A DNA stretch of 41,080 nucleotides, taken from Candidatus Acidiferrales bacterium (GTDB lineage Bacteria; Acidobacteriota; Terriglobia; Acidiferrales; UBA7541). Both the position numbers and the translations under genes were made by a program. This document shows, piece after piece, positions 1-41,080 of the stretch (the first letter of the stretch is position 1; every line of letters begins with the position of its first letter). The DNA is taken from NCBI GenBank assembly GCA_030038275.1, contig JASHPG010000031.1, positions 1-41,080 on the forward strand. Reading direction: 5' to 3'. Below the pieces are notes generated by a model. That model worked only from the letters and a program-made list of their open reading frames with translations. It searched no databases and was not told the DNA's origin.

Positions 1-1092
1 CGCGAGAATCTCGACCAGGTGATGAGCGGGCTCGAGGACGGCCTGCTGCTGTTTAACGCGGAGGGGCGCGCGGTGCTGGTTAGCCCGGCGGCGGGGAAAT
101 TCATCGGCGGACGTCCGGAGGAATTGCGCGGGCTGCTGGCGCCGGAAATTTTTCCGCCGGAACATCCGTTGCGAGCGGCGCTGAGTTTTGATGGCGACCA
201 GATCGTTCATTCGGAAGCGAAAGAGGTGACGGTTGAGAGCCGTAACGGGCCGCAGCGCGTGGGAGTGGGCGTCCAGGTGATCCGCGAGCGCGGGACGCGC
301 ATGGGCACTCTGGTAACGCTGCGAGACGTGGAATCGCTCGAGCGCATCGGCAGCCAATTGCAGGTTTCGGAGCGGCTGGCGGCGCTGGGGCGCGTGACCG
401 CCGGAGTGGCTCACGAGGTGAAGAATCCGCTCAATTCCATGCGGTTGTGGCTGGAAGTGCTGAAGGCGAACATGCCCATCGAGCCCGAGCCGCAGCAAGC
501 GGTGAAAATGCTGGACAGCGAAATCGACCGGTTGGATCGCGCTGTGAAGACATTCTTGAATTTCACCCGTCCGGTGGAATTAAATCTAGCGGAAAGCGAT
601 CTTCGCGAGTTGCTCGACGAGGTTCTGGACGCTGCCCGGCCGTCGATTGGCAAGGCCGGGCTGACGCTGGTTACGACGGTTCCCGAGGAATTCGTTGGAG
701 CGATGGTGGATCGTCAACTGATCCATCAAGCGGTGTTGAATTTGATTTTGAATGCTTGCCAGTTTACCGAGCCGGGCGGACAGATATCGGTGGTATTGCG
801 CCGAGCCGGAGATCACGCAGCCATCGAAGTGGCGGATACCGGGAAGGGAATTTCGCCCGAGGACCAGAAGAAGATCTTTCAGTTGTTTTTCACAACCCGT
901 CCGGGAGGGAGCGGCATCGGATTAGCGAATACGTTTCGATTCGTGCAGTTGCACAATGGAAGGATTGAATTCGAGTCGGCTTTGGGGCGCGGAACGACGT
1001 TCCGCATATTGCTGCCGCTCGCGCGCGGAGCCGAGGCTCCCGCGGAGTTGAGCCGCGATTACGGCCAGCCCTTTGCCGCGGAAAAACGGTAA
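1..1092 (+). CDS. Sensor histidine kinase, NtrB-like (5' end outside window)
   Basis: The frame is open from the first base of the window, so the N-terminus is missing. The visible part begins inside a PAS-like sensor segment (EDGLLLFNAEGRAVLVSP). A HisKA dimerisation helix follows, with the phospho-acceptor His in GVAHEVKNPLNSMRLWLEVL, at about residue 132 counting from the GTG at 19. The HATPase_c domain then shows an N box (NLILNACQF), a G1 box (DTGKGISPEDQKKIF), an F box and a G2 box (GGSGIGLA). This is a complete transmitter core of the NtrB/AtoS type, expected to autophosphorylate and pass phosphate to a response regulator that is not in the window. No receiver domain is attached. The next gene starts directly after the TAA, which suggests one transcript. 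The input signal cannot be inferred. Confidence 0.93.
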   Translation, partial: RENLDQVMSGLEDGLLLFNAEGRAVLVSPAAGKFIGGRPEELRGLLAPEIFPPEHPLRAALSFDGDQIVHSEAKEVTVESRNGPQRVGVGVQVIRERGTRMGTLVTLRDVESLERIGSQLQVSERLAALGRVTAGVAHEVKNPLNSMRLWLEVLKANMPIEPEPQQAVKMLDSEIDRLDRAVKTFLNFTRPVELNLAESDLRELLDEVLDAARPSIGKAGLTLVTTVPEEFVGAMVDRQLIHQAVLNLILNACQFTEPGGQISVVLRRAGDHAAIEVADTGKGISPEDQKKIFQLFFTTRPGGSGIGLANTFRFVQLHNGRIEFESALGRGTTFRILLPLARGAEAPAELSRDYGQPFAAEKR

Positions 1093-1692
1093 ATGCCCAG
1101 CCGCAATTCGACCGTTGAAATAGCCGCGCTCGCGCTTGCCTGCTCGCTCGCATTGGGGGCGGCGGGTTGCGCGCACCAGCATGTCCGCGCGGCTGCACCC
1201 GTGTTGACCGCACCGGTTCCACCGCCTCCCGAGACAGACCGGCCGATGACGATCGCGCCAGATACGGACGCGACGCCGCCGCTTGAAGCCGAAGCTATGC
1301 CGCCGAAGATCACATCGACCGCGAAGCCGCCGGCGCCCGTTGCGATTGAGCCGAGCGTCCCGCCGGCCCCGCGACGCAAGCCGGAAGAGCACCCGGCGCA
1401 ATCCGGCGAGCAGGCGGCGGAGCAGCACGCTCCGCAAATCTCTCCGCAGATTTCGGCCACCGACCAATCGATCTACGCGCGAAAAACGGCGGACGACCTC
1501 AACGCCGCGGAGCACAATCTGCAACAGACCAACGGCAAGCACTTGAGCGCGGCGCAGCAGGATTTGGCGGACAAAATTCGCAGCTTCGTGACGCAGTCCC
1601 GCGATGCCAGCAAAGGCGGCGACTGGGACCGGGCGCAAAACCTGGCGCAGAAAGCGCGGTTGCTTTCGACGGAACTGCTGAATTCCCTATAA
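1093..1692 (+). CDS. Proline/alanine-rich predicted lipoprotein
   Basis: The 199-residue product starts with ATG directly after the kinase stop codon, so the two are probably translationally coupled. The N-terminus has a hydrophobic segment ending in a lipobox-like LGAAGC with Cys near residue 26, pointing to export and lipid attachment. Residues of about 30-125 are low complexity and rich in Pro, Ala and Glu, typical of a flexible periplasmic spacer. The last 70 residues look helical and charged (DDLNAAEHNLQQTNGKHLSA and onward) and may form a coiled coil. I do not recognise a named family. Its position behind a sensor kinase could mean a linked envelope function, but that is a guess. The alternative is a periplasmic anchoring or spacer protein. 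Confidence 0.75.
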   Translation: MPSRNSTVEIAALALACSLALGAAGCAHQHVRAAAPVLTAPVPPPPETDRPMTIAPDTDATPPLEAEAMPPKITSTAKPPAPVAIEPSVPPAPRRKPEEHPAQSGEQAAEQHAPQISPQISATDQSIYARKTADDLNAAEHNLQQTNGKHLSAAQQDLADKIRSFVTQSRDASKGGDWDRAQNLAQKARLLSTELLNSL

Positions 1693-1714
1693 GCCGAGCG
1701 TGCCGCGCCGATTT

Positions 1715-1752
1715 CCACAATTGAACCTATTGGCTCGGCGAGCCGATTGTGG
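1715..1752. promoter_or_regulatory. Two-tier stem-loop in the leader of the DUF465 gene
   Basis: An outer stem pairs CCACAAT (1715-1721) with ATTGTGG (1746-1752). An inner stem pairs GGCTCG (1732-1737) with CGAGCC (1739-1744). No T-run follows, so a classical intrinsic terminator is unlikely. It could be a leader structure or a processing site between the lipoprotein gene and the DUF465 gene. Confidence 0.4.
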
Positions 1753-1794
1753 TAATTGTTACAGCCATGTGAACACTGCAACAGGAGGGTACGA

Positions 1795-2025
1795 ATGCCG
1801 ATTGCGGAAGATATACGGCAGTCCCTGTTTGCAACTGATTCTGAGTTCCGCCGCCTCGCCGAAGAACACTCTCGCTGTGAATCCCAGCTCGAACAGATCC
1901 TCGAATCGGCTTACGTGAATTCGGAGGATTTGCTTCGCGAGTCGGCGCTGAAAAAGCTGAAGCTGCGCCTCAAGGACCAGATGGAGTCGATTGTGGCGCG
2001 GCATCGGCAGATGGCGAGCCGGTAG
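1795..2025 (+). CDS. DUF465 / YdcH-family small protein
   Basis: This 76-residue product begins at the ATG preceded by a strong AGGAGG-type ribosome site (CAGGAGGGT, about 4 nt upstream). The frame stays open 13 codons further upstream, but that extension lacks a ribosome site. The sequence is almost entirely charged amphipathic helix. It includes EFRRLAEEHSRCESQLEQI and ends in LKKLKLRLKDQMESI-like repeats, matching the DUF465/YdcH family of short helical hairpin proteins of roughly 70-80 residues. The molecular role of the family is unknown. It lies about 100 bp after the lipoprotein gene and 131 bp before psd. Confidence 0.85.
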   Translation: MPIAEDIRQSLFATDSEFRRLAEEHSRCESQLEQILESAYVNSEDLLRESALKKLKLRLKDQMESIVARHRQMASR

Positions 2026-2156
2026 GCGCGAGTTCCCGCCGTTTTGTCGTACAATGTGGGTGTACCCTGAAGGTGTCTCCGCGCGCGATGGAGGCACTTC
2101 ACGCGCGAGCGGGACATTCCCGCATCTCATCAAGCAGGAAAGTTTTCGTTCCCCGA

Positions 2157-2789
2157 ATGCTAAAAGAAGCGTATAGGTTTGCGATTCCACCGCTGGTTGC
2201 CGCCGTCGCGTGCTGGCTGGCAGCGTGGAAATGGCGGCCGTGGTTTTGGCCGGGACTGATTCTCTTTCTCCTGGGGCTTTTCGTTTTTTACTTCTTCCGC
2301 GATCCCGAGAGGCCGATTCCGTCCGATCCTGCTTTGATCGTATCGCCCGCGGACGGCCACGTCGTGGAGATCGTCGACGAGCCGCTGGACGGGCAAGAAG
2401 GCCATCGCATCAGCATTTTTTTGGCGATATGGGACGTTCACGTGCAGCGCGCGCCGGTTGCGGGATGCATCGCGCGAGTGCAATACCGGCCGGGGAAATT
2501 TCTGGGCGCGTTTCGCTCCGAAGCTTCGCGCGTAAACGAGCAAAACGTAATCTATATGGATACGGCACATGGCCGGATCGCGTTCAAACAAATCGCCGGG
2601 GCGATCGCGCGGCGCGTGTTATTCTGGAAGCAAGAAGGGAGCGAAGTCGCTCTCGGAGAACGCGTGGGGATGATTCGCTTCGGCTCGCGCGTTGATATCT
2701 GGCTGCCGATGAAGGCGCTGATCACCGTCACACGAGGAGAGATGGTGAAGGGCGGCGAGAGCGTACTGGGAAAATGGACTTCGACCTGA
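2157..2789 (+). CDS. psd: Phosphatidylserine decarboxylase (short, type II-like)
   Basis: The enzyme converts phosphatidylserine to phosphatidylethanolamine at the inner membrane. The 210-residue product has two hydrophobic segments near residues 8-46. These precede FFRDPERPIP and the catalytic loop SPADGHV (about 63-69). IWDVHVQRAP (91-100) and the self-cleavage site RFGSRVD follow. Cleavage between G176 and S177 would yield the pyruvoyl cofactor on the small C-terminal alpha chain. The short length and FGS (rather than LGS) site fit the small Psd group common in Acidobacteria and Alphaproteobacteria. The frame extends upstream to 2073, but homology starts at the ATG at 2157, after AGGAAAG. 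The gene overlaps pssA by 16 nt, which couples the two consecutive steps of phospholipid synthesis in reverse pathway order. Confidence 0.95.
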   Translation: MLKEAYRFAIPPLVAAVACWLAAWKWRPWFWPGLILFLLGLFVFYFFRDPERPIPSDPALIVSPADGHVVEIVDEPLDGQEGHRISIFLAIWDVHVQRAPVAGCIARVQYRPGKFLGAFRSEASRVNEQNVIYMDTAHGRIAFKQIAGAIARRVLFWKQEGSEVALGERVGMIRFGSRVDIWLPMKALITVTRGEMVKGGESVLGKWTST

Positions 2790-3610
2790 TCGACCCAATC
2801 GGACACGACGACGAACCACGGCGGCCGTTCAAGAATCACCGGCTTCGGCGCGGCGTGTACGTCCTCCCAAGCATTCTGACGGTCGCCAACCTGCTTTGTG
2901 GCTACTACGCGATTCTTGCGACGCTTGCCGGCCAACCGTCCGACCTGGACAATGCCGCGCGCGCAATTGGATTCGCGATCGTTTTCGATTCGCTCGATGG
3001 GCGCGTGGCACGCGCGATGGGGACGAACAGCGAATTTGGCAAACAGTTCGATTCGCTGGCGGATGTGATCAGCTTTGGGATTGCTCCCGCGTTTCTCGCG
3101 TACGCATGGGGCGTGAAAGTGGCCGCATTCGCCCCAGGCGTGCCGGGAGCGAATTACCTGATTCAGCTCGGCTGGCTGATAGGCTTTTTCTTTCTTTGCT
3201 GCTGCGCCTGGCGGCTGGCCCGATTCAACATCCAGGGAATGGCGCCCGGCAATAACCGCTTCTTTGTGGGAATGCCGACGCCTGCGGCGGCTGGCATGAT
3301 TGCGGCGGTCGTGCACTTTCTTCAAGGCAGTGCGATTGAGAATCCGAGCATCTCGGTCCTGTGGCTGGTTATGGTGGCGATGCTTGGAATTTTAATGTCC
3401 AGTACGCTCCGCCATTACAGCTTCAAAGATATTGAGTGGAGGAAGCGCCGACCCTCGCTTTTCGTGGTGGCGCTCGCGGCGCTGGTGGGCGCTGTCTGGT
3501 TCTTCTCACGGCCTACCCTTCTTGCAATCGCAGGCGCGTACACGATTCACGGAGTGGTGATGCAACTCGTCCGCGTTGTCCGTCACCGCGCGGTTTCCCG
3601 CCACGCTTAA
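2774..3610 (+). CDS. pssA: CDP-diacylglycerol-serine O-phosphatidyltransferase
   Basis: PssA makes phosphatidylserine from CDP-diacylglycerol and L-serine, supplying the substrate of the upstream decarboxylase. The 278-residue product carries the perfect CDP-alcohol phosphotransferase signature D75-G-x2-A-R-x8-G-x3-D-x3-D97 (seen in DSLDGRVARAMG and FGKQFDSLADV). These Asp residues bind the catalytic divalent metals. About six to eight hydrophobic segments follow, including LIQLGWLIGFFFLCCCAWRL, consistent with an integral membrane enzyme. A cytosolic N-terminus of about 25 residues is rich in charged residues. It overlaps psd at its start, and only 2 nt separate its stop from the next gene, so a single operon is likely. 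Confidence 0.95.
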   Translation: MDFDLIDPIGHDDEPRRPFKNHRLRRGVYVLPSILTVANLLCGYYAILATLAGQPSDLDNAARAIGFAIVFDSLDGRVARAMGTNSEFGKQFDSLADVISFGIAPAFLAYAWGVKVAAFAPGVPGANYLIQLGWLIGFFFLCCCAWRLARFNIQGMAPGNNRFFVGMPTPAAAGMIAAVVHFLQGSAIENPSISVLWLVMVAMLGILMSSTLRHYSFKDIEWRKRRPSLFVVALAALVGAVWFFSRPTLLAIAGAYTIHGVVMQLVRVVRHRAVSRHA

Positions 3611-3612
3611 AT

Positions 3613-4653
3613 ATGTCTTCGAAATCCGGGAATGCGTTTCGCGTAGCGATCGTCGGCGCCTCTTCGCTGCTCGGCAAAGAACTGAAGCAGGTTCTCGACG
3701 ACCGCCGCTTTCCAGCCATTGATATCCAACTGCTAGATGCCAGCGTCATGGCCGGGACGCTTACGGAAGCGGGCGGCGAGCCGACATTCATTCGCGCGAT
3801 TGATGAAGATAGCTTCGAAGGCGCGCGCTTCGCATTTTTCGCCGGCAGCGCCGCGGAAACCGAGCAGAATTGGCGCGCCGCGCAGCGGGCCGGCGCCACG
3901 GTGATCGACCTGACCGGCTGCCCGAACGTGTCGTCCTCCTTCGCGTGGATCCCGTCGCTCACCTCCGTGCTGCCGCCGCGAGATGGGCGTGAAGCCGGCG
4001 CACAAGGGGCATTCACAAACACTTCTCCGCCAGCGCCAGTGATCATCGCGTGTACGCTCGCCGCGGGGCTGTCTAAATTTCAGCCGCGGCGGACGATCGC
4101 TTTACTGTTTCCGCCGGTTTCCGAGCGCGATCAACCCGGTATCGACGAACTCGAAAGCCAGACGGCCAGCCTGCTTTCGTTTCGCGAGATCGGCCGGCAG
4201 GTGTTTGACGCGCAAGTGGCGTTCAATCTGCTGGCGCAATACGGCGCGGCCAGCAAACCGCGCCTGGAAGAGGTTCGCGCATCGATCGCGCGCGACGTGG
4301 CCTCTTACCTTGGTGGTCGTGTTCCCGCACCCGCGATTCAGTTGCTGCAAGCGCCGGTATTTTACGGGTATGCTGTCGCCGCGTACGCAGACCTCGGAGC
4401 TGATGGGCCGGCGAGATCTTTAGAGGAAATTGCTGCATCGCTAGCGGGCCTCGGCGCAAAGGTCGCAGCCGCTGAAGATTCTCCGCCGGACAACGTTAGC
4501 GTGGCTGGCGAGAGCGAGATTCAGTTTGGGCCGATTACGGCCGATCCGGACATCCCCGGCGGCATTTGGATTTGGGGCGTGGCGGATCATTTGCGATTGG
4601 CCGCCACGAATGCAGTGCGCATCGCGGAGGAATTGATTGCCACGCCGCAATAG
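3613..4653 (+). CDS. Aspartate-semialdehyde dehydrogenase-like protein lacking the catalytic Cys/His (USG-1-like)
   Basis: The product is 346 residues from the ATG at 3613. The N-terminus is a Rossmann nucleotide-binding motif of the ASADH family (RVAIVGASSLLGKELKQVL). The central ERDQPGIDELESQTASLL matches the family dimerisation region. In true ASADH the active-site Cys lies in NPNCST; here the equivalent stretch reads NTSPPAPVIIA, with no Cys. The later RVPV-x-x-GH motif reads QAPVFYGYAVAAY, so the catalytic His is apparently replaced by Tyr. The protein is therefore probably not an active dehydrogenase, resembling the USG-1 group of ASADH paralogues. It sits between pssA and lptE, with a 2 nt gap before it and a 17 nt overlap after it. 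Its role is unknown; NADP sensing or scaffolding are possibilities. Confidence 0.8.
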   Translation: MSSKSGNAFRVAIVGASSLLGKELKQVLDDRRFPAIDIQLLDASVMAGTLTEAGGEPTFIRAIDEDSFEGARFAFFAGSAAETEQNWRAAQRAGATVIDLTGCPNVSSSFAWIPSLTSVLPPRDGREAGAQGAFTNTSPPAPVIIACTLAAGLSKFQPRRTIALLFPPVSERDQPGIDELESQTASLLSFREIGRQVFDAQVAFNLLAQYGAASKPRLEEVRASIARDVASYLGGRVPAPAIQLLQAPVFYGYAVAAYADLGADGPARSLEEIAASLAGLGAKVAAAEDSPPDNVSVAGESEIQFGPITADPDIPGGIWIWGVADHLRLAATNAVRIAEELIATPQ

Positions 4654-5221
4654 AGGGCGACGTTCCCAGCGCAATCGGAATCGCGTGGGCGCTGGCTGGC
4701 GGCCATGCATCGCGCTCTGCGCGGCAATTCTCTTCGCAACAATTGTCGTTGGGTGCGGCTACCACGTCGCCGGACGCAGTTCGAACCTGCCAGCGGAATG
4801 GACGACGATCGCGGTTCCCACGTTCAAGAATGACACGGTGCAATACCGCATCGAGCAGCGCTTCACCCAGGCCGTCATTCGAGAATTCATCACGCGGACG
4901 AAATACCACGTCGTTTCCGATCCGGAATCGGCGGATGCGACGTTGCACGGAGAAATCCTTTCCATTGAGACGTCGCCGGTTCTATTCGACGCGACGACCG
5001 GCCAAGTGACCACGATGCTCGTGACCGTACACGCACGAGTCGCGCTCGAAGGCGCAAAAGCGGAAAAGCCTGTATATCAAAATAACGACATGGTGTTCCG
5101 CAGCGAGTATCAAATCCCATCGAACGTGAGCACGTTTTTTCAGCAAGAAGATCCCGCGCTCGAACGCATGGCGAGAGACTTCGCGTCGCAGTTGGTGGCG
5201 AATGTGCAGGAGGGCTTCTAA
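4637..5221 (+). CDS. lptE: LPS-assembly lipoprotein LptE
   Basis: LptE plugs the LptD barrel and helps insert lipopolysaccharide into the outer membrane. The 194-residue product begins at a TTG with a GGAGG ribosome site at 4626-4630, 6 nt upstream. A GTG at 4685 is an in-frame alternative. The basic N-terminus and hydrophobic stretch end in a lipobox, VVGC, with the lipidated Cys near residue 40, followed by the family hallmark GYHVAGR. Typical LptE segments follow: TTIAVPTFKNDTVQYRIEQ, then FITRTKYHVVSDPESADATL. The start lies inside the upstream ASADH-like gene, and the TAATG junction shares one base with holA. This pairing of lptE and holA is widespread in Gram-negative genomes. It supports an outer membrane with LPS-type lipids. 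Confidence 0.92.
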   Translation: MPRRNRGRRSQRNRNRVGAGWRPCIALCAAILFATIVVGCGYHVAGRSSNLPAEWTTIAVPTFKNDTVQYRIEQRFTQAVIREFITRTKYHVVSDPESADATLHGEILSIETSPVLFDATTGQVTTMLVTVHARVALEGAKAEKPVYQNNDMVFRSEYQIPSNVSTFFQQEDPALERMARDFASQLVANVQEGF

Positions 5222-6279
5222 TGCCCGCGGGTTCTCCTGAAAAGCTGATCGCGTCCTTGCGCGCGGGCAAACCGCCGGCCGCCGTCGTACTGCTGGGCAG
5301 CGATAGCTATTTGCGCGAGCTTTGCCGGAATAAGATCATCGAGGCGAGCGTTCCTGAATCGGCGCGCGATTGGGCGCTGGCTCGCATTTCAGCGCGCGAC
5401 GCGGAATGGGACGAGATTCTCAGCCGCGCGGCCACCATGCCGATGCTGGCCGAGCGGCAATTAATTCTGGTTGATGGCGCTGAATCGGTTGAACGGTTCG
5501 GCGAAGATTCCCGTGAAGAAGTCCTGAAGGTGATGGGGAAATATCTAGCCTCACCGGCTCCTTTCACGCTCCTGGTGATCGAAGCGGATGCGCTCGATCG
5601 CCGTCAGAAGTTTTTCAAGCTACTCAATGAACACAAGAATGTGCTCGTTGTTGAACTGACGATTGGCGCCGAATCAGCAGCGGCGGTAGCCGAACAGATG
5701 GCTCGCGACTTAGGAACGGAAATCGATCGTGATGCAGCCGCGCTGCTGGCCGAAATCCAAAATGGCGAGCCCGCCCGGATACATATCGAGCTGGAAAAAC
5801 TCGCTGTCTATGTCCAGCGACCAGAGGGCAGTGGGCGTATCGCGTTACAGGATGTGCGGAAGCTGGTCGTTGCGGCGCGGCGAAATACCGTCTGGGAACT
5901 TGCCGACATGTTGGTGAGCCGAAACCGCAAGGGCGCGCTCGCGTTTTTGGAAAATCTGCTGCGCGAAGGCGAGGAGCCGGCGGGAATCGTGGGCGCGCTT
6001 GGGTGGACGTACCGCAAGTTGATTGAGGCGCGCGAATTGCCCGCGCACATGCCGGGATATCAAGCTGCTAGACAACTTCAAATGCGCTCCGAGTCGGCGG
6101 AACTTGCGGTGCGTCAGGCGCACCGCGTCTCGAAGGCGGAATTGCTCGCGGGATTGGCGGCGCTCGCTGAAGCGGATAGCGCGTTCAAATCTAGGAACCC
6201 TGATCCGCGTGCCACCATGGAATTCCTAATCGCGAGGCTCACCTCCACGGCAAACGCCAAAGCTACTTCCTCGCGCTGA
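5221..6279 (+). CDS. holA: DNA polymerase III delta subunit
   Basis: HolA is the clamp-loader subunit that opens the beta sliding clamp. The 352-residue length matches the family. The N-terminal AAA-like domain starts with PAAVVLLGSDSYLRELCRNK, and the beta-wrench region contains AATMPMLAERQLILVDGAES. The middle domain has GEPARIHIELEKLAVY and RRNTVWELADMLVSRNRKGA. The C-terminal helical collar includes GALGWTYRKLIEARELP and ends with ALAEADSAFKSRNPDPRATM. As usual for delta, no functional P-loop is visible. The ATG overlaps the lptE stop by one base (TAATG), so translation is likely coupled. It is the last gene of the rightward run, and terminator-like hairpins follow. Confidence 0.94.
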   Translation: MPAGSPEKLIASLRAGKPPAAVVLLGSDSYLRELCRNKIIEASVPESARDWALARISARDAEWDEILSRAATMPMLAERQLILVDGAESVERFGEDSREEVLKVMGKYLASPAPFTLLVIEADALDRRQKFFKLLNEHKNVLVVELTIGAESAAAVAEQMARDLGTEIDRDAAALLAEIQNGEPARIHIELEKLAVYVQRPEGSGRIALQDVRKLVVAARRNTVWELADMLVSRNRKGALAFLENLLREGEEPAGIVGALGWTYRKLIEARELPAHMPGYQAARQLQMRSESAELAVRQAHRVSKAELLAGLAALAEADSAFKSRNPDPRATMEFLIARLTSTANAKATSSR

Positions 6280-6296
6280 AGCCGATTCGCCTGCAT

Positions 6297-6325
6297 AAAT
6301 AGAAACGCCCTGGAACTCCGGGGCG
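6297..6325 (-). terminator. Rho-independent terminator downstream of rpsT
   Basis: Read on the minus strand, CGCCC and GGGCG (6306-6325) form a stem followed by TTTCTATTT. A second hairpin, AAAAACC/GGTTTTT at 6332-6350, lies between it and the rpsT stop. On the plus strand the same structures could also end holA transcription, although the T-run is weaker. Confidence 0.6.
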
Positions 6326-6355
6326 CTCTTGAAAAACCAAGCCGGTTTTTGGCTA

Positions 6356-6655
6356 CTATTTTTTGGCGCCGAGCGCGTTCAACGCCAGCGAAAGGCGCGA
6401 CTTGTAGCGGTTCGCGGTGTTGCGGTGCAGCGTGCCTTTCTGGATGGCCTTGTCGATGGCCGAAAACGTGGCTGGAGCAAGCTTCGTAGCCGCAGCGGCG
6501 TCTCCGCCGGAGAGCGCGGCGCGCATCTGGCGAATCGCCGTGCGAACGCGCGTGCGATTCATGCGGTTGACGGCTGTGCGGCGCTCCGTCTGGCGAATGT
6601 TCTTCAGCACCGACTTCGACTTCTTCTTATGCTTTACGGGCGTGCCCTGTGGCAT
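6356..6655 (-). CDS. rpsT: 30S ribosomal protein S20
   Basis: S20 is a primary 16S rRNA-binding protein of the small subunit. The 99-residue product is slightly longer than the usual 85-90. It shows the family pattern: a basic start (KHKKKSKSVLKNIRQTERR), then NRMNRTRVRTAIRQMRAAL, and the C-terminal KGTLHRNTANRYKSRLSLAL. The start is set by GAGGAG, 6 nt before the ATG. The PQGTPV extension before the basic block is a small departure from the usual short N-terminus. It stands alone on the minus strand with its own promoter at 6689-6717 and a terminator, as is common for rpsT. Confidence 0.97.
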   Translation of the reverse strand: MPQGTPVKHKKKSKSVLKNIRQTERRTAVNRMNRTRVRTAIRQMRAALSGGDAAAATKLAPATFSAIDKAIQKGTLHRNTANRYKSRLSLALNALGAKK

Positions 6656-6688
6656 CAGTTCTCCTCAATATTTGTTAATAGGGCTATC

Positions 6689-6717
6689 AGAATAGCGGAG
6701 CGCTACTCTCCTGTCAA
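6689..6717 (-). promoter_or_regulatory. Sigma-70-type promoter of rpsT
   Basis: On the minus strand a perfect -35 TTGACA (6717-6712) is separated by exactly 17 nt from the -10 TATTCT (6694-6689). It sits about 35 nt upstream of the rpsT ATG, giving a short leader with the GAGGAG ribosome site. Confidence 0.75.
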
Positions 6718-6749
6718 TTTGCGCTAGCGCGGCTGAAACGAAGCCGGAG

Positions 6750-7232
6750 CTATTCCTCATCTCCTTCGGTGATTTGCTGGCTCAGGTAGCGCTCGTAGCC
6801 AAGCTCGCTCATCTGGTGAACTTGCGCTTCCAGCCAATCGACGTGTTCCTCTTCATCTTTCAGCAGCCGCTCGAATAGCTCGCGCGAGGCGTTGTCTTTC
6901 TCGTCGCGTGCCAGCGCAACGAAGCGGTTGTACATGGTGACGGCGTTTACTTCGAGCCGTAGATCGCTTTCCACCTGCTCTTTCACGTTTTTCCCGACGG
7001 TCAGCTCGATGTGCTTCGTCAGGTTCGGAATACCGTCGAGAAACAGAATTCTTTCGATCAATTCCTCGGCGTGCTTCATTTCACCGATGGATTGCTTCTT
7101 GATCAGATCGCCGAGCCGATGGTAATGCCAGTTCTCGCACATTTCGGCGTGCAGAAAGTATTGATTGATGGCCGTAAGCTCTTCGTGCAGCGCCTCGTTC
7201 AGCGCGTCGATAACTTTTTGGCTGCCCTTCAT
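6750..7232 (-). CDS. bfr: Bacterioferritin
   Basis: Bacterioferritin forms a 24-subunit haem-containing shell that oxidises Fe(II) and stores iron. The 160-residue product starts at the ATG at 7232, after GGGAGGG. The frame runs 14 codons further upstream without support. All ferroxidase-centre ligands can be placed in standard numbering: E18, E51 and H54 (in GEMKHAEELIERI), E94, E127 and H130 (in DEEEHVDWLE). M52, which ligates haem at the subunit interface, is present, so this is a true Bfr rather than a haem-free ferritin. No bacterioferritin-associated ferredoxin lies nearby. It is transcribed leftward between valS and rpsT. Confidence 0.96.
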   Translation of the reverse strand: MKGSQKVIDALNEALHEELTAINQYFLHAEMCENWHYHRLGDLIKKQSIGEMKHAEELIERILFLDGIPNLTKHIELTVGKNVKEQVESDLRLEVNAVTMYNRFVALARDEKDNASRELFERLLKDEEEHVDWLEAQVHQMSELGYERYLSQQITEGDEE

Positions 7233-7324
7233 GATCGGTTTCCCTCCCGTGACGAAGTGTACGATGCCGCGCAATTATGCCGCAAGGAAGCAAACTCCTC
7301 GACGGAAACGCCGGCTGCGGCGCT

Positions 7325-10138
7325 TTAATCTCGATCGAGCTGCTTCAGCCGGTCGTGCAGTTTTTTCAGTTCGAGCTGGCGCTCTTCGAGAGTCGCGCGA
7401 AGAGCATCAACTATCTTTTCAGGCGCCTTGCTCGTGAAGTTTTGATCCGCGAGGCGAGCCTGTTTCGATTTGATGTCTTTTTCCAATTCCTCGACTTTTT
7501 TCTTCAGCCGCGCGATTTCCGCTTGTTTATCAATGGCCTCTCCGTAGGCGATGCGGAGATCAAAGGCAGCGGTCGAGCGAACGATGCCGCCGTTTTTCTC
7601 GCTCGCCGCGCCAGGGTGCCCTGAAGTCACCCGCAATTCCGAAAGCGAGGCGAGGCGGAGGACGGCATCCATATTTTCCTCCACGAGCGTGCGGCGCATT
7701 GGACCGGTAACGAACAAATCGGCGGCAACTTTTTTTCTGGGGTCGAGCTTCATTTCCGCGCGTATATTGCGCGCAGCGACCACGATCTCCTGCAAGATGG
7801 CCATCGAATCGTCCGCTGCTGTATCGATCCAGCGCGGCTGCGGCTCGGGGAATTTTTCAAGAGCGATGGACCGGGCGCCCGCGGGCTGAGGCAGCCGGTG
7901 CCACAGCTCTTCCGTCAGGAATGGCATCACCGGATGAAGCAAGCGCAACGCGGCATCGAGGGCAGCGAATATATTGCGCCACGCGGCAAGAGCGACCTGC
8001 CGGTCAGACGACGTAAGTTGCGGCTTCACCCACTCGATATACCAGTCGCAAAAATCGCCCCAGAAGAATTGATAGATCGATTGGCAGGCTTCGTGGAAAC
8101 GAAAGCCATCGAGCGCGGAGCTGGCCTGCTGGCTGACCGCGGCGAGCCGGGAATAAATCCAGCGGTGTGCGAGCGCGCCTTCGCCGGGAACCGGATAGGG
8201 CGCGTTGGCGCGGATTTCGGGAGCGGCCAATTCGTCGAGCGTTAAAATTTCGCGGGCGGCGGGCAAACCCGCCGCAGGGTCGGACGTAAGCCCAGCGGCT
8301 TCCACTTTATCGAGATTGACGAAAAGGAATCGCGCGGCATTCCAAATCTTGTTCGCGAACGCGCGCGCGCCAAGGATGCGGTCTTCGCTCAGAATAATGT
8401 CGGTGCCCGGCGCGGCCATGCTGGCAAGCATGTAACGTAGCGCGTCCGTGCCGTATTGCTGCGTCAGTTGCAGCGGATCGACGCCCGTGCCCTTCGTCTT
8501 CGACATCTTGGCGCCTTCGGCGGTGCGCACCAGCGAATGTAGGTAGAGCCGTCGGAACGGAACGCGATCCTTGGGCGCGGCGCCTTTCGTGAGGTGCAGG
8601 CCCATCATGATCATCCGCGAATCCCAGAGGAACAAAATGTCGTAGCCGCTCACCAGCAGGCTCGTCGGATAGTACGTGCGCAGATCGGGCGTATCGTCCG
8701 GCCAGCCGAGCGTCGAAAAGGGCCACAGCGACGAACTGAACCATGTGTCCAGCACATCCGGGTCCTGCGTGAGCTTTCCTCCGCCGCATTTTGGGCATTT
8801 CACCGGGATAGCCGCTGCCCGAGCGTGACCGTCCACGATTTCGACGCTCGAATTAAGCGCCGGAACCATTTCGCCGCACTCACAATGCCAAATCGGAATG
8901 CGGTGTCCCCACCACAACTGGCGCGAGATGCACCAGTCGTGAATATTGGCGTACCAATTCAGAAGAACCGTTCGCTGATTTTCTGGAACGACTTCGATCA
9001 GCCCGCCGAGGACGGCCTTCGTGGCCGCGTCGGCTAAAGGCTTCATGGTCATGAACCACTGGATCGAAATGCGCGGCTCGGCTTCGGATTTGCAGCGGTC
9101 GCAGACGCCGACGGCGTGGGTGATGTTCTCGATCTTGTCGATCAGGCCGAGAGCTTCGAGGTCGCTGACGATGCGCTTGCGGGCGTCGAAGCGGTCGGAG
9201 CCAGCATATTTTCCGGCGGCCGCATTCATGTGGCCGTCGTCGGTCATGACGTCGATTTCGGGCAGGTTGTGGCGTTTGCCGATCTGGAAGTCGTTGGGAT
9301 CGTGCGCGGGCGTGATTTTCACCGCGCCGGTGCCGAACTCGCGATCAACGTAAGTATCGGCGATGATCGGGATCTCGCGATTCATCAGCGGCAGCACGAC
9401 GCTTTTGCCGATGTAGCGCTGGTAGCGCTCATCGTCGGGATGAACGGCAACCGCGGTGTCGCCGAGCATCGTTTCAGGACGAGTGGTGGCGACAATGAGA
9501 AATTCGCGCGACCCGGAAACCGGATAGCGCAGGTGCCAGAGCTTTCCCGGCTGCTCGATGTGAACGACTTCGAGATCGCTGATGGCCGTTTCGCAGCGTG
9601 GGCACCAATTGACCATGTAGGGACCGCGATAGAGTAGGCCCTCGCGATACAGGCGCAGAAACGCTTCGAGAACCGCGCGATAGAGCTTAGGCTCCAGCGT
9701 GAAATGCTCACGCGTCCAGTCGCAGGACGCGCCGAGTCGGATCATCTGACCCTTGATCTGGCCGCCGCTTTCCCCTTTCCATTGCCAAACGCGCCGCTCG
9801 AATTCCTCACGGCCGAGATCCTGGCGGCGAAGATTCTGCTTGGCGAGTTCGCGCTCGACAACGTATTGCGTGCCTATCCCCGCGTGATCCATTCCCGGTA
9901 GCCAAAGCGTGCGGTTGCCGCGCATCCGGTGCCAGCGGACGAGCATGTCGATCTGCGTGTGCTCGAGAAGATGGCCGACATGAATCGAGCCGGTGACGTT
10001 AGGCGGCGGCAATGCGATCGAAAACGGCGGACCATCGGCCGAATTCTCGGCTCGAAACAGCTTTTCGTCGAACCAAGCCTTGGCCCAGCGCTCTTCGATC
10101 TCCTGCGGCTCGTAGGCTTTGGGAATTTCCCGGGGCAT
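7325..10138 (-). CDS. valS: Valyl-tRNA synthetase
   Basis: ValS charges tRNA-Val with valine and edits threonine. The 937-residue class I enzyme has the HIGH-type motif in PPNVTGSIHVGHLLEHTQID near residue 45 and the KMSKS-type loop as AKMSKTKGTGVDP. The editing (CP1) region includes TTRPETMLGDTAVAVHP. A cysteine-rich knuckle (WHCECGE, then CPKCGGG) in the insertion probably binds zinc. The anticodon-binding domain contains CDWYIEWVKPQL. The final 70 residues form the expected charged coiled-coil arm (AEIARLKKKVEELEKDIKSK), which contacts the tRNA. A good promoter lies upstream at 10180-10209. No T-box leader is visible, as expected for a Gram-negative bacterium. Confidence 0.98.
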   Translation of the reverse strand: MPREIPKAYEPQEIEERWAKAWFDEKLFRAENSADGPPFSIALPPPNVTGSIHVGHLLEHTQIDMLVRWHRMRGNRTLWLPGMDHAGIGTQYVVERELAKQNLRRQDLGREEFERRVWQWKGESGGQIKGQMIRLGASCDWTREHFTLEPKLYRAVLEAFLRLYREGLLYRGPYMVNWCPRCETAISDLEVVHIEQPGKLWHLRYPVSGSREFLIVATTRPETMLGDTAVAVHPDDERYQRYIGKSVVLPLMNREIPIIADTYVDREFGTGAVKITPAHDPNDFQIGKRHNLPEIDVMTDDGHMNAAAGKYAGSDRFDARKRIVSDLEALGLIDKIENITHAVGVCDRCKSEAEPRISIQWFMTMKPLADAATKAVLGGLIEVVPENQRTVLLNWYANIHDWCISRQLWWGHRIPIWHCECGEMVPALNSSVEIVDGHARAAAIPVKCPKCGGGKLTQDPDVLDTWFSSSLWPFSTLGWPDDTPDLRTYYPTSLLVSGYDILFLWDSRMIMMGLHLTKGAAPKDRVPFRRLYLHSLVRTAEGAKMSKTKGTGVDPLQLTQQYGTDALRYMLASMAAPGTDIILSEDRILGARAFANKIWNAARFLFVNLDKVEAAGLTSDPAAGLPAAREILTLDELAAPEIRANAPYPVPGEGALAHRWIYSRLAAVSQQASSALDGFRFHEACQSIYQFFWGDFCDWYIEWVKPQLTSSDRQVALAAWRNIFAALDAALRLLHPVMPFLTEELWHRLPQPAGARSIALEKFPEPQPRWIDTAADDSMAILQEIVVAARNIRAEMKLDPRKKVAADLFVTGPMRRTLVEENMDAVLRLASLSELRVTSGHPGAASEKNGGIVRSTAAFDLRIAYGEAIDKQAEIARLKKKVEELEKDIKSKQARLADQNFTSKAPEKIVDALRATLEERQLELKKLHDRLKQLDRD

Positions 10139-10179
10139 GGTGTCCGATGGAACTAAATTTACGCGGAAGCTAAACGATC

Positions 10180-10209
10180 AATATACGGGCATTGCGCGGC
10201 GGGCGTCAA
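10180..10209 (-). promoter_or_regulatory. Sigma-70-type promoter of valS
   Basis: On the minus strand a -35 TTGACG (10209-10204) and a -10 TATATT (10185-10180) are separated by 18 nt, about 40 nt upstream of the valS ATG. Confidence 0.65.
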
Positions 10210-10283
10210 TTGTCCGCCGGATGTGGCGACCGGATGGGCACGCCGAAAGTTGGTTGACCTGCACCCCGTCCGCGCCGCCGTAC

Positions 10284-10328
10284 TTGACGCGAACGGGATT
10301 TTGAGCATAGAGTTAGACAATCGTCTAA
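10284..10328 (+). promoter_or_regulatory. Promoter with palindromic operator upstream of sdpR-like gene
   Basis: A -35 TTGACG (10284-10289) and a plausible -10 TAGAGT (10308-10313, 18 nt spacing) run straight into a perfect inverted repeat, TTAGAC-AATC-GTCTAA (10313-10328), at the expected transcription start. A dyad of this size is typical of ArsR-family operators. A repressor bound here would block RNA polymerase, so the downstream regulator probably represses itself. Confidence 0.65.
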
Positions 10329-10346
10329 TTAAATGAGCGTCGAACA

Positions 10347-10646
10347 ATGGTCGTGAGTGGCAATCAGGCATTCAAGGCTCTGGCGGACCCTACGCGCCGG
10401 GAGATTCTGCGGCTATTGCGCCAAGGCGAGATGAAGGCGGGCGATCTAGCCGCTCATTTTGACATGACCAAACCATCGATGTCGCACCATTTCGCGGTGT
10501 TGAGGGAGGCGGACCTGATCGTGAGCAGGCGCGACGGACAGCAGATTTGGTACGCGCTGAATACCACCGTGGCGCAGGATTTGATCGCGTGGCTGATGGA
10601 TGTGCTGGGCGACGCGAAGCAAAGGAGGGGAGGAAAAAACAAATGA
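10347..10646 (+). CDS. sdpR: ArsR-family autorepressor, SdpR-like
   Basis: This 99-residue winged-helix regulator shows the ArsR/SdpR core: NQAFKALADPTRREILRLL, then the HTH AGDLAAHFDMTKPSMSHHFA, and the wing with LREADLIVSRRDGQQIWYAL. There are no Cys pairs of the metal-sensing type, so it is not an obvious metal sensor. In Bacillus, SdpR represses its own operon with sdpI and is sequestered at the membrane by SdpI bound to the SdpC toxin. Here the same two-gene order is seen, with a 4-nt ATGA overlap to the SdpI-like gene. A palindromic operator lies just upstream. No SdpC toxin gene is visible nearby, so the signal may differ. The symbol is used by analogy. Confidence 0.85.
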   Translation: MVVSGNQAFKALADPTRREILRLLRQGEMKAGDLAAHFDMTKPSMSHHFAVLREADLIVSRRDGQQIWYALNTTVAQDLIAWLMDVLGDAKQRRGGKNK

Positions 10647-11290
10647 CGCGCATACGTTATGGGAGCGCTATCGGGTTGGTGAGTGTGGCAGCCATAGCGA
10701 CGGCAATCGCGTATTCGCATGTTCCGAATGTCGTGCCGGTGCATTGGAACTTCCATGGCCGAATCGACCGTTACGGACCGAAGTGGATGCTGTTTCTGCT
10801 GGGACCAGGGGTGATGGCGGGAACGACCGCATTGTTTGCGATGTTGCCATGGCTTTCGCCGAAGCAGTTTGAACTCAACACGTTTCGAGCGACGTGCGCG
10901 CGCATCATGCTGGCCGTCGTGGTGGTATTTGGGTACCTCTACGGAGTGCTTCTTTGGACGGCGTTGGGCCACTCGGCAGATATGTCCCGCGTGGTTCTCG
11001 GGGGCGTCTGCGTGTTATTTGCCGTACTCGGAAATGTAATGGGCAAGGTGCGGCGCAACTTCTATATCGGCGTGCGAACGCCTTGGACGCTTGCGAGCGA
11101 ACGAGTGTGGAACGGAACGCATAGATTCGCCGCAAAAACATTCGTTATCGCCGGCCTTGTAGGGTTGTGCTTGACACTTGCCGGATTGGCTGGCTGGCCG
11201 GTATTCGCTTTGCTCGGCGCTGGAGCTGTCGCTCCGGCGGGCTATTCGCTGCTCTTCTACAAAAAACTCGAACGACACGGAGACTTGTGA
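10643..11290 (+). CDS. sdpI: SdpI-family membrane protein (DUF1648)
   Basis: The 215-residue product starts at the ATG overlapping the sdpR-like stop codon (ATGA), after a purine-rich AGGAGGGGAGG. The N-terminal half is DUF1648-like, with the hallmark VPVHWNFHGRIDRYGPKW. The C-terminal half is the SdpI domain, including NFYIGVRTPWTLASERVWN. About six hydrophobic segments are present. In Bacillus subtilis SdpI gives immunity to the SdpC toxin and doubles as a signalling partner of SdpR. In other bacteria such pairs occur without a toxin and their role is unclear. The linked regulator and operator suggest a self-controlled membrane-stress module. Confidence 0.87.
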   Translation: MTRIRYGSAIGLVSVAAIATAIAYSHVPNVVPVHWNFHGRIDRYGPKWMLFLLGPGVMAGTTALFAMLPWLSPKQFELNTFRATCARIMLAVVVVFGYLYGVLLWTALGHSADMSRVVLGGVCVLFAVLGNVMGKVRRNFYIGVRTPWTLASERVWNGTHRFAAKTFVIAGLVGLCLTLAGLAGWPVFALLGAGAVAPAGYSLLFYKKLERHGDL

Positions 11291-11321
11291 GGCCGCTCGT
11301 ATAGGTCAGGAGGATTACAAC

Positions 11322-12692
11322 ATGAGAGGCGCAATATTCGTCGCAGTATTGTTACTGGCGGGTGCTGGAGTTGCACACGCCCAGGACCTCACTGGCAATT
11401 GGACAGGCATTTTGCAAGCCGGGACTGTGGAGCTTCATCTGGTGTTGCACGTGACGAAGACTTCTGCCGGGAGTCTAACAGCTACGCTGGATAGTATCGA
11501 CCAGGGAGCAATAGGTATACCGATAACTTCTGTGACCGTGGACGGCTCCGTGCTGAAACTGGATGTCGCTGCCGTGCGAGGAACCTATGAAGGCACGGTG
11601 AACAAGAACGCCACCGAGATTGACGGCACTTGGTCGCAAAACGGCGCCAGCTTGCCGCTGGTGCTGAAGCGCGCGAAGAATTCCTCTGAGCTGGTGCCCC
11701 CATACAGACCCCAGACGCCGAAAAAGCCCTATCCGTATCGCGAGGAAGATGTTTCGTACGAAAACCTGGAGAAGAATGCGGATCTCGCCGCGACCTTGAC
11801 GATCCCCCAAGGCAAAGATCCCTTTCCCGCCGTGCTGCTGATTCCTGGATCGGGACCTCACGACCGCGATGAAACGATCTTCGGACACAAGCCTTTCCTC
11901 GTATTGGCCGATTACCTCACGCGCAGGGGCATCGCGGTGCTGCGCTACGACGACCGCGGTGTGGGCAAATCGACCGGAGATATAGCGAATGCCACGACCG
12001 CCACTCTTTCCACCGATGCCGAGGCGGGATTCGAGTATCTCGAAAGACAACCCGAAGTAGAACACAGCAAGGTTGGACTGATCGGCCATAGCGAGGGCGG
12101 GATAATTGCCGCCATGATCGCAGCGCGTAATCCGAACGTGGCATTTATTGTCATGATGGCGGGCCCAGGTGTACGCGGAGGCGACATCCTTGTCGAACAG
12201 GTGTCGGCGATAAGCAAGGCGACGGGCAAAAGCCCGGAAGAGGCCGAGAAGGCCGCTGCCGAGGAACGAAGCATTCTTAACTTGTTGGAAAGCGAGAAAG
12301 ACACCGCAGTGCTGGATCAGAAACTGCGGCAGAGGCTGGCGGGAATCGTCCCGCCGGAACAAATGGACATGACGATTTCCACGCTGACGTCGCCATGGTA
12401 CCGATTTTTTATTTCCTACGATCCGGCGACCGCGCTGCGTCATGTGGAGTGCCCCGTTCTCGCTCTAATTGGCGGGTTAGATATGCAGGTGCCCGCGGCC
12501 CAAAATCTACCGGCGATTCGCGCAGCCTTGGAGCAGGCCGGGAACGCTCACGTTGATGCGGAGGAGTTGCCGGGGCTCAACCATTTATTTCAAACGGCCA
12601 AAACAGGTAGCATCAGCGAATATGCGACGATTTCCGAAACCATTTCACCCGTTGCGCTGGAAAAGATAGCGGACTGGATTTTGAAGCAGTGA
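11322..12692 (+). CDS. Exported alpha/beta hydrolase with N-terminal lipocalin-like domain
   Basis: The 456-residue product starts at the ATG at 11322, after the strong ribosome site CAGGAGG. It begins with a signal peptide ending near AHAQ, so it is probably periplasmic. Residues of about 20-125 form a beta-rich domain (LTGNWTGILQAGTVELHLVL) often found before this hydrolase type. The catalytic domain has LLIPGSGPHDRDE (oxyanion region), then VLRYDDRGVGKS. The nucleophile Ser is in GHSEGG. The acid Asp is probably in GGLDMQVP and the His in GLNHLFQ, so the triad appears complete. Esterase or peptidase activity on small substrates is likely, but the substrate is unknown. It lies 31 bp after the sdpI-like gene and may share its transcript. 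Confidence 0.88.
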   Translation: MRGAIFVAVLLLAGAGVAHAQDLTGNWTGILQAGTVELHLVLHVTKTSAGSLTATLDSIDQGAIGIPITSVTVDGSVLKLDVAAVRGTYEGTVNKNATEIDGTWSQNGASLPLVLKRAKNSSELVPPYRPQTPKKPYPYREEDVSYENLEKNADLAATLTIPQGKDPFPAVLLIPGSGPHDRDETIFGHKPFLVLADYLTRRGIAVLRYDDRGVGKSTGDIANATTATLSTDAEAGFEYLERQPEVEHSKVGLIGHSEGGIIAAMIAARNPNVAFIVMMAGPGVRGGDILVEQVSAISKATGKSPEEAEKAAAEERSILNLLESEKDTAVLDQKLRQRLAGIVPPEQMDMTISTLTSPWYRFFISYDPATALRHVECPVLALIGGLDMQVPAAQNLPAIRAALEQAGNAHVDAEELPGLNHLFQTAKTGSISEYATISETISPVALEKIADWILKQ

Positions 12693-12836
12693 GCAGCAAG
12701 TCGAAGATGGCGGAGCGTAGTCATTACCCCAGCGTATATCTTCCACGGTGTGCCATCCGCACCGCGCTGCCACCATTCAATTAGATAGGGAGCACTACGA
12801 AAATCGGCGGTGCTAATCAATCGGCGAGTAAAGCGC

Positions 12837-12861
12837 GGGCCGGTAGCAGGGCTACCGGCCC
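12837..12861. terminator. Strong hairpin between convergent genes
   Basis: An 11-bp perfect stem, GGGCCGGTAGC with GCTACCGGCCC, and a 3-nt loop lie between the stop of the hydrolase gene (plus) and the stop of the selenoprotein-like gene (minus). The hairpin lacks a good T-run on either strand. It could be a bidirectional transcription barrier or a dispersed palindromic repeat. Confidence 0.5.
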
Positions 12862-12871
12862 GATAGAGAGT

Positions 12872-14611
12872 TTACGCCCACTTATCGATGGGCACGCTCA
12901 TGCGATAGCTCATGTTGGCTATCTGATGGTAGGGGTTGGTTTCGCCGCCGACGACCGCGAAGTTGAACGATTCGGGTCGGCCCCACTTCGGCACCACGGC
13001 ATCGTCGGCCATACTTGCGGCGTCTCTAGGTGGGCGGCTGAAGAGGCACGACTTCAGGTGCCCCACCGTGTCGGTTGCGTTCTTCTGCAGCCAGGCGGCC
13101 AAGTCTTCCTTCTTTTTGTAACCCCGGTCCACCAGGCCCAGCGCCACCAGAGGATCCATCACGATGAACGCCCCAAAGATGGTGGCAAACGGCACACAAT
13201 TGCAGGCCATCGCCTCTTCGTAGTGCGGAACGGGCTTGATGCCTAGCCCCCATCCGCCCTGCGCTTGCTGAATGCCGAATCCGAAGAACAAGCTGATCAC
13301 GTTCTCTTCCTTCTTGAAGCCTTTTTGAACGTGAAGCGGCTCGTACGGACTCGCCTCTTCATTTTCGGGGATGATCAGGTTGCTGTAGTTGATCACGTTG
13401 CCCTGCGAGCCTTCGTACGTCTGGCCCGGCAGGCCGCCGTTACACAGGTTTTTCGAGAGCAGGCCCCACGCGCGGCCGATATTCGAGTTCGGCTGTGAGA
13501 ACGGACCCATGGCGCCGATTCCGAAGTTCATGTTGAGCTTGTTGCGAATTGGCCCATTGATTACTGCGGCATACACCAGCGAGTTCGTCGAGCTGAACAG
13601 CGCTGATTGTCCGCTGCCCGCCAGCGCCAGGATCGTCGGGAAATAATCCGGCGATGCGCCCGACATCACCGCGTTGATCGCCACTTGCCGGACGTTGAAC
13701 GACCACGCCGGGAACGCGCCCTGCGCGGGAGTTAGCTTCCCAACCGCCTCATCGGGCGAATGGCTGGTGCCCTTGAGCATCGCATCGACTTTTTCTTCGG
13801 TTGGGATAACGATCGGCATAAAGTCCGTCATGCCGTTGTCCATGTAATACTTCTGCAGACCGTCCGCGGTATCCACGAACGTCGCGGGCCCGATGGACGG
13901 CGTATACGATCCGGACTTTGATTCTTCGGGCGTGAGCGGCTTGGTAAGCGCGCTGACCACTTCCGGCATCAGCGGCTTATGTGTCACCGGATCGTCGCCA
14001 ACGAGATAGTCCCACATTTGCTCGGGCGTCTTGCCCCATACCGGATGTGGCGTGAACACAATGCGCAATCCGGGCATGCCGCGGCTCGCGGCGTTGCTCT
14101 CGGCCAGGTCGTGGAAAGCGATGGTGACCATGGGCGCCGTGGGAATCCCCATTTTTTCGTACTCTACGCAGTGACCGACGGTCGCTGGGGTGCACGTGCT
14201 TCAATGTCCAATGGCCATGATCACGGCGTTGCCGTTGGCCTTCACCTCCGCGTTGAGCTTGGGGTCATCCGCCGCGAATCCGCCGGCCTTCAGACGATAA
14301 ATCGTCTTCACGCTGGGCATGTTCTTGGCGAACCAAATCTTCACCTCGTTAAGAAACACGTCCGCGCCTGGAAATCCATCGGAGATCAAATAGACCGTCT
14401 TGCCATCGAGCGTCGAAAGCCGCGGTGCCATCGGAAGCAATTGGACAGCGGGCGGAGTGCCCCGGGGATTGAGCCCGGTGATCTTATCGCCGCCAGCGGA
14501 TGAATGCCTGGCGTGCGATTGCCTGGTTTTCTTCTCGGCCGCGTCTAGTCGGGAGCCCGCCAGAAGGGCTGGAGCGGCACCCAGCAGAGATAACATGCTG
14601 CGCCTTTTCAT
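12872..14611 (-). CDS. Putative UGSC/GrdB-like selenoprotein with in-frame UGA (Sec137)
   Basis: One reading frame runs from the ATG at 14611 (after AGGAGA) to the TAA at 12872. It is interrupted only by a TGA at 14203-14201. Decoding that TGA as selenocysteine gives 579 residues. The N-terminus is twin-arginine-like (MKRRSMLSLLGAAPALLAGS), suggesting Tat export. Around the TGA the sequence reads MAIGH-U-STC-TPATVGHCVEYEKMGIPTAP. This matches the U-x-x-C site and following E-x-x-GIPT of the UGSC family and of glycine reductase component GrdB. The C-terminal 400 residues contain INGPIRNKL, GPFSQPNSNIGRAWGLL and ENEEASPYEPLHVQKGF, a conserved domain I recognise from UGSC proteins but whose function is unknown. 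A SECIS-like hairpin follows the TGA. The alternative is a nonsense-mutated pseudogene. A thiol/selenol redox role is inferred. Confidence 0.82.
14169..14203 (-). promoter_or_regulatory. Candidate bacterial SECIS element with UGA codon
   Basis: The UGA occupies 14203-14201. Downstream, CAGCGACC (14187-14180) pairs with GGUCACUG (14176-14169) in a stem of seven pairs with one C-A mismatch. The 3-nt loop GUC lies at 14179-14177. The loop begins after 21 nt, and its first base is G. The bacterial SECIS rule, as I recall it, requires a loop about 16-37 nt from the UGA with a G in the first two loop bases; both are met. SelB would bind this hairpin to deliver Sec-tRNA. Confidence 0.7.
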
Positions 14612-15138
14612 GATGGCTCTCCTTTGCCTGCTGCGAAATTCGGTTCGAAAACTCGATATGAAACTGCCTTAAAATTGCGTGATTTAGCGGCCCCAAACTA
14701 CTATGCCGCGGATGGTATCGACCGCCAGCGGCATTGTCAATGCGAGGCGGCTTATCAGCGTGGCCGCGCAACACCTTCTCTCGATCTTGCGCTGGCCTGC
14801 GTTTTCTCAATGCGGAGGCGCCTGGCGGGTGACCCAGGAAAATCCATGTCTCGCAATCCGATCCGGTATCCAGCCGAAATCAACCGCTCGATGGTCCGGA
14901 TGAACATCCGTCCGGCCAGAAATCCACCCCGCGAGTACGAGCGCAAGGCCGGATGCCTCGGCGCCCCGAAGTTGCCGGGCGTCCGGAACTCCCACTCTTT
15001 GTAGCAGACGTGCCGCTGTGAAAAATCGTTACATCTATTTTCCGAGGGACGGTACCATAGGACGGCGTGGAAAGCGACTCAACATACCTGCAATAATCAG
15101 GGCGCGCCGCAACGCATTGCCGCTAGCGCGCGTCCGAA
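14612..15138. other. Divergent intergenic region, no gene recognised
   Basis: These 527 bp separate the leftward selenoprotein-like gene from the rightward dioxygenase cluster and must hold both promoters. Frames open here give no recognisable protein. A weak plus-strand promoter candidate (TTACAT, 18 nt, TACCAT) lies near 15029-15058. No tRNA (including tRNA-Sec), repeat or terminator was recognised. Confidence 0.5.
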
Positions 15139-16134
15139 ATGCCAGAGGAGATTATGCAATCTGAACCGAACATGGACGTGGCTCACCTGGGCCACGTGGA
15201 AGTGCTGACGCCGAAGCTCGATGAAAGCGTCCGATTTTTCGTGGAATTGGGAGGCATGACGGAATGCGGCCGCAAAGGCGATTCCGTCTATCTGCGCTGT
15301 TACGACGATTACGAGCGCTGCTCGCTGAAGCTGACCGCATCGAAGCTGCCGGGAGTCGGCCATGTGGCGTATCGCACGCGCAGCCCGCAGGCGCTCGAAC
15401 GGCGCATCGCCGCGCTGAAAGGCTCCGGACTCGAAATCGGCTGGAACGATGGCGACCTGGGCCACGGCCCGGCGTACGTCTGCACCGACCCCGACGGTCA
15501 CAAAATCGAGCTGTATTACGAAACCGAATGGTATCAAGCGCCGCCCGAATTGCGCCCTGCGATAAAAAACCAGCCCGAGAAATTTCCCGGACGCGGCATG
15601 AACCTCCGCAGGCTGGATCACTGGAACGCGCTGGCCGCCGACATCAAAGCCAACCGCGAATTCTACGAAAACTATCTCGGCTTCCGCCTCACCGAACAGA
15701 TCGTGCTCGACAATGGCATCGAGGCGGGCATGTGGATGACCTGCACCAATAAAAGCTACGATCTGGCCTATTCGCGCGACAACACGGGAAGCCATGGCCG
15801 CCTTCATCACGTCACATTCGCCGCGAACAGCCGCGAAGAGGTTCTGCTGGCCGCCGATATCGCGCTGGAAAATGGCATTCGCATCGAGACGGGGCCGCAC
15901 AAGCACGCCATTCAGCAGACGTTCTTTTTGTACTTGTTTGAGCCGGGCGGCAACCGCATTGAAATCGCCAATGCCGTTGCGCGCTTGATCCTAGCTCCTG
16001 ATTGGAAGCCGATTCGCTGGAGCGAAGCCGAGCGCAAAAAGGGCCAGGCGTGGGGACTCAAAACCATCGAGTCGTTCCACACCTATGGCACGCCGCCGGT
16101 GGAAGTCCCGAGCGAAGTGGGCAGCAAGGCTTAA
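15139..16134 (+). CDS. Type I extradiol (catechol 2,3-dioxygenase-like) ring-cleavage enzyme
   Basis: The 331-residue product consists of two vicinal-oxygen-chelate modules, as in catechol 2,3-dioxygenases. The N-terminal module starts HLGHVEVLTPKLDESVRFFV and the C-terminal one LRRLDHWNALAADIKANREF. Candidate Fe(II) ligands fall in the second module: H161 (RRLDHW), H223 or H224 (RLHHVTF) and E275 (GGNRIEIAN), the usual 2-His-1-Glu triad. The enzyme should cleave a catechol-like ring next to its hydroxyls to a semialdehyde. An ATG at 15154, closer to a GAGGAG site, is an alternative start. It heads a rightward cluster with an RraA/CHA-aldolase-like gene, an NTF2-like gene and a dehydrogenase, which supports a meta-cleavage role. 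The exact substrate is unknown. Confidence 0.87.
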   Translation: MPEEIMQSEPNMDVAHLGHVEVLTPKLDESVRFFVELGGMTECGRKGDSVYLRCYDDYERCSLKLTASKLPGVGHVAYRTRSPQALERRIAALKGSGLEIGWNDGDLGHGPAYVCTDPDGHKIELYYETEWYQAPPELRPAIKNQPEKFPGRGMNLRRLDHWNALAADIKANREFYENYLGFRLTEQIVLDNGIEAGMWMTCTNKSYDLAYSRDNTGSHGRLHHVTFAANSREEVLLAADIALENGIRIETGPHKHAIQQTFFLYLFEPGGNRIEIANAVARLILAPDWKPIRWSEAERKKGQAWGLKTIESFHTYGTPPVEVPSEVGSKA

Positions 16135-16171
16135 GGCAGAAAGCTAGTGGAAGTAAGATCCGTGGACGTGG

Positions 16172-16191
16172 GGGCACAGCATGCTGTGCCC
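16172..16191. repeat. Dispersed palindrome, copy 1
   Basis: The 20-nt perfect palindrome GGGCACAGCATGCTGTGCCC lies in the 116-bp gap between the dioxygenase and RraA-like genes. Near-identical copies occur at 29182-29203 and 30121-30141. All three are intergenic, like REP-type repeats. It may act as an mRNA hairpin inside this operon. Confidence 0.8.
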
Positions 16192-16250
16192 GCCGTCTGG
16201 CGTAAACGTGTCGTCTCTCAAAAATTTTCCAATGTGATGGAGGGGTTCTG

Positions 16251-16928
16251 ATGAGCAAGCCGGTCGTGGTCCGCAATATCGAGCAGCCCGCGCAAGACGC
16301 TGTTGACGCTCTCGAAAAATTCGGCGTCTCGACGGTGCACGAGGCACAGGGCCGCATCGGATTGCTCGCGTCGTACATGCGCCCGATTTATCCCGGCGCT
16401 TCGATCGCCGGAGCCGCCGTCACCGTGTCGCTTCCGCCCGGCGACAATTTGATGATTCACGTTGCCGTGGAAGTCTGCAAGCCGGGCAACATTTTGGTCG
16501 TCGCTCCCACGTCGCCATGCACAGACGGCTACTTTGGCGAGCTGCTCGCCACGTCGCTGCGTGCGCACGGTGTAAAGGGACTGATCATCGAGGCGGGCGT
16601 CCGCGACGTTCGCCCGCTCACCGAAATGAAGTTCCCGGTCTGGAGCCGCGCCGTACATTCGCAAGGCACCGTGAAAGCCACGCTAGGCTCCGTGAACGTG
16701 CCGGTCACTTGTGCGGGCGCGCAGATCGATCCCGGCGACGTAATCGTCGCGGATGACGATGGCGTGGTTGTCGTGCGCCGCTCGGCCGCGCGCGAAGTGG
16801 TAGCCGCGTCCGCGCAGCGCGTCGCCAAAGAAGACAAAACGCGCGAGCGTCTCGCCAAAGGCGAACTCGGCCTCGATATGTACGGCCTGCGCGAAAAAGT
16901 GAAGCAGCTCGGCCTGGAATACCGCTAG
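16251..16928 (+). CDS. RraA-family protein, 4-carboxy-4-hydroxy-2-oxoadipate aldolase-like
   Basis: The 225-residue product is of the RraA/HMG-CHA aldolase family. It has the N-terminal [20 protein letters not shown], then [20 protein letters not shown], and the active-site segment [17 protein letters not shown], whose Arg-Asp pair positions substrate and metal. The C-terminus carries [20 protein letters not shown] followed by a long helix, a feature of the aldolase rather than of the shorter RNase E inhibitor RraA. These aldolases split 4-carboxy-4-hydroxy-2-oxoadipate to pyruvate and oxaloacetate in protocatechuate 4,5-cleavage and gallate pathways, and can decarboxylate oxaloacetate. Its place after an extradiol dioxygenase makes that role plausible. 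It starts at the ATG 6 nt after GGAGGGG. Confidence 0.85.
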
Positions 16929-17039
16929 CAAGAAGCGCATCTTCCTGGCGTAGCAGCGCAGCTTCACCCTGGCGTAGGAAGGGATGCTGCGCCCGCGCCT
17001 TCTGGGCAGCAATCGTTGCATTGGCCACGGGAGCTCTCT

Positions 17040-17501
17040 ATGAGTAGCAAAGCTGAGATCGAACTAAGCGAAACGGAGCAGCGGAACATCGAGATGGCCT
17101 GCGCCGCGCTGTGCGTCGATTACTGCGAAATCGTTGACGCGAAGGATTACCAGCGCATGCGCGAAATCTTCGCCGAAGACGCGCGCTACTATTCTCCTGC
17201 CACGCCGGACACGTTGGTGCAAGGCGCGGAGGCAATCGTTGCTTATCTCTCGCACATTCCCGCCGCGCTCGTGACGCAGCATCTGGTATGCAATATTCGC
17301 ATTCACGCCGAATCGCCGGACGCGGCCACCGGCTCGTGCAAAATTTTGCTCTTCACCGCTGACGGAAACGCGGCGGAAACTCCCGACGGGCGAAAAGCCG
17401 CGGAGACGAAGCGAATCGGCGTCTATCATGACCGCTACGTCCGCACGCCCGGCGGTTGGCGCATCGCCGAACGCCGCGGCAAAGGTTTGCTCCACACGTA
17501 A
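17040..17501 (+). CDS. NTF2/SnoaL-like domain protein
   Basis: This 153-residue product starts at the ATG at 17040, after GGGAG. It has the small alpha+beta cone of the SnoaL-like/NTF2 superfamily. Recognisable parts are YCEIVDAKDYQRMREIFAED (helices and the typical F-A-x-D), an isomerase-like HL region (VTQHLVCNIRIH) and the C-terminal IGVYHDRYVRTPGGWRIAER. That last strand is characteristic of SnoaL_4 and of small subunits of ring-hydroxylating dioxygenases. In such clusters these proteins act as isomerases, dehydratases or small oxygenase subunits. No large oxygenase subunit is present here, so a stand-alone isomerase or dehydratase role is more likely. The gap of 111 bp before it holds imperfect direct repeats (CTGGCGTAG). 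Confidence 0.82.
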   Translation: MSSKAEIELSETEQRNIEMACAALCVDYCEIVDAKDYQRMREIFAEDARYYSPATPDTLVQGAEAIVAYLSHIPAALVTQHLVCNIRIHAESPDAATGSCKILLFTADGNAAETPDGRKAAETKRIGVYHDRYVRTPGGWRIAERRGKGLLHT

Positions 17502-17522
17502 TTTCAACTGTAGGTCGTCGCC

Positions 17523-18443
17523 ATGGCTGCACAATCGTTTCAAAAAATCGCCGTCATCGGATTCGGAGAAGTAGGAGGCATCTTCGGCCGCGATCTCGCC
17601 GATCGCGGCATCACCGTTGCCACCTTCGACATTCTTTTCGATTCGCCGCCCGTGCGCGACGCTATGCTCGCCAAAGCGCGCGATTGCGGCGTTCACTCCT
17701 GCGAAAGCGTCGGCGATTGCTTGCGCGGAAGCGAACTCATCATCTCGGCGGTCACGGCTTCATCAGCGGTCGGCGTCGCTGAACAGGCTGCATCGATGCT
17801 TGCGCCGGGACAGGTTTATCTCGATATCAACTCGGTATCGCCGCGAACCAAGTCGCGCATGGCGGATCAATTCGAGCCCAGCCGGGGCGAGTTTGTCGAA
17901 GCTGCCGTAATGGCCGCCGTTTCGCCGCAGCGCCTCAAGGTGCCGATGCTTCTCGGTGGCTGCTACGCTGCTGAACTCGCTCCGCGCCTCGCCGCCATCG
18001 GCATGAACGGTAAAGCCGTCAGCGAGCGCGTCGGTATCCCGTCTGCCACGAAGATGTGCCGCAGCGTAATTATCAAGGGACTCGAAGCGCTAGTAGTCGA
18101 AAGCATGTTCGCCGCCCGCCACTATGGAGCCGAGGAAGCCGTGCTCGCCTCGCTCGCCGCCACTTATCCGGATATGGGTTGGGACAAAAATTTGCCGGAT
18201 TATTTAATCAGCCGCGTTGCCGAGCATGGCCGCCGCCGAGCTGCGGAAATGCGCGAAGCCGCGCAGGCCGTCAGCGACGCCGGCCTTGAGCCGCACATGG
18301 CTCGTGCCACAGCCGCGCGTCAGGATTGGCTCGTGGATGAAATCGCGTCGCACGACGTAAAGGACCGCGCCAGAGAGAATTTCTCATGGCGCACTCTCGC
18401 CGACGCCATCTCCGAAGCCGAGAACTCCCACAAGCCTCGCTAA
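17523..18443 (+). CDS. NAD(P)-dependent dehydrogenase with C-terminal DUF1932
   Basis: The 306-residue product belongs to the 6-phosphogluconate/3-hydroxyisobutyrate dehydrogenase superfamily. It starts with the Rossmann motif KIAVIGFGEVGGIFGRDLAD. YLDINSVSPRTKSRMAD is the usual substrate-binding strand, and FVEAAVMAAVSPQRLKVPML follows. The conserved Lys region lies near SATKMCRSVIIKGLEALVVE, and the C-terminal helical part matches DUF1932. Members of this group oxidise short hydroxyacids; the exact reaction is unknown. It is the last gene of the aromatic-type cluster, 21 bp after the NTF2-like gene, so oxidation or reduction of a ring-cleavage product is a reasonable guess. A hairpin follows at 18516-18535. 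Confidence 0.83.
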   Translation: MAAQSFQKIAVIGFGEVGGIFGRDLADRGITVATFDILFDSPPVRDAMLAKARDCGVHSCESVGDCLRGSELIISAVTASSAVGVAEQAASMLAPGQVYLDINSVSPRTKSRMADQFEPSRGEFVEAAVMAAVSPQRLKVPMLLGGCYAAELAPRLAAIGMNGKAVSERVGIPSATKMCRSVIIKGLEALVVESMFAARHYGAEEAVLASLAATYPDMGWDKNLPDYLISRVAEHGRRRAAEMREAAQAVSDAGLEPHMARATAARQDWLVDEIASHDVKDRARENFSWRTLADAISEAENSHKPR

Positions 18444-18515
18444 TCCCTGCATTACGCCGGGCCCGCGCTGCCAACTCCACTCAATCCATCGCTCGACGCG
18501 CGGGATACGTGGAAG

Positions 18516-18535
18516 CGCCGGGCTTCAGCCCGGCG
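18516..18535. terminator. Perfect hairpin between convergent genes
   Basis: CGCCGGGCT and AGCCCGGCG form a 9-bp stem around TC, between the end of the dehydrogenase gene and the end of the CpsB-like gene. There is no T-run on the plus strand. It may be a transcription barrier or another dispersed palindrome of this genome. Confidence 0.5.
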
Positions 18536-18603
18536 AAACGCGATGCGTTTCAATCGCGGCTTTGTTTGCGGGATATTTGGATCTACTAAAGAGAATAGCC
18601 GCC

Positions 18604-19398
18604 TCAAAACGGCCAAAACCGTTTGCGCCAGCCGCCGGTCACAGCGCCGCCGTTCGCTTTCGTCCGCTCCTCGTCAATTTCCGGCACATACGGCAGCGGC
18701 CGCCCTTCGAACGCCGCCAGCGGATTTTCCACCAGCAGCGCGCGTGCTGTTTCCTCGCCGTGCGTTTTGGCGATCAGCTCGTAGGTTTCCTTAAGCCGCA
18801 GCGGCCGCGAGGTCGTATTGTGTGCATCGCTGGCGATGAAATGCGCTGCGCCCGCCGCCAGCCATTCCTCGGCACGCTGCTGCGCCGCTTGTCCCCATCT
18901 CCCATGAAACGACTGCGCCGTGATCTGCGCGTAGCAGCCCTGCCGCAGCCATTGAAACAGTCGCTCCGGCTGGGCGCGGACCAGCGGATTGCGCTCCGGA
19001 TGCGTGATGATGGGCTGGAGTCCAGCCAGTTGCAGTTGGTGCAGCGCCTGGTCCATCGAAGGTGGAATCGAGTAATCCGCGAACTCCACCAGCAAATAGT
19101 TCCGCTGATTGATCGTGAAGCGCGCCGGGTCGTGCTGGATGTCTTGCAGGTTTTCGAAGCTCATGTGGAAATCGCAGCCGGTGGCAAAAGTCAGCTGTCC
19201 CTCGAAGCGCGCCTGCAGTTCTGCTCGGCGCTGCCGAATCAGCTCCGGAACGAATCTATAGCTGCTGCTTGCGTGTGGAGTGCCGACGATGTGCGTCACG
19301 CCGTCTTCGATGGCCATTTCCGCCATCGCGCAAGATGTTTCGATCGAATCGGAGCCGTCGTCGAGCTGCGGCAGTATGTGGCAATGAATATCAATCAT
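18604..19398 (-). CDS. CpsB/CapC-type tyrosine phosphatase (PHP domain)
   Basis: The 264-residue product starts at the ATG at 19398; the open frame continues 15 codons upstream without homology. It is a PHP-fold metal-dependent phosphatase. Metal ligands are visible in MIDIHCHILPQLDDGS (HxH), GTPHASS, the central GCDFHMS, ITHPERN and the C-terminal SDAHN. Such enzymes remove phosphate from the bacterial tyrosine kinase that controls capsule or exopolysaccharide export. No matching kinase or Wza-type export gene lies in the window, so its partner must be elsewhere. It runs convergent to the aromatic cluster and lies beside a recombinase relic at its 5' side. Confidence 0.9.
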   Translation of the reverse strand: MIDIHCHILPQLDDGSDSIETSCAMAEMAIEDGVTHIVGTPHASSSYRFVPELIRQRRAELQARFEGQLTFATGCDFHMSFENLQDIQHDPARFTINQRNYLLVEFADYSIPPSMDQALHQLQLAGLQPIITHPERNPLVRAQPERLFQWLRQGCYAQITAQSFHGRWGQAAQQRAEEWLAAGAAHFIASDAHNTTSRPLRLKETYELIAKTHGEETARALLVENPLAAFEGRPLPYVPEIDEERTKANGGAVTGGWRKRFWPF

Positions 19399-19436
19399 CG
19401 ACGTGCGAGCATAGCGCACGAACTCGCGCCGGCACA

Positions 19437-19728
19437 ATGTCACAGGACGAAATCCGAGAGTTCATCCAGCGGAAGGCGCAGGATTTCATTTTGACCCTGA
19501 AAGGCGACCCCGTCCGCACCAAACAGGCGTTGCGAGACCAGATAGGAAAACTGGTGCTTGACGCCGAAAGAGATCGGAGGCAAGTGGATTTTCAAAGTGA
19601 CAGGCGACCTGGACCTCTTCGGAAGCGATTCGAGTGTAATGCCGTGCGAATCCCTGGAAGGAATTGCACAGCATTACACACTCCCCGTCTCGGTCGCGCT
19701 CGACCCGAGCCTACCGCTGGCGGCTTAG
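19437..19728 (+). pseudogene. C-terminal relic of a large serine recombinase, frameshifted
   Basis: The first frame, from the ATG at 19437, reads SQDEIREFIQRKAQDFILTL and then GDPVRTKQALRDQIGKLVL, which matches the end of the Recombinase/zinc-ribbon region of large serine recombinases. After GKLVL the matching sequence continues in another frame as LTPKEIGGKWIFKVTGDLDL, then FGSDSSVMPCESLEGIAQ, to a TAG at 19726. This is the family's usual LVLTP...VTGDLDLFG ending. A small indel near 19557 joins the frames. The catalytic resolvase domain is absent. This is the remains of an integrated element, next to an accessory patch extending to about 21.9 kb. Confidence 0.7.
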
Positions 19729-19831
19729 CCCGATACATGGGAGACCGTGAGTGCGGGCCGCGAAACGATGGGACGTGCAGGCAGCGTTTTCGTGGCAAGT
19801 GCAGCTCCTCTGCGTTGCCGTGCCTTCAAAC

Positions 19832-20608
19832 CTAGTTCTTTTGCGCAAGAAGCTGATCGATAGCCGGTTTCAGCGCAGCGTAACTCACTGCCCCATCGAA
19901 CCGCCGTAAGTGCGAAAGCGTTCTTCCGGTATGATCCATGACTCCGAGGAAGAAAGTGGGCGTGCCTCGAACGCCAAGATTGCCCGCTGCCGCTTCTTGA
20001 TTTCGAATTTCCCCCGCGTATTTTCCCGAATTGAGACATTTCTGGAATGGGCGGATGTCGAGCTCGACATCGTGCGCATACAGAGAGATGCTCTTCCGGT
20101 CCAAGGCATACGAATGACGTAACAGCTCGTCATGCATAGGCCAAAACTTGCCCTGATCGTTTGCACACTGAGCGGCTTCGGAGGCGACCAATGCAAATGA
20201 GTGAATGGTCTCCAAGGGGTAGTCGAGGGCCACGAACCTCAGGCGCCCCGTCGTAATGTAGTTCTTTTCGAGTTCCGGCATTGCGTCCTCGAAGAACCGA
20301 GCGCAGAAGGGGCACTGGTAGTCAAAATACTCCACGAGCGTAACCGCCGCCGTCTTCTTCCCGAGCGAACGTATTTCGCTGGGATTTAGTTCCAGGCTTG
20401 AGGGAACTGGATTTGAGTGGGCCGCGAGCGCCTTCAGGATTTCACTCTGCTGCCGTTGTAAGGTTTCGACTTGTTTGCGCAAATCTGCCAAATTGCCACC
20501 TTGCGGTGCCGAACACCCCGCTGGGATTAACAAAAACAAGATCATTGCGACAACGCCAGCTGGTCCCCTAATCACGTCTACCACTCGCTCGCAGTTAAGA
20601 GGTTTCAT
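19832..20608 (-). CDS. DsbA-family thiol oxidoreductase, predicted lipoprotein
   Basis: The 258-residue product starts at the ATG at 20608, after GGGAG, although the frame stays open 42 codons upstream. The N-terminus is a hydrophobic signal with lipobox IPAGC (Cys32), so it is probably anchored to a membrane facing the periplasm. A short coiled coil (NLADLRKQVETLQRQQSEIL) links the anchor to the thioredoxin-fold domain. That domain has the active site YQCPFC (Cys99 and Cys102), the inserted helical domain, and cis-Pro in GVRGTPTFFLG. The CPFC dipeptide is unusual compared with CPHC of E. coli DsbA but common in DsbA-like Thioredoxin_4 proteins. It may oxidise cysteine-rich exported proteins, and such a gene lies 0.4 kb upstream on the same strand. 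Confidence 0.9.
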   Translation of the reverse strand: MKPLNCERVVDVIRGPAGVVAMILFLLIPAGCSAPQGGNLADLRKQVETLQRQQSEILKALAAHSNPVPSSLELNPSEIRSLGKKTAAVTLVEYFDYQCPFCARFFEDAMPELEKNYITTGRLRFVALDYPLETIHSFALVASEAAQCANDQGKFWPMHDELLRHSYALDRKSISLYAHDVELDIRPFQKCLNSGKYAGEIRNQEAAAGNLGVRGTPTFFLGVMDHTGRTLSHLRRFDGAVSYAALKPAIDQLLAQKN

Positions 20609-20966
20609 CGCTGACTCCCGGCCAAATTTGCCGCGCTCGGATTTCACACTGCATCGTATGTGGGTCGCTTTACGACGCGCGGCGCGGATGATAAAAGAAG
20701 TAACTCTATTTTCGACTCCTAACCAAAGAGACAATCGGATTCCTTATTGCTCTGCCAAGACACTCACTGAAGGCGGGGAACAACACAAAGCGCTGACGGC
20801 AGAGGAAGTCAAAGCACGTCGCGTCGCACCGCAGAGTCTGATCTCGTGACCTCGCAACAACGAGCGCGACGTGCCGGTCCGTTTTGCAATTCCTATTTCG
20901 ACGCTGAGCGCATAAGTGACCAGCTCACAATCGCTTAGCACCCACTAGACGACGCGAGCTTCGCAC
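20609..20966. other. Intergenic stretch without recognised gene
   Basis: About 360 bp between the DsbA-like gene and the cysteine-rich peptide gene, both leftward. Short frames exist on both strands, but none gives a recognisable protein or has a convincing ribosome site. Base composition is more AT-rich than the flanking core genes, consistent with an accessory patch. Confidence 0.4.
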
Positions 20967-21206
20967 CTAACCGCAGATATTGTCGCAACCTTGCATACAT
21001 TGGTTATAAGCCACCGCGCAGTACGACTCACATAGCGCGTAGGCGAATGGGCCGCCGTATATGGAAACGACGCAGGCTTGTTCACAGTTGGCCTCTTCCT
21101 GCTCACAGCCTTGAATGCACTGCCCGCAGGGGTCCGACTGGCTTCGAGCCAGAGGCGAGACTGACAGGCAGAGTAGAGACAGCACGAGAAGAAATCGAAT
21201 ACGCGT
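20967..21206 (-). CDS. Small exported cysteine-rich peptide with duplicated CX3CX6CX3C motif and non-ATG start
   Basis: A perfect AGGAGG at 21216-21211 precedes ACG at 21206 by 4 nt, and that frame encodes a clear signal peptide (RIRFLLVLSLLCLSVSPLAR). There is no ATG or GTG in a suitable place, so ACG (or ATT at 21200) must serve as start, or the start codon has mutated. The frame itself is open up to 21296. The mature part is about 55 residues with ten Cys. C-IQG-C-EQEEAN-C-EQA-C and C-ESY-C-AVAYNQ-C-MQG-C are two copies of CX3CX6CX3C, suggesting two disulfide-locked helical hairpins. The family is unknown to me. The DsbA-like protein downstream could supply its disulfides. Toxin, metal-binding and structural roles are all open. 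Confidence 0.6.
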   Translation of the reverse strand, partial: TRIRFLLVLSLLCLSVSPLARSQSDPCGQCIQGCEQEEANCEQACVVSIYGGPFAYALCESYCAVAYNQCMQGCDNICG

Positions 21207-21441
21207 AGAGCCTCCTGTTCTCCGACGCGCAAGGATGCCGCGCCGAATATCTCCGTTGGGGTTATCTACACCTAAGCCCGAGGTCCCGAGAAGCAAAATC
21301 GACGCCTATTTACTCTTGTGATCAAACACTGTCAAGTAAAAAGTTAACCAACGCCTTAGTCTTGCGGAAGGTGTCGGCCATGATAAACGAACCTGAGCGA
21401 GCGCCTTCCGGCGGTAGTAACGCGAGAGGCTGGTAAAGTTG

Positions 21442-21879
21442 TCACTTCGGATTTTGTTTAGGTAAGGAAAAGCTACCACTATAAAGCCCGTACGTGATGC
21501 TCGCGAGCGCGGCGAATGCGATTTCTCTTAACGAAAACGATGCTATCAGGGTGAGAATGATGACCAGAAAAAACACGAAAAACGCGAAACCATCGATGAG
21601 TGCTTGGAGCAAGGAAAAAGATGAACCTCGCGCTCTACTCCAATCAGCAGGAAAGATGCGGAGCCTGTCGAGCACCAAACGCCAAATAAGTACCACTACA
21701 ACTGCTATCGATTTTGCCAGAGCTGCGTGGCTGGGCAATAGCAAACTGAAGAGCGTGAACGCGCCACAAAGAAAAAATGCAGTCGTGAAGAGACCAACCG
21801 CGTAGCGCCATTCGATACGACTCCAAAAACTGGGCTTCGAAGCGCCATAAACTACGCGCAAGGGCGTATTTGCTGACAT
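21442..21879 (-). CDS. Hypothetical membrane protein, four hydrophobic segments
   Basis: The 145-residue product has a short polar N-terminus followed by four hydrophobic stretches. They can be paired as two hairpins (VGLFTTAFFLCGAFTLFSLL and LAKSIAVVVVLIWRLV, then FAFFVFFLVIILTLIASF and IAFAALASITYGLYS). A charged loop (DRLRIFPADWSRARGSS) sits between them. No family was recognised. It is a single gene in the accessory patch between the cysteine-rich peptide and the DUF1634/TSUP pair, and its base composition is less GC-rich than the core genes. The start at 21879 lacks a strong ribosome site, so the exact N-terminus is uncertain. Confidence 0.6.
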   Translation of the reverse strand: MSANTPLRVVYGASKPSFWSRIEWRYAVGLFTTAFFLCGAFTLFSLLLPSHAALAKSIAVVVVLIWRLVLDRLRIFPADWSRARGSSFSLLQALIDGFAFFVFFLVIILTLIASFSLREIAFAALASITYGLYSGSFSLPKQNPK

Positions 21880-21944
21880 TACAACACAAGTATTGCGCGT
21901 CGGTCAAAGAAAAGCAATGGAACCGCGCGCGGTAAACGGCTGCG

Positions 21945-22373
21945 CTAACGAAGAAACAGGCTGTACGTCAGCGTCAGCAGCACGATGGCCGTAAACACGC
22001 TGTATTTCCAATTCCTAAGCGCGGCCATGAAGTACACCATCGAAGCCAGCACGCGGATGAAAGGCGTTAGCATTAGCATCGCGATTCCCAGGCTCATCAG
22101 CAGCCGCGGACGAAACGCCCCTTTCGCCGCCAAATGGATCTCCTCGACAATCAGCTCGAATAGATTCATCCCGGTGACCTTGTAGTCGAACCAAAGCGTG
22201 CGCGTATTCATCCATCGCCAGATCAGCGCACCGGCCACCAGCACCAGCGCGATCAGAACACCGATCAGCAGGATGTATCCGACAACCGCATCCATATCGA
22301 ATTGCCGCTGGGTCTCGCCGAGCGCGCGGGCGTCCGCGTTTTGCCACGCTCCGGTTTTGGGATCGTCGGTCAT
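21945..22373 (-). CDS. DUF1634 membrane protein, partner of TSUP permease
   Basis: The 142-residue product begins at the ATG at 22373, sharing ATGA with the stop of the upstream permease gene. The frame is open much further upstream, but that part is antisense or out-of-frame to the permease. It has three hydrophobic segments: DAVVGYILLIGVLIALVLVA, a central one in LLMSLGIAMLMLTPFIRVLA, and a last one in YSVFTAIVLLTLTYSLFL. These are typical of DUF1634. This family is very often encoded directly after a TauE/SafE-type permease, which suggests a small accessory subunit or a modulator of transport. Confidence 0.88.
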   Translation of the reverse strand: MTDDPKTGAWQNADARALGETQRQFDMDAVVGYILLIGVLIALVLVAGALIWRWMNTRTLWFDYKVTGMNLFELIVEEIHLAAKGAFRPRLLMSLGIAMLMLTPFIRVLASMVYFMAALRNWKYSVFTAIVLLTLTYSLFLR

Positions 22374-23200
22374 AGTCCGCCTCGCACGCCGCGGACGATC
22401 ATCTCCACGGCCAATATCAGCAAAATGAATAGAAAAAACCGCCGCACCGCTTGATTCGACATACGCACCAGCAGCCGCGTTCCCAGGAAAGCTCCGATGG
22501 CGATGCCCAGAATCACCGGGGCCGCAAGACCCGGTTCGACTAACCCCGCCACCAGATACACGCTCGCTCCCGCCAGAGCCGTCACGCCGATAATCATGTT
22601 GCTGGTCGTCGTGGAAACCTTCGGCGGCAAACCCATCACCAGGTCGTGAATCAACACTTTCACCGCACCCGCGCCGATGCCCAGCAGCCCCGCGATGATT
22701 CCCGCCAGATACATCAGCGGCGCGCCGAAGTACGACCTCACCGCTTTGTAGTGAACCACTTTGCCGAGGACCTGGTCCGGATAGCTGCCTTCCAATTCCA
22801 GCCAGCGCGTCAAGCGATCCTGCGGCCCGGTATTCCCCATCTGATGCCGTGCGAACAGCAGCGCCAGCCACGACGCCAGCAGCACCAGCCCGAAGATGAT
22901 GTAGAGAGGCTTCGGCGACACGGCGAGCGTGATTTTTGCGCCCGTCAAAGCGCCGGCAATCGTGAACATCTCCAGGAACATGCCGACTTTAAGATTGGTG
23001 ATGTGGTCGCGAATGTAGGCCGAGGCCGATCCGCTCGAAGTGGCGATCACCGAGAGAATGCTGATGGCGATGGCGTGCTTGATGTCCACCCCCAGCAGCG
23101 TCAGCACCGGAATGATCACCACGCCGCCGCCCATGCCGGCCATCGCGCCGATGAACCCCGCCACAATGGAAACGGGAAATAGCAGTTCGAAAGAAATCAT
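22370..23200 (-). CDS. TSUP (TauE/SafE) family permease
   Basis: The 276-residue product has the two-repeat layout of the TSUP family. The first repeat opens with FPVSIVAGFIGAMAGMGGG followed by VVIIPVLTLLGVDIKHAIA. The second contains MYLAGIIAGLLGIGAGAVKV and then LVMGLPPKVSTTTSNMIIGV. The glycine-rich G-x-G-G-G sites are where small anions or sulfur compounds are thought to pass. About eight membrane spans are expected. TSUP proteins export or import sulfite, sulfoacetate, taurine-derived sulfur compounds or other organosulfonates; the substrate cannot be told. The C-terminus overlaps the DUF1634 start by four bases, showing a two-gene operon. Confidence 0.92.
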   Translation of the reverse strand: MISFELLFPVSIVAGFIGAMAGMGGGVVIIPVLTLLGVDIKHAIAISILSVIATSSGSASAYIRDHITNLKVGMFLEMFTIAGALTGAKITLAVSPKPLYIIFGLVLLASWLALLFARHQMGNTGPQDRLTRWLELEGSYPDQVLGKVVHYKAVRSYFGAPLMYLAGIIAGLLGIGAGAVKVLIHDLVMGLPPKVSTTTSNMIIGVTALAGASVYLVAGLVEPGLAAPVILGIAIGAFLGTRLLVRMSNQAVRRFFLFILLILAVEMIVRGVRGGL

Positions 23201-23490
23201 CGTCTTTTAGATCGCACGCCTCGGCCGACGCGCTTCCGCGCCAGCAACAGTCATACAGTGTCCCTGATTCCGCCTCCGCTCACAATCCGGCCTTCTGTTT
23301 TTGCGCGATTCACAATCGATTTTGAAAGGTTTGTAACAATCGGCTGTCACGCGGCATCTTTCCTATCAGCGGCTTGATCGGTGGCCCGCCTATCGCCGAT
23401 TCGCGAAAGCTGCGGCGCGGCAAAATATTCCTTTCCGAATCGTCAGGTGTACGCTTCCTCCATCCGCGGTCATTTCCCCCGAGGTGATGT

Positions 23491-24744
23491 ATGAAGGGCT
23501 CCCTCCTCCGGTATTCCATCGTCGCGGTCTCTCTTGTTTTTCTCTTCGCGTTGCCGTTGTTAGCGCAAAAGGGCGAACCTCCGAAAACACCTTCGCAACC
23601 AGCTCCCGCGCAGCCCGGCGCGCCGGTTCCGGCCGTTCAGACAGGCCCTGCCGTGCAAAATCCCCCCTTCGTTTACGGCAAGATTTTGACTGAAAGCGGC
23701 GTGGCGCTTCCGGACTCCACTTCCATCGAGTTGGACTGCGCCACACAGTACGCCAAAGCCGTCCATCCCGAATTGAACGGAACATTTCAATTTGACTTGC
23801 GGGCCACCCAGCAGTCCGACGAAGACATGAGCGCCGCCGTGAACCCATCAGATGGACAAGGCATGGCTCCCATCGGGCCGATGAACGCCGCGGCAAATTC
23901 CGGCGTCTCACCCGAGTTGTCCGATTGCAACTTACGGATATCCGCGCCTGGCTACCAGCCGCTCTCGAAATTCGTCGATATGCACAGCGGCGACGTCGGG
24001 GGAGTGAACATGGGCACGGTCGTTCTCAGTCCGACCTTCATCGAGCAGTCCTCCGAAATCAGCGTCGGCTCGCTGATGGTTCCGAAAAAAGCGCAGAAGG
24101 AATATCAGAAGGGTGAAAACGATCTTCGGCGGAGCGATCTTCCGTCCGCAACGCATCACCTGGAAAAAGCCGTCGCGGATTACGACAAATTCGCGCCGGC
24201 GTGGAACGATCTGGGCAGAATCTACTTAAGCGCGCACCAGAATGAAAAGGCTGGCGAAGCCTTTACCAAGGCTATCGCCGCCGATTCCGGATACGTTCCG
24301 GCTTATCTGAACCTCGCGGAACTGCAAATTCAAGCCGGGCAATACGCCGATGCGGCCGAGACGGCAGGGAAAGCTTTGGCAGTCCAACCCGGCCTGCCTC
24401 CGGCGAGTTATCTTGAGGCGCTGGCGGATTTCAAGCTCAACCGCTTCGCCGCGGCGGAACAAAACGCTCGCGACGCCGAGCGCGCGCCGCACGAGAACAT
24501 TCCCCAGCTGCATTTGCTGCTTACGGATATCCTTCTGCAAACGAAGGATTATTCAGGCGCCGTGCAGGAGATGCAGTCTTACGTGAAGGAATATCCCAAC
24601 GGCCGATTCGTCGGCGAGGTGAAAACGCGCCTGCCGCAAATTGAAAAACTCGCTGCCGAGGCAAACGCTCAATCCCCGGCTCCGCAAACTCAGCCGCAAT
24701 CCGCGCGTCCTTCGCAAACTCCGTCGGCGCAAGCCGCGAAATAA
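23491..24744 (+). CDS. Exported TPR protein with N-terminal beta domain
   Basis: The 417-residue product starts with a signal peptide (MKGSLLRYSIVAVSLVFLFA, cut near LLAQ). A Pro-rich stretch and then a beta-rich, carboxypeptidase-regulatory-like region of about residues 50-190 follow. Residues of about 205-385 form at least four tetratricopeptide repeats, for example FAPAWNDLGRIYLSAHQNEK, then YVPAYLNLAELQIQAGQYAD. The C-terminal tail is low complexity, rich in Gln, Pro and Ala. Such proteins are numerous in Acidobacteria and act as periplasmic or surface scaffolds; the partner is unknown. The ATG is preceded by GAGGTG. It stands alone between divergent and convergent neighbours. Confidence 0.85.
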   Translation: MKGSLLRYSIVAVSLVFLFALPLLAQKGEPPKTPSQPAPAQPGAPVPAVQTGPAVQNPPFVYGKILTESGVALPDSTSIELDCATQYAKAVHPELNGTFQFDLRATQQSDEDMSAAVNPSDGQGMAPIGPMNAAANSGVSPELSDCNLRISAPGYQPLSKFVDMHSGDVGGVNMGTVVLSPTFIEQSSEISVGSLMVPKKAQKEYQKGENDLRRSDLPSATHHLEKAVADYDKFAPAWNDLGRIYLSAHQNEKAGEAFTKAIAADSGYVPAYLNLAELQIQAGQYADAAETAGKALAVQPGLPPASYLEALADFKLNRFAAAEQNARDAERAPHENIPQLHLLLTDILLQTKDYSGAVQEMQSYVKEYPNGRFVGEVKTRLPQIEKLAAEANAQSPAPQTQPQSARPSQTPSAQAAK

Positions 24745-24781
24745 ACCACCGGAGCGATCCTCCACCGTGAATTCGGCGCGG

Positions 24782-25723
24782 TCATTTGGGTGCGTATTCG
24801 GAGTGGTACCACGTCCAAGTGCGGCGCAGGCCCTCCTCGAATAGAACGGCCGGTTCGTAGCCGAGCACTCTGCGCGCCAGCGAAATATCAGCCTGCGAAT
24901 GCAGGATATCGCCCGTGCGCGGCGGCTCGTATTTCGCGCAGAATTTTTTGCCGGTGATTTCTTGCAGAAGCTTCAGCACTTGATTCAGAGTGATGCGCCT
25001 TCCAGTCCCGCCGTTGAAGACTTTTCCGGACGCGTCCGAAGCATCGCAGGCGCGCAGCGTTTCGTCCACCACGTTCTCGATGTAAGTGAAGTCGCGCGAC
25101 TGCTCGCCATCGCCGAAAACCACGGGCGGCTCGTTGTGAATCACCGCGTACATGAAGCGCGAAAGCACGCCGGAATATTGCGAGCGCGGCTCTTGGCGCG
25201 GGCCGAAGACGTTGAAGTAGCGCACGGAAGCGTTTTCGAGGCCATACACGTGACCGAACACCTGGGCGTAAAGTTCGCCGACGTATTTGGTGACGCCGTA
25301 CGGCGAAATCGGCTCGGCGAGCATCTTTTCCGTCTTGGGCTGGGCAGGCGATTCGCCGTAAGCGGACGACGACGCGGCATAGACGAAACGCCGCACCTTG
25401 GCATCGCGCGCGGCGACGAGCACGTTGAGTGTGCCGTCGATATTGACGGTATTCGTTTCGATCGGGTCCTCGACGGATTTGGGGACGGAGGCGCGCGCGG
25501 CGAGATGAATCACGTAATCGGCGCCCTTACACGCGGATTGCACGGTGGCCAGATCGACGATGCTGCCGATGCGCAAATCGATTTTGCCGCGGACGCTATC
25601 GAGATTGGATTCCTTTCCCGTGGAAAGATCGTCGAGCACCACGACGTTGTGGCCGCGGCGGACGAGCTCGTCCACGAGATTGGAACCAATGAAACCGGCG
25701 CCGCCGGTTACCAGATAGCGCAT
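24782..25723 (-). CDS. NAD-dependent sugar-nucleotide epimerase (UDP-glucose 4-epimerase-like)
   Basis: The 313-residue product starts at the ATG at 25723, with GGAGG 9 nt upstream; the frame is open far beyond this, but only this part is homologous. It is an extended SDR enzyme. YLVTGGAGFIGSNLVDELVR binds NAD, DDLSTGKESNLD is the adenosine loop, VIHLAARASVPKSVEDP follows, and the catalytic triad lies in AASSSAYGES (Ser) and SPYGVTKYVGEL (Tyr and Lys). RYFNVFGPRQEP and the C-terminal GGTGRRITLNQVLKLLQEI fit WbpP/GalE-like epimerases. It should interconvert UDP-hexoses for polysaccharide or LPS synthesis. No glycosyltransferases are adjacent. Confidence 0.92.
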   Translation of the reverse strand: MRYLVTGGAGFIGSNLVDELVRRGHNVVVLDDLSTGKESNLDSVRGKIDLRIGSIVDLATVQSACKGADYVIHLAARASVPKSVEDPIETNTVNIDGTLNVLVAARDAKVRRFVYAASSSAYGESPAQPKTEKMLAEPISPYGVTKYVGELYAQVFGHVYGLENASVRYFNVFGPRQEPRSQYSGVLSRFMYAVIHNEPPVVFGDGEQSRDFTYIENVVDETLRACDASDASGKVFNGGTGRRITLNQVLKLLQEITGKKFCAKYEPPRTGDILHSQADISLARRVLGYEPAVLFEEGLRRTWTWYHSEYAPK

Positions 25724-25951
25724 TCGAAATGTCCTCCGAAGGATAAACAGGCACGATAATAGATGGCTGCCGAACGCGCAACACGATTGGAGCGCTCGGT
25801 CGCGAGTCGGTGAAGAGAGGCTCGCGTTCGGGTACGCTAGGCGATTCACGCCCGTCTGCGTCCGAAAACGGCTTCGGCGCGGCAGGCCCGCGTGCGGCTT
25901 GAAGATGGGCGAGTCAGAAACTCGCGCGATCAGCCGAGAGAGAAGGGAAGC

Positions 25952-26788
25952 GTGGTGCGAGCCGAATGGCGCGAAATACCGGGACTGAAATTCACGGCAG
26001 TGGCGTGCGGCGCGGTGGCCGCAGCGTTGTGCCTTTCCAGCTTTGCGATGGCGCGCGGACTGGTTGCAGGCGAGCGCAATGCAGCAGGCCAATTGCGAGC
26101 CTCGGTCGCCGGGAAGAACGCGCAGAACGCGCCGTTTCGCGCCGGAGAAGTGCTGAACTATCGCGTGGAATGGGCGGCATCTTCGAACGCGGCGCAAGTG
26201 CAGATGAGCGTTCCCGAGCGGCGCGACCTTTACGGCTGGCAAACGTGGCATTTTCGCGCGGCGATACACACGCTCGGCTCGGTGCGCTCGATTTTCGAAA
26301 TCGACGATCAGTTCGATTCCTACGCGGACGTTTCCGATTTCGCGAGCAGGCAATTCGAGGAGTATCTGAGCGAGCTGGGGCGGAAGGAAACGCACGTGAT
26401 GCACTTCGCGTCGTCGGGCGAGGATTCGAAAGCGCCCGGACCGACGGTGGTGGTGCTGCCCGGGACGCGCGATCCACTCGACACGCTCTACGATCTGCGC
26501 ACGATCGATTGGGACCGCACCCCGGAACTTCGCGCGCCGGTGTACGACGGGAAAGAGATGTATGAGATGGTCGCGCGGCGCGAGAGCGCGAACGAACCCG
26601 TCACCACGGCGGACGGGCAATTTTCCACGTCGCGAATTTCGATACAGGTGTTTCAGTACGAGCGGCTGGTGAGCGAAATTCACTTCGAAATCTGGCTGGC
26701 CAACGACGCGACACGCGCGCCGGTGCTGATGCGCGCGGATTTGCCCTTTGCCAAGCTTCGAGTGGAGCTTACTTCGGCGAAATTCTGA
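25952..26788 (+). CDS. Exported DUF3108-like protein
   Basis: About 278 residues from a GTG at 25952, just after AAGGGAAG; the next codon is another GTG. The frame is open 20 codons earlier with no ribosome site. A signal-like hydrophobic segment (FTAVACGAVAAALCLSSFAM) is followed by the domain start FRAGEVLNYRVEWAASSNAA. WHFRAAIHTLGSVRSIFEID and DQFDSYADVSDF then resemble DUF3108, a beta-rich periplasmic fold. Towards the end IHFEIWLANDATRAPVLMRA matches the family's last strands. The function of DUF3108 proteins is unknown; an outer-membrane-lipid or lipoprotein-like binding role is sometimes suggested by the fold. It is divergent from the epimerase gene and convergent with the PilZ gene, 26 bp away. 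Confidence 0.75.
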   Translation: MVRAEWREIPGLKFTAVACGAVAAALCLSSFAMARGLVAGERNAAGQLRASVAGKNAQNAPFRAGEVLNYRVEWAASSNAAQVQMSVPERRDLYGWQTWHFRAAIHTLGSVRSIFEIDDQFDSYADVSDFASRQFEEYLSELGRKETHVMHFASSGEDSKAPGPTVVVLPGTRDPLDTLYDLRTIDWDRTPELRAPVYDGKEMYEMVARRESANEPVTTADGQFSTSRISIQVFQYERLVSEIHFEIWLANDATRAPVLMRADLPFAKLRVELTSAKF

Positions 26789-26814
26789 GGCAGCTTGCTT
26801 CGCGAAAAGTGCGG

Positions 26815-27276
26815 CTAGTTTTCCGGGACGACCCAATCGTCGGGCGGGAAGTCGATTTGCCAGAACTTCGGCGAGGGCTTCACGAACTCGATGCCCATTT
26901 GGATTTTGCCCGAAGCCGAACTGCCCAAATAGACGACGCGGCAATCGAGCGCTTGCTGGGTAGCTTCGTTGGCAACGGTGATTTGCTGCCCGGCGATAAC
27001 CGCGGCCGCGAGCGAAATCAGCGCGCCATGGGCGTTGACCACCAGCGTGCGGGTTTCCTCGTCGAAGGCGCGATCCTTGCGATCCTTGCCGGTGACCTGG
27101 ATCGGAACGCTGAGCAGCACGCGCATGCTGCGCCGTCTGCCGGTATCGAGAGCCAGCCCCTCCACGGTTTGCGCGGAAGGTCGCGCTGCTGCGCCGTTGG
27201 CCGGACGGCTGTTTGGCGCCCCGGCAGCCGGTAATCCGGGTCGCTTCTGCTGCGTTGTGGCCGAATCGGTGGGCAT
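26815..27276 (-). CDS. PilZ-domain protein (candidate c-di-GMP receptor)
   Basis: About 153 residues from the ATG at 27276 (a GTG at 27297 is an alternative; neither has a strong ribosome site). The first 50 residues are low complexity and probably disordered. The PilZ domain follows, with the c-di-GMP-binding R-x-x-x-R in GRRRSMRVLLSVPIQVTG. The second motif (D/N-x-S-x-x-G) appears degenerate, as VVNAHGALISL, so ligand binding is uncertain. MGIEFVKPSPKFWQIDFPP is a usual PilZ ending in Acidobacteria and Myxobacteria. The protein may act as a small adaptor in motility, adhesion or secretion control. No diguanylate cyclase is nearby. Confidence 0.75.
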   Translation of the reverse strand: MPTDSATTQQKRPGLPAAGAPNSRPANGAAARPSAQTVEGLALDTGRRRSMRVLLSVPIQVTGKDRKDRAFDEETRTLVVNAHGALISLAAAVIAGQQITVANEATQQALDCRVVYLGSSASGKIQMGIEFVKPSPKFWQIDFPPDDWVVPEN

Positions 27277-27398
27277 AATGGCAAACGATAGGGCCACGGG
27301 GCGTTCGCGACAATAGGACGAAGGTTCTAAGGGCGTGCGGGGATGGAAACGGCTCCGGTGGGCGGAGGCGAAGAAGGAGCGAATGGAAGGACATGTTT

Positions 27399-28097
27399 TC
27401 AGGCGTGTGTAAGTGTGTCGATCTGAGCGGGGCGCTGTGCTGTGTTTTCAATGACTTGCGAGCCATTTAGATTGGCAGGGTGTGTCGATCTGTTACCCCA
27501 GCGTGCTGAGCACGCTAGGGGCCCGGAAAGGCTCGAAGTCCCACCCTCGTTAAACGCATCCGGCGGGCAAGGCGAATCCGCCGGTTTGGCAGCAGCGGTT
27601 CCTACGGCCCGTCCGTTGCCTGAGACGCTCTGTGCGGGCCGCGCCGGGGAAGGATCGATCCGCTCGCGGTTCGTGGCGCCTTTGGAAGATGGAGCCGGCG
27701 GCGGGGCGGCGGAATGATGGATTACGATCCTGGGCGGCTCAACCAATTGCCCTTCGTCGTTAATGCAGGCGAAGAGGCGGACGGCGCGGACGATGGAGTT
27801 GGCGGTGACCGGGACGTTTTGAGCCTGCTCGATAATGTGGCCGAGAGCGAAGCGGACTTCGCGATTGCGCTGGCGGAAAAGGCCGGTGGCGTGAGCGTGG
27901 CGGTAGATGACGCGGCGGTCGATCTGGAAGGTCGCGGCGATGGAAGTAGAGTGGCTCCATTGCAGGAATTCCTCGTCGATTGATGCGCGCTCGGGATGGC
28001 GGCAGATGGAGCAGCGGCGCGCGTGGTAGGAAAGAGCTGAGGCGCGGGTGCGGCGAGGCTTTTTGGCGGGTTCGCCGGATCCCTGAGTTTGTGACAC
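27399..28097 (-). CDS. CxxC/HxH zinc-knuckle and HTH-like small protein
   Basis: The frame of 232 codons starts at the GTG at 28097, with AAGGAGA 10 nt upstream. A basic leader (KKPRRTRASALSYHAR) is followed by a compact unit. That unit has CSICRHPERASIDEEFLQW, an HTH-like segment (STSIAATFQIDRRVIYRHAH) and ATGLF. The Cys pair and the His residues could bind zinc. I recall this pattern as a frequent orphan family in acidobacterial genomes, possibly DNA-binding; no function is known. From about residue 105 onward the sequence is low complexity and rich in Pro/Ser/Ala. The 3' end contains a dispersed palindrome (27500-27516), so the C-terminus is probably recent junk or repeat-derived. The leader also holds GC-rich palindromes (28136-28168). 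Confidence 0.65.
   Translation of the reverse strand: MSQTQGSGEPAKKPRRTRASALSYHARRCSICRHPERASIDEEFLQWSHSTSIAATFQIDRRVIYRHAHATGLFRQRNREVRFALGHIIEQAQNVPVTANSIVRAVRLFACINDEGQLVEPPRIVIHHSAAPPPAPSSKGATNRERIDPSPARPAQSVSGNGRAVGTAAAKPADSPCPPDAFNEGGTSSLSGPLACSARWGNRSTHPANLNGSQVIENTAQRPAQIDTLTHA
27496..27521. repeat. Palindromic repeat inside the 3' end of a CDS
   Basis: AGCGTGCT-G-AGCACGCT (27500-27516) is a perfect inverted repeat flanked by CCCC and AGGGG. It lies within the last part of the CxxC protein frame and translates there as LACSARWG. It resembles a dispersed REP-like element that has landed in, and been read through by, the gene. Confidence 0.65.
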
Positions 28098-28662
28098 GAA
28101 TTTTTTCTCCTTTGCGCGGCTCTCCTTAGACCCCCGCCTGCGGCAGGCAAGGCCCCGCCACGGCGGGCAGGCACACGGACCGCGTTGGCGGTCGCATGGT
28201 CGTTCAAAAGCATCTTGCCCGCCTCAGCCGCTTCCGAGCGGGGAAGAAAAACAACCTACAGTAGCATTAATGGGCAGGTTACGTCAAGAACCAGTACCAG
28301 GAAAAACACGCTCTTGCACCCTGATCGTGCGGCCCAGCGACTTAATTCAGAAGCAGATCCCTCACCCCCGTTCCCGACCCAATTCGCCGGGACCGGGTTC
28401 GGGATGACAGTCCATCATGAGCGAACCACTGTGCGACGATGCCGCGCTGAAGGCTGCGGCGCTTGTATCTTGACGCCGAGGTGAAACTCGTTGAAGTCAG
28501 AGGCAGGTTATTTCGGCGGAGAGGCCGAAGAACGTCCTTCGATTTCGGTGAGTAAACCGCACACCGCCGGTCTAAGCGAGAGGCGGCGGCTGAACGTTGT
28601 GAGATATCGTCAGCGTGCTCGAGCGCGGGCGACATGCAGTAAGCGTTTGCCACCCTTTTGGT
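28098..28662. other. Repeat-rich intergenic region
   Basis: No gene is recognised in these 565 bp. GC-rich palindromes occur at 28136-28148 (GCCTGCGGCAGGC) and 28154-28167 (CCCGCCACGGCGGG), in the leader of the CxxC gene. Around 28390-28455 lie phrases that look like dispersed-repeat pieces (GGGTTCGGGATGACAG, then CCGCGCTGAAGG). The latter recurs at 29024-29036 near the broken TIR-like gene. The region looks like accumulated repeat debris. Confidence 0.5.
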
Positions 28663-28988
28663 TTAAGACGGTAGGGGCTTTGTCTTCATGTCGTTGATTG
28701 AACCCATCAACTTGATGGTCTCGTTTGCATCCAGCTTGTCACCGGAGTAACGCCTTGCAAGTTCGACGGCAGTTTCACGCCTTCTCTCACCAGCAGAATG
28801 TAGCGCTCACCGTAGAGGGCCATCGCGGCGCCGATTTCAATGAGGACGTTTGAGTTTGGCATTATGACCTCTCTGCTGGTGTCTGCTGGGTCCATCAGCT
28901 TTTGCTCGCTGTCCACGTGGATGATTGCTGCGCCGCAGGACCGCATGTCGTTCATGACCTTTTGGGTGACGGGCTGTGAAACGGTGGA
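28663..28988 (-). pseudogene. Truncated, frameshifted TIR-like/nucleotide-binding-domain gene
   Basis: Minus-strand frame one reads VSQPVTQKVMNDMRSCGAAI, then IMPNSNVLIEIGAAMALYGE, then RYILLVREGVKLPSNLQG. After CAAGG the matching sequence jumps frame to RYSGDKLDANETIKLMGSI ending at TAA (28665-28663). In intact relatives, as I recall them, LQG is followed by LYEVRY, so a deletion of about 13 nt explains the frameshift. The N-terminal part is missing; upstream sequence is repeat debris (translating PERSEGSLQRG). The fold N-V-L-I-E-I-G-x-A and the LP-x-x-L-x-G loop resemble TIR-like nucleotide-binding domains of defence or signalling proteins. Family assignment is tentative; decay is well supported. 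Confidence 0.55.
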
Positions 28989-29181
28989 CTGTTCTCGTCT
29001 AAACCTTAACCAGACGGCGAAGAGGCCGCGCTGAAGGCTTCCTTCACTCCGCTCAGGGGTCCTCTGGGTAAACGTCACGCGCGAAGAGAGATCCTTCGGT
29101 CCCCGCCACGGCGAACTCCCATCATGATGGCAGCCGCGCGGACGTTTCATTCCAAGAGCTTCACACGAGATCGATGGTGCC

Positions 29182-29203
29182 GGGGCACAGCATGCTGTGC
29201 CCC
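29182..29203. repeat. Dispersed palindrome, copy 2
   Basis: This is a 22-nt perfect palindrome with the same 20-nt core as the copy at 16172-16191, extended by one G and one C. It is followed by TACGGCTGAG. Copy 3 is followed by TACGTTGAG, so the repeat unit extends beyond the palindrome on that side. Confidence 0.85.
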
Positions 29204-29239
29204 TACGGCTGAGCGGCGCCACGTTTCGCGGGGGGCGAA

Positions 29240-29956
29240 CTAGAAATCCTCGAAATGTTCCCAGTTTCGCGTGTCGCCGCCGATTTTTTGGAACGCCGCA
29301 AAATTGGCGATTGGCGTTTCGATCTGGCGAAAATCTTTACGGTTGGCTTTGATGAACCGAGCGACCTTGCGCACGGAAGGCAGGTACATATCGTCGAGCA
29401 CAATATAGCCGCCATCCCCGCAGGCCAGCGTCGAGAGCGTGAATTCCAAAAGCGTGTCGTCAAATTTGTGCCCGTCGTCGATAAAGATCACGTCGAACTT
29501 TTTCCCTTCGTGTATCAAGCCCGGAATCCCCAGCGCCGCCGGCTCTTCGATCAACTTAAACGAGGTGATTTCCAGGCGCCGCACCGTCTGAGCCGCAATT
29601 CCGTGCCATTGGCTGAATTCGTAGGGGTCAACGGCAATGTGCTGCGTGCCGGCCGCAAGAAAATACATCGAGCTGAACCCATAGGCACATCCGGTTTCCA
29701 GCGTGAGCTTCGCGCCGATTCGCCGGCAGAGCTGATAGAGCCAGATCCCCGAGTCTGGTGGAATGCGTGTAACCCCGTCCAATTCGTGCAGTTCGCCGTC
29801 CGCACCGCGCTGCGGCTCGCCGCGATACATGGAGTCAAGAGCGGATCGGAAAGGGTCCGGAATTTCGTGTAGATCGGCCCGCGGTGGTGGGATGGCGTTT
29901 CGCGCGCGACGGAAAACCGAGCGAATCCCGTGTGTCATCGGGTGCGATTCTAGCAT
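29240..29956 (-). CDS. Class I SAM-dependent methyltransferase (Methyltransf_24-like)
   Basis: Up to 238 residues; an ATG at 29938 (MTHGIRSVF) is an alternative start to that at 29956. The Rossmann core shows motif I as LTLETGCAYGFSSMYFLAAG, the acidic strand end IAVDPYEF, and KKFDVIFIDDGHKFDDTLLE, where ID-D-GH is typical of Methyltransf_24. YIVLDDMYLPSVRKVARFI is the next strand. These features resemble methyltransferases acting on sugars or small molecules and the CmcI-like group; the substrate is unknown. The gene lies alone between a broken gene and the quinoprotein, flanked on both sides by copies of the dispersed palindrome, so it may be part of a mobile or variable patch. Confidence 0.83.
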   Translation of the reverse strand: MLESHPMTHGIRSVFRRARNAIPPPRADLHEIPDPFRSALDSMYRGEPQRGADGELHELDGVTRIPPDSGIWLYQLCRRIGAKLTLETGCAYGFSSMYFLAAGTQHIAVDPYEFSQWHGIAAQTVRRLEITSFKLIEEPAALGIPGLIHEGKKFDVIFIDDGHKFDDTLLEFTLSTLACGDGGYIVLDDMYLPSVRKVARFIKANRKDFRQIETPIANFAAFQKIGGDTRNWEHFEDF

Positions 29957-30120
29957 GAAGCGGCTCGCCCAATTTCTAGCCCTGCTCGCGCCGGAGCTGC
30001 GCTTCCCGCAGGGGACGCGCCCAGCGAGTCTTCCCGTCAGTGGACGAATTGCTACTTCATCGCGAACCGCTCGGATTCAACAGCGGCACCAGCGAGGCGT
30101 CTCCCCTTGATAGCACGCGC

Positions 30121-30141
30121 GGGCACAGCGTGCTGTGCCCC
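30121..30141. repeat. Dispersed palindrome, copy 3
   Basis: GGGCACAGCGTGCTGTGCCC plus C lies between the methyltransferase and quinoprotein genes. It differs from copies 1 and 2 by one central base and shares the CCCCTACG right flank with copy 2. Confidence 0.85.
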
Positions 30142-30181
30142 TACGTTGAGTGGACGGCCGTTTAGGAGTAAAAGCAGCTGG

Positions 30182-32239
30182 TCATTTCTTCCGCTGCGGT
30201 TGCTGGGAGTTGTAGGCCTGCCAATCGAGCGAAATGACGTAGTCGTGGATGGCATCGACCTGTTTCGCGGTGAGGACGCCGCTCCAGGGCGGCATGCCGG
30301 CGACCTGCAAAATTCCGCCACGGACGATCTGCTGAAATTCCGTGTGGGCCGCGGGCGGCAGGCGGCGAAGATCGGGCGCGAGGCTGCGGTCCATATTCAG
30401 ATGGCACGAAGCGCAGTGGTCGCTGAATAGCTGCTGGCCTTCCTTGATGGTTTGGGCCGTGCCGGTTTGCGCCGGAGGCTTGGGGAACGGCGGAAGCGGC
30501 GGAAGCAGCGGCGGGACGGGCGTAGAGCCGCCATTCAGCTTGAAGGCAAGAATGCGTCCTTCATTGCCGCGCTGATAGACGGCGCTATTCGGATGCGCGA
30601 AGTTCCATCCGCCGCCGCCCCATGCGGCCATGACGGCGACGTACTGCACGCCATCGATTTCATAAGTCATCGGCGCGGCGACGATGGTAGTGCCGGTGAA
30701 AATCGATTTCAGCTTGCGTCCGGTTTTCGCGTCGTAGGCGTTGAAATAGCCGTCGCCGGTTCCCTGAAAGACGAGGCCGCCGGCGGTGGACATCACGCCC
30801 GGATGGTCCCACCAATCCGTCATTTTCACGTTCCAAACGGCTTTGCCGCGAATCGGGTCCCACGCGCGCAGGTAGGCGTTGCCGGAAAAAAGAGTGCTTT
30901 GGCCGTTTTCGATGGCCGGGATGTAAACGAGGCCCGTTTGCGGATCCCAGGACATGGGATCCCAGTTGTGGCCGCCCATGGGCGAGGGCTCGATGTACTT
31001 CTTGCCGTTCACCGAGTATTTGAAGTCGCGCGCGTCCGGCGCTTCGACCGGGCGGCCGGTTTTCAAATCGACGTACTTCGCCCAGGTGACTGGAACGTAG
31101 GGATTCGCGGAGAGGAGTTTCCCGGTTTTGCGGTCAATGATCATGAAGAAACCGGGCTTGGGCGCCTGCATGATTACTTTGTGGACGGTGCCATCGATTT
31201 TCAGGTCGGTGAGGATTAGTGGCTGGACGACATCGAAATCCCACTGATCGCCGGGAACTTCCTGGTAATACCAGGCCATGCGCCCGGTATCGGGATTGAG
31301 CGCGATGATCGACGAGATGTAGAGATTATCTCCGCCGTCGGGGCTGCGCTGCTCGCGATTGTAGAACGTGCCGTTGCCGGTGCCGAAGTAGACGAGATTG
31401 AGTTCGGGATCGTACTGGATGGCGTCCCAAACGGTGCCGCCGCCGCCCATTTTCCAATCGCTTTTTGGATCCCAGGTCTTGGCCGCTTTTCGCAGCTCGG
31501 GATTTTCGTACGGCTTATTCGGAGGGCCGGGAACGGTGTAGAAGCGCCAGGCGAGTTTGCCGGTGTCGAGATAATAGGCGCTGACGTAGCCGCGCGCGTC
31601 GTATTCAGCGCCGGCATTGCCGATGATGACCACGTGGTGCGCCACTTCTGGCGCCCCGGTGCTGGTGTAGCCGCGGGCGTGATTGGCGATGGTATCGACT
31701 TTCCAGATGACGCGGCCGGTGCGGGCGTCGAGCGAGTAGAGATGGCCGTCGAATGAGGCGACGTAAACTTTGCCTTCCCAGACGTCTATGCCGCGATTGT
31801 CTTCATCGCAGCAGGCGTGCTGATTGACGCGCATGTTGTTCGAAGGATCGAACGTCCAGATGCCTTTGCCGGTGCGCGCGTCGAGCGCATAGACCTGGCC
31901 GACGGGGCCGCTTGCGTACATCACGCCATCGACGACGATGGGAGTGGCTTCGAGGCCACGGACGGTGTGCGTTTTATATTCCCAGGCGAAGCCGAGACGC
32001 GAAACGTTGGATTGATTGATCTGCGTGAGCGGCGAGTAGTAGCTCCTGCCGAAGTCGCGTCCGGAAGTGAGCCACTCGCCGGGATGCTGGTTCTCGGCCA
32101 TGAGGCGCTTCAGATTGACTTGGCCGTAGGCGCGATAAGCGGCGGCGCGCGTCTGCGCGAGGGCTTTGGACGCGCCACACGCGAAAATCGAAACAGCAAT
32201 GGCCGCAAGCAGCGGCAAGAATACGGCTTTGCGTTTCAC
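30182..32239 (-). CDS. PQQ-dependent quinohemoprotein alcohol dehydrogenase with lanthanide-type Asp signature
   Basis: The 685-residue exported enzyme oxidises alcohols in the periplasm using PQQ, passing electrons to a fused cytochrome c. A signal peptide (cut near ALAQ) is followed by the eight-bladed propeller. It has the vicinal disulfide C143-C144 in ACCDEDNRG and repeated tryptophan-docking motifs. FGTGNG provides the metal-binding Asn. The catalytic segment PGDQWDFDVVQP has D334 plus D336; an Asp two residues after the catalytic one marks lanthanide-using enzymes such as XoxF and PedH. A Pro-rich linker (PVPPLLPPLPPFPKPP) leads to the c-type domain with CASCH (609-613) and probable Met ligand M649. 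No PQQ synthesis genes are in the window. The exported DUF8021-like gene is directly upstream. Confidence 0.93.
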   Translation of the reverse strand: MKRKAVFLPLLAAIAVSIFACGASKALAQTRAAAYRAYGQVNLKRLMAENQHPGEWLTSGRDFGRSYYSPLTQINQSNVSRLGFAWEYKTHTVRGLEATPIVVDGVMYASGPVGQVYALDARTGKGIWTFDPSNNMRVNQHACCDEDNRGIDVWEGKVYVASFDGHLYSLDARTGRVIWKVDTIANHARGYTSTGAPEVAHHVVIIGNAGAEYDARGYVSAYYLDTGKLAWRFYTVPGPPNKPYENPELRKAAKTWDPKSDWKMGGGGTVWDAIQYDPELNLVYFGTGNGTFYNREQRSPDGGDNLYISSIIALNPDTGRMAWYYQEVPGDQWDFDVVQPLILTDLKIDGTVHKVIMQAPKPGFFMIIDRKTGKLLSANPYVPVTWAKYVDLKTGRPVEAPDARDFKYSVNGKKYIEPSPMGGHNWDPMSWDPQTGLVYIPAIENGQSTLFSGNAYLRAWDPIRGKAVWNVKMTDWWDHPGVMSTAGGLVFQGTGDGYFNAYDAKTGRKLKSIFTGTTIVAAPMTYEIDGVQYVAVMAAWGGGGWNFAHPNSAVYQRGNEGRILAFKLNGGSTPVPPLLPPLPPFPKPPAQTGTAQTIKEGQQLFSDHCASCHLNMDRSLAPDLRRLPPAAHTEFQQIVRGGILQVAGMPPWSGVLTAKQVDAIHDYVISLDWQAYNSQQPQRKK

Positions 32240-32372
32240 GAGCAGGGGCCTGCCTTTCTTCTCTTCGAGATCTATTTTCTGGTAGCGGATCAGTTTGAAC
32301 GTTGACGGCTTGCGTCACCATCAAGAAATTCAACTGACCGCCACGAACGGCGCCTCGGCTTGCATTGCGAGA

Positions 32373-33353
32373 CTAGCGCGCGTCCCAAACCGAAGGCATG
32401 TTGTACGGAACTCCCGCCATGGTGGCTTCGATCTGGAAAATTTTTCCGCTGCGAATCTTGAAAAGCTCCAGGATGTCGAGACTGCTTGGCATGTGAAAAG
32501 GAGTTTCAAGTTCGCGCCCGTCGGTCAGCTTGTAGTGCGTGACGTTGCCGCTGTGGTCGATAAACACGCGCACGAGAAGCAGGCCGCGCTCGGTATCGAC
32601 GACGGGAAAGCCGCGGCTGCGCGTGCGATCGTCGTAATAGAAGTAGCCCGTCTTGAACTGGCCTTCGCAGCCGAGATTGGTGACCGGGAAAATGTGGTAC
32701 GACGGATTATTGGTGGACTGCATGCCGTTTTCTTCGCGGTTGCAATCGGGATCGAACGTCGTGTGGATGGTGCCGTTGTTGCGCTGCAGAGTGTCCAGGT
32801 AGCCGTTCACGAGCTGAATCATCTTGGCGCGCGGGCTGCGTTGGTTTTCAGGGAGCATACCTTGAAACCAACCTCGCTTCGCGAAATGGTCGAGAGCAGG
32901 CGCAGCAATCAGCCCCCCGGGCCGCGCGACTACCGTTTCGATCTGCGTGATTTTGCCGTCGGCGATCTTCATGCGCATCGCGTAGGGCGAGTTCGTCTTG
33001 CCCTCCTGCACCACGTCGAGAAAACCGACTTCGCCCTCGGGAACGTCGGCGAACTGGATGCCGCCAGGGCCCATGGCGGTGTAGGTGTTCCAGAGGCCGT
33101 CGCCGACTTTCAAGAAGACATTATTTTCGGAGAACTTGTAGTTCGCGGCGAGCGGCAGGCTGCCGGGCTTGTGCGCGGCGAGCGCCTTCAGATACCGATC
33201 GAGATAGCCGTAGAGGCATTGCCGGTTGCAGTTGGACGAAGCCGCGGCGCTGGCGCGCGGCGCGCGATTTCGCGCGCTGGCAGTCGTCGGCAGCAGAGCC
33301 GCGGATGCAGAGAACGCAAGGCAGGCCGCAATTGCAATGAAAGTTTTGCGCAT
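32373..33353 (-). CDS. Exported SnoaL/DUF8021-like protein
   Basis: The 326-residue product starts at the ATG at 33353, after GGGGGG; the frame is open 101 codons further but non-homologous. A signal peptide (MRKTFIAIAACLAFSASAAL) is followed by a conserved start of the domain. This has CNRQCLYGYLDRYLKALAAH, then SLPLAANYKFSENN and KVGDGLWNTYTAMG. Repeated strands such as MRMKIADGKITQIETVVA and LLVRVFIDHSGNVTHYKL suggest two SnoaL-like/NTF2-fold modules. I recall this layout from the DUF8021 family of secreted bacterial and fungal proteins, whose role is unknown. It lies 133 bp upstream of the quinoprotein on the same strand, so shared expression is possible. Confidence 0.7.
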   Translation of the reverse strand: MRKTFIAIAACLAFSASAALLPTTASARNRAPRASAAASSNCNRQCLYGYLDRYLKALAAHKPGSLPLAANYKFSENNVFLKVGDGLWNTYTAMGPGGIQFADVPEGEVGFLDVVQEGKTNSPYAMRMKIADGKITQIETVVARPGGLIAAPALDHFAKRGWFQGMLPENQRSPRAKMIQLVNGYLDTLQRNNGTIHTTFDPDCNREENGMQSTNNPSYHIFPVTNLGCEGQFKTGYFYYDDRTRSRGFPVVDTERGLLLVRVFIDHSGNVTHYKLTDGRELETPFHMPSSLDILELFKIRSGKIFQIEATMAGVPYNMPSVWDAR

Positions 33354-33542
33354 AGAACCCCCCAATTTGAGCAGCGAACGAACCACCCAGCCGATATGGC
33401 CCAGTTGAATGCGAGAGTGTACATCAGAAGAATCGAATCGGAGCAAGGATTTGGACGGCGGATGGGCGTCGCGGGCGAGCATTAAGGTGGTCGACAGCAG
33501 GAAATTTTGAGGGCCGCGAGTGTTAAGCGCGACGAGCGGTGG

Positions 33543-33571
33543 TTGCCGCGTGCGGGATAGGCGTCTATGAT
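33543..33571 (+). promoter_or_regulatory. Sigma-70-type promoter of the Mrp/ApbC gene
   Basis: A -35 TTGCCG (33543-33548), a 17-nt spacer and a -10 TATGAT (33566-33571) lie about 70 nt upstream of the ATG at 33641. The divergent gene on the minus strand starts at 33353, so the region between holds both promoters. Confidence 0.6.
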
Positions 33572-33640
33572 GAGTTGTTGCGCAGTGCGCGGCGTGATGG
33601 ACGTGCGCGGCACTGAAGCAAATTTCTTCAAAGGGGAACC

Positions 33641-34723
33641 ATGGCGAGCGGAGCAAGCGAAGCGGCGGTGCTGGAGGCGTTGCGCGGAGTGATCGATCCA
33701 GAGCTGCACAAGGATATCGTCACGCTGAAAATGGTGAAGGTGCTGGGGCTGAACGACGGCGCAGTGACGCTGCAGGTGACGCTGACCACGCCGGCATGTC
33801 CGCTGCGCGAGACGATCGAGAAGGACATTCGCGCGGCGCTCGCCAAAGTCCCCGGCGTGAATAACGTGATGCTGCGGTTCGATTCGTCCGTGCCGGAGGG
33901 CCGCCGTTTGCAGGATAAAGCGCCGATTATGGGCGTGAAAAACATCATCGCGGTGGCGAGCGGCAAGGGCGGCGTCGGCAAAACGACGGTGGCCGTGAAC
34001 CTGGCGATTGCTTTGCGCAGCATGGGCGCGGCAGTGGGCTTGCTCGACGCGGATGTATATGGGCCGAACGTGCCGGTGATGCTGGGCACCACGGAACAAC
34101 CCAAGGCGCTCGACGAGCGCACGATCATCCCCGTGCAAGCCTATGGCGTGAAGATGATCTCGATGGGGCTACTAAATCCCGGCGATAAACCTCTGGTGTG
34201 GCGCGGGCCGATGCTGCACAGCGTGATGCAGCAGTTTCTGCGCAGCGTGCGCTGGGGACAACTCGATTATTTGATCGTGGATTTGCCTCCGGGAACGGGC
34301 GACGTGCAACTGAGCCTGATTCAAAGCGTGGCGGTGAGCGGCGCGGTGATTGTGACGACGCCTTCGATTGTGGCGCTGGCGGACGTACGCAAAGCCGTCG
34401 AGATGTTCAAGCAGGTGAACGTGGAAATTCTGGGCGTGGTGGAAAACATGAGCTACTTCGCGTGCCCGCATTGCCAGGGGCGCATCGATGTCTTCGGGCA
34501 CGGCGAAGGCGAACGCATGGCCCAGCAGTTTGGCGTGCCGTTTCTCGGCGAGATCGAAATCGATCCGCAGATTCGCATTGGGGGCGATACGGGGAAACCG
34601 GCGGCGTCGCTCGGACAGGACGCGCCCGGGGCGAAGAGCATGTACGCGATGGCGTCCAAAGTGGCGGCTCGAATTTCCGTGGTAAATTTGTCGGCATCCG
34701 CGCCCGTGGTGGAAATTCTGTGA
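33641..34723 (+). CDS. apbC: Mrp/ApbC Fe-S cluster carrier ATPase with N-terminal MIP18 domain
   Basis: The 360-residue P-loop protein carries and delivers [4Fe-4S] clusters. Residues 1-90 are a MIP18/DUF59 domain (GVIDPELHKDIVTLKMVKVL; TLTTPACPLRETIEKDI). The Mrp ATPase follows with the deviant Walker A VASGKGGVGKTTVAVNLA, then LLDADVYGPNVPVML and YLIVDLPPGTGDVQLSL. The cluster-binding CxxC is in ENMSYFACPHCQGRID. The Tyr-rich YFACPHC site and HGEGERMA match ApbC of bacteria. A ribosome site AAGGGG precedes the ATG, and a promoter lies at 33543-33571. It is a single gene, followed after 129 bp by the fatty-acid oxidation gene. Confidence 0.95.
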   Translation: MASGASEAAVLEALRGVIDPELHKDIVTLKMVKVLGLNDGAVTLQVTLTTPACPLRETIEKDIRAALAKVPGVNNVMLRFDSSVPEGRRLQDKAPIMGVKNIIAVASGKGGVGKTTVAVNLAIALRSMGAAVGLLDADVYGPNVPVMLGTTEQPKALDERTIIPVQAYGVKMISMGLLNPGDKPLVWRGPMLHSVMQQFLRSVRWGQLDYLIVDLPPGTGDVQLSLIQSVAVSGAVIVTTPSIVALADVRKAVEMFKQVNVEILGVVENMSYFACPHCQGRIDVFGHGEGERMAQQFGVPFLGEIEIDPQIRIGGDTGKPAASLGQDAPGAKSMYAMASKVAARISVVNLSASAPVVEIL

Positions 34724-34852
34724 TTGTGTGAAGGTTTTCCGCGCAGCGCAAATTATTTAGCGGCCGCTTTCAAGCGGGGGTCTTTGCTCTTCGGCGAATA
34801 ACCGGAAGATTGAGCTTCGTTCAGCAACTTCATTTCGGAGAATGCAACGCAT

Positions 34853-36979
34853 ATGAACGATCCAGTTCGAGTTAGCAAGGACAAAGACGTCGCCATCATC
34901 ACCATCGACAATCCTCCGGTGAACGCCATCAGCCCGGCGGTGCAGGATGGAATCGGCCGCGCGATTGAGCAGGTCAATGCAGACGCGTCCGTGAAAGCCG
35001 CGGTGCTGATCGGAGCAGGGCGGACGTTCATCGCCGGCGCTGACATCAACGAATTTGTGAAAATGACTTCCGGGAAGGCGCCGCGCACGAATTTCCTGCC
35101 GACGCTGCTGCAGATTGAGGATTGCCGCGTGCCGGTGGTGGTGGCGATTCATGGTAACGCGCTGGGCGGCGGGTTGGAGTTGGCGCAGGCATGCCATTAC
35201 CGCGTGGCAAAGCCGGACGCGCGCGTCGGCCAGCCGGAGGTCAATCTGGGCATCATTCCCGGCGCGGGCGGGACGCAGCGATTGCCGCGCCTTGCGGGCG
35301 TGGCGAAGGCGGTCGAAATGTGCACCACGGGCAAGCCGATCAGCGCCATAGACGCGTTGCAGGCGGGAATCCTCGACAAGCTCATTGAAGGCGATCTGCT
35401 CGAAGGCGCGGTCGCATTTGCGCGAGAAGTTGCGGGACAGCCTGCGCCGAAGACGCGCGAACGCAACGCGAAGCTCGGCAACGCGGCGGAAAACGCAGCG
35501 ACTTTTGCGGCGGCGCGCGAGACCGTCCGTAAGAAGCAGCGCGGTTTACCAGCGCCTTTGGCGGCCATCGATGCAATCGAGGTTGCAACCAAGCTGCCGT
35601 TCGAAAAAGGATGCGAGGAAGAGGCGCGGATTTTCGACCAGTGCCTCTATTCGGAGCAATCGAAGGCGCTGATTCACGTGTTTTTCGCCGAGCGTGAAGT
35701 GGCGAAGATTCCGGATGTGCCGAAGGAAACGCCAGTGCTGCCCGTAAATTCGGTGGCGATCGTGGGCGCGGGCACGATGGGATCGGCCATCGCGATGGTG
35801 TTCGCGAACGCCGGAATTCCCGTCACGCTGAAGGACTCGGACCAGGCGGCGCTCGACCGTGGCCTCGCCAATATTCAGAAAAACTACGCGATTTCCGTGC
35901 AGCGCGGGCGCTTCACGCAGGAAAGCGTGAACGAGCGGTTGAAGCTGATCGCGACAACGCTGCGCTACGAAAGCTTCGCGGACGCCGACCTGGTGATCGA
36001 AGCGGTCTTTGAAAATATAGCCCTAAAGAAGGAGATCTTCGCGGAGCTGAACAGCGCGTGCAAACCGGGCGCGATTCTGGCGAGTAACACTTCCACGCTC
36101 GATCTGGACGAAATCGCGGCCACCACCACGCGGCCGGAAAGCGTGATCGGCACGCACTTCTTCAGCCCTGCGAACGTGATGCGCCTGCTGGAGCTGGTGC
36201 GAGGGAAACGGACCGGCAAGGAAGCGATCGCCACGTGTATGCAGCTGGCAAAAAAGATCGGCAAGGTCGCCGTGCTGGTGCGCAACGGTTGGGGGTTCGC
36301 GGGCAACCGCATGTTCATGCCTTACCTGACCGAAGCGCAATTCCTGGTGGAAGAAGGCGCGTCGCCGGAGGAAGTGGACAAGGCGCTGACCGCGTGGGGC
36401 ATGGCCATGGGTCCGCTGGCCGTGAGCGATTTGGGCGGGCTCGATGTTGCCTATCGCGTGCGTCAGGAGCGGCGCCACGCATTGAAACCGGGCGAGCGCG
36501 AGACGTTTGTCGAATCGAAGCTCTGCGAAATGGGCCGCCTCGGACAGAAGAATGGAATGGGCTGGTACAAATATGACGAAGACCGCCGCGCTTCCGTCGA
36601 TCCGGAAGTCACAGCGCTTGTGCGCAAGTGGTCGATCGAAGCGGGCGTGCCACAGCGCAAAGTTTCCGCTGACGAAATCGTGGATCGCTGCGTCTATCGA
36701 CTGGTGAATGAAGGCGCGCAGATTTTGGATGACGGAGTGGCGCTGCGGGCCGGCGACCTCGACACGATCTACGTCAATGGCTACGGCTTTCCGGCGTTTC
36801 GCGGCGGGCCGATGTGGTACGCAGATGCCGTGGGGCTAAAGAAAGTCTCCGAGCGTGTGAATGAATTTCACCGGCAGCATGGAGCGATTTGGCGTCCCGC
36901 GCCGCTGCTCGAAGAACTCGCGAAATTGGGACGCACGTTCGCCGATTTTCAACGCGAAGCCGCGCACGCAGGCAGCTAG
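34853..36979 (+). CDS. Fused enoyl-CoA hydratase / 3-hydroxyacyl-CoA dehydrogenase
   Basis: This 708-residue multifunctional beta-oxidation enzyme is FadB/FadJ-like. The N-terminal crotonase domain (about 1-190) has the oxyanion region GRTFIAGADINEF, and catalytic Glu residues lie in GNALGGGLELAQACHYRVA and GQPEVNLGIIPGAGGTQRL. After a linker, the NAD-binding dehydrogenase domain begins with SVAIVGAGTMGSAIAMVFA. Its catalytic His is in GTHFFSPANVMRLLELVRG, and WGFAGNRMFMPYLTEAQFLV follows. The C-terminal 3HCDH repeat contains VYRLVNEGAQILDDGVALR and YGFPAFRGGPM. It hydrates and then oxidises fatty acyl-CoA intermediates. No thiolase partner lies beside it. A terminator overlaps its stop codon. 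Confidence 0.95.
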   Translation: MNDPVRVSKDKDVAIITIDNPPVNAISPAVQDGIGRAIEQVNADASVKAAVLIGAGRTFIAGADINEFVKMTSGKAPRTNFLPTLLQIEDCRVPVVVAIHGNALGGGLELAQACHYRVAKPDARVGQPEVNLGIIPGAGGTQRLPRLAGVAKAVEMCTTGKPISAIDALQAGILDKLIEGDLLEGAVAFAREVAGQPAPKTRERNAKLGNAAENAATFAAARETVRKKQRGLPAPLAAIDAIEVATKLPFEKGCEEEARIFDQCLYSEQSKALIHVFFAEREVAKIPDVPKETPVLPVNSVAIVGAGTMGSAIAMVFANAGIPVTLKDSDQAALDRGLANIQKNYAISVQRGRFTQESVNERLKLIATTLRYESFADADLVIEAVFENIALKKEIFAELNSACKPGAILASNTSTLDLDEIAATTTRPESVIGTHFFSPANVMRLLELVRGKRTGKEAIATCMQLAKKIGKVAVLVRNGWGFAGNRMFMPYLTEAQFLVEEGASPEEVDKALTAWGMAMGPLAVSDLGGLDVAYRVRQERRHALKPGERETFVESKLCEMGRLGQKNGMGWYKYDEDRRASVDPEVTALVRKWSIEAGVPQRKVSADEIVDRCVYRLVNEGAQILDDGVALRAGDLDTIYVNGYGFPAFRGGPMWYADAVGLKKVSERVNEFHRQHGAIWRPAPLLEELAKLGRTFADFQREAAHAGS

Positions 36980-36995
36980 CGCGGCGGGCTTTTTT
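36959..36995 (+). terminator. Rho-independent terminator overlapping the stop of the fused beta-oxidation gene
   Basis: GCCGCGC (36959-36965) pairs with GCGCGGC (36979-36985) around the TAG stop codon, followed by GGGC and six T. The stem therefore lies partly inside the coding sequence. Confidence 0.65.
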
Positions 36996-37135
36996 GCGAA
37001 CCTGATGGATTCGATTCTGACCGTCCAAGCGCCAGCAATGCCCATGCAAAATGGCTGTTGCATTCACATTGGATTCTAGTGTATACATCCGCGAACGGAA
37101 GGCACCCAAACCAGAAATGGACGGTGACCACCCCG

Positions 37136-37179
37136 AGCCCGGAAGAAGGCCCACCCCCATCTTCCGGGCTACGATTTTT
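37136..37179 (+). terminator. Strong isolated hairpin with T-run; possible small RNA terminator or attenuator
   Basis: AGCCCGGAAGA (37136-37146) pairs perfectly with TCTTCCGGGCT (37160-37170), followed by ACGA and five T. It lies in the 344-bp gap (36980-37323) that has no gene, well past the previous terminator and 144 bp before the next ATG. A -10-like TATACA lies at 37082-37087. The arrangement would fit a short RNA of about 85 nt or a leader attenuator of the downstream hydrolase gene. Nothing else was recognised in the gap. Confidence 0.5.
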
Positions 37180-37323
37180 CGCGCTACCGGGTTTCTCCTG
37201 TACATTGCTCTCCGGTGAATACCTACGTTGCGGCTGGGCAGTTGAGACCGGCCCTCGAACTATATTTCCCGATGAAAGTTTTCGCCGATTCGCTGCCTGC
37301 CTGTTCGCGCCATCGCATCTAAA

Positions 37324-38043
37324 ATGACTTCGCGCCCGCTGCCATTGCTGTTTCTGCCAGGACTTGCCTGCGATGCTGGCGTATGGGCGGATCAGATGCG
37401 TCATTTTTCCGCGAAAACTAAAACGAGCGTGGCGGATTACGGCGCGAGCGGCTCGTTGCAGGAAATGGCGCGCGTTGCTTTGCGGGAAGTGCCGGAGCGA
37501 TTTGCGATCGTGGGACATTCGATGGGCGGGCGCGTGGCGTACGAAATCTGCCGGAGCGCGGGCGACCGAGTGGCGGGATTGGCGCTTTTGAACACGGCCT
37601 ATCGTTCCGCGATGGCGGGCGCGGGCGAGCGGGAGCGCGCGAATCGAATGGATCTGGTGAAAAGGGCGGAGACGCAGGGAATGCGTGCGATGGGCAAGCA
37701 ATGGATGCCGCAGATCGTCAATCCAGAGCGCCTAACGGACGCGGCCCTGATCGAATCGATCCTCGAAATGTTTGAACGCAAGACGCCGGATATTTATCGC
37801 GCGCAGGTTAACGCGCTGCTGAATCGTCCCGATGCCGAGCCGGTTCTGGCCACGATTCGGTGCCCCACGCTGGTGCTTACCGGGCGCGAAGATGGGTGGA
37901 GCCCGGTGGCACAGCATGAAGAAATCACCTCGCGCATCAGGGGAAGCAAATTGAAAATCATCGAGCGCTGTGGCCACATGGCCCCGATGGAGCGGCCCGA
38001 AGAGGTGACTGGGGCGCTCGACGAATGCTTTGCGCCTCTGTGA
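37324..38043 (+). CDS. Alpha/beta hydrolase
   Basis: The 239-residue cytosolic hydrolase has LLFLPGLACDAGVWADQM (oxyanion loop), the nucleophile S66 in GHSMGGRVAYEI, the acid Asp in LTGREDGWSP and the His in CGHMAPMERPEEV. The triad is complete. The layout resembles small esterases and MhpC/BioH-like C-C or ester hydrolases, and the lid (about 105-165) is short. The substrate is unknown. It precedes the LigM-like gene by 288 bp, so a link to aromatic ester or meta-cleavage product hydrolysis is conceivable but not shown. No strong ribosome site is visible before the ATG. Confidence 0.87.
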   Translation: MTSRPLPLLFLPGLACDAGVWADQMRHFSAKTKTSVADYGASGSLQEMARVALREVPERFAIVGHSMGGRVAYEICRSAGDRVAGLALLNTAYRSAMAGAGERERANRMDLVKRAETQGMRAMGKQWMPQIVNPERLTDAALIESILEMFERKTPDIYRAQVNALLNRPDAEPVLATIRCPTLVLTGREDGWSPVAQHEEITSRIRGSKLKIIERCGHMAPMERPEEVTGALDECFAPL

Positions 38044-38331
38044 CCATGCGATTCTCTCCATGTCGTCGTTTGGCCCGGATTCGTTGTCAGGACACCCTGT
38101 TAATTTCAGTTGTCGCGGAGGCACTTTCTGTATACGATTGCACACATTTGCGAGGCGAGAGTGCGCGTGTACGAAGTGCGACGGAAGATTTCCGCGGACC
38201 GGCGTAAATCAATCGAGACTTCAGTGGAAGACGGATACGTGGTGGTAGACTCAGTTTGCGCCGACATCGAATTACATTGAGCGCTTTACCCTGAGGGATC
38301 GGCACTTTTTCAAATCAAAAGGAGAGAACCA

Positions 38332-39729
38332 GTGGGCAAGAGCTTAGAGGATTTATTACAGGCCGCCGGGAACCCGGTGAATATGCTGCGGAATGCGCAG
38401 ATCGGCGCGCACGTGTATCCGGTCGTGCCGGCGGAGTACACGAATTGGCGGGACGAGCAGCGAGCCTGGCAACAGAGCTGCGTGCTATTCAATCAGTCCT
38501 ATCACATGACGGACATGTACGTGAAAGGGCCGGATGGTCTTCGATTGCTCTCCGATCTCGGCATCAACACGTTCAAGGGATTCGTGCCGGACAAGGCCAA
38601 GCAGTTCGTCGCCTGCAATTACGACGGTTACGTGATCGGCGACGTCATCTTGTTCTACCTGGAAAAGGACCTGTTCAATCTTGTGGGCCGTCCGCCGATT
38701 CACAATTGGGTGACGTATCATGCGCAGAAGGGAAAGTACAACGTGACGCTTGAGCGCGACGAGCGCTCCGCCGCGCGGCAGGGCGGCGATACGAACCGCA
38801 AAGTGTACCGGTTCCAGGTGCAGGGCCCGAACGCAATGAAACTGACTGACAAGTTGCTCGGCAAACCGGCGCCGGACCTGAAGTTTTTCAACATGACCAC
38901 GATCACCATCGCCGGTAAGCAGGTGAGGGCCTTGCGGCACGGCATGGTTGGCCAGCCCGGATGGGAATTGTTCGGGCCATGGGCCGATGGCGACGCGGTG
39001 AAGGCCGCGATTGTGGAAGCGGGCAAGGAATTCGGGCTGCGGCTGGTGGGAGCGCGGGCGTATTCCTCGAACACGCTGGAGTCCGGCTGGATTCCTTCGC
39101 CGATGCCGGCTGTTTACAGCGGCGAAAAGATGAAGGAATACCGGCAATGGCTGCCGGCGACGGGCTTTGAAGCCAATTCCTCTCTTGGCGGCAGCTTTTA
39201 TTCGAACAACATTGAGGATTACTACCTGACGCCCTACGACCTGGGCTACGGCTACATCGTGAAGTTCGATCACGACTTCATCGGCCGCGCCGCGCTCGAG
39301 AAGGTCGCCGCGAATCCGCCGCGCCAGAAAGTTACCCTGGCGCTCAACAATGACGACGTGACGGCCGCGATTTCAACCATGTTCAAAAAGACCGGCCGCG
39401 CAAAGTATTTCGATTTTCCTTCGGCCGTTTATTCGACCACGCCGTTCGACAAGGTGATGCGCGACGGCAAGACCGTTGGCGTCTCCACGTGGGTTGGCTA
39501 TAGCTCGAATGAGGGCAAGATGCTCACGCTGGCGATCGTCGACAAGGAATTCGCACATCCCGGCACGGAAGTCACCTTCGTGTGGGGCGAGGAGGGCGGC
39601 GGATCGAAGAAACCGACCGTCGAGCCGCACGTGCAGACGGAAATACGCGCGATCGTCAGCCCGGTGCCGTACTCGGAAGTGGCCCGCGAACATTACCGTC
39701 CGCAGCAGAACGCCGCTTCGATCCGGTAA
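38332..39729 (+). CDS. LigM/DesA-like tetrahydrofolate-dependent aromatic O-demethylase (GcvT family)
   Basis: The 465-residue product begins at a GTG, 6 nt after AGGAGAG. Its size and fold match the GcvT-like O-demethylases LigM (vanillate, 3-O-methylgallate) and DesA (syringate), which move an aromatic methoxyl methyl to tetrahydrofolate. Recognisable stretches are YPVVPAEYTNWRDEQRAW, CVLFNQSYHMTDMYVKGPDG, KQFVACNYDGYVIGDVILFY and GPNAMKLTDKLLGKP. ALRHGMVGQPGWELFGPWAD and ARAYSSNTLESGWIPSPMPA follow. The last 60 residues have the GcvT_C barrel. The expected product is a catechol or gallate-type phenol, which suits the extradiol enzyme at 15 kb. Neighbouring folate C1 genes are not present. 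The exact methoxy substrate cannot be told. Confidence 0.9.
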   Translation: MGKSLEDLLQAAGNPVNMLRNAQIGAHVYPVVPAEYTNWRDEQRAWQQSCVLFNQSYHMTDMYVKGPDGLRLLSDLGINTFKGFVPDKAKQFVACNYDGYVIGDVILFYLEKDLFNLVGRPPIHNWVTYHAQKGKYNVTLERDERSAARQGGDTNRKVYRFQVQGPNAMKLTDKLLGKPAPDLKFFNMTTITIAGKQVRALRHGMVGQPGWELFGPWADGDAVKAAIVEAGKEFGLRLVGARAYSSNTLESGWIPSPMPAVYSGEKMKEYRQWLPATGFEANSSLGGSFYSNNIEDYYLTPYDLGYGYIVKFDHDFIGRAALEKVAANPPRQKVTLALNNDDVTAAISTMFKKTGRAKYFDFPSAVYSTTPFDKVMRDGKTVGVSTWVGYSSNEGKMLTLAIVDKEFAHPGTEVTFVWGEEGGGSKKPTVEPHVQTEIRAIVSPVPYSEVAREHYRPQQNAASIR

Positions 39730-39774
39730 TCGCCTCGACATCGCCGACAGGCGAGAACTCTCTCGTCGCAAACG

Positions 39775-39816
39775 AAAAAAAGGGACGCAGCTGCAATGGC
39801 CGCGTCCTTTTGCTTT
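39775..39816 (+). terminator. Rho-independent terminator after the O-demethylase gene
   Basis: GGACGC (39783-39788) pairs with GCGTCC (39802-39807), followed by TTTT. An A-run precedes the stem. The gene that follows begins at 39845. Confidence 0.7.
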
Positions 39817-39844
39817 TGCCGCGCTAGCGGACTAAGATTCAGCC

Positions 39845-40243
39845 ATGTCAATCATGCGAGCGGTTGCAGGCGCGGTTCTGCTGAGCTGTTGCGCTCTTTC
39901 CGCGGTTGCGCAATCGAAGCGGCCGCCCGAAACAGCGCAGCAAAAGGCTTGCGATCAGACCGGCAAGGCGTATTTCGATAGCTTGCACTTGAAGGGCGGA
40001 AGTCTTTTCGGCACGCACTACGACGCGCTCTCGCAAAGCTGCGAAGCGGAGTACGTGGTCATCGCTGACGGCATGACCCAGCTTTCGATCGACGACGCCG
40101 GAAAGCGCGCGAGCCTGGCCATGTATCTGGCTTCGGAAAAAACGGGGAACATCGAGAAGTGCTACGTGCTTTCCACCCGCTGCCAATCGGAAGGTATGTT
40201 CCTAACGCTATCCGCGAAGGTGTTCCGCTGGGTGACTTTCTGA
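39845..40243 (+). CDS. Small exported hypothetical protein
   Basis: The 132-residue product starts with a signal peptide (MSIMRAVAGAVLLSCCALSA, cut near AVAQ). The mature part has four Cys, in KACDQTGKAYFDSL, QSCEAEYVV, EKCYVL and STRCQSEG, that could form two disulfides. No family was recognised. It lies behind the terminator of the O-demethylase gene and is convergent with, and overlaps by 36 bp, the first DUF3147 gene. The ATG has no strong ribosome site, so its reality rests on the clean signal peptide and the Cys pattern. Confidence 0.6.
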   Translation: MSIMRAVAGAVLLSCCALSAVAQSKRPPETAQQKACDQTGKAYFDSLHLKGGSLFGTHYDALSQSCEAEYVVIADGMTQLSIDDAGKRASLAMYLASEKTGNIEKCYVLSTRCQSEGMFLTLSAKVFRWVTF

Positions 40244-40708
40244 TTTGCGTGCGTCGGATGCCGAGCCCCTCTTGCGGCGGCGCGTGAATCGAAGCCACCG
40301 GTTCAGCCTCCATAAAGCGACGGACGCCGCGAACCAGATCGCCAACGCGGCGAGCAAATCGCCGGCCGCGCTCCATCGCGCGAGCAGCGTCCAGACGAAC
40401 GCCGCGAAGCACATCAGACCCACGCTTCCCCAAATCGCTCCCCGGGCATCGACCGCCGCGACCAGTCGGCCGCGCATTTTCCCGGATTTTCCGCGTTCGA
40501 TCTTCTGCTGCCGTTCGCTCGCTTCAATCAGCGTGGACGTGGCCGGGAAAACAGCAGGGAATGCGAGAAAAAGTCCGCCCAGCGCCGGCCCGTATTCCTT
40601 GGCCAAGAGTCCGGCAAACACGGTGATCGCGCCGCCGAACGCGAATCGCAAAATGTAGTCGGCGAACGACGTTTCTTTCAGCGCTCGAAAATTGAACGCG
40701 ATCTTCAT
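40208..40708 (-). CDS. DUF3147-family membrane protein
   Basis: The 166-residue product has about four hydrophobic segments. The first unit (FADYILRFAFGGAITVFAGL and LGGLFLAFPAVFPATSTLIE) is the pattern I recall for DUF3147-type transporters-like small proteins. A basic loop (QQKIERGKSGKMRGR) follows, and two hydrophobic stretches then end in an Arg/Lys-rich tail. Function is unknown. The second gene of the pair starts directly upstream (40715-41053), so the two probably form a heteromeric pair. Its 3' end overlaps the end of the exported protein gene by 36 bp on the other strand. Confidence 0.75.
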   Translation of the reverse strand: MKIAFNFRALKETSFADYILRFAFGGAITVFAGLLAKEYGPALGGLFLAFPAVFPATSTLIEASERQQKIERGKSGKMRGRLVAAVDARGAIWGSVGLMCFAAFVWTLLARWSAAGDLLAALAIWFAASVALWRLNRWLRFTRRRKRGSASDARKSESHPAEHLRG

Positions 40709-40714
40709 CGGCTG

Positions 40715-41053
40715 CTATCGCAACCCCAGCGCCCAGACTGCCATCGCGCACGCCAGCCACACGCCCAGCGCGGCGGATGTCGCCCGGAACGCGTGAATTC
40801 GATATTTCCCCATCAGCCGGACGCAAACGCACGAATACACCAGCAGCGCGAACGCGCCGGCAATCATCGAGCGCGCCTCCCCGCTCGCATACGCTTTCCC
40901 ATTTGCGGTAATCGTCAAGATCAACGTGGCCAGCGCGATCGAAGGCGCCGCGCAGAAAATCCCTGCGAAACTTTTCGGCCGCAAAACGTCGCCAATCGCC
41001 GCGAATATGCACACCAGCAAACCGCCCACCGCGAACCGGATGGCGTATTCCAT
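40715..41053 (-). CDS. DUF3147-family membrane protein, second copy
   Basis: The 112-residue product (ATG at 41053, after GAGG; a GTG at 41065 is an alternative) has four hydrophobic segments. It contains the family phrases IGDVLRPKSFAGIFCAAPS, IALATLILTITANGKAY and EARSMIAGAFALLVYS. Only 6 nt separate its stop from the start of the next DUF3147 gene, so they are co-transcribed. Tandem DUF3147 genes occur widely and suggest a two-subunit small membrane complex of unknown activity. Confidence 0.78.
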   Translation of the reverse strand: MEYAIRFAVGGLLVCIFAAIGDVLRPKSFAGIFCAAPSIALATLILTITANGKAYASGEARSMIAGAFALLVYSCVCVRLMGKYRIHAFRATSAALGVWLACAMAVWALGLR

Positions 41054-41080
41054 GGGACCTCGCACACTGCCGAAAAAGCC

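Follow-up and report, generated by a model that had tools for sequence, protein, structure and literature searches.

A probable UGSC-family selenoprotein gene of the Acidiferrales, fused to a second domain and multiplied within its genome

An in-frame TGA at codon 137 of a gene from a Candidatus Acidiferrales genome most probably encodes selenocysteine (Sec), and the gene is most probably a UGSC-family selenoprotein; from sequence comparison we place the probability of this reading at roughly 0.93. The single gene belongs to a known family, and what is new here is a probably exported, fused and highly multiplied form of UGSC, with a twin-arginine export signal, an expansion and tandem arrays. 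The gene lies in a stretch of 41,080 nucleotides (the window). On the minus strand, its frame runs from an ATG at 14611 through 136 sense codons, the TGA and 442 further sense codons to a TAA ending at 12872, which makes 579 codons plus TAA (1,740 nt) with the TGA at codon 137 as the sole internal stop. Because the plus-strand translation of 12872-14611 is full of stops, a plus-strand reading is ruled out. The preliminary description of this DNA had correctly placed a single TGA between two stretches of the same frame within these coordinates, leaving the strand unnamed, and the U-S-T-C context that it gave with the downstream residues is also as described, AIGH-U-STCTPATVGHCVEYEKMGIPT (GH-U-STC). 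The frame is free of other stops as claimed there, but the length of two kilobases was slightly high. The parts of the gene are as follows.

12872..14611, minus strand: complete putative UGSC-fusion selenoprotein gene, 579 residues plus TAA, with TGA codon 137 read as Sec
14492..14611, minus strand: signal-peptide-like N-terminus with twin arginine (MKRRSMLSLLGAAPALLAG...), the motif being conserved in relatives
14012..14473, minus strand: UGSC domain of alternating strands and helices, about residues 47-200, from profile match and model
14201..14203, minus strand: codon 137 (TGA), probably Sec; full-length homologues without the stop have Cys here, and all 15 paralogues of the genome have TGA
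14168..14203, minus strand: SECIS-like element, the UGA plus frozen codons 138-148, from synonymous freeze and covariation
12875..14011, minus strand: C-terminal domain, about residues 201-579 (~380 residues), with no Pfam, NCBIfam or PDB match

The UGSC domain runs across the TGA. Residues 47-136 align with positions 3-92 of the Pfam UGSC profile (PF24696) and the residues just past the TGA with positions 96-155. Because the profile positions continue past the TGA, one domain spans it, and the match on both sides indicates that the open frame is not a chance one. The joined protein scores 96.8 bits against PF24696, for which the gathering score is 25, and this bears out its earlier assignment to the UGSC family; against the NCBIfam UGSC equivalog model NF041046 it scores 85.5 bits, under the cut-off of 125. 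The [UC]-x-x-C motif is present as U137-S-T-C140, and position 137 is Sec or Cys and Cys140 invariant in 27 of 27 aligned sequences. In an AlphaFold2 model with a mean pLDDT of 79, the alternating strands and helices of the UGSC domain are followed by a second domain, and Sec137 is placed between a strand (residues 129-135) and a helix (residues 140-153). The large C-terminal domain without known function that had been noted before is confirmed as ~380 residues that match no profile in Pfam or NCBIfam. For the protein, no match emerged from a PDB profile search, and a Foldseek search with the model returned none at E <= 0.001; because there is no relative of solved structure, the reaction chemistry is unconstrained.

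If the TGA were a true stop, the locus would encode only a truncated piece of UGSC and, from a start of its own, a C-terminal protein, as a split gene or a pseudogene. An ATG start codon past the TGA, at 14152, would suit such an arrangement, and the two domains are indeed separate genes in other genomes, the C-terminal domain being encoded by its own gene near a UGSC-domain gene in other members of the phylum and on plasmids of haloarchaea. However, the TGA lies inside the UGSC domain, where the Pfam profile runs over it, and not at the domain border. Furthermore, all paralogues have the TGA at the same residue instead of scattered stops, the Cys homologues are single full-length ORFs, and the Sec copies have a common frozen RNA sequence after the TGA. 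Termination at codon 137 is therefore very improbable.

The reading of codon 137 as Sec agrees with the gene content of the host genome, which is 88% complete in 240 contigs. A search for selA, selB, selC and selD showed that it encodes SelA and SelD, a SelB that passes the curated cut-off, and a tRNA-Sec whose anticodon is UCA. In homologues the site holds Cys or Sec. Among 40 fusion-type frames from the loci compared, the site is TGA in 38 and TGC in 2. The two Cys genes (L055, 179-1924 and 2057-3820) run without interruption over 582 and 588 codons in an acidobacterial (Acidiferrales) MAG, and their products share 67% and 52% identity with the window protein. Neorhizobium galegae also has an uninterrupted ORF of 580 residues with GHCSTC at the site (L094, 2887-4629), and the homologues of Variovorax and Natrinema have Cys there. 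The one distant exception, on a plasmid of Sporomusa termitida (L079, 5977-7701), has lost both redox residues and has DMGTSS at the site.

An open frame by itself leaves the inserted residue unspecified, and the TGA might be read as another amino acid through general UGA recoding or near-cognate read-through. This is extremely improbable, since a canonical tRNA-Sec is present together with selA, selB and selD, and since Cys substitutes at the site in homologues. Genes of the family end in TAA, TAG or TGA, and because TGA ends several paralogues, the genetic code is not changed.

The selD gene of the host genome (contig C193, 13778-14725; locus L018) itself has one in-frame TGA and is of the Sec type; a UGSC paralogue is located 5.5 kb away on that contig. 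The two Cys genes of L055 stand in a tandem array with a Sec copy (3999-5729) in a single Acidiferrales MAG. Because the two Cys copies fall in separate, well-supported clades of otherwise Sec copies in the tree, two independent Sec-to-Cys changes have apparently occurred in this array. Such replacements within one tandem array provide a natural experiment on the reasons for retaining Sec.

The codons that follow the TGA are nearly frozen at synonymous positions. In the acidobacterial subfamily, 19 Sec copies show a mean pairwise synonymous difference at conserved amino acids of 0.025 in codons 138-148, as against 0.51 at 157 conserved sites outside them. No stretch of the same size in the gene has a lower value, and the overlapping stretch 136-147 equals it. 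Over 23 positions in codons 138-148, the Sec copies differ from the window sequence at 0-3 and the two Cys copies at 4 and 9. The RNA may form a hairpin, CAG-C-GACC(GUC)GGUC-A-CUG, with its apical loop 24-26 nt past the U of the UGA. Across 18 diverse sequences, standard pairs fill 85.7% of the hairpin pair cells as against 16-42% with the partner slid, and one pair covaries, being A-U in 8 sequences and G-C in 7; since the hairpin was deduced from these same, mutually related sequences, the counts support but do not prove it. The folding energy of the window hairpin alone does not differ significantly from that of shuffles (z = 0.71), and no RNA family reached threshold in an Rfam search of the window. 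A second subset of relatives has a possible GGUC loop at +20 to +23, which we take to be close to the arrangement of E. coli fdhF. The claim of a selenoprotein in the preliminary description is thus supported by the Sec machinery, by Cys or Sec at the site in homologues and by synonymous constraint downstream of the TGA.

The family is greatly expanded in the host genome. There are 16 matches: 15 genes, each with one TGA, and a single fragment of the C-terminal part where a contig ends. The 15 genes are 34-68% identical and have the TGA at the same site and no other stops. In a sample of 21 genomes of the taxonomic family, the genus is represented by two further genomes, one with 16 matches and the other with 10, of which nearly all contain one TGA; no matches were found in the 18 genomes from other genera. 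Because 20 of these 21 genomes have SelA, co-occurrence with SelA is uninformative. In g43, a second clade of the phylum, each genome has at least 4 copies, with 12-32 candidates at first look. Copies are arranged in tandem on several contigs (L051, L053, L055 and L056), and the relatives that bear a name are 'Candidatus Acidiferrales' MAGs, one of which has a copy that is 92% identical. Selenoproteins usually number one or a few per family per genome, and 15 members of one family in one genome represent a large and varied commitment to selenium chemistry. The UGSC selenoproteins recorded in 2016 across more than 5,200 surveyed organisms came to 33, spread over 26 of them; the largest selenoproteome known from any bacterium at that time comprised at least 39 selenoproteins of every type (PMC5029168). 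No description of the present expansion was found in the literature searched, most subscription journals lying outside it.

Standard annotation easily splits such genes at the UGA, and they are then missed. On plasmid p2-T1 of Acidovorax sp. T1, a homologue of the UGSC fusion in which the Sec codon position is TGA (L077, 7929-9700) is annotated solely as a short hypothetical protein that ends at the UGA. The plasmid p2-T1 is a conjugative IncP plasmid, and IS1071 lies near the homologue.

The N-terminus of the window protein carries the twin-arginine motif KRRSML ahead of a hydrophobic stretch. Nearly every copy of the own-genus type with a complete N-terminus has NRRK[LMI]L or a close variant, which is Tat-like, and the motif is absent from copies of the other clade. 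The AlphaFold2 model is of low confidence at the N-terminus, with pLDDT below 50 for residues 1-40. Conservation of the twin arginine in orthologues supports the Tat-like signal proposed previously, and the proteins are probably exported.

These observations suggest how the protein may be made and may act. UGA-137 would be read as Sec through SelA, SelB, SelD and tRNA-Sec, which the genome encodes, with the aid of the downstream hairpin. The folded product would probably cross the membrane by the Tat route, as the conserved twin arginine suggests. In the UGSC domain, Sec137 and Cys140 would form a redox pair where a helix begins, and the C-terminal domain would probably hold or shape the substrate site. 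The selenolate would then likely attack an electrophilic substrate, Cys140 would resolve the selenenyl-sulfide, and thiols would re-reduce the protein. The retention of positions 137 and 140 in every aligned sequence suggests that Sec/Cys137 and Cys140 form a selenenyl-sulfide pair. Oxidoreductase genes lie near some relatives: a thioredoxin-reductase-like gene is located directly upstream of a Rhodospirillales homologue (L058), and trxB or FAD oxidoreductase genes are found near homologues on three plasmids, among them trxB three genes upstream of the homologue on a Variovorax SRS16 plasmid. The Sporomusa termitida plasmid homologue adjoins an FAD-dependent oxidoreductase gene. TrxB-like and FAD oxidoreductase neighbours fit a reductase that depends on thiols and has a partner fed by NAD(P)H, the TrxB-like ones being near relatives that may lack export. 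Thiol/selenol reductase chemistry has about even odds on these sequence data, and a specific catabolic role is less certain than the chemistry.

Given Sec, the protein could instead be an exported factor for thiol or selenol protection or for disulfide handling, in defence against peroxides or electrophiles, and not a catabolic enzyme. Selenoproteins without a known role are mostly thought to be redox-active (PMC13188914, PMC9312934), and the UxxC pair and the thioredoxin-reductase-like partner in relatives fit such a role. However, the 15 diverged copies and the large conserved second domain suggest substrate diversity, and plasmid relatives sit among transporters and catabolic genes, so that a protective role is possible but tentative. 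The presence of about 15 diverged copies per genome suggests that the copies are specialised for different substrates. Further genes of the window are as follows.

15139..16134, plus strand: catechol 2,3-dioxygenase, divergent neighbour (TIGR03211, 334.7 bits, cut-off 320.2)
16251..16928, plus strand: 4-carboxy-4-hydroxy-2-oxoadipate aldolase of the LigK/PcmE type, likewise divergent (TIGR02798, 347.2 bits, cut-off 304.5)
17523..18443, plus strand: NAD-binding dehydrogenase with DUF1932, neighbour
30182-32239, minus strand: PQQ-dependent dehydrogenase of the methanol/ethanol type with a C-terminal cytochrome c domain, with ~20 relatives in the genome
38332-39729, plus strand: syringate O-demethylase of the DesA type (802.6 against a curated cut-off of 800), 24 kb from the window gene

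Because nearby genes of the window point to aromatics, plant-derived aromatic compounds may, by weak inference, be one candidate substrate class. The protein might then be a periplasmic enzyme acting on lignin-derived or methoxylated aromatics, for example by reductive cleavage or demethylation. Besides the dioxygenase, the aldolase and the demethylase of the window, a homologue of this demethylase lies directly upstream of the UGSC copy of L054, and downstream of the copy of L081 come an acyl-CoA ligase (PRK12582 subfamily) and a MetE-like gene. However, many other copies have no such neighbours and sit among unrelated genes, and aromatic substrates are therefore a lead only. Moreover, only one of the two DesA-type genes of the genome is on a contig with a family member, and the haloarchaeal and rhizobial homologues are found in different types of catabolic context. 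An enzyme dedicated to such aromatics is thus doubtful.

Two other kinds of neighbour were set aside. The PQQ-dependent dehydrogenase type occurs within ~2 kb of three paralogues of the genome, and this proximity is not counted because the genome has ~20 such genes. The window also encodes, at 32373-33656 on the minus strand, a member of a host-genome family of ~18 exported-looking proteins that have no convincing Pfam match; further members are on C125, C7, C104, C185 and other contigs of the genome, and several are near UGSC genes or a PQQ dehydrogenase. This recurring protein (alignment A4) was dropped as a UGSC partner because only two of the ~18 members adjoin UGSC genes in the host genome.

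It is conceivable that two separate groups, a genus that probably belongs to the Acidiferrales and a second clade in the phylum, use a multigene family of exported selenoenzymes, each for its own substrate, as an undescribed selenium-dependent form of extracytoplasmic catabolism, possibly of plant aromatics. We put this forward as a speculative proposal.

The gene is not new as a family member, contrary to the preliminary description, because UGSC selenoproteins and a fusion of UGSC with an unknown domain were described in 2008 (PMC2398784). UGSC selenoproteins are a known family (PMC2398784; PMC13188914), and in the marine data given in the former, Sec is commoner than Cys, with 255 Sec forms and 21 Cys forms. 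The window protein resembles the family (PF24696, NF041046) in its U/C-x-x-C site, in its domain and in a Pfam score well above gathering. However, it has USTC in place of UGSC, is fused to a domain of ~380 residues, is probably exported, stays under the NF041046 cut-off and occurs in about 15 copies per genome. In the Global Ocean Sampling survey of 2008, UGSC is fused to a conserved domain named 'Unknown_1' (PMC2398784, Fig. S1A). Both fusions join UGSC to a conserved domain of no known function, a likeness by description alone, whereas the earlier one is from an aquatic source and was reported with no expansion of paralogues (PMC2398784).

The B selenoproteins of glycine, proline, sarcosine and betaine reductase (GrdB, PrdB, GrdF and GrdH) are alike in their Sec(or Cys)-x-x-Cys site, but the window protein has a different second domain and a signal peptide. 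Positions 332-395 of the GrdB model align with residues 123-191, a weak local profile similarity around the Sec site that scores 12 bits against a cut-off of 602.2 (TIGR01917). Among the relatives, the GrdB and PrdB models reach best E-values of 0.005-0.06 in a minority, far below the cut-off, and no partner genes of the glycine or proline reductase type (grdA/grdE, prdA) were recognised among the listed neighbours. The GrdB-like character claimed previously is thus remote at most. Because the similarity is local and weak, the identification of the window protein as a GrdB is rejected, and the idea that it might work like GrdB is hypothetical. Formate dehydrogenase-N is a Tat-exported selenoenzyme, and it shares with the window protein the combination of a selenoprotein with a twin-arginine signal, whereas its fold and cofactors are unrelated.
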